From Bacteroidales bacterium (GTDB lineage: Bacteria > Bacteroidota > Bacteroidia > Bacteroidales > G3-4614): 37,531 bases of DNA. Below the pieces are notes generated by a model. It saw only the letters and a program-made list of their open reading frames with translations. It ran no database searches and was not told where the DNA came from. A program made the translations under genes and the position numbers. The stretch spans positions 1 to 37,531 of the forward strand of contig JAGBHI010000002.1 in assembly GCA_017935575.1 (NCBI GenBank), given 5' to 3'. Every line of letters starts with the position of its first letter. Positions within the stretch are counted from its first letter, which is position 1. Below are positions 1 to 37,531 of this stretch, in pieces.

Positions 1-16
1 ATTTTTCTTTGTTCAT
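1..16 (-). CDS. Transposase N-terminus, truncated by window edge
   Basis: On the minus strand an ATG at position 16 opens a frame reading MNKEK and then leaves the window. It lies inside an IS end (IR at 120-139) and has a TAATTTTG -7 box about 25 bases upstream. From memory, IS4-family transposases with an N-terminal DUF4372 domain common in Bacteroidetes begin with a similar MN-K-Y-V-F sequence, and the next base (T) is compatible with Tyr. Five codons cannot prove a family; the IS context is what makes this call reasonable. Family assignment is inference. Confidence 0.4.
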
Positions 17-18
17 AT

Positions 19-46
19 GCGACAGATTCTTGATGTCGCAAAATTA
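19..46 (-). promoter_or_regulatory. Minus-strand -7 box plus hairpin upstream of left transposase
   Basis: CAAAATTA at 39-46 reads TAATTTTG on the minus strand, matching the Bacteroidetes TAnnTTTG -7 element. Directly downstream, GCGACA (19-24) and TGTCGC (34-39) form a perfect 6-bp inverted repeat with a 9-base spacer. It could be an operator or a 5' mRNA hairpin controlling transposase expression. No clear -33 TTTG at the ideal distance was found. Confidence 0.45.
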
Positions 47-119
47 CGTTTTCAAATCCGTTGACTCGAAAAATCTCTGTAACTAACTATATTTCAATAA
101 ATTCAAAGAACAATTTCAA

Positions 120-139
120 ATTTTAATGGGACAGTAGTG
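120..139 (-). repeat. IS terminal inverted repeat, left copy
   Basis: Read inward (minus strand) this is CACTACTGTCCCATTAAAAT. It closely resembles CATTAGTGTCCCATAAAAT at the right edge (37394-37412), differing at a few positions and one indel. The two read as the opposite ends of one IS type: this copy has the transposase start beside it and the right copy has a transposase stop beside it. The IS body lies outside the window to the left. Confidence 0.6.
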
Positions 140-222
140 AATGTTACTAATTATTTCTTTGGAAAATTTTGATTTACTATTTTTATGCATGTAAATAAAA
201 CGTGGGATTGAAAAAAAGAGAT

Positions 223-750
223 ATGAAAAAGTTATCGGTTATTGAGTTGGATAGAGTATCAAAAGAGGAGTTTAAAACTATTGATAAGACTCCTTTGGTT
301 GTGGTACTTGATAATATAAGAAGTTTAAATAATGTTGGTTCGGTTTTCCGTAGTTCTGATGCTTTTAAACTTGAGAAGATATATTTATGTGGTGTAACAG
401 CCACTCCCCCTAATGCCGAAATTCATAAGACGGCTTTGGGTGCCGAGGATAGTATGGAGTGGGAGTATGTTGAGGATACTAAAGCGGTTGTTGCAAAACT
501 TAAACAAGAGGGGTACAAGATATTTGCTGTTGAGCAGGTTCAAAATAGTATAATGCTCGATAGGGTTGAGCTTGATAAAACCAATAAATATGTTCTTATA
601 TTGGGCAACGAGGTTAAGGGTGTTCAGCAAGAGGTTGTTGATATGTGCGATTTTGCTGTTGAGATACCTCAATTTGGTACTAAACACTCCCTCAATGTAT
701 CAGTTGCCGCAGGTATTGTTATTTGGGAATTCTTTAAAAAGTTGCAGTAA
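223..750 (+). CDS. SpoU/TrmH-family RNA 2'-O-ribose methyltransferase
   Basis: SpoU (SPOUT) methyltransferase of about 175 residues, predicted to methylate a ribose 2'-OH in tRNA or rRNA using SAM, in the cytoplasm. All three SpoU motifs are visible: motif 1 with NNVGSVFR near the N-terminus, motif 2 around LILGNEVKGV, and motif 3 around IPQFGTKHSLNVSVAAG, which build the trefoil-knot SAM site. There is no extra N-terminal substrate-binding domain, so it is the short stand-alone type and the exact RNA target cannot be named. The frame is open from a GTG at 202, but ATG 223 (MKKLSVIELDR) is preferred because it matches how such proteins usually begin and is preceded by a purine-rich AAAAAAAGAG. 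It is convergent with the deacetylase gene. Confidence 0.85.
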   Translation: MKKLSVIELDRVSKEEFKTIDKTPLVVVLDNIRSLNNVGSVFRSSDAFKLEKIYLCGVTATPPNAEIHKTALGAEDSMEWEYVEDTKAVVAKLKQEGYKIFAVEQVQNSIMLDRVELDKTNKYVLILGNEVKGVQQEVVDMCDFAVEIPQFGTKHSLNVSVAAGIVIWEFFKKLQ

Positions 751-758
751 AAATAAAA

Positions 759-792
759 TAGACCAATTGGACTTATTAGCCTAATAGGTCTA
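759..792. terminator. Imperfect hairpin between convergent genes
   Basis: TAGACC (759-764) pairs with GGTCTA (787-792), and the stem continues inward with about 12 of 15 positions matched. It sits 9 bases after the methyltransferase stop and before the convergent deacetylase stop, so a bidirectional terminator role is plausible. It lacks a strong T-run. Confidence 0.4.
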
Positions 793-855
793 ATATTTAA
801 AAATAAGTACGTTGCTAAAGCAAATGCTTTGTATGCATGCTGTGTCCCTACTTGG

Positions 856-883
856 CTGATAGCTGAAAACTGACAACTGATAG
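856..883. repeat. Heptamer tandem array (4 units)
   Basis: Four contiguous 7-base units: CTGATAG, CTGAAAA, CTGACAA, CTGATAG. The array ends three bases before the deacetylase stop codon. The unit is one base from the minus-strand unit CTAACAA of the array at 4800-4834, so the two arrays belong to one repeat family, in opposite orientations. No coding role is seen. Confidence 0.6.
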
Positions 884-885
884 CG

Positions 886-1521
886 CTACTCTCCAAACAA
901 GAAATTGATGGGGAGTTTTTTTATTGCATAACCTTCGGCGAGTAACCACTCAATTGATTTTGGGAGTGCCTCTTTAAGGTTGCGTTGGGCTTTAAGTGAG
1001 TCATGAAAAACTATAATTGACCCATTACGAGTATATTTTTTCACATTGTTAAATACCTCGTCGGGTGTTAAGTTTTTACTATAATCTCGGCTTACTACGT
1101 CCCACATTATTATGTTGTATCCTGCCTTTTGAAGTGCAATTTTTTGTCTGAACCTCATATGTCCGTGAGGGGGTCTGAACAGAGGGCTGTCAATTAGTGT
1201 ATTGGCTGCCTCAACATTTTTCAGATAGTTTTTTGTGCGGTACTTAATACCTTGTATGTGGTTTTGGGTGTGGTTACCGGTGTGATGCCCTCTTTTTAAT
1301 ATCTCTTGGTATAACTCTTTGTGGCGGGCAACGTTGTCGCCTACACAAAAAAAGGTGGCTTTTACATTGTAATGATCCAATATGTTGAGTACCCAAGGTG
1401 TTACCTCAGGTACAGGACCATCATCAAATGTCAGATATACAGTTTTTCTTTTACGTGGTATCCTCCAAATGGTTTCGGGATACAACATTCTGTATGTATA
1501 TGGTGGTTGTTCTATCAACAT
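886..1521 (-). CDS. Polysaccharide deacetylase (NodB domain, CE4)
   Basis: CE4 carbohydrate esterase of 211 residues, expected to remove acetyl groups from N-acetylated sugars in a metal-dependent reaction. The NodB motifs appear in order: TFDDGP (Asp33, Asp34), GNHTQNH (metal ligands His84 and His88), RPPHGH, WDVVSRDYSKN, and the C-terminal IIVFHDS with its His. No signal peptide or membrane segment is seen, which is unusual for an envelope-acting enzyme; it may be cytoplasmic or exported by another route. It lies 16 bases downstream of the DUF2723 gene on the same strand and is probably co-transcribed, suggesting a shared role in glycan or glycoprotein processing (inference). Substrate (peptidoglycan, capsule, O-glycan) cannot be told from sequence. 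Confidence 0.87.
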   Translation of the reverse strand: MLIEQPPYTYRMLYPETIWRIPRKRKTVYLTFDDGPVPEVTPWVLNILDHYNVKATFFCVGDNVARHKELYQEILKRGHHTGNHTQNHIQGIKYRTKNYLKNVEAANTLIDSPLFRPPHGHMRFRQKIALQKAGYNIIMWDVVSRDYSKNLTPDEVFNNVKKYTRNGSIIVFHDSLKAQRNLKEALPKSIEWLLAEGYAIKKLPINFLFGE

Positions 1522-1537
1522 ATTTCAATATATAAAT

Positions 1538-4500
1538 TTATGCGGCTTCGTTGCCAAATAGGTCATATCCCATCTCTTGGAGCGGGTACAAATATTTTTT
1601 TGCACTCTCCTCATCTCCATTTTGGATAAAGAACCTAATTGCTGTTCTTAATGTGTATTGATGTTTATAAATGTCTTGAGATAATGAGTTTAGTTTATCT
1701 TCGTCAAGTGAAGCAAACCAAATCATATATTCCAATGAGTTGTCGGCAATCTCAGTTAGCAAGGCTTTTCCCTTCTTTGTCTCTCCCAAACTGTAATATG
1801 CCATAGCCGGTTGAATTGAGAGGTAGTCGTGTTTTACGGCTGTAGAAGGTATTTTTTCGCACATATAGTCAAGTGCTTTTAGTGCCTTCTCCTCTTCACC
1901 TTCCAACATAAGGGCGTCAATAAGGTCAACAAACAACATTCTCATGGTATAACTCATACGACGAATATTTTCATCTAAATATATATCTGGGTTGTCAATT
2001 CCGCCCCATTCAAATTTATTCATCATATTGTCATACATGCTTTCGGTGTCAATCATGCTGTCGTCTTCTTCAATTTCGCTCTTAACGGGTAAAATCTTAT
2101 ATGCCAATCCCACTCTTACAAAGTAGTCGCGTAGGTTCACATACATATCAGGGCCAACAGTAACAGCGTAATATATTGGTCTCTCCCAACCCTCTTTTGA
2201 TATTGAGTTTATCATACTTAAAACAGCAATTTCGTTAAGGGTAAGACTACTCTTATTGGTAAAGTCTATATTAATTCTGTCAACAATTCTATCGCGTAAC
2301 TTTTCGGGTATTTTATCTTCAACAGCCTCTTTATCTACATCAATATACATCTTCTCGCAAGGGATATGGTCAACCGATATTCCGTATGCCGGAATATCTT
2401 TTGTCCATTTCTCTTCAGAGAAAAGGAAGTTTAGAGCATCGTTTAAAGATTGAGGCTCTTTGTTAAATCGGTCTAAAATATATGCATACACCAATTTGCC
2501 ATTGCCATATCTGTTCCAATCCATATCAATTGGCAGAGGTGTTGATTCGTAGGCTTGACTCTTCATTTGGTCAACATACCAATCGGTTTGCAGATAACTT
2601 AAGTTACATACTCTCACATCGGTTCTGTAACCCTCTGTCTCTTGTGCATACCACAATGGGAAGGTGTCGTTATCGCCATTAGTGAAGATTATTCCGTTAG
2701 GTTCAATACAACTTAAGTAGTTTTTTCCAAAGTCGCGTGCCGCATAACGTCCTGCGCGGTCGTGGTCGTCCCATGTCTGGCTTACCATTTGAAGGGGAAC
2801 AAACAGACATAGTATAGTTGCCAAACCTGCAACCAATGCGCTATCTTTTTTGGTAATGTACTTTTGTAAAAGATGATATACTCCGGCAACGCCCAATCCA
2901 ATCCATATAGCAAAGGCGTAGAACGAGCCTGCATAGGCATAATCCCTCTCTCTCGGCTGATATGGCGTTTGATTTAGATATATGACAATTGCCAAACCTG
3001 TCATAAAGAAGAGGAAGAATGTAATCCAAAAGCCTTCAATGCCCTTTTGCCCTGAGTATGCTTGATACAATAAGCCTATTAAACCAAGCAAAAGTGGTAG
3101 CATATAAAATACGTTTCTGCCCTTGTTCTCTTTAAGTTCCGATGGTAGAAATTCGGCATCGCCCTCAAGATGTTTATCAATAAAGCTGAAGCCTGTAATC
3201 CAATTTCCTTTGTGAATTTCGCCGTTACCCTGAATGTCGTTTTGACGACCTGCAAAGTTCCACATAAAGTAACGCCAATACATAAAGTTAACCTGATAAC
3301 TCAAGAAGAATTTAATATTCTCTATAAACGTAGGTTTGTTTACTGTTTTGGTACCGTTTGTGGTATTAACTCTAACAGGTTTGCCTTTAAAATTACTCCA
3401 CTCTTTGTATGCCTCAACGTGGTGTGCTTGTTGGCTGTACATACGAGGGAAGAGCATATTTAATTCAGGATTATAAATATAATCTCTCTTATGGTCAGTA
3501 ACCACGTAGCGGTCGGGTTCGTTTTCATCGTTTTTGATAGCTCGTTTCCAGATGGCTTTGCCCTCTTTGCTCTCGGCATTTCCGTTTTCATCACGAACTA
3601 CATCTGATACAAATGTATAACCGAAAGCTAAAGGTCTTTCGCCATATTGTTCGCGGTTAAGATAGCTTGCCAATGCAAATACATCTTCGGGAGAGTTTTG
3701 GTCCATAGGGGTATTTGCTGTTGAACGAAGCAGGATAAGTGCATACGAAGAGTATCCTATAAATACCACCATAATTGCTGTAAGAACCATGTTAAGCAAT
3801 CTTACATTTACTGTTTTTTTGACAAACATAAATATTGCAAAAGCGGCAGCAATCACTAACGATATAATTATATTATCGCTTACAAAAGGAATACCAACCA
3901 TAATAATGCTGATTAAGAAAGATACTCTTAATCGCATCATGCTTTTTTGTGTGAATGTTTCGTACAATCCCCAGCACATGCAACCTATAACCAAGAAGAA
4001 ATATACTACCACTCCTGTGTTATAAGGCATTCTAAACAGATTTACAAAAAGAAGTTCAGCCCAACCTGCTACCTTTATAAATCCGGGAACCAATCCGTAC
4101 AATATAAAGAATATGAGCATGAACGATACCAAAAGTGCTATAATAGAGCCTTTTGCCGTTGGTGCTTTCCATTTCTTGTAGTAGTAAACAAGAACTATTG
4201 CAGGGATACATAGCAAGTTAAGAAGGTGTACGGCAATAGATACACCCATTATATATGCAATAAGGATAATGTATCGGTATGAGTGTGGCTCGTCGGCATG
4301 GTTTTCCCATTTAAGTATAAGCCAGAATACCAATGCGGTACAAAAAGATGAGTAGGCATAAACCTCGCCCTCAACTGCCGAGAACCAGAAGGTATCGCTG
4401 AATGCGTATGCAAGTGCTCCAACTGCTCCTGACCCCATAACAGTTATAATTTTTGATAAAGAGAAGTCGTCGTTTTTGATAACTATCTTTTTTGCAAGGG

Positions 4501-4795
4501 CAGTAATTGTCCAAAATAGCAGTAAGATAGTTGCCGCACTAAACATTGCCGACATAAAGTTTATGCACCACGCCACTTGTGTGGGGTCTGATGCAAAGTT
4601 GGCAAAGAAACGCCCTGTAAGCATAAAAATGGGGTTGCCGGGTGGGTGTCCCACCTCTAACTTATATGCCGATGATATAAACTCGCCGCAATCCCAAAAA
4701 CTTGCGGTAGGCTCTAACGTAAGAGTATAAACAATACCGGCAATCAAAAACATTGCCCAACCCAATACGTTATTCAATTTTTTGTATAATTCCAT
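1538..4795 (-). CDS. DUF2723 membrane protein, GT-C glycosyltransferase-like
   Basis: Large (1085 residues) polytopic inner-membrane protein of the DUF2723 family. The family is related to eukaryotic TMEM260, a protein O-mannosyltransferase, and is widespread in Bacteroidetes, where secreted proteins are O-glycosylated; transfer of a sugar from a lipid carrier is the inferred activity. The first TM helix (about residues 12-28) is followed by EPTASFWDCGEF with acidic residues Asp35 and Glu38 and then GHPPGNP, as in GT-C enzymes with an acidic first loop. About a dozen hydrophobic segments follow up to about residue 690. The C-terminal 350 residues are soluble, with a WYVDQMK-containing region and an acidic helical, TPR-like tail that should face the periplasm. 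It lies between miaB and the deacetylase in one transcriptional direction. Acceptor and donor are unknown. Confidence 0.85.
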   Translation of the reverse strand: MELYKKLNNVLGWAMFLIAGIVYTLTLEPTASFWDCGEFISSAYKLEVGHPPGNPIFMLTGRFFANFASDPTQVAWCINFMSAMFSAATILLLFWTITALAKKIVIKNDDFSLSKIITVMGSGAVGALAYAFSDTFWFSAVEGEVYAYSSFCTALVFWLILKWENHADEPHSYRYIILIAYIMGVSIAVHLLNLLCIPAIVLVYYYKKWKAPTAKGSIIALLVSFMLIFFILYGLVPGFIKVAGWAELLFVNLFRMPYNTGVVVYFFLVIGCMCWGLYETFTQKSMMRLRVSFLISIIMVGIPFVSDNIIISLVIAAAFAIFMFVKKTVNVRLLNMVLTAIMVVFIGYSSYALILLRSTANTPMDQNSPEDVFALASYLNREQYGERPLAFGYTFVSDVVRDENGNAESKEGKAIWKRAIKNDENEPDRYVVTDHKRDYIYNPELNMLFPRMYSQQAHHVEAYKEWSNFKGKPVRVNTTNGTKTVNKPTFIENIKFFLSYQVNFMYWRYFMWNFAGRQNDIQGNGEIHKGNWITGFSFIDKHLEGDAEFLPSELKENKGRNVFYMLPLLLGLIGLLYQAYSGQKGIEGFWITFFLFFMTGLAIVIYLNQTPYQPRERDYAYAGSFYAFAIWIGLGVAGVYHLLQKYITKKDSALVAGLATILCLFVPLQMVSQTWDDHDRAGRYAARDFGKNYLSCIEPNGIIFTNGDNDTFPLWYAQETEGYRTDVRVCNLSYLQTDWYVDQMKSQAYESTPLPIDMDWNRYGNGKLVYAYILDRFNKEPQSLNDALNFLFSEEKWTKDIPAYGISVDHIPCEKMYIDVDKEAVEDKIPEKLRDRIVDRINIDFTNKSSLTLNEIAVLSMINSISKEGWERPIYYAVTVGPDMYVNLRDYFVRVGLAYKILPVKSEIEEDDSMIDTESMYDNMMNKFEWGGIDNPDIYLDENIRRMSYTMRMLFVDLIDALMLEGEEEKALKALDYMCEKIPSTAVKHDYLSIQPAMAYYSLGETKKGKALLTEIADNSLEYMIWFASLDEDKLNSLSQDIYKHQYTLRTAIRFFIQNGDEESAKKYLYPLQEMGYDLFGNEAA

Positions 4796-4799
4796 CTAT

Positions 4800-4834
4800 T
4801 TAGTTGTTAGTTGTTAGTTTTTAGTTGTTAGTTA
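4800..4834. repeat. Heptamer tandem array (5 units)
   Basis: Five contiguous units TTAGTTG, TTAGTTG, TTAGTTT, TTAGTTG, TTAGTTA, starting five bases upstream of the DUF2723 start codon, so the array occupies the ribosome-binding region on the minus strand (unit CTAACAA). Slippage could change the spacer length between miaB and DUF2723. It is the same repeat family as 856-883. Confidence 0.7.
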
Positions 4835-4851
4835 ACGAGCATTCGCTCGTT
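4834..4851. repeat. Perfect 7-bp hairpin AACGAGC-ATTC-GCTCGTT
   Basis: AACGAGC (4834-4840) and GCTCGTT (4845-4851) pair perfectly around an ATTC loop in the 97-base gap between miaB and the DUF2723 gene. It could be a processing site or partial terminator that sets the miaB to DUF2723 expression ratio. GC-rich GCGAGC words also occur in the tandem repeats at 6277-6527. Confidence 0.6.
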
Positions 4852-4892
4852 GAATTAGTAATTAAAAAACATTTCTAATTTCTTATTCCTAA

Positions 4893-6227
4893 TTAATCAT
4901 CAACAGTCTTTCCTAAAAGTGTAGCTGATGATGAGTCGTAAATTTCGACCATCACTCTGTCGCCAATATGGTATTTACCCTTATCAAATACAACGGTTTT
5001 GTTTTGTGGTGTTCTTCCACAAAGTTGCTCGCGAGAGCGTTTTGAAAATCCCTCAACCAAAACCTCAAAGCGTTTACCTATATCACGACGATTACTCTCT
5101 GCCGAGAGTTCGTTTTGCAACTCAATCATACGTTGCAAGCGGGCAATTTTAACCTCTTCGCTGATATTATCGGGTAACTTCTTTGATGCAAAAGTTCCGG
5201 GACGCTCAGAGTATTTAAACATAAACGAAGAGTCAAAACCAACTTCACGCATAAGCGATAAGGTCTCTTCAAACTCCTCTTCAGTCTCAGAGTGAAAACC
5301 GCTGAACATATCGGTTGAGATACCGCAGTCGGGTATATATTTTCTTATGGCTGCAATTCTCTCCAAGTACCATTCGCGAGTATATTTACGGTTCATCAGT
5401 GCCAAAATTCTGTTTGAACCCGATTGTACAGGCAGGTGAATATGGTTACAAATGTTATCGCACTCGGCAATGGTTTTCAAAATCTCATCGCTCATATCTT
5501 TAGGGTGCGATGTGGTAAATCTTACTCTTATGCCTTCGCCTGCATTTTCCGAAACCATTCGTAATAGTGTTGGGAAATCGGTCTTTTCGCCGTTTTCGTC
5601 AACGTACATATACGAGTTAACATTCTGTCCCAAAAGGGTAATCTCTTTGATACCCTTCTCTTTAAGCGAATTAAGTTCGTTTATGATGCTTTGGGGCGGA
5701 CGGCTTCTCTCTCTTCCGCGAGTGTATGGTACAATGCAGTATGAGCAAAAATTATTGCAACCGCGCATTATCGAAATAAATCCCGATATTGATTTACCTA
5801 TCTTCAAAGGGAGAATATTTTTGTAAGTCTCAACGGTTGATAGGTTTATATTAATAGCCTTTTGACCGCACTCAACCGCACCTACAAGGTTTGGAAGGTC
5901 GGCATATGCGTCAGGTCCTGCTACAAGGTCAACGCCATGTTCGTTAATCAACTCCTCTTTAACCCTCTCAGCCATACAGCCAAGAACTCCAACAATAAGT
6001 TTTCCCTTTTTTTGTCGGAGGCTGTTCATAAATTGCAAGCGACCCAAAACTTTTTGTTCGGCATTATCTCTAATGGAGCAGGTATTCAAAAAAACTGCAT
6101 CGGCATTGTTTATGTCGTCGCAAAGGGAATAACCGCAAGTCTCCATAATAGAGGCTACAACTTCACTGTCCGCCACATTCATTTGGCAACCATAAGTCTC
6201 AATAAACAGCTTTTTATCCTCAGACAT
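4893..6227 (-). CDS. miaB: tRNA-2-methylthio-N6-dimethylallyladenosine synthase MiaB
   Basis: Radical-SAM methylthiotransferase that adds the 2-methylthio group to i6A37 of tRNAs reading UNN codons. The N-terminal UPF0004 domain carries the auxiliary cluster ligands Cys14, Cys50 and (in GVLGCMAERVKE) a third Cys. The radical-SAM CxxxCxxC is Cys157, Cys161 and Cys164, the same numbering as in E. coli MiaB. A C-terminal TRAM domain (about residues 375-440) binds RNA. Length (444 residues) is normal for MiaB rather than the paralogues MtaB or RimO, and the ETYGCQMN start is typical of MiaB. It is the first gene of a minus-strand group with DUF2723 and the deacetylase, and its upstream region holds the hairpin-rich tandem repeat with miaB-facing -7 boxes. 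Confidence 0.95.
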   Translation of the reverse strand: MSEDKKLFIETYGCQMNVADSEVVASIMETCGYSLCDDINNADAVFLNTCSIRDNAEQKVLGRLQFMNSLRQKKGKLIVGVLGCMAERVKEELINEHGVDLVAGPDAYADLPNLVGAVECGQKAININLSTVETYKNILPLKIGKSISGFISIMRGCNNFCSYCIVPYTRGRERSRPPQSIINELNSLKEKGIKEITLLGQNVNSYMYVDENGEKTDFPTLLRMVSENAGEGIRVRFTTSHPKDMSDEILKTIAECDNICNHIHLPVQSGSNRILALMNRKYTREWYLERIAAIRKYIPDCGISTDMFSGFHSETEEEFEETLSLMREVGFDSSFMFKYSERPGTFASKKLPDNISEEVKIARLQRMIELQNELSAESNRRDIGKRFEVLVEGFSKRSREQLCGRTPQNKTVVFDKGKYHIGDRVMVEIYDSSSATLLGKTVDD

Positions 6228-6261
6228 ACTTTTTTATCAGAATAATTTGTAAATTTGAACG

Positions 6262-6269
6262 CAAAAATA
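6262..6269 (-). promoter_or_regulatory. -7 box of miaB promoter (TATTTTTG)
   Basis: CAAAAATA on the plus strand reads TATTTTTG on the minus strand, an exact fit to TAnnTTTG, 35 bases upstream of the miaB ATG. Three more exact boxes (TAATTTTG) face miaB inside the repeat units at 6345-6352, 6431-6438 and 6519-6526. The -33 element is weak (TTG about 23 bases upstream). Confidence 0.5.
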
Positions 6270-6276
6270 CGAATAA

Positions 6277-6527
6277 GCGAGCAAAATAATATCAAGTTTA
6301 CTTGAATATTTTACAGCGAGCGAAAGTATTTTCGAGGTTTACCTCAAAATTACGAATAAAAAGCGAGCAAAATAATATCAAGTTTACTTGAATATTTTAC
6401 AGCGAGCGAAAGTATTTTCGAGGTTTACCTCAAAATTACGAATAAAAAAGCGAGCAAAATAATATCAAGTTTACTTGAATATTTTACAGCGAGCGAGAGT
6501 ATTTTCGAGGTTCCACCTCAAAATTAC
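6277..6527. repeat. Three tandem 86-87 bp hairpin-rich units
   Basis: Units begin with GCGAGCAAAATAATATCAAG at 6277, 6363 and 6450. Each holds three small inverted repeats: CAAGT-TT-ACTTG, CGAAA-GTAT-TTTCG and GAGGT-TT-ACCTC, followed by CAAAATTA (a minus-strand TAATTTTG). Units 1 and 2 are almost identical. Unit 3 differs slightly (GAGGT-TCC-ACCTC keeps the stem while the loop changes; the CGAAA stem gains one mismatch). There are no spacers, so this is not CRISPR. It fills most of the 381-base gap between divergent miaB and the CoA-transferase gene; nothing else is recognised in that gap apart from an AT-rich 6528-6608 leader. Confidence 0.9.
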
Positions 6528-6608
6528 TAAAATCTAACAGATAATCAGTAGATTTAAATAGTTATATTTAATTAAATAGAGAACAAAAATATAAAAAACA
6601 ATACAATT

Positions 6609-8087
6609 ATGGCATTTAAAACATTAACAGCCCAAGAGGCAGCATCGCATATATTCAACGGTGCAAAAATAGGTTTTGGCGGATTTACTGCATCAGGTAC
6701 CCCAAAAGTTGTATCAGCTGCTTTGGCAGAGAAAGCTGAAGCAGAGCATGCTCAAGGTAACGAGTTTAAAGTATCGTTATTTACGGGAGCATCATCGGGC
6801 GATATGCTTGACGGAGCTTTGGCTCGTGCAAAAGCAATAGATGCACGTACTCCATACCAATCAAACAAATCATCGCGCGAAGGTATCAATAAAAACGAGA
6901 TACAATATTTTGATATGCACCTTTCGCATTTAGCTCAAAATCTTCGTTACGGATTTTATGGGAAATTGGATTTTGCCATAGTTGAGGCTTGTAAAGTGTA
7001 TGACGATGGACGCATAATTCCGTGTATGGGAGTGGGTATTGCTCCAACAGTGTGCGATTTGGCTGAGAAAGTTATAATAGAGTTAAATCACCATACACCT
7101 GAGGCAATAGAGGGTTTCCACGATATTTATCAACCAGCCGACCCTCCATGTCGCAAAGAGATTCCCGTTTATACACCATCTGACCGCGTAGGAGTGCCTT
7201 ACATACAAATTGACCCCTCAAAGATAATTGGCGTTGTTGAGAGCAACTTGCCCGACGGTGTAGCTCCTTTTACTCCTGCCGATGAGGTAACTAATAAAAT
7301 TGGAGAAAACGTATGTAACTTTTTGGTATCAGAGTTAAAAGCAGGACGTATTCCATCATCGTTCCTACCTATACAATCGGGAGTAGGTAACATTGCAAAT
7401 GCTGTTTTGGGTTCGCTTGGTTCAAACCCTGATATCCCTCCATTTGAGATGTACACCGAGGTTGTACAAGACTCGGTTGTTGGTTTGATGAAGAGCGGAA
7501 AATGTAAGTTTGCCAGCGGTTGTTCATTAACCGTAAGCGATGCTGTGATGGACGAAATTATAGCTGATGTTGACTTCTTCCGCGATAAAATTGTGCTTCG
7601 TCCACAAGAGTTGTCAAACAATCCAGAGGTGGTTCGCCGTATGGGACTTATTACCATAAATACAGCTCTTGAGGCAGATATTTTCGGTAATATAAATTCA
7701 ACACACGTTACCGGTACTAAAATGATGAACGGAATAGGTGGTTCGGGCGATTTTACCCGTAACGCTTATCTCTCAATATTCACTTGCCCATCTGTGGCAA
7801 AAGGCGGTAAAATCAGTGCCATAGTGCCAATGGTATCGCACCTTGACCACAGCGAACACTCTGTATCAATACTTATTACAGAGCAGGGTGTTGCCGACCT
7901 TCGTGGTAAATCGCCACGTCAAAGAGCCGAGGCAATAATTGAGAATTGTGCGCACCCAATGTATCGCCCATTGTTGCGCAAATACCTTGAGATGGGTGCA
8001 GGACACACACCTCACACCCTATCGGTAGCATTTGCAATGCACACAGCATTCAACGAGACAGGCGATATGGGCAATGCCCAATTTTAA
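6609..8087 (+). CDS. Acetate/succinate CoA-transferase (acetyl-CoA hydrolase family)
   Basis: Class I CoA-transferase of 492 residues, most likely moving CoA between acetyl-CoA or propionyl-CoA and succinate during acetate/propionate fermentation in the cytoplasm. The N-terminal half has the CoA-binding GFGGFTASGTP glycine-rich motif. The C-terminal half carries the conserved YTEVVQD with the predicted catalytic Glu284 (which forms the glutamyl-CoA thioester in this family), then the GSGGSGDFTRNA region. Despite the family name, enzymes of this length are usually transferases. The stop overlaps the next start by one base (TAATG), so the beta-barrel protein is translationally coupled. It is divergent from miaB across the tandem repeat. 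Confidence 0.88.
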   Translation: MAFKTLTAQEAASHIFNGAKIGFGGFTASGTPKVVSAALAEKAEAEHAQGNEFKVSLFTGASSGDMLDGALARAKAIDARTPYQSNKSSREGINKNEIQYFDMHLSHLAQNLRYGFYGKLDFAIVEACKVYDDGRIIPCMGVGIAPTVCDLAEKVIIELNHHTPEAIEGFHDIYQPADPPCRKEIPVYTPSDRVGVPYIQIDPSKIIGVVESNLPDGVAPFTPADEVTNKIGENVCNFLVSELKAGRIPSSFLPIQSGVGNIANAVLGSLGSNPDIPPFEMYTEVVQDSVVGLMKSGKCKFASGCSLTVSDAVMDEIIADVDFFRDKIVLRPQELSNNPEVVRRMGLITINTALEADIFGNINSTHVTGTKMMNGIGGSGDFTRNAYLSIFTCPSVAKGGKISAIVPMVSHLDHSEHSVSILITEQGVADLRGKSPRQRAEAIIENCAHPMYRPLLRKYLEMGAGHTPHTLSVAFAMHTAFNETGDMGNAQF

Positions 8088-8854
8088 TGATGAGAAGATA
8101 TATTTTACTGATAATCTTAATATCTCTCTTTACAGCGGTAAAAGCGCAAGAGACGGTATCGGACGAGATTGAGTTCTCTGCCGACCGTCCCGGTATGGCA
8201 ACCGGAACAACTCTTATGCAACACAAAAAGGTGATGTTTGAGAGTGGATTTGAGTTTAATTATTCAGAAGGCTGGAACTCACATTTGCTACCAACTGCAT
8301 TAATACGCTGGGGAGTACTTCCCAAAATGGAGTTGCGTCTGCAGTACGATGGTTCGCTTGACAGAGAGGAGAGTTGGCGTTACAATGCGGGACCTCTTAC
8401 AATTGGAACAAAAGTTGCCATATTTGATGCAAGTCAAAGCAAATGGGCTCCCAATATAGCCTTTATGGCAAACTTTGCCATACCTGTTCGTAAAGATGCA
8501 GGCGAGTTGTTACCAATGTTCCATTTGCTGTTTGATAAAGATGTATGCGATTGGCTAAATGTAGCTTTTGATGCAGGAGTGGAGTGGGATACATTTTTTG
8601 ATAATCCACCAGCAACATTCTTGGCTCTATGTTTGGGCTTTTCAATAACCGACGATTTAGGAGCTTTTGTTGAGAGTTATAACTATATAATTCCAACACA
8701 AGTTAATGGAGCGGAGGGAGATTGTAACATTGATTTTGGTTTTAACTATATGGTATCGCCACGTGTACAACTCGATGTTTACTCATCAGTAAATTGTCAA
8801 AATCCGGCACAAAGCTCAAACATAGGAGTTGGAGTAGCCTGGTTAATAAATTAA
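8087..8854 (+). CDS. Outer-membrane beta-barrel protein (MetA-pathway transporter-like)
   Basis: 255 residues with a clear signal peptide (RRYILLIILISLFTAVKAQ, cleavage after about residue 20). The mature part starts with SADRPGMATGT, resembling the ITDRPD motif of the Phenol_MetA_deg (PF13557) outer-membrane family. Alternating hydrophobic/polar strands ending in aromatic residues run to the C-terminal GVGVAWLIN, as expected of a beta-barrel. Start ATG overlaps the CoA-transferase stop; a second ATG follows at once. The substrate is unknown. Coupling to the CoA-transferase suggests, but does not show, a link to organic-acid passage. Confidence 0.65.
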   Translation: MMRRYILLIILISLFTAVKAQETVSDEIEFSADRPGMATGTTLMQHKKVMFESGFEFNYSEGWNSHLLPTALIRWGVLPKMELRLQYDGSLDREESWRYNAGPLTIGTKVAIFDASQSKWAPNIAFMANFAIPVRKDAGELLPMFHLLFDKDVCDWLNVAFDAGVEWDTFFDNPPATFLALCLGFSITDDLGAFVESYNYIIPTQVNGAEGDCNIDFGFNYMVSPRVQLDVYSSVNCQNPAQSSNIGVGVAWLIN

Positions 8855-8896
8855 GATAGCGACAGAAAAGGTTTGTTATAACCGATAAACTAAAAA

Positions 8897-8934
8897 AGGA
8901 AGTGCAATAAAATCTGAAATTTCACCCACTTCCT
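8897..8934 (+). promoter_or_regulatory. Stem-loop in the cysE leader
   Basis: AGGAAGTG (8897-8904) pairs perfectly with CACTTCCT (8927-8934) around a 22-base loop, ending 19 bases before the cysE ATG. With no T-run it looks more like a leader or translational control element than a terminator; an intrinsic terminator of the upstream pair cannot be excluded. Confidence 0.45.
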
Positions 8935-8953
8935 AACTATAACAGAATAGAAG

Positions 8954-9865
8954 ATGCGAAAAGAACAACATGCACAATCAATAAGAGAGACTGTACAGAA
9001 ACTTTCAAACGACGACTCTTTGAAAATTTTATGCAATTCGCAACAAGAGGGGGCTCCAATGCCCTCGGCTAAGGAGTTGCATGAGATTATAGAGCTTTGT
9101 CGTTCAATTATATTTCCCGGATATTTTGGACACTCGCGTGTTGATAGCGACACGTTGCCATACCACTTGGGTGTAAACTCGGAGAGGTTGTTTAAACTTC
9201 TTACCGAGCAAATTCTTGCAGGGTTATGCAGCGAATGTGGGTGCAAAGAGGGTATAAATATTGGAGAGTGCAGAGATAAGGCAAAGGATATTTCGTCGGA
9301 GTTTGTGGCTTCGTTACCCGAGTTGCGCAGAGTATTGGCCACCGATGTTATTGCCGCTTATAACGGAGACCCTGCTGCCGAAAGTTACTCGGAGGTTATA
9401 TTCTGTTATCCTGCCATAAGGGCAATTAGCAACTATCGCATTGCTCACCGTCTTATGGAGTTGGGTGTGCCCCTTATCCCCAGAATTATATCTGAAATGG
9501 CTCACTCCGAAACAGGAATTGATATTCACCCTGCTGCTACAATAGGCGAGTATTTCACCATTGACCACGGTACAGGTGTTGTTATTGGAGCTACTGCAAT
9601 ATTGGGTAATAATGTAAAACTATATCAAGGAGTAACGCTTGGAGCAAAGAGTTTCCCATTAGATGAGAACGGCAATCCAATAAAAGGCATTGCACGTCAC
9701 CCTATTATTGGCGATAACGTTATTATATATTCAAATGCTACTATTTTGGGCCGAATTACCATAGGCGAAGGTGCTGTAATTGGAGGTAATATATGGATAA
9801 CAGAAGATGTTGCCTCGGGCGAAGTAGTTACACAGTCAAAAGCAAAACAAAGAAAAGATAAATAG
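8954..9865 (+). CDS. cysE: Serine O-acetyltransferase
   Basis: Acetylates L-serine with acetyl-CoA to O-acetylserine, the first step of cysteine synthesis. An N-terminal helical domain (about residues 1-180) precedes a left-handed beta-helix made of hexapeptide repeats. Asp190 (in DIHP) and His205 (in IDHGTG) are 15 residues apart, the same spacing as the catalytic Asp143/His158 of E. coli CysE. The C-terminal tail is short and basic (SKAKQRKDK) and lacks an obvious terminal Ile, which in many CysE proteins docks into cysteine synthase; complex formation may differ here (inference). At 303 residues it has the longer N-terminus seen in Bacteroidetes. It is four bases ahead of the THUMP methyltransferase gene and probably in one operon with it and DPP IV. 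Confidence 0.93.
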   Translation: MRKEQHAQSIRETVQKLSNDDSLKILCNSQQEGAPMPSAKELHEIIELCRSIIFPGYFGHSRVDSDTLPYHLGVNSERLFKLLTEQILAGLCSECGCKEGINIGECRDKAKDISSEFVASLPELRRVLATDVIAAYNGDPAAESYSEVIFCYPAIRAISNYRIAHRLMELGVPLIPRIISEMAHSETGIDIHPAATIGEYFTIDHGTGVVIGATAILGNNVKLYQGVTLGAKSFPLDENGNPIKGIARHPIIGDNVIIYSNATILGRITIGEGAVIGGNIWITEDVASGEVVTQSKAKQRKDK

Positions 9866-9869
9866 AGGA

Positions 9870-11384
9870 ATGAGTAAAAAGTTTGAACTTATAGCTAAAA
9901 CTTTTCAAGGTATTGAAGAGGAGTTGGCTACCGAGATAGAGGCTCTTGGTGGTGAAGATATAGAGATAGGACGTCGTATGGTGTCGTTTAAGGGCGACAA
10001 GGAGCTGATGTATAAAGCAAACTTCTTTTGTCGTACGGCTTTGCGTATTTTAAAGCCTGTATATTCTTTTAAGGCAACAGATACCGATGAGTTATATGCC
10101 AAAATAAAGGAGTTTGATTGGCAAACAATTATTACACCAAAGGGAACTTTCTCAATTGACTCGGTGGTAAATTCGGACGATTTCCGTAATTCACGTTTTG
10201 TTACATACCGTGTTAAAGATGCAATTGTTGATTATTTCACTGAACTTGGTGGTGAACGCCCTTCGGTGCGATTAACAAATCCAGATATATACCTTAATGT
10301 GCATATCTCGCATAATGAGTGTACTATATCTCTTGACTCTTCGGGTGAGAGCCTTCATAAACGTGGGTATCGTGTTGCACAAACTGAAGCTCCTATTAAC
10401 GAGGTGCTTGCTGCCGCTATGTTATTAAAGGCAGGTTGGGACGGTTCAAAAGATTTTGTTGATCCCATGTGTGGTTCGGGAACTCTGCTTATTGAGGCTG
10501 CTCTTATAGCAACAAATACGGCACCGGGTTTGTATCGTAAAGGATATGCATTTGAGAAATGGAACGATTTTGATGCTGACCTTTTACAAGAGATTTATAA
10601 CGACGACTCGCGTGAACGTGAGTTTACACATAAAATTTATGGTGCCGATATCTCTCCGCAAGTTATAGAGATTGCCCGTCAAAATATAAAGGGAGCAGGC
10701 ATGGAGCGTTACATATCGCTCGAAGCTAAATCAATTCAACGTTGGGAGGAGGCTCCTCAAAATTGTTTGGTGGTAACAAATCCCCCATACGGAGAGCGTC
10801 TTAACCCACGCGATTTAGAGGAGATATATTCGTCGTTGGGTACAAAATTAAAACATATATTTACAGGTTGCGATGCATGGGTAATCAGTTCATCAATGGA
10901 GGGCTTTGACAAGATTGGTCTTAAACCTTCACAAAAAATAGCCTTGATGAACGGTTCGTTGGAGTGCGAGTTCCGCGAATACCAAATTTTCGGAGGCACA
11001 TACAGTCAGCACAAAAAGGCTGTTGCCGAGGGTAAAACAGCAACTCCACAACGTAAGGAGAAGAGCAAATTTGCAAAACGTGATGAGTTTAAGAGAGAGG
11101 GTGGCAAAAAAGAGAAAACTTTTGCCAAATCAAACGATAAGAAGAGATACTCTTTTGATGACCGTAAAGCCCCTAAAGAGTTTAAACCTAAGAGAGAAGC
11201 AAAACGCCCCGATTTTAAACCTCAGACTGAAAAAACTACACCAAAATTTCCTTATGAGAAGAGAGAGTTACATGGTGATGAGTTTGTCTCAAAATTTGTA
11301 ACATTCCGTCAGCCTTCAATGCTTGAGGGAGCCTCATCGGGAGATGCAAAACAATTTAGAAAACGTAAAAAAAAGGAGGAGTAA
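9870..11384 (+). CDS. THUMP-domain class I RNA methyltransferase with basic tail
   Basis: RNA N2-guanine methyltransferase of the RlmL/YpsC group. An N-terminal ferredoxin-like plus THUMP region (about residues 1-160) binds RNA. A Rossmann SAM domain follows, with DPMCGSGTLLIEAAL and the catalytic NPPYGERL motif typical of exocyclic amino methylation. The likely target is 23S rRNA, as for RlmL, but it has only one methyltransferase domain, so it is not the E. coli RlmKL fusion. After about residue 385 there is a 120-residue Lys/Arg-rich, low-complexity tail (KREGGKKEKTF, KPKREAKRP, ending RKRKKKEE), likely disordered and RNA-binding. GAGG precedes ATG 9870. The stop overlaps the DPP IV start by one base (TAATG). 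Confidence 0.88.
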   Translation: MSKKFELIAKTFQGIEEELATEIEALGGEDIEIGRRMVSFKGDKELMYKANFFCRTALRILKPVYSFKATDTDELYAKIKEFDWQTIITPKGTFSIDSVVNSDDFRNSRFVTYRVKDAIVDYFTELGGERPSVRLTNPDIYLNVHISHNECTISLDSSGESLHKRGYRVAQTEAPINEVLAAAMLLKAGWDGSKDFVDPMCGSGTLLIEAALIATNTAPGLYRKGYAFEKWNDFDADLLQEIYNDDSREREFTHKIYGADISPQVIEIARQNIKGAGMERYISLEAKSIQRWEEAPQNCLVVTNPPYGERLNPRDLEEIYSSLGTKLKHIFTGCDAWVISSSMEGFDKIGLKPSQKIALMNGSLECEFREYQIFGGTYSQHKKAVAEGKTATPQRKEKSKFAKRDEFKREGGKKEKTFAKSNDKKRYSFDDRKAPKEFKPKREAKRPDFKPQTEKTTPKFPYEKRELHGDEFVSKFVTFRQPSMLEGASSGDAKQFRKRKKKEE

Positions 11385-13552
11385 TGCTAAATAATTTGAG
11401 AGTACTATCTGTTCTATTAACACTGTTTTTATCAATATTTTCAGTAATGGCACAAAACAGCAAAGAGTTGACACTGCAACACCTTATGCCCGGTGGTAAA
11501 AATTATTCGTCAATAATGCCCGAAAATATGAGACAATTGCAATTTGCAGGCGACAACTATATTTATGTAAAGGCAGGAAAAGTTATTGTTGGTACATTAC
11601 CCGATGCGAAAGAGCAGAAACTTATAACTAAGGAGGAGATTGATTTAATACTCTCAAATATTGGTAAAGATACCCTTAAAGCAATACCTCAGATTGTTGC
11701 TTCAGAGGAGAACGGCTCAATAATGTTGCGTTTTAAGCATAAGAACAGAGCATACAAAATTGATTGTAACACAAAAAAATTGGTATCGGAATATAACTTC
11801 AACAGAGGAGATAAACATGCCGAGTACTCGGCTGAGGCTGATGCTTATGTGTCAACAACCTATGATACTTTGCATTTGCATCTGCCAAACGGCAAAAGAG
11901 TTGTTATGACCTCTGATACGGCAAAAGATGTATCGCTCGGCTCAAACTATGTGCATCGTAATGAATTTGGTATAGAGAAGGGAATATTTTGGTCGCCCGG
12001 CGGTAAATCGGTAGCATTCTATCGTATGGACGAGAGTGCAGTAAAGGATTATCCACTTGTTGATGTGAGTGCGCGCCAAGCAGAGCTAAAGAGCATAAAA
12101 TATCCTATGGCAGGTATGAAGAGCCATACCGTAAAAGTGGGAGTATATAACCTTAAAAGAGGGAATACGGTTTATCTTAAAAGTGGCAAAACCGACGAAA
12201 GGTATTTTACAAATATAAGTTGGTCGCCCGAAGGTGATAAAATATATATTTTAGAGGTAAATCGCAAGCAAGATACCTGTAACCTTGTTTGCTATAATGC
12301 AAGAAGTGGCTCAAAAGAGGCGGTGCTCTTTACCGAAACAAGTGATAAATATACCGAGCCCGAGCACCCACTTATATTTATATCGGAGAATGAGTTTATA
12401 TATATATCGCGCCGAGATGGTTATCGCCATGCCTATATCTATAATACCAAAGGAGAGTTACAACGACAACTCACTTCGGGCGAATGGGAGATTTTAGATG
12501 CAAAAATATCTGCTGATAAAAGATTTTTATATATAACCTCTACTGAGGCTTCACCCATGGAGCGTAATCTTTATAAGGTTAATATAAAAAATGGAGAACG
12601 CGTGCGAATAACTCCTGAAGCAGGAGTTCATAATACTCAAATATCTCCGTCGTTTAACTACTACATTGATAACTTCAGTAACAATAATACTCCGCGAATT
12701 ATTAAAGCTGGTTCTCTTAAAACTCCCGGTAAAGATGTTGAGTTGTTGAGGGCAAAAAATCCGTTCAACAAATTTGATATGCCTGTGGTAATTGAGAACG
12801 GAACAATTATTGCCGCCGACGGAGTTACTACACTATATTACCGTATGACACGCCCGGCAGAGGTTGATTCAACAAAAAACCTACCGGCTATAATATATGT
12901 ATATGGTGGTCCTCATGCACAACAGGTAACCAACACCTTTATGTGGAACTATAGAGGTTGGGACATATATATGGCACAAAGAGGTTATGTTGTATTTACC
13001 CTTGATAATAGAGGGTCGGCAAACAGAGGATTGGAATTTGAAAGCGCGACGCATCGCAATCTCGGAAAGGTTGAGCTTGCCGACCAATTGCAGGGTGTAG
13101 AGTTCTTGAAATCGTTACCCTATGTTGATGCAACACGTCTTGGAGTTCATGGTTGGAGCTTTGGCGGATTTATGACATTGAATATGACTTTGAACAATCC
13201 CGATATGTTTAAAGCTGCAGTAGCAGGAGGAGCAGTTACCGATTGGAAATATTATGAGATTATGTATGGTGAGCGATATATGGGAACACCGCAGGATAAC
13301 CCCGAAGGTTATAAAAACTCAGACATGAATTCGCTTGCAGGTAATCTTAAAGGACGTCTATTGCTTATACATTGCGATACAGACCCCGTTGTGGTGTGGC
13401 AACATACTCTCCGCTTTTTGGATAGCAGTATAAACAGCGGTACTTATCCCGACTATTTTGTATATCCCGGACACGGACATAATGTAATAGGTCCCAACCG
13501 AGTACATCTATACGAGAAGATAACTCGCTATTTTGATGACTTTTTGAAGTAA
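11384..13552 (+). CDS. dpp4: Dipeptidyl peptidase IV, secreted S9B serine protease
   Basis: Releases X-Pro (and X-Ala) dipeptides from peptide N-termini; in oral and gut Bacteroidales this feeds peptide metabolism in the periplasm or at the surface. A signal peptide (about residues 1-23, ending SVMAQ) precedes the DPPIV_N beta-propeller (about 90-440) and the alpha/beta-hydrolase peptidase domain (about 500-722). The triad is visible as Ser592 in GWSFGG, Asp667 in LIHCDTDP and His699 in GHGHN, each exactly one residue before Ser593, Asp668 and His700 of P. gingivalis DPP IV. Length 722 matches that enzyme. It has no T9SS C-terminal domain, so the Sec route to the periplasm is expected. Translationally coupled to the upstream methyltransferase; followed by a strong hairpin at 13575-13610. 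Confidence 0.94.
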   Translation: MLNNLRVLSVLLTLFLSIFSVMAQNSKELTLQHLMPGGKNYSSIMPENMRQLQFAGDNYIYVKAGKVIVGTLPDAKEQKLITKEEIDLILSNIGKDTLKAIPQIVASEENGSIMLRFKHKNRAYKIDCNTKKLVSEYNFNRGDKHAEYSAEADAYVSTTYDTLHLHLPNGKRVVMTSDTAKDVSLGSNYVHRNEFGIEKGIFWSPGGKSVAFYRMDESAVKDYPLVDVSARQAELKSIKYPMAGMKSHTVKVGVYNLKRGNTVYLKSGKTDERYFTNISWSPEGDKIYILEVNRKQDTCNLVCYNARSGSKEAVLFTETSDKYTEPEHPLIFISENEFIYISRRDGYRHAYIYNTKGELQRQLTSGEWEILDAKISADKRFLYITSTEASPMERNLYKVNIKNGERVRITPEAGVHNTQISPSFNYYIDNFSNNNTPRIIKAGSLKTPGKDVELLRAKNPFNKFDMPVVIENGTIIAADGVTTLYYRMTRPAEVDSTKNLPAIIYVYGGPHAQQVTNTFMWNYRGWDIYMAQRGYVVFTLDNRGSANRGLEFESATHRNLGKVELADQLQGVEFLKSLPYVDATRLGVHGWSFGGFMTLNMTLNNPDMFKAAVAGGAVTDWKYYEIMYGERYMGTPQDNPEGYKNSDMNSLAGNLKGRLLLIHCDTDPVVVWQHTLRFLDSSINSGTYPDYFVYPGHGHNVIGPNRVHLYEKITRYFDDFLK

Positions 13553-13574
13553 TTATTAGTGTAAATCATATATA

Positions 13575-13610
13575 ATTAGCTCAGTTAGCCCATCGGCTGA
13601 TTGAGCTAAT
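13575..13610 (+). terminator. Terminator hairpin after DPP IV
   Basis: ATTAGCTCAGTTAGCC (13575-13590) pairs with GGCTGATTGAGCTAAT (13595-13610) over 16 positions including two G-U pairs, with a CATC loop, followed by GTTTTATAG. It lies 22 bases after the DPP IV stop and probably closes the cysE to DPP IV operon. Confidence 0.7.
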
Positions 13611-13791
13611 GTTTTATAGAAATAGCAATTTCTGATAGTTATAAACACTAATATCTTATAACCAAAATAGTTATATTGTTTTATTACCAAATTTAAAGGA
13701 ATGGCATGAAGAAAAAAGATAAAAACTAAAATAAAAATGCGTAAACATAAAAAAATGTCTCATATTAATAATATCATTTAAAAAGTTTTTA

Positions 13792-13799
13792 TATCTTTG
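13792..13799 (+). promoter_or_regulatory. -7 box TATCTTTG of the lipoprotein/leader RNA promoter
   Basis: Exact TAnnTTTG match 259 bases upstream of the lipoprotein ATG 14058. Transcription is expected to begin near 13803-13806. The -33 region is T/A-rich without a perfect TTTG. The rest of 13611-13791 is AT-rich with no feature recognised. Confidence 0.65.
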
Positions 13800-13803
13800 T
13801 CGC

Positions 13804-13997
13804 GTGTTGACTAAACTCAACGCACTATATATAATGGCATTTAGGCTGTTGTTCTGTTAAGAAAAACGACCAATTTTTATACAGACGAACAATAAGCACA
13901 ACAAATGCCCACTCCGTTTGGCGTGGGTGTGCTTATGTCTGTAAGGGTGCTTGGTCGTACCTTCTTAACAATGAGCACCTCCCACGTTTCCTTTTTT
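13804..13997 (+). ncRNA. Highly structured leader RNA or free-standing RNA (unnamed)
   Basis: A 5' hairpin at the expected transcript start pairs 13804-13810 with 13817-13823. A nested five-helix element follows: TGTTAAGAA 13855-13863 with TTCTTAACA 13962-13970; ACGACCAA 13866-13873 with TTGGTCGT 13951-13958; ACAGAC 13881-13886 with GTCTGT 13937-13942; ATAAGCAC 13892-13899 with GTGCTTAT 13929-13936; CCCAC 13908-13912 with GTGGG 13923-13927. Every helix pairs perfectly by Watson-Crick rules. A competing fold pairs GTGGG-T-GTGC (13923-13932) with GCAC-CT-CCCAC (13975-13985) just before TTTTTT (13992-13997). It could therefore be an attenuator-type leader of the lipoprotein gene or a roughly 190-base independent RNA. 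I do not recognise it as a named class. Confidence 0.6.
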
Positions 13998-14057
13998 ATA
14001 AAGTTTGCGGTTGCCATCATAAACAGGCAATATACTAACTTTATAAAAACAGATCTT

Positions 14058-17000
14058 ATGAAAACTAAAATCTTATCTTTGATGCTCGCTATGGTATCAG
14101 TATTAGTCCTCTCTTCGTGTTCAGAGGATATTGATCGTCCCGGCGCAGGAAAATTGAAGCAATCAAGTGTGACTATTAATGTAGGTGAATCAGCTCAATT
14201 GGGATTTACCGGTGAAGAAAGTGCATGGGAAATAGGAAATCCAAAAATCGCAAGTGTAACTTCAGATGGCGTAGTTACAGGATTACATGTAGGAAAGACA
14301 AATCTAAGAGTAAACTGGTCATATTGTGACATTACAGTAAAATCTTTGAATAATCTATATTTAGATCCTTGTGTGTCTGACTTTAATTTAAAAAGTGAGT
14401 CTATAAAGAATGCAATGGAGTATAAACAAGATTTGAATAAAACATATAACCTTTCATATAGTGCAGTTGCGGTAAATAATACCCTTATTGTTGATGGAAT
14501 AGTAACAGTTAAAGATGAAAGTGACAAAGAGACTCCTTATAGATTATTGTTTTATCCTGAATTATCTCCTGAGAACCTTGCAGATGTAAAAGATCCTTTG
14601 CAAAAAGCAGTATCACGATATGTTTATATGTTTGGTGATAATGGAAATTTGACAGGAGTCGGTGTTGTAATGGATCCTAAAAATCAAGAATTCTTGACAA
14701 AATATTTGTCAGACAGATATTGCTCAACCTCTACCGAGAATGAATATATAAGTATTGATGACAATGTATTAGTTAAAACTGATTTTGTAGATGATAAAAT
14801 TACTGATGGAAACAATAATACAAAAGTATATGTTGAAGATGCATATTTGGTAGCAATGTATGTTCCCAACAATCAATTAAAAGCAGACGAAGATATTTTT
14901 GCTGAGATAAAAGCCGGTATTGAGAATAGTATAGGTATCAATATGGATAATAAAGATTTTATCAAACGCAAAGAATTTGACGTTATGCTTACTGCAAAAG
15001 AAGGTGGTGTAGCAGAGGTGAAAAATATAAAAGGAGAGAGTAGTGCCGAGCTTAATGGAAAAATGATAGAATATGGTAAACTTTATTTATCAGCAATTGC
15101 AAACCCTGAATATCAATTTGGAGGTTGGGGCGAAAATAAAGATAATGGAGAAATATCTATCGTATCATATAAAGCTATTGATACTTTAACCGTAACAGAT
15201 AAAATTGATTATATAGCATGTTTCGGTAAACCATTTGAGGTAAAAGTTACAGTAGCAGACGAAAATCAAGGTTCTGCAAAAGTATCTTCTCCAACCGAAA
15301 AGGATAAAACTTCTTTGAATGTAACAGAATATGAGAAACTTACATTTGAAGCAATACCAGCAGAAGGTTTCCAATTTAAAGAGTGGCAAGACGCAGCAGG
15401 AAACGTAGTAAACAAACCTGCAAAATTTGAGGAAACTTTTAAAGAGGCGGTTGAATATAAAGCAATCTTTGAAGAGGCAATCTATAGCGTTATAGTTAAA
15501 GTAGAGGGCGAAGGAGAAATAAGTGGCGTAATAAAAGAAGAGGAAAAAGAAGATATAGAGATAAAAAAAGATGAGAATGAAAAAGGAGCTCTTAAAGATA
15601 ATGTCCAATATGGTAAAACAATAGTTATTACAGCTAAAGAAAAAGCGGATTCAGAGTTTGTCTTTACCGGTTGGGCTTCAAAAGAGACAGTAATCTCTAC
15701 AGCAAAAGAATTTACTATAACGTTGACTCAAGATACAGTAATTAATGCACAATTCAAGAAAATTGAATATAATATTACAACAAAAGCAGGAAAGGGCGGA
15801 ACAGTATCAAAAGGTAATAAAGCAGCAATTAATAGTGAATTTGAGATAATTGCAACTCCTAATGAAGGATATATATTTGACAAATGGGTATCAAAATATA
15901 CAGTAATCCAAAATAAAAAAGAAGTTATAAAAGAGGTAATAATCTCTCAAAATGCAGAAGATATATATATGTATGAACCTGATACATTGAAGTTCAATGT
16001 GTCGCAAGATTCAACTATTACAGCGCTATTTAAACCATTACCTTGCGATGTCTCATTCTCTGTAATAGGAGACGGAAGAGTTACAGGAGCTTCAAAACTT
16101 GTAAATGGTAAAGATGTTCAGTATTTACATATTGATGGAAGAATGAACCAATTGTATTATGGTGATTCCATAAAAGTATTTGTATCAAAAGAAAATACAG
16201 ATTTCAAAAATTGGAGATTATCAAAATATAGAGAGTGGGAACAAACTTTTGAAGATGAAACCAAAGCTCCGGAAGATAAAAAAGTAATTGTTTCAGGAGC
16301 AGAAGTTTCAACCCAAAACGTCTATATAGCTGTATTAACTCCCGAAGAATTTAAATATGACTATTGGTTTACTGATAACGTAACAGGCAAACGAGTAAAA
16401 CAAGTTGTTAGAAAAACTGCAACATCGTACTATAACGCAGTTATAGAAAAAGAGTTATTGTCAGCTAAAATAACTGCAAATAATGGAGGAAAAATTGTAG
16501 GACGTGGTTATTCAAGTGTTAAACCCGGAGAGAAATTAACAATTACATCTCAACCCAACACAGGTTATGAATTTGATTACTGGACAATAAACGGCAAAAA
16601 GTTAGAGGGAGAGACTGAAGAGACTATTATATATGAAAGTGAAAATGGAGAGGAAACCGAAAATCTTAACGAAGCAAAAATAGATGAAAAGACAAAAAAA
16701 CCAATAGTAAAAACAAAAATAACAACTATTACCACTGAAGCCGGAGATGTAATTACAATAACATCACAAGGATCAACGCTTACTACAAGAGATATTTATG
16801 CTAATGTAGCAGTTGAAGCATTCTTTAAGTTGAAAAAAATTGAGGTAAAGGTAACCGCTCCTAAAGAAGAGGGAGAGACTGAAGAAGAAGGAGAGACTGA
16901 AGAAAAAGGATATGTTTCTGTTATAAGCGGAGCTACAAAAATAGATAATAATACATATTTGATTGATTATAATTCTCAGATAACAATTCAAGCTACACCT

Positions 17001-17141
17001 GCTGAGGGATATATATTTGAAAGTTGGAATGTAGGGGATCAAGTTGTAAGCACCAATAATCCTTATACCACTGCTAAAATTACAGACGAAGGTAAAGAGT
17101 TTAAAGCAATTTTTGTAAAACAAGAGGAAGTAGTAGAGTAG
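14058..17141 (+). CDS. Large surface lipoprotein with BIG2 and InlB-type repeats
   Basis: 1027 residues from ATG 14058. A lipoprotein signal (MKTKILSLMLAMVSVLVLSSC, lipobox LSSC) is followed by SEDID, so it should be acylated and is probably exposed at the cell surface. A bacterial Ig-like (BIG2) domain at about residues 30-95 (SVTINVGES, SVTSDGVVTGLHVGKT) comes first. After a region of about 200 residues without recognisable domain come six or so divergent InlB B-repeats, marked by variants of GYxFDxW / FxGW and ending AxF (for example EGFQFKEW, EGYIFDKW, TGYEFDYW, EGYIFESW). The acidic word EGETEE occurs three times. The frame is open 51 codons further upstream to ATG 13905, but that stretch is the structured leader, and ATG 14058 gives the signal peptide. 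Adhesion or glycan binding is possible; function unknown. Confidence 0.8.
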   Translation: MKTKILSLMLAMVSVLVLSSCSEDIDRPGAGKLKQSSVTINVGESAQLGFTGEESAWEIGNPKIASVTSDGVVTGLHVGKTNLRVNWSYCDITVKSLNNLYLDPCVSDFNLKSESIKNAMEYKQDLNKTYNLSYSAVAVNNTLIVDGIVTVKDESDKETPYRLLFYPELSPENLADVKDPLQKAVSRYVYMFGDNGNLTGVGVVMDPKNQEFLTKYLSDRYCSTSTENEYISIDDNVLVKTDFVDDKITDGNNNTKVYVEDAYLVAMYVPNNQLKADEDIFAEIKAGIENSIGINMDNKDFIKRKEFDVMLTAKEGGVAEVKNIKGESSAELNGKMIEYGKLYLSAIANPEYQFGGWGENKDNGEISIVSYKAIDTLTVTDKIDYIACFGKPFEVKVTVADENQGSAKVSSPTEKDKTSLNVTEYEKLTFEAIPAEGFQFKEWQDAAGNVVNKPAKFEETFKEAVEYKAIFEEAIYSVIVKVEGEGEISGVIKEEEKEDIEIKKDENEKGALKDNVQYGKTIVITAKEKADSEFVFTGWASKETVISTAKEFTITLTQDTVINAQFKKIEYNITTKAGKGGTVSKGNKAAINSEFEIIATPNEGYIFDKWVSKYTVIQNKKEVIKEVIISQNAEDIYMYEPDTLKFNVSQDSTITALFKPLPCDVSFSVIGDGRVTGASKLVNGKDVQYLHIDGRMNQLYYGDSIKVFVSKENTDFKNWRLSKYREWEQTFEDETKAPEDKKVIVSGAEVSTQNVYIAVLTPEEFKYDYWFTDNVTGKRVKQVVRKTATSYYNAVIEKELLSAKITANNGGKIVGRGYSSVKPGEKLTITSQPNTGYEFDYWTINGKKLEGETEETIIYESENGEETENLNEAKIDEKTKKPIVKTKITTITTEAGDVITITSQGSTLTTRDIYANVAVEAFFKLKKIEVKVTAPKEEGETEEEGETEEKGYVSVISGATKIDNNTYLIDYNSQITIQATPAEGYIFESWNVGDQVVSTNNPYTTAKITDEGKEFKAIFVKQEEVVE

Positions 17142-17156
17142 ATATTCATATAATCT

Positions 17157-17178
17157 GCCTTAGCAAGGCTTTAAATTT
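17157..17178 (+). terminator. Short terminator after the large lipoprotein
   Basis: GCCTT (17157-17161) and AAGGC (17165-17169) pair around AGC and are followed by TTTAAATTTTG. It begins 16 bases after the lipoprotein stop. Confidence 0.5.
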
Positions 17179-17188
17179 TGTTGTTAAT

Positions 17189-17218
17189 ATATATGGGTTG
17201 CATGCGCAACCCATATAT
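17189..17218. terminator. Perfect 13-bp hairpin between the two lipoprotein genes
   Basis: ATATATGGGTTGC (17189-17201) and GCAACCCATATAT (17206-17218) pair perfectly around ATGC. The stem ends 21 bases before the next ATG, so besides termination it could mask or stabilise the leader of the second lipoprotein. Confidence 0.6.
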
Positions 17219-17238
17219 TATATAAATATGATAGTTTT

Positions 17239-18156
17239 ATGATTAAAGAGATATTAAAAATCCTACCTATATTACTTATGCTGGTCTTGCTATTTACAGC
17301 ATGCGAGAAAGATAATAAAAATAGTAATGGTGGTGATACTCTTACCCCTTCATCTCATAATGTTATAATTATGACTAATGGAGGAGAGGGCAATATTCAA
17401 AAAAAAGAGATTCTTGCTCTGACAGGAGAAAAGATTTTACTTCAGACTCGAGTTGACGGTAATTACACGTTTAAAAATTGGACTAATAAAGGAGAGATTA
17501 TTAGTTTTAAAAATCCTTCGGAGATTTGCGTGACAAAAGATATGGAGATAGTTGCTAATTTTGCTAATAGTAAAACAGCAATTGAGTTTATTGATTTGGG
17601 ATTAAATGTGAAATGGGCAACTTTCAATGTAGGAGCAGGAGCTCCACATGAATTTGGGGACTATTTTGCCTGGGGAGAAACCAATACAAAAATAGAGTCA
17701 GGCTATTATTGGGATTTTTATAAATATTGTTCAGGAACCTACAACTCTATTGAAAAATATAATAGTGTAAAAGATTATGGCTTAGTAGATAATAAATATT
17801 ATCTTGAATTGGACGATGATGTAGCTTATAAACAGTGGGAAAAAACTTGTCGTATGCCTACCAAAAATGAGTTTGAAGAGTTAATTGAAAATTGTAATTG
17901 GACTTGGACAACTCTTGAGGGAGTAAACGGTTATAAAATAGTTGCTAAAAACGGCAATTCGATATTTCTTCCTGTTACCGGATATATAAAAGGAGTGTTA
18001 CATATAAATAGTCAGAGTGGTAATTATTTTACATCATCTCTTGATAAAACGGTACCTTATGAGGCCTGTGTCTTAAAATTTACATCGCAAATAAGAGAGA
18101 TAAATTCTATGAGTAGATGTTATGGAAATATGGTTCGCCCTGTCTCTGACTATTAA
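17239..18156 (+). CDS. Lipoprotein with InlB-type repeat and FISUMP-like domain
   Basis: 305 residues. Signal peptide with lipobox LFTAC (Cys22) gives an acylated N-terminus. Residues about 40-110 form one InlB-type repeat (VIIMTNGGEGNIQ, YTFKNWTNKGEI, IVANFAN). Residues about 115-305 match the Fibrobacter succinogenes major paralogous (FISUMP) domain found in many Bacteroidetes surface proteins: DLGLNVKWATFNVGA, GDYFAWGET, CRMPTKNEFEEL and the ending MVRPVSDY are its usual landmarks. No catalytic residues are known for this domain; a binding role is inferred. It shares the InlB-repeat theme with the preceding lipoprotein, suggesting related surface functions. Converges on the AraC gene with a 39-base gap holding no clear terminator. 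Confidence 0.75.
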   Translation: MIKEILKILPILLMLVLLFTACEKDNKNSNGGDTLTPSSHNVIIMTNGGEGNIQKKEILALTGEKILLQTRVDGNYTFKNWTNKGEIISFKNPSEICVTKDMEIVANFANSKTAIEFIDLGLNVKWATFNVGAGAPHEFGDYFAWGETNTKIESGYYWDFYKYCSGTYNSIEKYNSVKDYGLVDNKYYLELDDDVAYKQWEKTCRMPTKNEFEELIENCNWTWTTLEGVNGYKIVAKNGNSIFLPVTGYIKGVLHINSQSGNYFTSSLDKTVPYEACVLKFTSQIREINSMSRCYGNMVRPVSDY

Positions 18157-18195
18157 TCCTTTTAAAAGTTGCAATATAGCAAATAAGGTGCTTAA

Positions 18196-19047
18196 TTACC
18201 CTCCCATTTCGTTAACTACCTGTTTGCGAAATGCACTTGGGGAGATACCTTCATATCGTTTAAAATATCTGCCCATATACGATTGGTCAGGGAATCCCAT
18301 TTTATTGGCTATATCCTGCATTGATAGTTGTGTATTATGTAAAAGTACTTTCATCTCAAGCAGTGAAAAATTATCAATAATCTTTTTAGCCGAAGCACCA
18401 ACTATGTTGTGGCATATATCCGACAGATATTTGCATGAAATACATAATTTGTCGGCATAAAAGGTAACCTCTCTTTCGGTTAAACAGTTTTTGTGTATTA
18501 AATCAATAAAATCATCAAAGATTTTATTTCTTGTAGGCTCCATTGCATTTTCATCATTGCTATGGAGCTTTTGATATTTGTCGTAGTTGTATAGAATAAA
18601 TGCGTTAAGAGTACTTTTTATTATTTGTGTGCGGTATTGATTATCAATATCATTATATATGGTTCGGGTCATTTGCATAAATGATTCTACCACAACTTTA
18701 TTTTCTTGAGATAGGAGAAAGAGCGGGTTTTGTTTTATCAGTCTGTATAGTGTTGGACTTACATGAGCGCACATGGCTCTGAAAAGCGAACTACTTATTC
18801 CCAAAAAGAAAATTTTAAGGTCCGGTGATACTTTTTGAATTTTAACTATGGAGTTAGGCATGATAATTACCTGAGTGTTTTTTGATATTAGCAAGGGTTT
18901 CAAGTCAATAAGAATGTTTATTTCTCCCTCTAAACAAAAAAGTATTGCTCCGTTTTCTGTTTTGTCAAACCATTCACTTTCAAATAGGCAGTTTCCCTCT
19001 TTTATAAAAAATAGTTCCGAATTATTTGATAATATATTAGTAGTCAT
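18196..19047 (-). CDS. AraC-family transcriptional regulator
   Basis: 283 residues. The N-terminal part (about 1-170) is a cupin-like sensor without a recognised ligand motif. The C-terminal 100 residues hold the two AraC helix-turn-helix units: EVTFYADKLCISCKYLSDIC, then SMQDIANKMGFPDQSYMGRYFKR followed by GISPSAFRK. It is divergent from the RND efflux operon with 234 bases between the starts, the classic position of a local regulator. The inverted repeat at 19220-19240 is a candidate site, but AraC proteins more often bind direct repeats, so the link is an inference. Confidence 0.88.
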   Translation of the reverse strand: MTTNILSNNSELFFIKEGNCLFESEWFDKTENGAILFCLEGEINILIDLKPLLISKNTQVIIMPNSIVKIQKVSPDLKIFFLGISSSLFRAMCAHVSPTLYRLIKQNPLFLLSQENKVVVESFMQMTRTIYNDIDNQYRTQIIKSTLNAFILYNYDKYQKLHSNDENAMEPTRNKIFDDFIDLIHKNCLTEREVTFYADKLCISCKYLSDICHNIVGASAKKIIDNFSLLEMKVLLHNTQLSMQDIANKMGFPDQSYMGRYFKRYEGISPSAFRKQVVNEMGG

Positions 19048-19201
19048 TCTATTATTTCTTACCTTCTTATTATGATTAAATAGTTCAATTTTTAATTTGA
19101 TTTGTAAAGATAGTTACTTTTTAGCAAATTTTTACGCAATTTGTTCCGAAAATGAACAGCATTATGCAAAATATGAAAGTGATAACCTCGCGAATATGAA
19201 G

Positions 19202-19209
19202 TATCTTTG
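19202..19209 (+). promoter_or_regulatory. -7 box TATCTTTG of the RND efflux operon
   Basis: Exact TAnnTTTG 72 bases upstream of the adaptor-protein ATG, giving a start site near 19215. No good -33 TTTG is seen at 19-21 bases upstream, which would fit a promoter that needs an activator such as the divergent AraC protein. Confidence 0.6.
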
Positions 19210-19219
19210 CGCCCAAAAT

Positions 19220-19240
19220 AGTGTTTATGGTGTAAACACT
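19220..19240 (+). promoter_or_regulatory. Inverted repeat AGTGTTTA-N5-TAAACACT (operator or 5' hairpin)
   Basis: AGTGTTTA (19220-19227) and TAAACACT (19233-19240) are perfect inverted repeats around TGGTG, starting 10 bases after the -7 box. It lies at about +5 to +25: either a repressor operator or a hairpin at the mRNA 5' end. Confidence 0.55.
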
Positions 19241-19281
19241 GTAAGCAAATATGAATATAAACAATTTATAAAATAAAAATT

Positions 19282-20421
19282 ATGATGAAAAAATGGTTCA
19301 ACATTAAGCACTTGCTAATTGTTATGTGCTGTTTGGTTGCCGGTTGTAAACAGGCTCCTGTTATGCCCGAGGCAACTTACGCTTGCTTGGCGGTTGAGAA
19401 TACCGACAAGACTATTACTAACGAATATAGTGCAACCATAAAAGGAAGGCAAGATATTGCTATTATGCCTCAAGTTGGTGGTACTTTGACAAAACTTTGT
19501 GTTTCTGAAGGTCAAAAAGTAAGAAAAGGACAGGTTATGTTTATTATTGATCAAGTTCCTTATACTGCGGCTTATGAAACAGCAAAAGCAAATGTTGAGG
19601 CTGCAACTGCAGCATATGAGACAGCAAAATTGAATTATGAAAGCCGTCAAGAACTTTACAAAGAGAATGTGGTTTCTGAGTTTGATTTGAAGACAGCTAA
19701 AAACTCAATGCTTGCCGCAAAGGCTCAACTTGCTCAGGCAAAGGCTCAAGAGACAAATGCAGCAAATAGCCTATCATATACAGAGGTTAAAAGTCCGGCA
19801 GATGGAGTTGTAGGAACATTGCCATATCGTGTAGGGGCATTGGTTGGTCCCTCAATGATGCAACCCCTAACAACAGTGTCAGATAACTCTGATATGTATG
19901 TCTATTTCTCAATGACCGAGAATCAACTTCTTAATCTTGTAAGAGAGTATGGTTCAAAGGATAATGCTTTGAAACAGATGCCGGAAATTGAATTGCGATT
20001 GAACGATAAATCACTATATAGCGAAAAAGGAAAAATTGAGACAATAAGCGGTGTTATTGATCCCACAACAGGAACAGTGAGCCTTCGTGCAATATTCCCC
20101 AACAAGGGAGGTCTTCTTCACTCAGGAGGTGCCGGTAGTGTAATAGTTCCATCAACATATAAAGATGCAGTTGTTGTTCCTCAAAGTGCAACATTTGAAC
20201 TTCAACATATGAACTTCGTATATAAAGTGGTTGACGGAAAAGCAGTAGCGGCTCCTGTACAAGTTCTTCGTGTTAACGGAGGTAAAGAGTATATAGTAGA
20301 GATGGGTCTTTATGCAGGCGATACAATTGTTGCAGAGGGAGTAGGTCTTCTTCGTGAGGGAACACCTATCAAACCCAAACAAGCTCCCGATGCTACCCAA
20401 ATGGCTCAACCTACAAAATAA
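19282..20421 (+). CDS. RND efflux periplasmic adaptor (membrane fusion protein)
   Basis: 379-residue HlyD/AcrA-type adaptor, anchored to the inner membrane as a lipoprotein (lipobox VAGC, Cys22), linking the RND pump to the outer-membrane channel. The lipoyl half-motifs flank an alpha-helical hairpin: QVGGTLTKLCVSEGQKVRKGQ at about 65-87 and SPADGVVGTLPYRVGALV at about 170-190, with Ala/Glu/Lys-rich coiled coil between (AAYETAKLNYESRQELYKE). Beta-barrel and membrane-proximal domains follow. First gene of the adaptor, pump and channel operon. Substrates cannot be predicted; multidrug or bile-salt efflux is usual for such sets in gut Bacteroidales. Confidence 0.92.
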   Translation: MMKKWFNIKHLLIVMCCLVAGCKQAPVMPEATYACLAVENTDKTITNEYSATIKGRQDIAIMPQVGGTLTKLCVSEGQKVRKGQVMFIIDQVPYTAAYETAKANVEAATAAYETAKLNYESRQELYKENVVSEFDLKTAKNSMLAAKAQLAQAKAQETNAANSLSYTEVKSPADGVVGTLPYRVGALVGPSMMQPLTTVSDNSDMYVYFSMTENQLLNLVREYGSKDNALKQMPEIELRLNDKSLYSEKGKIETISGVIDPTTGTVSLRAIFPNKGGLLHSGGAGSVIVPSTYKDAVVVPQSATFELQHMNFVYKVVDGKAVAAPVQVLRVNGGKEYIVEMGLYAGDTIVAEGVGLLREGTPIKPKQAPDATQMAQPTK

Positions 20422-20430
20422 TTTAGTCTA

Positions 20431-20436
20431 AGGAGG
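20431..20436 (+). promoter_or_regulatory. Strong Shine-Dalgarno AGGAGG before the RND pump gene
   Basis: A full AGGAGG lies 7 bases before ATG 20444. Most genes here have no such site, as is general in Bacteroidetes, so this one stands out and fixes the start. Confidence 0.75.
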
Positions 20437-20443
20437 ATATATA

Positions 20444-23400
20444 ATGAATTTAAAAAGATTTATAGATCGCCCTATATTATCGGCGGTAATCTCAATTGTA
20501 ATAGTAATTATGGGATTGATAGGTTTGTCAAACCTACCCATAGAGCAATATCCCGACATTGCGCCTCCAACAGTAATGGTACATGCAACCTACTATGGTG
20601 CTAATGCCGAGACTATACAAAAGGCTGTGATTGCTCCTCTTGAAGAGGCTATCAACGGAGTGGAGGATATGACCTATATGACCTCTACTGCGTCAAACTC
20701 AGGTTCGGCTTCAATTACAATCTATTTTAAGCAGGGAACCGATCCCGATATGGCGGCAGTCAATGTTCAAAACCGTGTTTCACGTGCCAACGGACGTTTG
20801 CCTCAAGAGGTTAAACAGGTTGGTGTTACAACAATGAAACGCCAAACAAGTATGTTGCAACTATTCTCATTGCACTGTCCAAACGGAATGTATGATGAGA
20901 ACTTCCTCGCAAACTATATAAATATAAATATTAAACCTCAAATTCTTCGTATTACCGGTGTTGGTGATATGATGGTGTTGGGAGGTGAGTATAGTATGCG
21001 TATTTGGTTGAAACCTGATGTGATGGCTACATACAAGTTGATGCCTTCTGATGTTACTATGGCTCTTGCCGAGCAAAATATTGAGGCAGCAACAGGACAA
21101 TTCGGAGAAAACTCAAAAGAGACCTTCCAATATACAATGAAGTATAAAGGACGTTTAATGACACCCGAAGAGTTTGGGAATATCATAATCCGCTCAACCC
21201 CTGATGGTGAAATCTTACGATTAAAAGATATTGCCGATGTTGAGATGGGTCGTGAAAGTTATGCATATGTAGGAGAGTTTAATGCTCACCCCGGAGTTAT
21301 GGCAATGGTTTTCCAAACAGCAGGTTCAAATGCTACTGCCGTAAATGAGGAGATTGACCAACTTCTTGAGGAGGTTCGCAAAGACCTTCCCAAAGGAGTG
21401 GAGTTAGACCAAGTAAATAGTACTAACGACTTCTTGTTTGCATCAATCAGCAATGTGGTTCGTACACTTATTGAGGCTATCATTCTTGTAATTTTGGTTG
21501 TATATGTATTCTTGCAAGATGTTCGTTCAACAATAATTCCGTTGGTAGGTATTGTTGTATCGTTGGTAGGAACATTCGCATTTATGATGGTTGCAGGCTT
21601 CAGTCTTAACCTTATTACATTGTTTGCATTGGTACTTGTAATTGGTACGGTGGTAGATGATGCCATTATTGTGGTTGAGGCAGTACAAGCTAAATTTGAT
21701 GCAGGTTATCGTTCGCCCAAGAAGGCGAGTGTCGATGCCATGAAGGGTATCAGTAATGCCGTAATCACATCGTCTCTTGTATTTATGGTGGTGTTTATTC
21801 CTGTATCTTTTATGGGTGGAACATCAGGAGTATTCTATACTCAATTTGGTTTGACAATGGCTGTTGCTGTAGGTATTTCGGCTATTAACGCATTAACATT
21901 AAGTCCCGCATTATGTGCATTGATGTTAAAACCATATATGAATGAGGACGGTTCGCAAAAGAATAATTTTGCTGCCCGTTTCCGTAAAGCATTTAATGCA
22001 GCATTCGGAACAATGGCTGAGAAATATCGTAAGATTGTAATGCTGTTTGTTAAGCGTAAATGGCTTGCATGGGTAATTCTTGTGGTATCGGTAGGTTTGT
22101 TGGGTTATTTCATGAAAACAACAAAAACAAGTCTTGTGCCAAATGAGGACCAGGGATTTGTTATTGTTAACGTAAGTGCTGCTCCCGGTAGCTCTATTGC
22201 ACAAACAGATGCAATTATGAAAACCGTTCAGCAACGTCTTCAAATGATACCTCAAATTAAGTACCTTCAAAAGGTAACAGGTTATGGTGTCCTTTCAGGT
22301 CAAGGAAACTCTTTCGGATTGTTTATGGTGCGTCTAAAACATTGGGACGATCGTAAAGGAGAGGGAGATGATGTTAATAGTATAATAAAGATGATATATG
22401 GTCTTACAATGGACATTAAAGATGCTCAAGTATTTGCCATATCTCCGGGTATGATTCCTGGTTATGGTATGGGTAACTCTCTTGACCTTCACTTGCAAGA
22501 CCGTGCAGGAGGCGATGTTACAGACTTCTTTATGACTTCGCAAAAGTATATGGGAGCTTTAATGCAACGTCCTGAAATATCAATGGCATATTCAACATTT
22601 GATATTCGTTATCCACAATGGAGCGTTGATGTTGATGCTGCAAAATGTAAACGTGCAGGTATAACACCAACATTGGTTCTTAGTACATTATCGGCATATT
22701 ACGGAGGTCAATATGTATCAGACTTTAACCGCTTCTCAAAGGTGTATAGAGTTATGATGCAGGCCGATCCAAAATATCGTTTAGATGAGAAATCTCTTGA
22801 TAATACATTTGTTATAACAGGTACAGGAGAGATGGCACCATTGAGCCAATTTGTTTCTCTTCAAAGAGTTTATGGAGCAGAGACATTGTCGCGCTTTAAT
22901 ATGTTTAACTCAATAGCAGTAAATGCTATGCCTGCTGAGGGATATAGTACAGGTGAGGCTATCAATGCAGTTAAAGAGACTGCTGCACAATTCTTACCTC
23001 GTGGATATGGATATGACTTCGGAGGTATTACCCGTGAGGAGAACTCTCAGACAAACAATACAATTATCATTTTTGCAATATGTATTGTGATGATGTACTT
23101 GATTCTTTCGGCTCTTTACGAAAGTTTCTTAATACCGTTTGCAGTAATTCTTACAATTCCTGCAGGTTTGATGGGAAGTTTTGCCTTTGCTAAGATGATG
23201 GGACTTGAAAATAACATCTATCTGCAAACAGGTTTGATTATGCTTATAGGATTGATAGCGAAAACAGGTATCTTGCTTACTGAGTTTGCTGTTGAGCGTC
23301 GCAGAGCCGGAATGGGTATAACAGAGGCTGCTTTAAGTGCAGCAAAAGCACGTTTGCGTCCTATCTTGATGACCGTATTGACAATGATATTCGGTATGTT

Positions 23401-23644
23401 GCCTTTGATGGCTGCACACGGAGTTGGAGCAAATGGTAACCGTTCACTTGGATCAGGTGTTGTTGGAGGTATGTTAATAGGAACATTAGCCTTGTTATTC
23501 ATGGTTCCATCTCTGTATATAACCTTCCAATGGTTAGACGAGAAGGTTAAACCTCTGAAAAAACAAAAGACACAAGACCTTCAAATCAAACACGATATTG
23601 AAGAGGTTATTAAAGAGAAGAAAGCAGAAAAAGGAAAAGCCTAA
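20444..23644 (+). CDS. RND efflux pump, HAE1/AcrB-type inner-membrane transporter
   Basis: 1066 residues, normal for HAE1 pumps that expel hydrophobic or amphiphilic compounds using the proton motive force as trimers. A first TM helix at about 10-30 is followed by the porter domain, with TM2-6 near 335-500 and the second half repeating the plan. The proton-relay residues are present: Asp405-Asp406 in GTVVDDAIIVVE (AcrB Asp407/408) and Lys940 in LIAKTGILLTEF (AcrB Lys940, identical number). The C-terminal tail is rich in Lys/Glu. The strong Shine-Dalgarno (20431-20436) suggests high translation relative to its neighbours. Six bases separate its stop from the channel gene. Confidence 0.95.
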   Translation: MNLKRFIDRPILSAVISIVIVIMGLIGLSNLPIEQYPDIAPPTVMVHATYYGANAETIQKAVIAPLEEAINGVEDMTYMTSTASNSGSASITIYFKQGTDPDMAAVNVQNRVSRANGRLPQEVKQVGVTTMKRQTSMLQLFSLHCPNGMYDENFLANYININIKPQILRITGVGDMMVLGGEYSMRIWLKPDVMATYKLMPSDVTMALAEQNIEAATGQFGENSKETFQYTMKYKGRLMTPEEFGNIIIRSTPDGEILRLKDIADVEMGRESYAYVGEFNAHPGVMAMVFQTAGSNATAVNEEIDQLLEEVRKDLPKGVELDQVNSTNDFLFASISNVVRTLIEAIILVILVVYVFLQDVRSTIIPLVGIVVSLVGTFAFMMVAGFSLNLITLFALVLVIGTVVDDAIIVVEAVQAKFDAGYRSPKKASVDAMKGISNAVITSSLVFMVVFIPVSFMGGTSGVFYTQFGLTMAVAVGISAINALTLSPALCALMLKPYMNEDGSQKNNFAARFRKAFNAAFGTMAEKYRKIVMLFVKRKWLAWVILVVSVGLLGYFMKTTKTSLVPNEDQGFVIVNVSAAPGSSIAQTDAIMKTVQQRLQMIPQIKYLQKVTGYGVLSGQGNSFGLFMVRLKHWDDRKGEGDDVNSIIKMIYGLTMDIKDAQVFAISPGMIPGYGMGNSLDLHLQDRAGGDVTDFFMTSQKYMGALMQRPEISMAYSTFDIRYPQWSVDVDAAKCKRAGITPTLVLSTLSAYYGGQYVSDFNRFSKVYRVMMQADPKYRLDEKSLDNTFVITGTGEMAPLSQFVSLQRVYGAETLSRFNMFNSIAVNAMPAEGYSTGEAINAVKETAAQFLPRGYGYDFGGITREENSQTNNTIIIFAICIVMMYLILSALYESFLIPFAVILTIPAGLMGSFAFAKMMGLENNIYLQTGLIMLIGLIAKTGILLTEFAVERRRAGMGITEAALSAAKARLRPILMTVLTMIFGMLPLMAAHGVGANGNRSLGSGVVGGMLIGTLALLFMVPSLYITFQWLDEKVKPLKKQKTQDLQIKHDIEEVIKEKKAEKGKA

Positions 23645-23650
23645 AACCTA

Positions 23651-25030
23651 ATGAGAATGAATATGAAAAATATAATATTAATTGCCGCATGTGCTGCTCT
23701 TTTGAGCAGCTGCGGTTTGTACGGAAAATATAAACCCGCAAAAGAGGTTCCCGAAGGGTTGTATGGCGAGGAGGTTGTAATAACAGATAGCAGTAGCATT
23801 GCAGATATTTCGTGGCGCGAAATGTTTACCGATGCAAAATTGCAAGCACTTATTGATACAGCACTTGTACGTAATGTGGATTATAAAACAACTCAACTTA
23901 GAGTTAAACAAGCCGAAGCTGCAATGATTCCTGCAAAGTTGGCTTATCTCCCTTCATTGGCGATAGCTCCTCAAGGAGGATATAATTATGTAGATATAAA
24001 CGGTGGAGTTACAACAAAAACTTATACTGCTCCTGCATCGGCATCGTGGGAACTTGATTTCTTCGGAAAACTTACAAGTGCAAAACGTAAAGCACAAGCT
24101 ACATTAGAGCAAACTCGTGATTATGAACAAGCAGTTAAAACTCAACTTATAGCAGGAGTTGCAACAACATATTATAGTTTGCTTATGTTGGACGATCAGC
24201 TAAAGATAGCTGAGGAGACAAAAGCAAATTGGGAGCAGACAGTAAAGACTGCTCGTGCAATGAAAAAAGCAGGTATGATGAACGAGGCAGGTCTTGCTCA
24301 AACCGAAGCAACATACTATAACATCAGTACAACAGTATTAACTCTTAAGGAGTCGGTAAATGAGGCTCAAAATACATTGTGCTTGTTGTTGGCTAAGACA
24401 CCGCAATATATTGATAGAGGTTCTTTAAGCGAGGCTGTATTGCCAGAGAATATTTCGGTGGGAGTACCTGTAAGTGTATTATCGCGTCGTCCCGATGTAA
24501 GAGCTGCAGAGCATGCACTTGAGGCTGCATTTTATGATACAAACAAGGCTCGTGCATCGTTCTATCCCCAAATATCTCTTAGCGGAACAGCAGGTTGGAC
24601 AAACAGTGTGGGATCAGCAATAATGAATCCCGGAGAATTTATAGGATCAGCTCTATTATCACTTGTTCAACCAATATTTAATAGAGGAGCTCTTGTGGCA
24701 AACTTGAAAGCTATGAAAGCTGGTCAAGAGATAGCTTTGTTAGAGTTTAAGAAATCAATCCTAAAAGCAGGTAGTGAAGTAAACCTTGCGTTAGATAAAT
24801 ATCAAACAGCAAAGGCCAAAACCGAGTTTTATACAAAACAGGTAGCTTCATTAGAAACTGCAGTAAAGAGTACACAACTTTTGATGAAACACGGTAGTAC
24901 TACATACTTAGAGGTATTGACTGCACAGACAACTCTTTTGAATGCACGTTTAAATCAAGTCTCAAACAAGTTTGTTGAGATACAAGGAATGATAGAGTTG
25001 TATCGTTCTTTGGGAGGAGGTCAAGATTAA
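23651..25030 (+). CDS. Outer-membrane efflux channel (TolC/OprM, NodT family)
   Basis: 459 residues; the exit duct of the pump. Lipoprotein signal with lipobox LSSC, typical of OprM/NodT channels rather than TolC itself. Two OEP repeats with long helical hairpins and short beta-strands: WWELDFFGK-like landmark ASWELDFFGKL, LLARRPDVxxAE-like landmark VLSRRPDVRAAEHALEAA, and a second-half SYLEVLxxQ-like landmark TYLEVLTAQTTLLNA. These are signatures of the family. Three in-frame ATGs (23651, 23657, 23663) precede the signal; the last (MKNIILIAACAALLSSC) gives the most usual signal peptide. Last gene of the operon, followed by a good terminator. Confidence 0.92.
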   Translation: MRMNMKNIILIAACAALLSSCGLYGKYKPAKEVPEGLYGEEVVITDSSSIADISWREMFTDAKLQALIDTALVRNVDYKTTQLRVKQAEAAMIPAKLAYLPSLAIAPQGGYNYVDINGGVTTKTYTAPASASWELDFFGKLTSAKRKAQATLEQTRDYEQAVKTQLIAGVATTYYSLLMLDDQLKIAEETKANWEQTVKTARAMKKAGMMNEAGLAQTEATYYNISTTVLTLKESVNEAQNTLCLLLAKTPQYIDRGSLSEAVLPENISVGVPVSVLSRRPDVRAAEHALEAAFYDTNKARASFYPQISLSGTAGWTNSVGSAIMNPGEFIGSALLSLVQPIFNRGALVANLKAMKAGQEIALLEFKKSILKAGSEVNLALDKYQTAKAKTEFYTKQVASLETAVKSTQLLMKHGSTTYLEVLTAQTTLLNARLNQVSNKFVEIQGMIELYRSLGGGQD

Positions 25031-25057
25031 TAAATCAGAGAAAGACAATCTTATATG

Positions 25058-25089
25058 GCAGGTTACAGAAAATGTAGCCTGCTTTTTTT
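25058..25089 (+). terminator. Intrinsic terminator of the efflux operon
   Basis: GCAGGTTAC (25058-25066) pairs with GTAGCCTGC (25074-25082) with one G-U pair and loop AGAAAAT, followed by seven T residues (25083-25089). The remaining 25090-25133 is AT-rich without features. Confidence 0.88.
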
Positions 25090-25133
25090 ATCTATATAGC
25101 TTTTAAAAATCATAAACTAACAATATGTTTCCC

Positions 25134-25164
25134 TTTGTAAATTGATGCAATTAAATTACCTTTG
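25134..25164 (+). promoter_or_regulatory. Consensus promoter of purD (TTTG-N19-TACCTTTG)
   Basis: TTTG at 25134-25137 and TACCTTTG at 25157-25164 are separated by 19 bases, the textbook Bacteroidetes -33/-7 arrangement. The start site should be near 25170, giving a leader of about 60 bases. Confidence 0.85.
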
Positions 25165-25173
25165 CAAATAGCT

Positions 25174-25193
25174 GTTGATATAACCATATCAAC
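25174..25193 (+). promoter_or_regulatory. Inverted repeat GTTGATAT-AACC-ATATCAAC in the purD leader
   Basis: Perfect 8-bp inverted repeat around AACC, starting 9 bases after the -7 box. It could be a purine-responsive operator or a 5' stabilising hairpin; which protein would bind it is not known. Confidence 0.6.
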
Positions 25194-25229
25194 CTGCCTA
25201 TAAAGTATAAACAAATAAAAATAACATAT

Positions 25230-26501
25230 ATGAATATCCTTTTATTAGGTTCGGGCGGAAGAGAGAATGCCCTTGCGTGGAAAATAACACAAAGTAACAA
25301 ATGTGATAAGTTGTTTATTGCTCCCGGTAATGCCGGTACAGCTAACGTAGGAACAAATGTTGCAATTAAGGCCGATGACTTTGATGCAGTGAAAGAGTTT
25401 GTCCTTCAGAATAACATCAAAATGGTAGTGGTTGGTCCCGAAGACCCTTTGGTAAAAGGAGTATATGATTATTTTAAAACAACACCTGAATTATCATCTA
25501 TACCTGTTATAGGACCCTCAAAAGAGGGTGCACGCCTTGAGGGAAGCAAAGCCTTTGCAAAGGCTTTTATGATGCGTCATAATATACCAACTGCAGCTTA
25601 TAAAGAGTTTACAGCAAAAGAGTATGATGATGCAGTAGAATTTTTAAAAACATTAAAAGCACCTTATGTGCTAAAGGCAGACGGTTTGGCTGCAGGAAAG
25701 GGAGTACTTATTATTGATAACCTAAAAGAGGCAGAGCAGGAGTTAAAGGCAATGCTTGATGGAATGTTTGGAGAGGCAAGCAGTACTGTGGTTATTGAAG
25801 AGTTCTTATCGGGAATAGAGTGCTCGGTATTTGTACTTACAGATGGTGATAGTTACAAGATTTTACCCGTTGCCAAAGATTATAAACGTATAGGTGAAGG
25901 CGATACTGGTTTAAATACCGGAGGTATGGGTGCTGTTTCGCCAGTATCGTTTGCCGATGCAGAATTTATGGCAAAGGTTGAGGAGCGAATAGTAATTCCA
26001 ACAGTTGAAGGTCTTAAAAAAGAGGGAATTGAATATAAAGGTTTTATCTTCTTAGGACTTATAAATGTAGAAGGAGAACCAATGGTTATTGAGTATAATG
26101 TAAGAATGGGAGACCCTGAGACAGAGGCTGTAATGTTACGCGTTAAGTCGGATCTTGTTGAATTGTTTGAAGGAGTGGCAGAAGGAAATCTTTATAATAA
26201 GGTTCTTGAAATAGATTCACGTTATGCAGTAACTGTAATGTTGGTATCAGGCGGATACCCCGGTGATTATGAAAAGGGAAAAGAGATTACAGGTCTAACT
26301 GATGTTACAGATAGTATTCTTTTCCATGCGGGTACAACATTAAAAGATGGTAAAGTAGTTACATCAGGCGGTAGAGTTATTGCTGTTAGTTCATACGGTA
26401 ACAGCAAAGATGAGGCATTGGCAAAATCGTTTGAGAATGCTCAAAAGATAATCTTTGATAAAAAATATTATCGTAGAGATATAGGCTTTGACCTTAAATA
26501 A
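25230..26501 (+). CDS. purD: Phosphoribosylamine-glycine ligase
   Basis: Joins phosphoribosylamine and glycine with ATP to give GAR in de novo purine synthesis. 423 residues, normal length. N-domain motif [15 protein letters not shown] and [13 protein letters not shown]-grasp motif [15 protein letters not shown] (about 148-162), the [18 protein letters not shown] segment, metal-binding region [13 protein letters not shown], and the C-domain [15 protein letters not shown] are all as expected. It has its own promoter and leader hairpin, and its 3' end overlaps the next frame by 14 bases if that gene starts at TTG 26488. No other pur genes are nearby. Confidence 0.96.
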
Positions 26502-27516
26502 CAGAGAAGTGGTATCACGAAGAGATTATGGGACGATAAGCATACCAACAAACTTGGTATCTCATATTTTATGTATAATTGTAGCGATGGCATTGACTGT
26601 CATCGCTTCAATATTTGTATCTCCCCAAAGTGCCACTTTTAACGGTTTTATATCTTTATCATTACCATTTGATTGGAGTGTTTCATTAATCTCTCTCATA
26701 ATAAATTTTGCCATAACGTTATTGCTTGTTGTTATAATTTCAACAATTGCTAATAGGTTCTCAATAACTACATTACTTTCTCTGTTCCCTACTCTTTTTT
26801 TCTTGATGTTACAATGTTGTAACCCTTTATTATCCTTGACATTGCAAATGGGTGTTGTTGGAGCAGTAATGGTATTGGGTTTTACATACTATCTTTTTGA
26901 ATATTATGGAGCTGCCAGAGTGGAGAGAGTTGTGTTTGGCTCAACTCTTTTAATGTGTGCAACCCTGCTTGTATGGGATAAGATGCTCTTTTTTATACCT
27001 CTTTTCTGGATTGGGCTTCTGCAAATGAATATCCTTACTCTTCGGAGCTTTATTGCTTCTCTAATGGCAATAGCAACGAGTATAATTATGTACATATCTA
27101 TTGACTATCTTGGTTGGATTAATCCGGATTATATTGGAGCATGGCATAGGATAAAGGATATTATATCTTTAGCAGATTATAAAGTTGTTTCGGTAGAGAG
27201 CCTATTCCAGATGGCATATATTATTCCGGTCTTTTTGGTTGTTTGCATATATAATATAAGCATGTTGTATAGCGATTCAAAAGATAAGATTTCAACAAAA
27301 AGATATATAGTATTCTTAAATACAATATTTATATTCTCAGTATTGATGATGTTGTTGAATCCTATTGATAAAAATGAGTATTTGCCTATTTTTAATGCCT
27401 CTTCGGCAATACTTGCTGCCCGATATTTTAACACAATACGTAGTAAAGCAAAATTGAGATTTTTATTATTGTTTATTCTTACATATATTACAATATTTAT
27501 AGTATGGATTTGGTAG
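26488..27516 (+). CDS. Polytopic membrane protein, unknown function
   Basis: About 342 residues with roughly eight to nine hydrophobic segments; I do not recognise a domain. A short polar N-terminus ([11 protein letters not shown]) precedes the first helix, with positively charged SRRD before it and few charged residues until a loop [10 protein letters not shown] near residue 270. The start is uncertain: TTG 26488 overlaps purD by 14 bases, while GTG 26509 would start 7 bases after the purD stop; an internal ATG would cut into the first helix. It overlaps the next gene by 13 bases, so purD, this gene and the DedA-like gene form a tight unit. A transport or envelope role is possible only as a guess. 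Confidence 0.65.
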
Positions 27517-27956
27517 CATATTTATCTGATTGGGGATATTGGGGCTTATTTATAGCCTCATTTATAGCAGGCTCAGCCTTCCCGTTTTGTTCAGAGGCTG
27601 TTCTTGCAATATTATTGGCAGCAGGATTTGATGCAAATCTCTCATTACTATTTGCTACTATCGGAAATTTTTTAGGAGGCACTACATGTTATTATATTGG
27701 CCGTTTAGGGAAATTAGAGTGGATTGATAAATATCTGCATATAAAATCCGATAAACTTGAGCGAGCAATGAAGTTTGTACAGAAAGGTCCGGGAGGTTTG
27801 ATGGCATTCCTCTCATTTTTACCAGCAGGGGGTACTGTAATAGTTGTAGCTCTCGGGTATATGAGAGCAAATCTGTGGATAACAAACATCTCTATGCTTG
27901 TAGGAAAGTTCCTTCGATACTATTGTATAGTAAAGGGTGTTCAGTTTTTTATGTAG
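27504..27956 (+). CDS. YqaA/DedA-type (VTT domain) membrane protein
   Basis: 150 residues, the short YqaA type of the DedA/SNARE-associated (VTT) family. Family landmarks are GYWGLFIASFIAGSAFPFCSE at the N-terminus, then GNFLGGTTCYYIGRLG, and RAMKFVQKGPGGLMAFLSFLPAGGTV, which resembles the conserved FxxxR-x-P-G re-entrant region (here without the usual Arg before the Pro). DedA relatives move undecaprenyl phosphate or other lipids across the inner membrane; for YqaA this is not established. Start ATG lies inside the last codons of the preceding membrane protein. Confidence 0.78.
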   Translation: MDLVAYLSDWGYWGLFIASFIAGSAFPFCSEAVLAILLAAGFDANLSLLFATIGNFLGGTTCYYIGRLGKLEWIDKYLHIKSDKLERAMKFVQKGPGGLMAFLSFLPAGGTVIVVALGYMRANLWITNISMLVGKFLRYYCIVKGVQFFM

Positions 27957-27978
27957 GAATTACTAATATAGTTCGTTG

Positions 27979-28971
27979 ATGAAGATTGATAAAATAGATT
28001 TTGGCAATCAACCTCTCTTCCTTGCTCCCATGGAGGGAGTTACAGATGCCTCGTTTAGGCTTATGTGTAAGGAGTTTGGAGCTGATATGGTATATACAGA
28101 ATTTGTTTCGGCAGATGCCCTTATAAGGCATGTTAATAAAACAGAGGCGAAACTCTCTATCAGTGATGAAGAGCGACCTGTTGTAATTCAAATATATGGT
28201 CGTGAGATTGAGCCTATGGTTGAGGCTGCAAAGATATGCCGTGAAGCAAATCCCGATATATTGGATATAAATTTTGGTTGTCCTGTAAAGCGTGTTGCAG
28301 GGAAAGGCGCAGGGGCAGGAATGTTGCGAAATATACCTCAGATGCTTGCTATAACACGAGCGGTTGTTGAAGCAGTTGATATTCCGGTTACTGTAAAAAC
28401 CCGTTTAGGCTGGGACCATGACTCAAAAATAATAGAGACCCTTGCTGAGGAGTTACAAGATTGTGGTATTGCAGCACTTACAATACATGGACGTACCCGT
28501 AGTCAAATGTACACGGGTAGTGCCGATTGGGATTATATAGGGAGAGTAAAGGCAAATCCCAAAATTCGTATTCCTATAATAGGTAATGGAGATGTAACAA
28601 CCCCTCAAACAGCCCAAGATTATTTTAATAAATACAAAACCGATGCAATAATGATAGGACGTGGAGCAATTGGTGCGCCATGGATATTTCGTGATATAAA
28701 AGGGTATCTGAATAATCCTGAGACATATACCCCTCTCTCGGTTGAAGAAAAAATGAATGTTTTTCGTCGTCAAATGCGCGAAAGTATAGCCCGATTAGAT
28801 GAACGCAGAGGAATTCTTCATATTCGTCGCCATCTTGCGGCAACCGATCTTTTTAAAGGAATTCCAAATTTCAGGGATATTAAAATTGCAATGTTACGCG
28901 CTGAAAAAGAAGATGAATTAAACTCAATTTTTGATACAATACAAAATAAATATCTAAATAACAGTTATTAA
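27979..28971 (+). CDS. dusB: tRNA-dihydrouridine synthase (DusB type)
   Basis: FMN-dependent reductase that makes dihydrouridine in tRNA. TIM-barrel landmarks: APMEGVTDASFRLMCKEFGA at the N-terminus, DINFGCPVKRV with the catalytic Cys101, VKTRLGWD, and ALTIHGRTRSQMYTGSADWD before NGDVTTPQTA and MIGRGAIGAPW, which bind FMN phosphate. 331 residues is normal. The frame also opens at TTG 27976 but ATG 27979 (MKIDKIDFGN) is preferred. It lies 22 bases after the DedA-like gene and 2 bases before the DUF2807 gene, so co-transcription is likely. Confidence 0.93.
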   Translation: MKIDKIDFGNQPLFLAPMEGVTDASFRLMCKEFGADMVYTEFVSADALIRHVNKTEAKLSISDEERPVVIQIYGREIEPMVEAAKICREANPDILDINFGCPVKRVAGKGAGAGMLRNIPQMLAITRAVVEAVDIPVTVKTRLGWDHDSKIIETLAEELQDCGIAALTIHGRTRSQMYTGSADWDYIGRVKANPKIRIPIIGNGDVTTPQTAQDYFNKYKTDAIMIGRGAIGAPWIFRDIKGYLNNPETYTPLSVEEKMNVFRRQMRESIARLDERRGILHIRRHLAATDLFKGIPNFRDIKIAMLRAEKEDELNSIFDTIQNKYLNNSY

Positions 28972-28973
28972 TT

Positions 28974-29705
28974 ATGAAAAAGTTAAGATTTATAATATTG
29001 GTATTATCAATATTTGCTTTAAATTCGGTTATGTATGCAGAAAAGACACCCGTTAAACATAATTATGTATATAGCGATACTACAATTGCCGAATTTGATA
29101 AAGTTAGTATAGTAAACGGTATAAATGTTGTATATACACAAAGCGAAAGTCAGTCAGGAAAAGTAAGAATTTATGCGCCGGAAGGAAATGACATTATATC
29201 GCTGACTTCAAAAAATGGATTATTGAGTGTAAAATACGGAAGAGGCTATCGCAGAGATTTTGGAGTTATCATTGTTTATGTATATTCAAAAGAGTTGAAG
29301 AAGGTAGCATGCTCTGTAGGGGCTAACTTTAAGGCCGAGGGCTTAGTTTCAGGAAAAACTTTAGCTCTTAAAGTTGCTCATCAGAGTCAAATCAGAATGA
29401 ATAATATTGTATATGATGAGGTAAAAGCTAAACGTGGTATAGGTATTGGAGATATTATACTTTCAGGAGAGGTTAAGAAGGCTTCCTATTCAATAATAGG
29501 AAGAGGTGAAATAAATGCTGAAAATCTCGTTGCCGATGATGTTAATTGTAAGATATTTGGTCTTGGAGATATAGGTTGTCATGTCAATAAAGAGATTTCC
29601 GTTCGTAGGTTAGGACGAGGTGCGGCATATTGTAAAGGAGAGTTGAAAATCTCAGGTAAGAATAAAAGTATAAGAGAAATGCCATCTAATGGTAAGTTGC
29701 AATAA
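28974..29705 (+). CDS. DUF2807 (GIN domain) exported protein
   Basis: 243 residues with a signal peptide (MKKLRFIILVLSIFALNSVMYA). The body is a repetitive beta-structure of the DUF2807 / putative head-GIN adhesin family, seen from FDKVSIVNGINVVYTQS, LLSVKYGRGYRRDFGVIIVYVYSKELK and the later alternating INAENLVADDVNCKIFGLGDIGC strands; these families form right-handed beta-helix-like folds. Function is not known; exported and probably periplasmic or surface-attached. Many Bacteroidetes have several such proteins. Starts 2 bases after dusB. Confidence 0.82.
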   Translation: MKKLRFIILVLSIFALNSVMYAEKTPVKHNYVYSDTTIAEFDKVSIVNGINVVYTQSESQSGKVRIYAPEGNDIISLTSKNGLLSVKYGRGYRRDFGVIIVYVYSKELKKVACSVGANFKAEGLVSGKTLALKVAHQSQIRMNNIVYDEVKAKRGIGIGDIILSGEVKKASYSIIGRGEINAENLVADDVNCKIFGLGDIGCHVNKEISVRRLGRGAAYCKGELKISGKNKSIREMPSNGKLQ

Positions 29706-29765
29706 GACAATAAAAGAGATAAAAACATCGTTATAAGTAATGATTATAAATCATGTAATTATAAT

Positions 29766-30350
29766 ATGAGAAAGTTGGTTTTTGCAACAAATAACAAGCA
29801 TAAATTAGAGGAGGCACGTAAAATCTTAAATGGTTCAGTAGAGGTATTATCTCTTGCCGATATTGATTGTAATGCCGATATCCCGGAGACAGCAGATACC
29901 CTTGAAGGTAATGCACTTATAAAAGCCCGTTATGTAAAAGAGCATTTTGGATATGATTGTTTTGCCGATGATACAGGTTTGATGGTTGATGCTCTTGATG
30001 GAGCTCCTGGAGTATATTCTGCTCGATATGCAGGAGAAGATTGTAACTCTCAAAAGAACATGGATAAATTGCTTGTTGAATTAGAGGGTGTTGATAACAG
30101 ACGTGCTGCATTTGTAACATGTATAGCGCTTTCGTTGCGAGGAGGCGAGCATATTTTTAAAGGAGAAATAGCCGGTATTATAACAGAAACAGCTAAAGGA
30201 GATGCAGGTTTTGGATATGACCCTATATTTAAGCCTTTTGAGTATGATAAAACATTTGCAGAGTTGGGAGATGATATAAAAAACAAGATAAGTCATAGAG
30301 CAAGAGCAATGGAGCAACTTGCAAAGTTTTTAAATAATCTTATTGATTAA
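29766..30350 (+). CDS. rdgB: Non-canonical purine NTP pyrophosphatase RdgB/HAM1
   Basis: Hydrolyses ITP, dITP and XTP to the monophosphates, keeping deaminated purines out of DNA and RNA. 194 residues. The start [16 protein letters not shown] is the substrate-binding signature; [31 protein letters not shown] and the late SHRARAM (SHR motif) complete the family set. The gene is preceded by a 60-base gap and followed 8 bases later by porZ. It is probably transcribed with its neighbours; no promoter is seen in the 60-base gap. Confidence 0.96.
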
Positions 30351-30358
30351 TTCTCTGA

Positions 30359-32722
30359 ATGAACAATTATATGAAAAGAGTATTCATAACCTTGATATTA
30401 ATGTTTATCTCTGTTGCAACAGTAGTTGCACAGTCTGAGATGTTTGAGTGGAAGATGTATTCTGCTTTTGACAACCCTAAACAAATTATAGAAGGTAAGA
30501 ACTATATATATATTCTTGCTAATGGATATTTGTATTCATATGATGAGAATTATAATGAAGTAAGAGAGATTACAAAAGACAATCTTCTCTCTGACACAGA
30601 GGTCTCTATGATAAAATATAATTATGAAAGAGATATATTGGTGGTCGCATATTCAAATAGTAATATCGATATTATTACTAAGGACAGAACATATAATATT
30701 CCATATATCAAAGAGGCTGTAATGACAGCATCAAAATCAATAAACAATATAAATTTTGTAAATGAGAGAGATGAGATTTATGTATCAACAGATTTTGGAA
30801 TAGTTATTATAAATAGTAAAAAATTTGAGATTAAAACAACCTTTGACCTAAAACTAAGAATTCTTGATGCAACATATTTAGATAATAAATATGTAATGAT
30901 TGATGAAGAGCGATATTTAAGTAGTTGTCTTGAGAATAATATTCCATACGAAATAAACAATTGGGAGAGCATTTATAAATTCCCTACCATTCCAAAGACC
31001 ATATTGGCAGTATCAGGCGCATTATGGATTCAAACTGCAGGAGAACTTTGGATATACACTTCAAGTGCAGGAGTTAAAAATGTAGCTTATGGTAAGTATA
31101 ATATTATGGAGCAAAACATAGAAGGAGATATTTATACATATGGGGCTAACTCAACAATTGAGACTTTTTCGTTAGATGCAACCTCTAAAGATAAGATAGT
31201 ATTACCACCGTATATAGGATATACTCCTATATCATTGTCTTCAAATAACAAACAGAATAAATATTGGTTATTAAGCAATAATGCGATAGCTTCATATAAA
31301 CGAGTAAAAGATAATGATAAAGACAGCTTTACCTTAACCGATACCATACCTATGGTTAATGAAATGGCGGTATCAATTCCTTATTCGCTGTCAATTTTAG
31401 GAGAAACTCTCTATTGTCTCCCTGCAGGAATATGTTTGGATAATGAGAGCAGTTCTTTTTCATATAGTAACATATCATATCTAAAGGGTTATAGATGGCA
31501 CAATATATATGGTATTGATGTCCCAAGTCCTAAAGATAAACCTGCAAATGTAACCAACTTTAAACTTCCATCAAAATTGGCGATGCACCCCGATAACGAT
31601 GAGATTGCTTACGTTGGAACATGGTTTGATGGATTATATAAATTTGAAAAAGGTAAGTATAAAGAGAATTGGAACTATATGAATAGTCCCATAGTTGGAG
31701 CTGCAAATAACTATGCAAACCAGTTGAGCTGTTTATCTTTTGATAATAACCGTAATTTATGGATGACAAGTTATAGCCCCGAACAGGCAGTTTTGATATT
31801 AAAACCTGATGGTAATTGGGTGGTATATGAACATATTGAGCCTATGATTGATCAAAAATATATGTGCAATATGATACACCCAAAACAATCTGCAACCAAG
31901 TGGTTTATCTCAAATGACCCTACAAAATCATTTGTACTCGCACTCAATATTAATGGTACAATTGAAAATGTAAAAGATGATAAATATAAGAAATTCTCAA
32001 CTTTTACCGATCAGGACGGAAAAACTATAGATGCAACATCTTATTTTTGTATAGAGGAAGATTTAGATGGCAGATTATGGATAGGAACAGACAGAGGGCC
32101 TATAATATTAACTCGTCCTGACAACTTCGCCGCTTCAAACTTTGTTTGTCAGCGAGTGAAAATTGCCCGTAATGATGGTACGAATAATGCTGACCTTTTG
32201 CTTGACGATGCAATTGTAAGAGCAATAAAAGTAGATGGTGCAAACTGCAAATGGATAGGAACATTTGGTAATGGAGCATATCTGTTGAGCCCTGATGGTT
32301 TAGAGACTATATATCATTTTACAACTGATAACTCGTTGCTTCCCTCAAACAATATTTATGACTTAGCCATAAACCAAACAAGCGGAGAGGTCTTCTTTGC
32401 CACTGATAAGGGATTGGTTTCATTTAGAGCTGAGGCAGCAGAGGCTCAGGAAGATTATGATAATATATATGCATTCCCAAATCCTGTTCGTCCCGAACAT
32501 ACAGGAGTAATAACCATTACCGGTCTAATGTTTAATTCACTTGTAAAAATTACCGATACTGTTGGAAATCTAATATATCAGGACTATTCTCAAGGAGGGC
32601 AAATCGTATGGGACGGAAATGCTACCAATGGAAAGCGAGTAAAGAGTGGAGTATATTATGTTTGGGCTTCCTCATCTGATGGTAAAGAGGGAGTAGTAAC
32701 CAAGATTGTTTTTATTAATTAA
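30359..32722 (+). CDS. porZ: Type IX secretion system protein PorZ
   Basis: 787 residues, close to P. gingivalis PorZ (776). PorZ is a surface component of the T9SS attachment complex that delivers A-LPS to the sortase PorU. A signal peptide (KRVFITLILMFISVATVVAQ) precedes two beta-propellers, with Ig-like and YWTD-like blades seen as WIGTDRGP, KWIGTFGNGAYL, IYDLAINQTSGEVFFATDKGLVSF in the second propeller. A T9SS C-terminal domain follows (FPNPVRPEH, then KITDTVGNLIYQ, WDGNATNGKRVKSGVYYVW). The start may be ATG 30359 or ATG 30371 (MKRVF), which suits the signal peptide better. It ends 32 bases before the 16-bp terminator stem. Its presence implies a T9SS elsewhere in this genome. Confidence 0.82.
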   Translation: MNNYMKRVFITLILMFISVATVVAQSEMFEWKMYSAFDNPKQIIEGKNYIYILANGYLYSYDENYNEVREITKDNLLSDTEVSMIKYNYERDILVVAYSNSNIDIITKDRTYNIPYIKEAVMTASKSINNINFVNERDEIYVSTDFGIVIINSKKFEIKTTFDLKLRILDATYLDNKYVMIDEERYLSSCLENNIPYEINNWESIYKFPTIPKTILAVSGALWIQTAGELWIYTSSAGVKNVAYGKYNIMEQNIEGDIYTYGANSTIETFSLDATSKDKIVLPPYIGYTPISLSSNNKQNKYWLLSNNAIASYKRVKDNDKDSFTLTDTIPMVNEMAVSIPYSLSILGETLYCLPAGICLDNESSSFSYSNISYLKGYRWHNIYGIDVPSPKDKPANVTNFKLPSKLAMHPDNDEIAYVGTWFDGLYKFEKGKYKENWNYMNSPIVGAANNYANQLSCLSFDNNRNLWMTSYSPEQAVLILKPDGNWVVYEHIEPMIDQKYMCNMIHPKQSATKWFISNDPTKSFVLALNINGTIENVKDDKYKKFSTFTDQDGKTIDATSYFCIEEDLDGRLWIGTDRGPIILTRPDNFAASNFVCQRVKIARNDGTNNADLLLDDAIVRAIKVDGANCKWIGTFGNGAYLLSPDGLETIYHFTTDNSLLPSNNIYDLAINQTSGEVFFATDKGLVSFRAEAAEAQEDYDNIYAFPNPVRPEHTGVITITGLMFNSLVKITDTVGNLIYQDYSQGGQIVWDGNATNGKRVKSGVYYVWASSSDGKEGVVTKIVFIN

Positions 32723-32754
32723 TAATATCTGAATTAGCATATAATCTATATTGT

Positions 32755-32790
32755 ATTAATGGTAAGAATGGTTACATTCTTACCATTAAT
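32755..32790. terminator. Perfect 16-bp bidirectional terminator
   Basis: ATTAATGGTAAGAATG (32755-32770) and CATTCTTACCATTAAT (32775-32790) pair perfectly around GTTA. It serves porZ from the left; on the other strand it contains the last four codons of the HTH regulator. A T-rich tail (ATTTGTTTGT) follows on the plus side only. Confidence 0.85.
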
Positions 32791-33467
32791 ATTTGTTTGT
32801 ATATTCTTATAATATCGCTTCTTTTAATTATAAAATCAGGGTACTCTTCGCTATTTATAGCCCTTGCTAAAAAGTCCTCTCCTTGCTTTAGCAGAATTCG
32901 GGCAATCATTCCATTACTATATGTGTCAACCACATAAAGTTTTCCAGGTATAGGATTTTCCTCACCTTGAGGATAACTCCACAATGCAATCATATCTCCC
33001 TTTTGGTAATTGGGATATAGAGAGTTGTCCTGTATTCTATACCATAACGATATAGGAGTATTATGAACCTGAATTGAAGAAATTTCAGTAATATTATTTT
33101 CATCATTCAGAAATTCTAAAACATCTAATTGAGGATTGCGAGCTAATGTAGATGGAACAATAGGAGCAAAATTACCCATGCTATTTTCAATATTAGTAGC
33201 AGTTCCTATAACATAATTAGATGTCATCTCTTTCTTTTCTGTTTCCTGCTTAAGAATGTCCCCTTCTCCTGTCAGTAGCCATTCGGCAGATATGCTTGGG
33301 AAGGTCCTCATAATTTTCTCTAACGTACTATAATTGGGCTTTGAGCCTCTCTCTATATCGTTGAATGTTGTACTTGATATACCTATTTGTTCGGCAAATG
33401 AACGTCCGCTCTTAAAATTTAAGAACTTCCTTAAATAGCTAATTCTTTTATTTATAGATGTTTCCAT
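32772..33467 (-). CDS. HTH (XRE) regulator with S24/LexA-like C-terminal domain
   Basis: About 231 residues from ATG 33467 (METSINKRISYLR); an in-frame ATG at 33515 adds a non-conserved stretch. N-terminal XRE helix-turn-helix: SFAEQIGISSTTFNDIERG, then LEKIMRTFPSISAEWLLTGEG, as in phage-type CI and Bacteroidetes XRE regulators. The C-terminal part resembles the S24 peptidase fold: WYRIQDNSLYPNYQKGDMIALW aligns with the serine motif (S-M-x-P) and GDxV, while the equivalent of the catalytic Lys region reads GMIARILL, without Lys at the expected place. Self-cleavage is therefore doubtful. It has its own promoter (-7 box 33544-33551) and ends inside the terminator loop. No prophage genes are nearby, so the target is unknown. 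Confidence 0.8.
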   Translation of the reverse strand: METSINKRISYLRKFLNFKSGRSFAEQIGISSTTFNDIERGSKPNYSTLEKIMRTFPSISAEWLLTGEGDILKQETEKKEMTSNYVIGTATNIENSMGNFAPIVPSTLARNPQLDVLEFLNDENNITEISSIQVHNTPISLWYRIQDNSLYPNYQKGDMIALWSYPQGEENPIPGKLYVVDTYSNGMIARILLKQGEDFLARAINSEEYPDFIIKRSDIIRIYKQILMVRM

Positions 33468-33543
33468 ATCTTGTAGTTTGTTTATTGCTCTAAATAATGT
33501 TAAAAATGCAAACAAAACACATTAAAAATTTGTTTATGATGTG

Positions 33544-33551
33544 CAAAGCTA
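33544..33551 (-). promoter_or_regulatory. -7 box TAGCTTTG of the HTH regulator promoter
   Basis: CAAAGCTA on the plus strand reads TAGCTTTG on the minus strand, with GTTG 20 bases upstream. The start site is expected about 70 bases before ATG 33467. Downstream, AAACAAA (33510-33516) and TTTGTTT (33529-33535) form a 7-bp inverted repeat, 8 bases after the box. In the rest of the gap up to 33820 there is a direct repeat AAAATTTTT (33665 and 33681) and an AT-only inverted repeat (33736-33752). Confidence 0.65.
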
Positions 33552-33820
33552 ATATATTTGTCCGTATAAAACAACAATTAATACAAAAATGTAAGTAATT
33601 CTGTTCAAATGCAAAGTAACAATAAAATATAGATAAATCAAAATGGAACAAAAAAAATTAATTTAAAATTTTTCAAATAGAAAATTTTTATTTTGTGAGT
33701 GATAAATTAGTGTTTTAAAAATTGAGGCAATTAGTTAAATAAAGATTATTTATTTAGACAAAATGAACATTGTATTTTAGAGTTTGTTTTTCTTAGTAGC
33801 CACCTAAAAATATTCATATT

Positions 33821-34330
33821 ATGGATAAAGGTTTTGATTTGTTTCAAGATAGATTGTTAGAGATTCAAGATAATCTTTACAATTTTGCTTATATGCTGAC
33901 ATCTGATAAAGAGGAGGCAAAAGATTTGTTGCAAGACACGACATTAAAGGCTCTTGATAATCGTGATAAATATATTGATAATATAAATTTCAAGGGTTGG
34001 GTTTTTACTATAATGCGTAATATATTTATAAATAACTATCGCAGGGTAGTACGTAACCAAACAATGATTGACCAAACAGAGGATTTATATCATCTAAACT
34101 TACCGCAAGAGTCAGGTTTTGATACTCCCGAAGGAAGTTTTACAGTAAAGGAGATAGGAAAAGCCATTGCCAGTTTCTCTGATGAATATCGCATTCCTTT
34201 CTCAATGCATGTAACAGGGTATAAGTATCACGAAATTGCAGCATATATGAAACTCCCCTTGGGAACAGTTAAGAGCAGAATCTTTTTTGCTCGCCAAAGG
34301 TTACAGAATATTCTTAAAGATTACAGATAG
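33821..34330 (+). CDS. ECF-type RNA polymerase sigma factor
   Basis: 169 residues. Region sigma-2 (about 15-85: LYNFAYMLTSDKEEAKDLLQDTTLKAL, then FKGWVFTIMRNIFINNYRR) and region sigma-4 (about 110-165: IASFSDEYRIPFSMHVTGYKYHEIAAYMKLPLGTVKSRIFFARQRLQ) are both complete, with a short linker. There is no adjacent anti-sigma (FecR-type) gene, so it does not belong to a SusCD-linked cassette. Such lone ECF factors are common in Bacteroidales; the regulon is unknown. The start is ATG 33821; the upstream 305 bases are AT-rich with no exact TAnnTTTG. Its end overlaps the convergent PHP gene by 17 bases. Confidence 0.9.
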   Translation: MDKGFDLFQDRLLEIQDNLYNFAYMLTSDKEEAKDLLQDTTLKALDNRDKYIDNINFKGWVFTIMRNIFINNYRRVVRNQTMIDQTEDLYHLNLPQESGFDTPEGSFTVKEIGKAIASFSDEYRIPFSMHVTGYKYHEIAAYMKLPLGTVKSRIFFARQRLQNILKDYR

Positions 34331-35156
34331 GATTTTCAATCCATTTGCCACTCTTTAATTGCATTATATATTTAAATCCTGCATCTCTCAAAAGAGCAAA
34401 AGTGGCATCGTATCCCTTTTTAATATAAGAGTGGATATGTGCGTCGCTATTAACTACAATAGGGATATTAAGTCTTTTAAGTAGGTTAAAATGTTGGGTA
34501 TTAGGGAATAGAAAACCTTTTGTTTCAAAAGCTTTTGTATTAATCTCAACTATTACGTGTTTGTTGGCTATAAAATTAAAATAGTCATTAATAATATCGC
34601 AATACCATTTTGATGAAGTTATTCCGTTTTTATATGCCGATGCATTCATTGATATTTTATCGGCATGACCAATAAAATCATATCCGCCACAATTAATCAT
34701 ATTAATCATACTCTCAAAATATTTTTCCACTACATAGCGAATGTCTCCCTCGTAGTGAGAATCAATTATGGCTTTAAATTTTGAAGAACTCCCATCAATA
34801 TCAAAAAATTCTCCTTTCTGATTTGGAATAAAATGTACAGAGGCTATTCGATAGTCAAGGTCCATATCTCTGAAATATGGAGTTGATGCATTCCATTCAT
34901 CTCCTAAGAAGTCTATCTCCATACCGGTGTATATCTCAATCTGACCCTCGTACTTCTTTTTAAGTTTGTTCATCTCTCCAATATATTCGCAGACTCTATC
35001 TGCTCTCATATTGCATGATGATTTTATAGGCAGTGGAGAGTGAGGAGATACTCCGTATGAAGAGAATCCCCAAAGTATAGCAGTACTAATAAACTCCTCT
35101 ATGGTGCTGCGTCCGTCGCAGAATGGAGTGTGGGAGTGATAGTTTGTAAGATTCAT
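34314..35156 (-). CDS. PHP-domain histidinol-phosphatase-type phosphoesterase
   Basis: 280 residues of the PHP superfamily, HisK/HisJ branch, which dephosphorylates histidinol phosphate; other phosphate esters are possible. Metal-ligand signatures are visible: YHSHTPFCDG (His7, His9), SPHSP near residue 40, GMEIDF (Glu near 80), SVHF, IGHAD, and the C-terminal VNSDAH. The N-terminus and spacing suit the YtvP/HisK type of Firmicutes and Bacteroidetes. The gene has no other his genes nearby. Its start overlaps the RNase R stop by the ATGA arrangement, so it is translated in the same unit as rnr. Confidence 0.82.
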   Translation of the reverse strand: MNLTNYHSHTPFCDGRSTIEEFISTAILWGFSSYGVSPHSPLPIKSSCNMRADRVCEYIGEMNKLKKKYEGQIEIYTGMEIDFLGDEWNASTPYFRDMDLDYRIASVHFIPNQKGEFFDIDGSSSKFKAIIDSHYEGDIRYVVEKYFESMINMINCGGYDFIGHADKISMNASAYKNGITSSKWYCDIINDYFNFIANKHVIVEINTKAFETKGFLFPNTQHFNLLKRLNIPIVVNSDAHIHSYIKKGYDATFALLRDAGFKYIMQLKSGKWIENPICNL

Positions 35157-37303
35157 TTATTGGCTATTGAAAAATCAATTAAACGACGTTCCAAATCAAC
35201 TTTTGCAATAACAATCTTTATCTTATCTCCCAAACGATACTCCTTGTGTAAGGAGCGTCCGCGAGCACAGTAGTTCTTTTCGTCAAATTCATAATAATCG
35301 TCCTCAAAGTCGCGGAAAGGAATCATTCCTTCACATTTATTTTCGTCAATCTCAACGTATATTCCAAATTTATTTATCCCTGATATAGTTCCGTCATAAA
35401 CCATTCCTATTCTATCCCCAAGATACTCTGCTTGTTTATACTTAATAGAGGCTCTTTCGGCATTTGCTGCAATAATCTCCATATCAGAAGAGTGCTTACA
35501 GGCATCTTCAAGATGGCTTTCATTTACGCTTCTTCCTCCGTCAAGATATCGTTCAAGTAAGCGATGTACCATCATATCGGGGTAACGGCGTATAGGTGAT
35601 GTAAAATGAGTGTAATAAGGGAATGCCAAGCCATAGTGCCCAATATTTTTTGTGGTATATGTCGCTTTTGCCATGGCTCTGATGGTTATTGTTTCAATTA
35701 AATTTGCTTCGGGACGTTTTTTGGCGTCGGCAAGCATGTTTTTAATTGAGTTTGTAAGTTGGTTACGTGTACCATCTGCTTTGAGAGTGTAACCCAAACG
35801 GCGAACAAATTTGGCAACATCTTCCATCTTAACACTATCAGGAAGATCGTGTACACGATATACAAAGGCCTTTTTAGATTTCCCCTTTTCTACCTTACCT
35901 ATTTTCTCTGCAACAGTACGGTTGGCTAATAACATAAACTCTTCAATAAGTTTATTTGCCTCTTTACTCTCTTTGAAATATACACTTATAGGCTTACCCT
36001 TTTCATCAATTTCAAAACGAACTTCGCAACGGTCAAAATCTATTGAGCCGTTTTTAAAACGCTTATCTCGTAGTTTTTGGGCAAGTTGGTTAAGTTTCAA
36101 AATTTCGTCGCAATATTCACCATTTCCAGAGTCAATTATCATCTGAGCCTCTTCATAGGCAAAGCGTCTGACAGAGCGAATGACGGTTCGCGTAATGCGA
36201 GAATTTATTATTTCAGCATCTTCGTTAAGTTCAAAAATGGCTGAAAAAGCGAGTTTGTCCTCGTTAGGACGTAACGAACATAAGTTATTGCATAGTCTTT
36301 CAGGGAGCATGGGAATAGTGCGGTCAACCAAATATACCGATGTCGCACGTTTGAAAGCCTCTTTGTCAATAACCGAGTCGGGTTGAACATAATATGTAAC
36401 ATCTGCAATATGCACACCAATTTCGTAGTTGCCATTATCTAACTTTTTAATAGATAGTGCATCATCAAAGTCTTTAGCATCTTTAGGGTCTATTGTGAAT
36501 GTATTTACTCCTCTGAAATCCTCTCGTCGCGAAATCTCATCTTTTGTAATCTCTTCCGATATTTTATCGGCGGCAGCCTCAACATTCTCAGGATATTTGT
36601 ATGGTAACCCAAATTCAGCAAGAATTGCATGCATTTCTGTATTGTTCTCGCCAGGAGTGCCAAGTATGTCAATAACTTCTCCTTCAGGGTTTGAGGCTAA
36701 GGGGTCCCATGTTGTAACTCTTACTATGGCTTTATCTCCGTTTTTACCTCCCTTAAGCTTGTCAAGAGGGATATATATATCTTTTTCAAGAGTTTTGTTG
36801 TTTATGGTTAAAAATGCATAGTGCTTTTTAACTTCTAAAATTCCTACGAAGTTATTCTCGGCACGTTCAACTATCTCGTATATGCGAGCTTCAAACTCTT
36901 TGCTTCTGCGCCTTTTAATTAAAGAATATTTTACGCGGTCTCCGGATAAAGCATTTAAAGAGTACTCTTCTTTAACGGAGATAGGAGTACCATCTCCATC
37001 AGAAATAACCGAGAGCCCATTCCATTTTCGTTGGAATGTTCCTTCATATAAATCTTTTTTAGGATTACATCTGTATCTTCCGGGATCTGTTTCTGTCAAG
37101 AACATCTCCTTTTGCAATTTGCTCAATATATGAGCTATCTCAATTTTTGCAGGTTCGCTTTTGACGCCTATACCTCTTGCAACCTGTTTGTAATTATATA
37201 TTTGGGTAGGTCGTTCTTTAAAGAACTTTTCAATACGTCTAATCATCTCATCTTTTGTAAGACGACCATTTGTAGCTCCTTTTTTCTTTTTACTTTTAGC
37301 CAT
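35153..37303 (-). CDS. rnr: Ribonuclease R
   Basis: 3'-to-5' hydrolytic exoribonuclease that degrades structured RNA and takes part in rRNA and mRNA quality control. 716 residues. An N-terminal helix-turn-helix (about 15-75) and two cold-shock OB folds precede the RNB domain. In the RNB motif IDPKDAKDFDDAL, Asp272, Asp278, Asp280 and Asp281 share numbering with the metal-binding Asp residues of E. coli RNase R (Asp280 is the classic catalytic one). HFTSPIRRYPDMMVHRLL is the late RNB signature, and an S1 domain (about 635-713: GTISGINKFGIYVEI) closes the protein. No E. coli-type Lys-rich C-terminal tail is present; the N-terminus has KSKKKKG instead. Operon with the PHP gene. Confidence 0.96.
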   Translation of the reverse strand: MAKSKKKKGATNGRLTKDEMIRRIEKFFKERPTQIYNYKQVARGIGVKSEPAKIEIAHILSKLQKEMFLTETDPGRYRCNPKKDLYEGTFQRKWNGLSVISDGDGTPISVKEEYSLNALSGDRVKYSLIKRRRSKEFEARIYEIVERAENNFVGILEVKKHYAFLTINNKTLEKDIYIPLDKLKGGKNGDKAIVRVTTWDPLASNPEGEVIDILGTPGENNTEMHAILAEFGLPYKYPENVEAAADKISEEITKDEISRREDFRGVNTFTIDPKDAKDFDDALSIKKLDNGNYEIGVHIADVTYYVQPDSVIDKEAFKRATSVYLVDRTIPMLPERLCNNLCSLRPNEDKLAFSAIFELNEDAEIINSRITRTVIRSVRRFAYEEAQMIIDSGNGEYCDEILKLNQLAQKLRDKRFKNGSIDFDRCEVRFEIDEKGKPISVYFKESKEANKLIEEFMLLANRTVAEKIGKVEKGKSKKAFVYRVHDLPDSVKMEDVAKFVRRLGYTLKADGTRNQLTNSIKNMLADAKKRPEANLIETITIRAMAKATYTTKNIGHYGLAFPYYTHFTSPIRRYPDMMVHRLLERYLDGGRSVNESHLEDACKHSSDMEIIAANAERASIKYKQAEYLGDRIGMVYDGTISGINKFGIYVEIDENKCEGMIPFRDFEDDYYEFDEKNYCARGRSLHKEYRLGDKIKIVIAKVDLERRLIDFSIANK

Positions 37304-37393
37304 ATTCTCTGAATATTTAATTAAGAAACTTTCTCTTTACAAAGAAAAATATAAAATTGAAAATTCCCAATTGCTTTAATAATAAAAATAACT
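37304..37393. other. AT-rich rnr upstream region with no clear feature
   Basis: Between the rnr start and the right IS end. A near-match to a minus-strand -7 box (TTTCTTTG, one mismatch) lies at 37340-37347, about 37 bases upstream of the rnr ATG, and is a weak promoter candidate. Nothing else is recognised. Confidence 0.3.
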
Positions 37394-37412
37394 CATTAGT
37401 GTCCCATAAAAT
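37394..37412 (+). repeat. IS terminal inverted repeat, right copy
   Basis: CATTAGTGTCCCATAAAAT, matched to the rc of 120-139. GTCCC (37401-37405) also pairs with GGGAC (37418-37422) just inside the IS. It sits 13 bases beyond the stop of the partial transposase frame, as expected for an IS right end. Confidence 0.55.
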
Positions 37413-37425
37413 AATTAGGGACGAG

Positions 37426-37530
37426 TTAAACATTAAATAAATTAGGCCCATTAAAGCCGAATCGGTCTTTGTCATATTGAAATTTAGTTTTGTCAAAGAG
37501 GTCTTTCAAGTGTGTTTTGTCAGTAAGCGA
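37426..37530 (-). CDS. Transposase C-terminus, truncated by window edge
   Basis: An open minus-strand frame of 34 residues enters from the right edge, reading SLTDKTHLKDLFDK, then FQYDKDRFGF and ending FNGPNLFNV before TAA at 37428-37426. It ends 13 bases from the IS inverted repeat, the usual place of a transposase stop. From memory the SL-DKT-LFxK pattern near the C-terminus resembles IS4-family transposases of Bacteroidetes, in agreement with the MNKEK start at the left edge. Both IS fragments have the same orientation. Family is inferred, not proved. Confidence 0.55.
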   Translation of the reverse strand, partial: SLTDKTHLKDLFDKTKFQYDKDRFGFNGPNLFNV

Positions 37531-37531
37531 A

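Follow-up and report, generated by a model that had tools for sequence, protein, structure and literature searches.

The window, by which we mean the whole analysed stretch of 37,531 nucleotides from a Bacteroidales bacterium (contig JAGBHI010000002.1), carries a structured RNA of about 170 bases that adjoins the 5' side of a surface-protein gene. It belongs to a block (13777-18144) of promoter, RNA and two lipoprotein genes, situated between a peptidase gene and an efflux operon. The lipoprotein starts at the ATG at 14058; an open reading frame was also called from 13905, and this longer version extends the gene in frame across the RNA. In a relative (L009), Pfam identified a Big_2 domain. 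A strong hairpin at 13573-13610 (AATTAGCTCAGTTAGCC...GGCTGATTGAGCTAAT), 3' of the peptidase gene, is probably the terminator of that gene. The features of the RNA and its surroundings are collected in Table 1.

Table 1. Features of the structured RNA and adjacent genes in the window
Feature	Position	Strand	Basis
Bacteroidota -7 promoter box TATCTTTG, fits TAnnTTTG	13792-13799	+	read in window sequence
5' hairpin GUGUUGA/UCAACGC, presumed transcript start	13804-13823	+	window fold
Strand F, 5' partner of N (GGCAUUU with AAAUGCC, UUGUUC with GAACAA)	13836-13854	+	swap test, window folding
P1, 9 bp	13855-13863 / 13962-13970	+	window fold
Hairpin Ha (AAAAA-loop-UUUUU)	13862-13878	+	stem covariation and window folding
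P2, 8 bp	13866-13873 / 13951-13958	+	window fold
P3, 7 bp	13880-13886 / 13937-13943	+	window fold
Strand N, partner of F or M; holds the 5' strands of P4 and P5	13887-13912	+	swap test
P4, 8 bp	13892-13899 / 13929-13936	+	window fold
P5, 5 bp	13908-13912 / 13923-13927	+	window fold
Strand M, partner of N (rod) or T (terminator)	13921-13936	+	M:T pairing, swap test
Hairpin Hb (GGGUGC-loop-GUACCU)	13943-13963	+	stem covariation
Strand T, 3' side of the terminator stem	13973-13986	+	M:T pairing, window fold
Terminator U-run, tail TTTCCTTTTTT	13987-13997	+	window sequence
Leader hairpin UUGCC...GGCAA, between U-run and start codon	14011-14030	+	window fold
Surface lipoprotein, proposed regulated gene, ATG 14058	14058-17141	+	window reading frame
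Second lipoprotein, in the block relocated along with the RNA	17239-18156	+	relative comparison

The original prediction described an exact -7 box, a 5' hairpin at the expected start, five nested helices and a competing terminator fold. The box and the 5' hairpin were both found where they had been placed. All five helices (13855-13970) are present too, with the correction that P3 has 7 bp instead of 6. The competing pairing of GCGTGGGTGTGCTTA (13921-13935) with GAGCACCTCCCACG (13973-13986) likewise exists, together with the hairpin at 13943-13963 and the T-run; a simple terminator scan misses this terminator because its loop is too long for the scan pattern. The loops of hairpins Ha (13866-13873) and Hb (13951-13958) are the 5' and 3' strands of the variable pair P2, and Hb excludes P2. 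The predicted minimum free energy of the window RNA was -64.0 kcal/mol, as compared with -41.2 +/- 4.0 kcal/mol for dinucleotide shuffles (z = -5.65); after removal of the 5' hairpin the z-score was -4.99, and none of 200 shuffles was equally stable.

No known family accounts for the element. Rfam 15 gave no match in the window at gathering thresholds, and the only match at the locus was a spurious miRNA (E = 1.3), which we regard as chance. The element also remained without an Rfam match in 26 further loci, of which six were searched at E values up to 1 and twenty at gathering thresholds, and riboswitch models matched neither the window nor these loci. This agrees with the earlier statement that no named class could be recognized, and the known Rfam family that would have counted against the original prediction did not appear. 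A text search of the open literature found no description of the element. The palindromic Bacteroidetes candidates HMP2_4078 and HMP2_4205, mentioned in PMC8040213, might be fragments of this RNA family.

A DNA search recovered relatives at the corresponding gene in three genomes of the genus (84% identical), plus diverged paralogues. With a first covariance model, built from six sequences, 54 copies were found in eight genomes of the genus (3-10 per genome), and matches occurred in at least 146 of 393 Bacteroidales genomes, representing at least 92 of 206 genera. A refined model, used for a phylum-wide search, matched at least 75 of 392 genomes. In these two surveys of Bacteroidales and of the phylum, seven candidates were scored per genome, and the counts are lower bounds. 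Bacteroidota genomes carry up to ten or more copies each, in front of differing accessory genes. Pattern searches of named genomes extended the range to Flavobacteriia, Sphingobacteriia, Cytophagia, Chitinophagia and one Ignavibacteriales bin, and cultured carriers include Capnocytophaga canis, Mucilaginibacter, Sphingobacterium lumbrici, Flagellimonas and Gelidibacter. Copies were also present on mobilizable plasmids of Chryseobacterium and Rhizosphaericola.

A viral origin was set aside, since a strict pattern had no match in IMG/VR and a looser one retrieved 62 contigs of which two held a true copy. One scaffold deposited as phage (L008, MT835758.1) has integrase- and primase-like genes followed by a copy of the RNA, which precedes a gene for a 215-aa protein and then a gene for an OLD-like ATPase, possibly forming a defence module. 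In locus L131, two divergently oriented copies (2937-3103 and 3669-3840), about 570 nt apart, each precede a gene of their own. A Group II intron match lies near the copy in another locus (L133:1620-1694). Many copies in the fragmented assemblies of four genomes (G023, G179, G053 and G076) are located no more than a few hundred bases from a contig end, which suggests strain-variable neighbourhoods.

To examine covariation we used an alignment (A7) of 100 copies, fitted to helices P1-P5. In this alignment 94.6% of the helix cells of the rod were paired, as opposed to 69.8% in shuffles, and the covariation score was 0.667, compared to 0.199 for shuffles and at most 0.092 for slid versions. The original prediction had named loss of pairing without compensation as evidence against a functional fold; what we found were 841 cells with changes in both partners, as opposed to 225 in shuffles. 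The outer helix P1 was 98.1% paired with double changes in eight of its nine pairs, and P3 was 95.8% paired with double changes in every pair (100 sequences each). The six core pairs of P2 were 99.3% paired, and as many as 46 double changes occurred in a column. The P2 strands are hypervariable, with 82 distinct sequences among 188 copies; this number comes from a procedure that selects the best complement, and more weight is therefore given to the count made in fixed columns. The claim that the fold is far beyond chance is borne out by the persistence of architecture and covariation in 188 non-redundant relatives, and the covariation rules out a chance fold. Identical P2 loops within one genome (32% versus 64% at high similarity) showed a trend only, confounded by orthology, and for that reason avoidance of identical loop pairs within a genome was not adopted as an explanation.

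The alternative pairings are conserved as well. The M:T pairing was 99.3% paired with double changes in three of six pairs, a modest covariation because strand M is nearly invariant; the conservation of M could also have another cause, e.g., protein binding. The Ha stem occurs as GAAAA/UUUUC and GAAAU/AUUUC, and the Hb stem covaries (GGUA/UACC, GGUU/AACC and GGCU/AGCC) in a manner that the rod cannot explain. Because A7 had been fitted to P1-P5, an alignment-free test was added in which each strand was compared with its own partner and with the partner strand taken from another copy. The own partner won in 96% of cases for P1, 97% for P3, 83% for N:M, 77% for M:T and 74% for F:N, and four control pairings gave 49-55%. 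Since the terminator pairing, Hb and the 5' pairing thus covary too, the RNA carries, as judged from these comparative data, two conserved and mutually exclusive folds.

Within the helices G-T combinations outnumbered A-C combinations 12-fold (308 versus 26), and RNA of the + strand is therefore the molecule under selection. This bears on the idea that the element works at the DNA level, as a site for recombination or attachment with a hairpin that is active in single-stranded form. Such a site would explain the movement with genes described below, where the RNA-gene block occupies two sites in relatives and has direct flanking copies in two of them; the strand bias argues against it, as do the promoter and U-run that flank the core and the dispersed rather than arrayed copies, and we consider it very improbable. 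An integron attC-like site, to which GCGTTAGC motifs drew attention, was set aside in view of the selected + strand RNA and the dispersed copies.

The family has the layout of a leader. The promoter motif TAnnTTTG was found 5' of 83 of 179 members, against 5.8 expected from shuffles, and a by-eye reading located a variable hairpin between promoter and core in other members also. A run of four or more T residues ends the RNA in 176 of 188 members. As in an attenuator, one of the two exclusive conserved folds has the form of an intrinsic terminator. In 170 of 177 cases the gene that follows is encoded on the strand of the RNA, which places the RNA at a 5' leader site; the upstream gene shares this strand in 117 of 173. 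From the RNA end to the ATG the median distance is 55 nt, with quartiles of 45 and 84. In five copies (L034, L036, L041, L030 and L048) about 320-370 nt separate the U-run from the gene, and these share a conserved stretch after the U-run that starts with AUGRUACACAU, possibly a second leader element or a small reading frame.

The downstream genes mostly encode surface proteins, and a start resembling a signal sequence was present in about two thirds of the products (109 of 170). Restriction and defence genes also occur. Pfam and PADLOC matches included BspA-type LRR, laminin-G-like and BACON domains, the T9SS tail and LytTR, as well as type I, IIG and III restriction enzymes or methylases, GmrSD and DRT proteins, with no single dominant pathway. 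A type III toxin-antitoxin system has a similar order of promoter, RNA, terminator and gene, but the proteins encoded here are diverse secreted, surface and other proteins, and this candidate was rejected. That an undescribed family of structured RNAs is linked in cis to these genes is, in our judgement, very likely.

The Rfam cis-regulatory candidate DUF805 RNA (RF03081) was found 36-40 nt behind the element in three loci (L132:1093-1161, L152:1403-1468 and L163:704-773) and 137 nt behind it in a fourth (L221:3773-3840); L152 has a second copy at 2367-2435. Both are candidates for cis-regulation, but the DUF805 model has 68 positions and a different sequence. They are distinct leader elements, which in some cases share an mRNA.

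Within the genus, the window lipoprotein is represented in precisely those four genomes that possess this copy of the RNA, and across them the RNA is 84% identical and the lipoprotein about 48%. In two genomes (G002 and G004) the matching block is located on the opposite side of the efflux operon, and in four (G001, G005, G006 and G007) both sites are empty. The two positions and the empty sites indicate that promoter, leader and genes have moved together at least once. In G002 and G004 the block is flanked on both sides by direct copies of the 3' end of the efflux gene with its terminator (L369, around 11830-11930 and 16040-16150; L366, around 8960-9010 and 13080-13160), which suggests insertion by recombination or an integrase.

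The original prediction left room for a stand-alone RNA of about 190 bases. Such a small RNA would have its 3' end at the U-run and work in trans, perhaps targeting RNA polymerase like 6S RNA, and the gene behind it would use a promoter of its own. Some features resemble 6S RNA (RF00013, RF01685 6S-Flavo and RF01693): a length of about 170-200 nt, an own promoter and a long, very stable rod with internal loops, to which can be added the U-run and the ability of the 5' end to pair with the 3' end in many members. Unlike 6S RNA, the element is multicopy, has no Rfam match and is linked to a downstream gene; instead of the single trans-acting gene per genome, there are 3-10 copies before different genes. 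The 6S RNA of this genome, Bacteroidales-1 (RF01693, 145.8 bits), is located on a different contig (C24), RF00013 has no match in the genome, and none of the three 6S models matches the element, which rules out 6S RNA itself. The wider reading is weakened by gene placement: 170 of 177 following genes share the strand of the RNA, and the median spacing of 55 nt offers little space for another promoter. It is also weakened by RNA and gene being present, absent or relocated together. Furthermore, a subset of members has a loop, about 15-45 nt past the U-run, that is complementary to strand T; scores of at least 18 for this match (T:D) were reached by 25% of own pairs, compared with 5% after swapping and 3% after shuffling. 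In the window copy, the loop of the hairpin at 14011-14030 showed no clear complement to T. Taken with these points, a trans-acting RNA appears unlikely.

The most probable role of the element is that of a cis-acting attenuator or a leader resembling a riboswitch, and the conservation of both competing folds supports the original prediction in this respect. It seems to alternate between an open fold and one that stops transcription, and its main action is probably, on this comparative evidence, control of read-through at its own terminator. As a leader, it would set how much of the transcription begun at its own promoter continues into the following gene. The rod comprises P1-P5 with N paired to M, and it holds strand T off M. 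The stop fold pairs F with N and M with T before the U-run, with the P2 strands enclosed in Ha and Hb.

Stepwise folding of the window RNA gave F:N at 13922, N:M at 13935 and the full rod at 13974, and the full rod is predicted to be present before T is transcribed. From predicted energies the rod is more stable than the terminator fold by a mean of 13.8 kcal/mol and is favoured in 98% of copies. Since the rod has already been completed when T emerges, and is the more stable fold, we infer that it would win by default during transcription and the gene would be read. Given this modelled stability, unaided terminator formation may be rare. A signal, whether a small molecule, a protein or transcription pausing, that stabilizes F:N or Hb could then lead to the terminator and shut off the gene. 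In part of the family, T could instead pair with the loop of a hairpin 3' of the U-run, which may lock in read-through or have an effect on translation. The two P2 loops could also form a kissing complex, although Hb excludes P2 as a plain helix.

Similarity to terminator attenuators and riboswitches, with trp-type logic, is found in the 5' leader position, in successive strands with a choice of two neighbouring partners each, and in a terminator with a U-run and a same-strand gene directly behind. In contrast to these systems, the element has no known aptamer and more strands, and no ligand pocket was identified in the RNA. A non-systematic reading of the leaders revealed no leader peptide or other short regulatory reading frame. 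Its inner helix is a hypervariable loop pair, and up to ten copies per genome precede unrelated accessory genes. Kissing-loop RNAs such as ColE1 RNAI/RNAII and the retroviral dimer site similarly have two loops with 6-8 complementary bases and a possible extended duplex, but here the two loops are within one molecule and also occur in competing hairpins.

Leader elements before horizontally acquired or surface-related genes are also known from put RNA of phage HK022, ops/RfaH and UpxY. An element of this type, put-like or a site for a NusG paralogue, would load onto RNA polymerase for processive antitermination through long accessory genes, and the folds would represent assembly states instead of a ligand switch. 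The occurrence before accessory and surface genes in general, instead of one pathway, fits this explanation, as RfaH/ops and put systems are likewise tied to such genes, and so does the strong conservation of M. On the other hand, known processive antitermination elements are simpler in structure; put, ops and UpxY sites are simple hairpins or short DNA-coded sites and lack a two-fold terminator switch. The conserved terminator alternative at the RNA end points to local attenuation, and we regard processive antitermination as quite unlikely. Beyond the attenuator itself, we consider as a tentative and rather doubtful extension that the element is a phylum-wide leader travelling with horizontally acquired genes and governed by one common cellular signal or antitermination factor, in which the P2 loops would keep each copy from pairing with its sister copies in place of itself, or let copies of the same type recognize each other.

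Post-transcriptional regulation in Bacteroidota is poorly known. The results go beyond the original prediction in identifying a family that is phylum-wide and multicopy, stands before accessory genes generally and has a hypervariable, self-complementary loop pair. A strongly covarying RNA across Bacteroidota that lies outside Rfam points to common control of adhesin, lipoprotein, restriction and defence genes in gut and environmental bacteria. It provides a testable switch, a search model and cultured carrier species, and may explain how hosts control newly acquired surface and defence genes.
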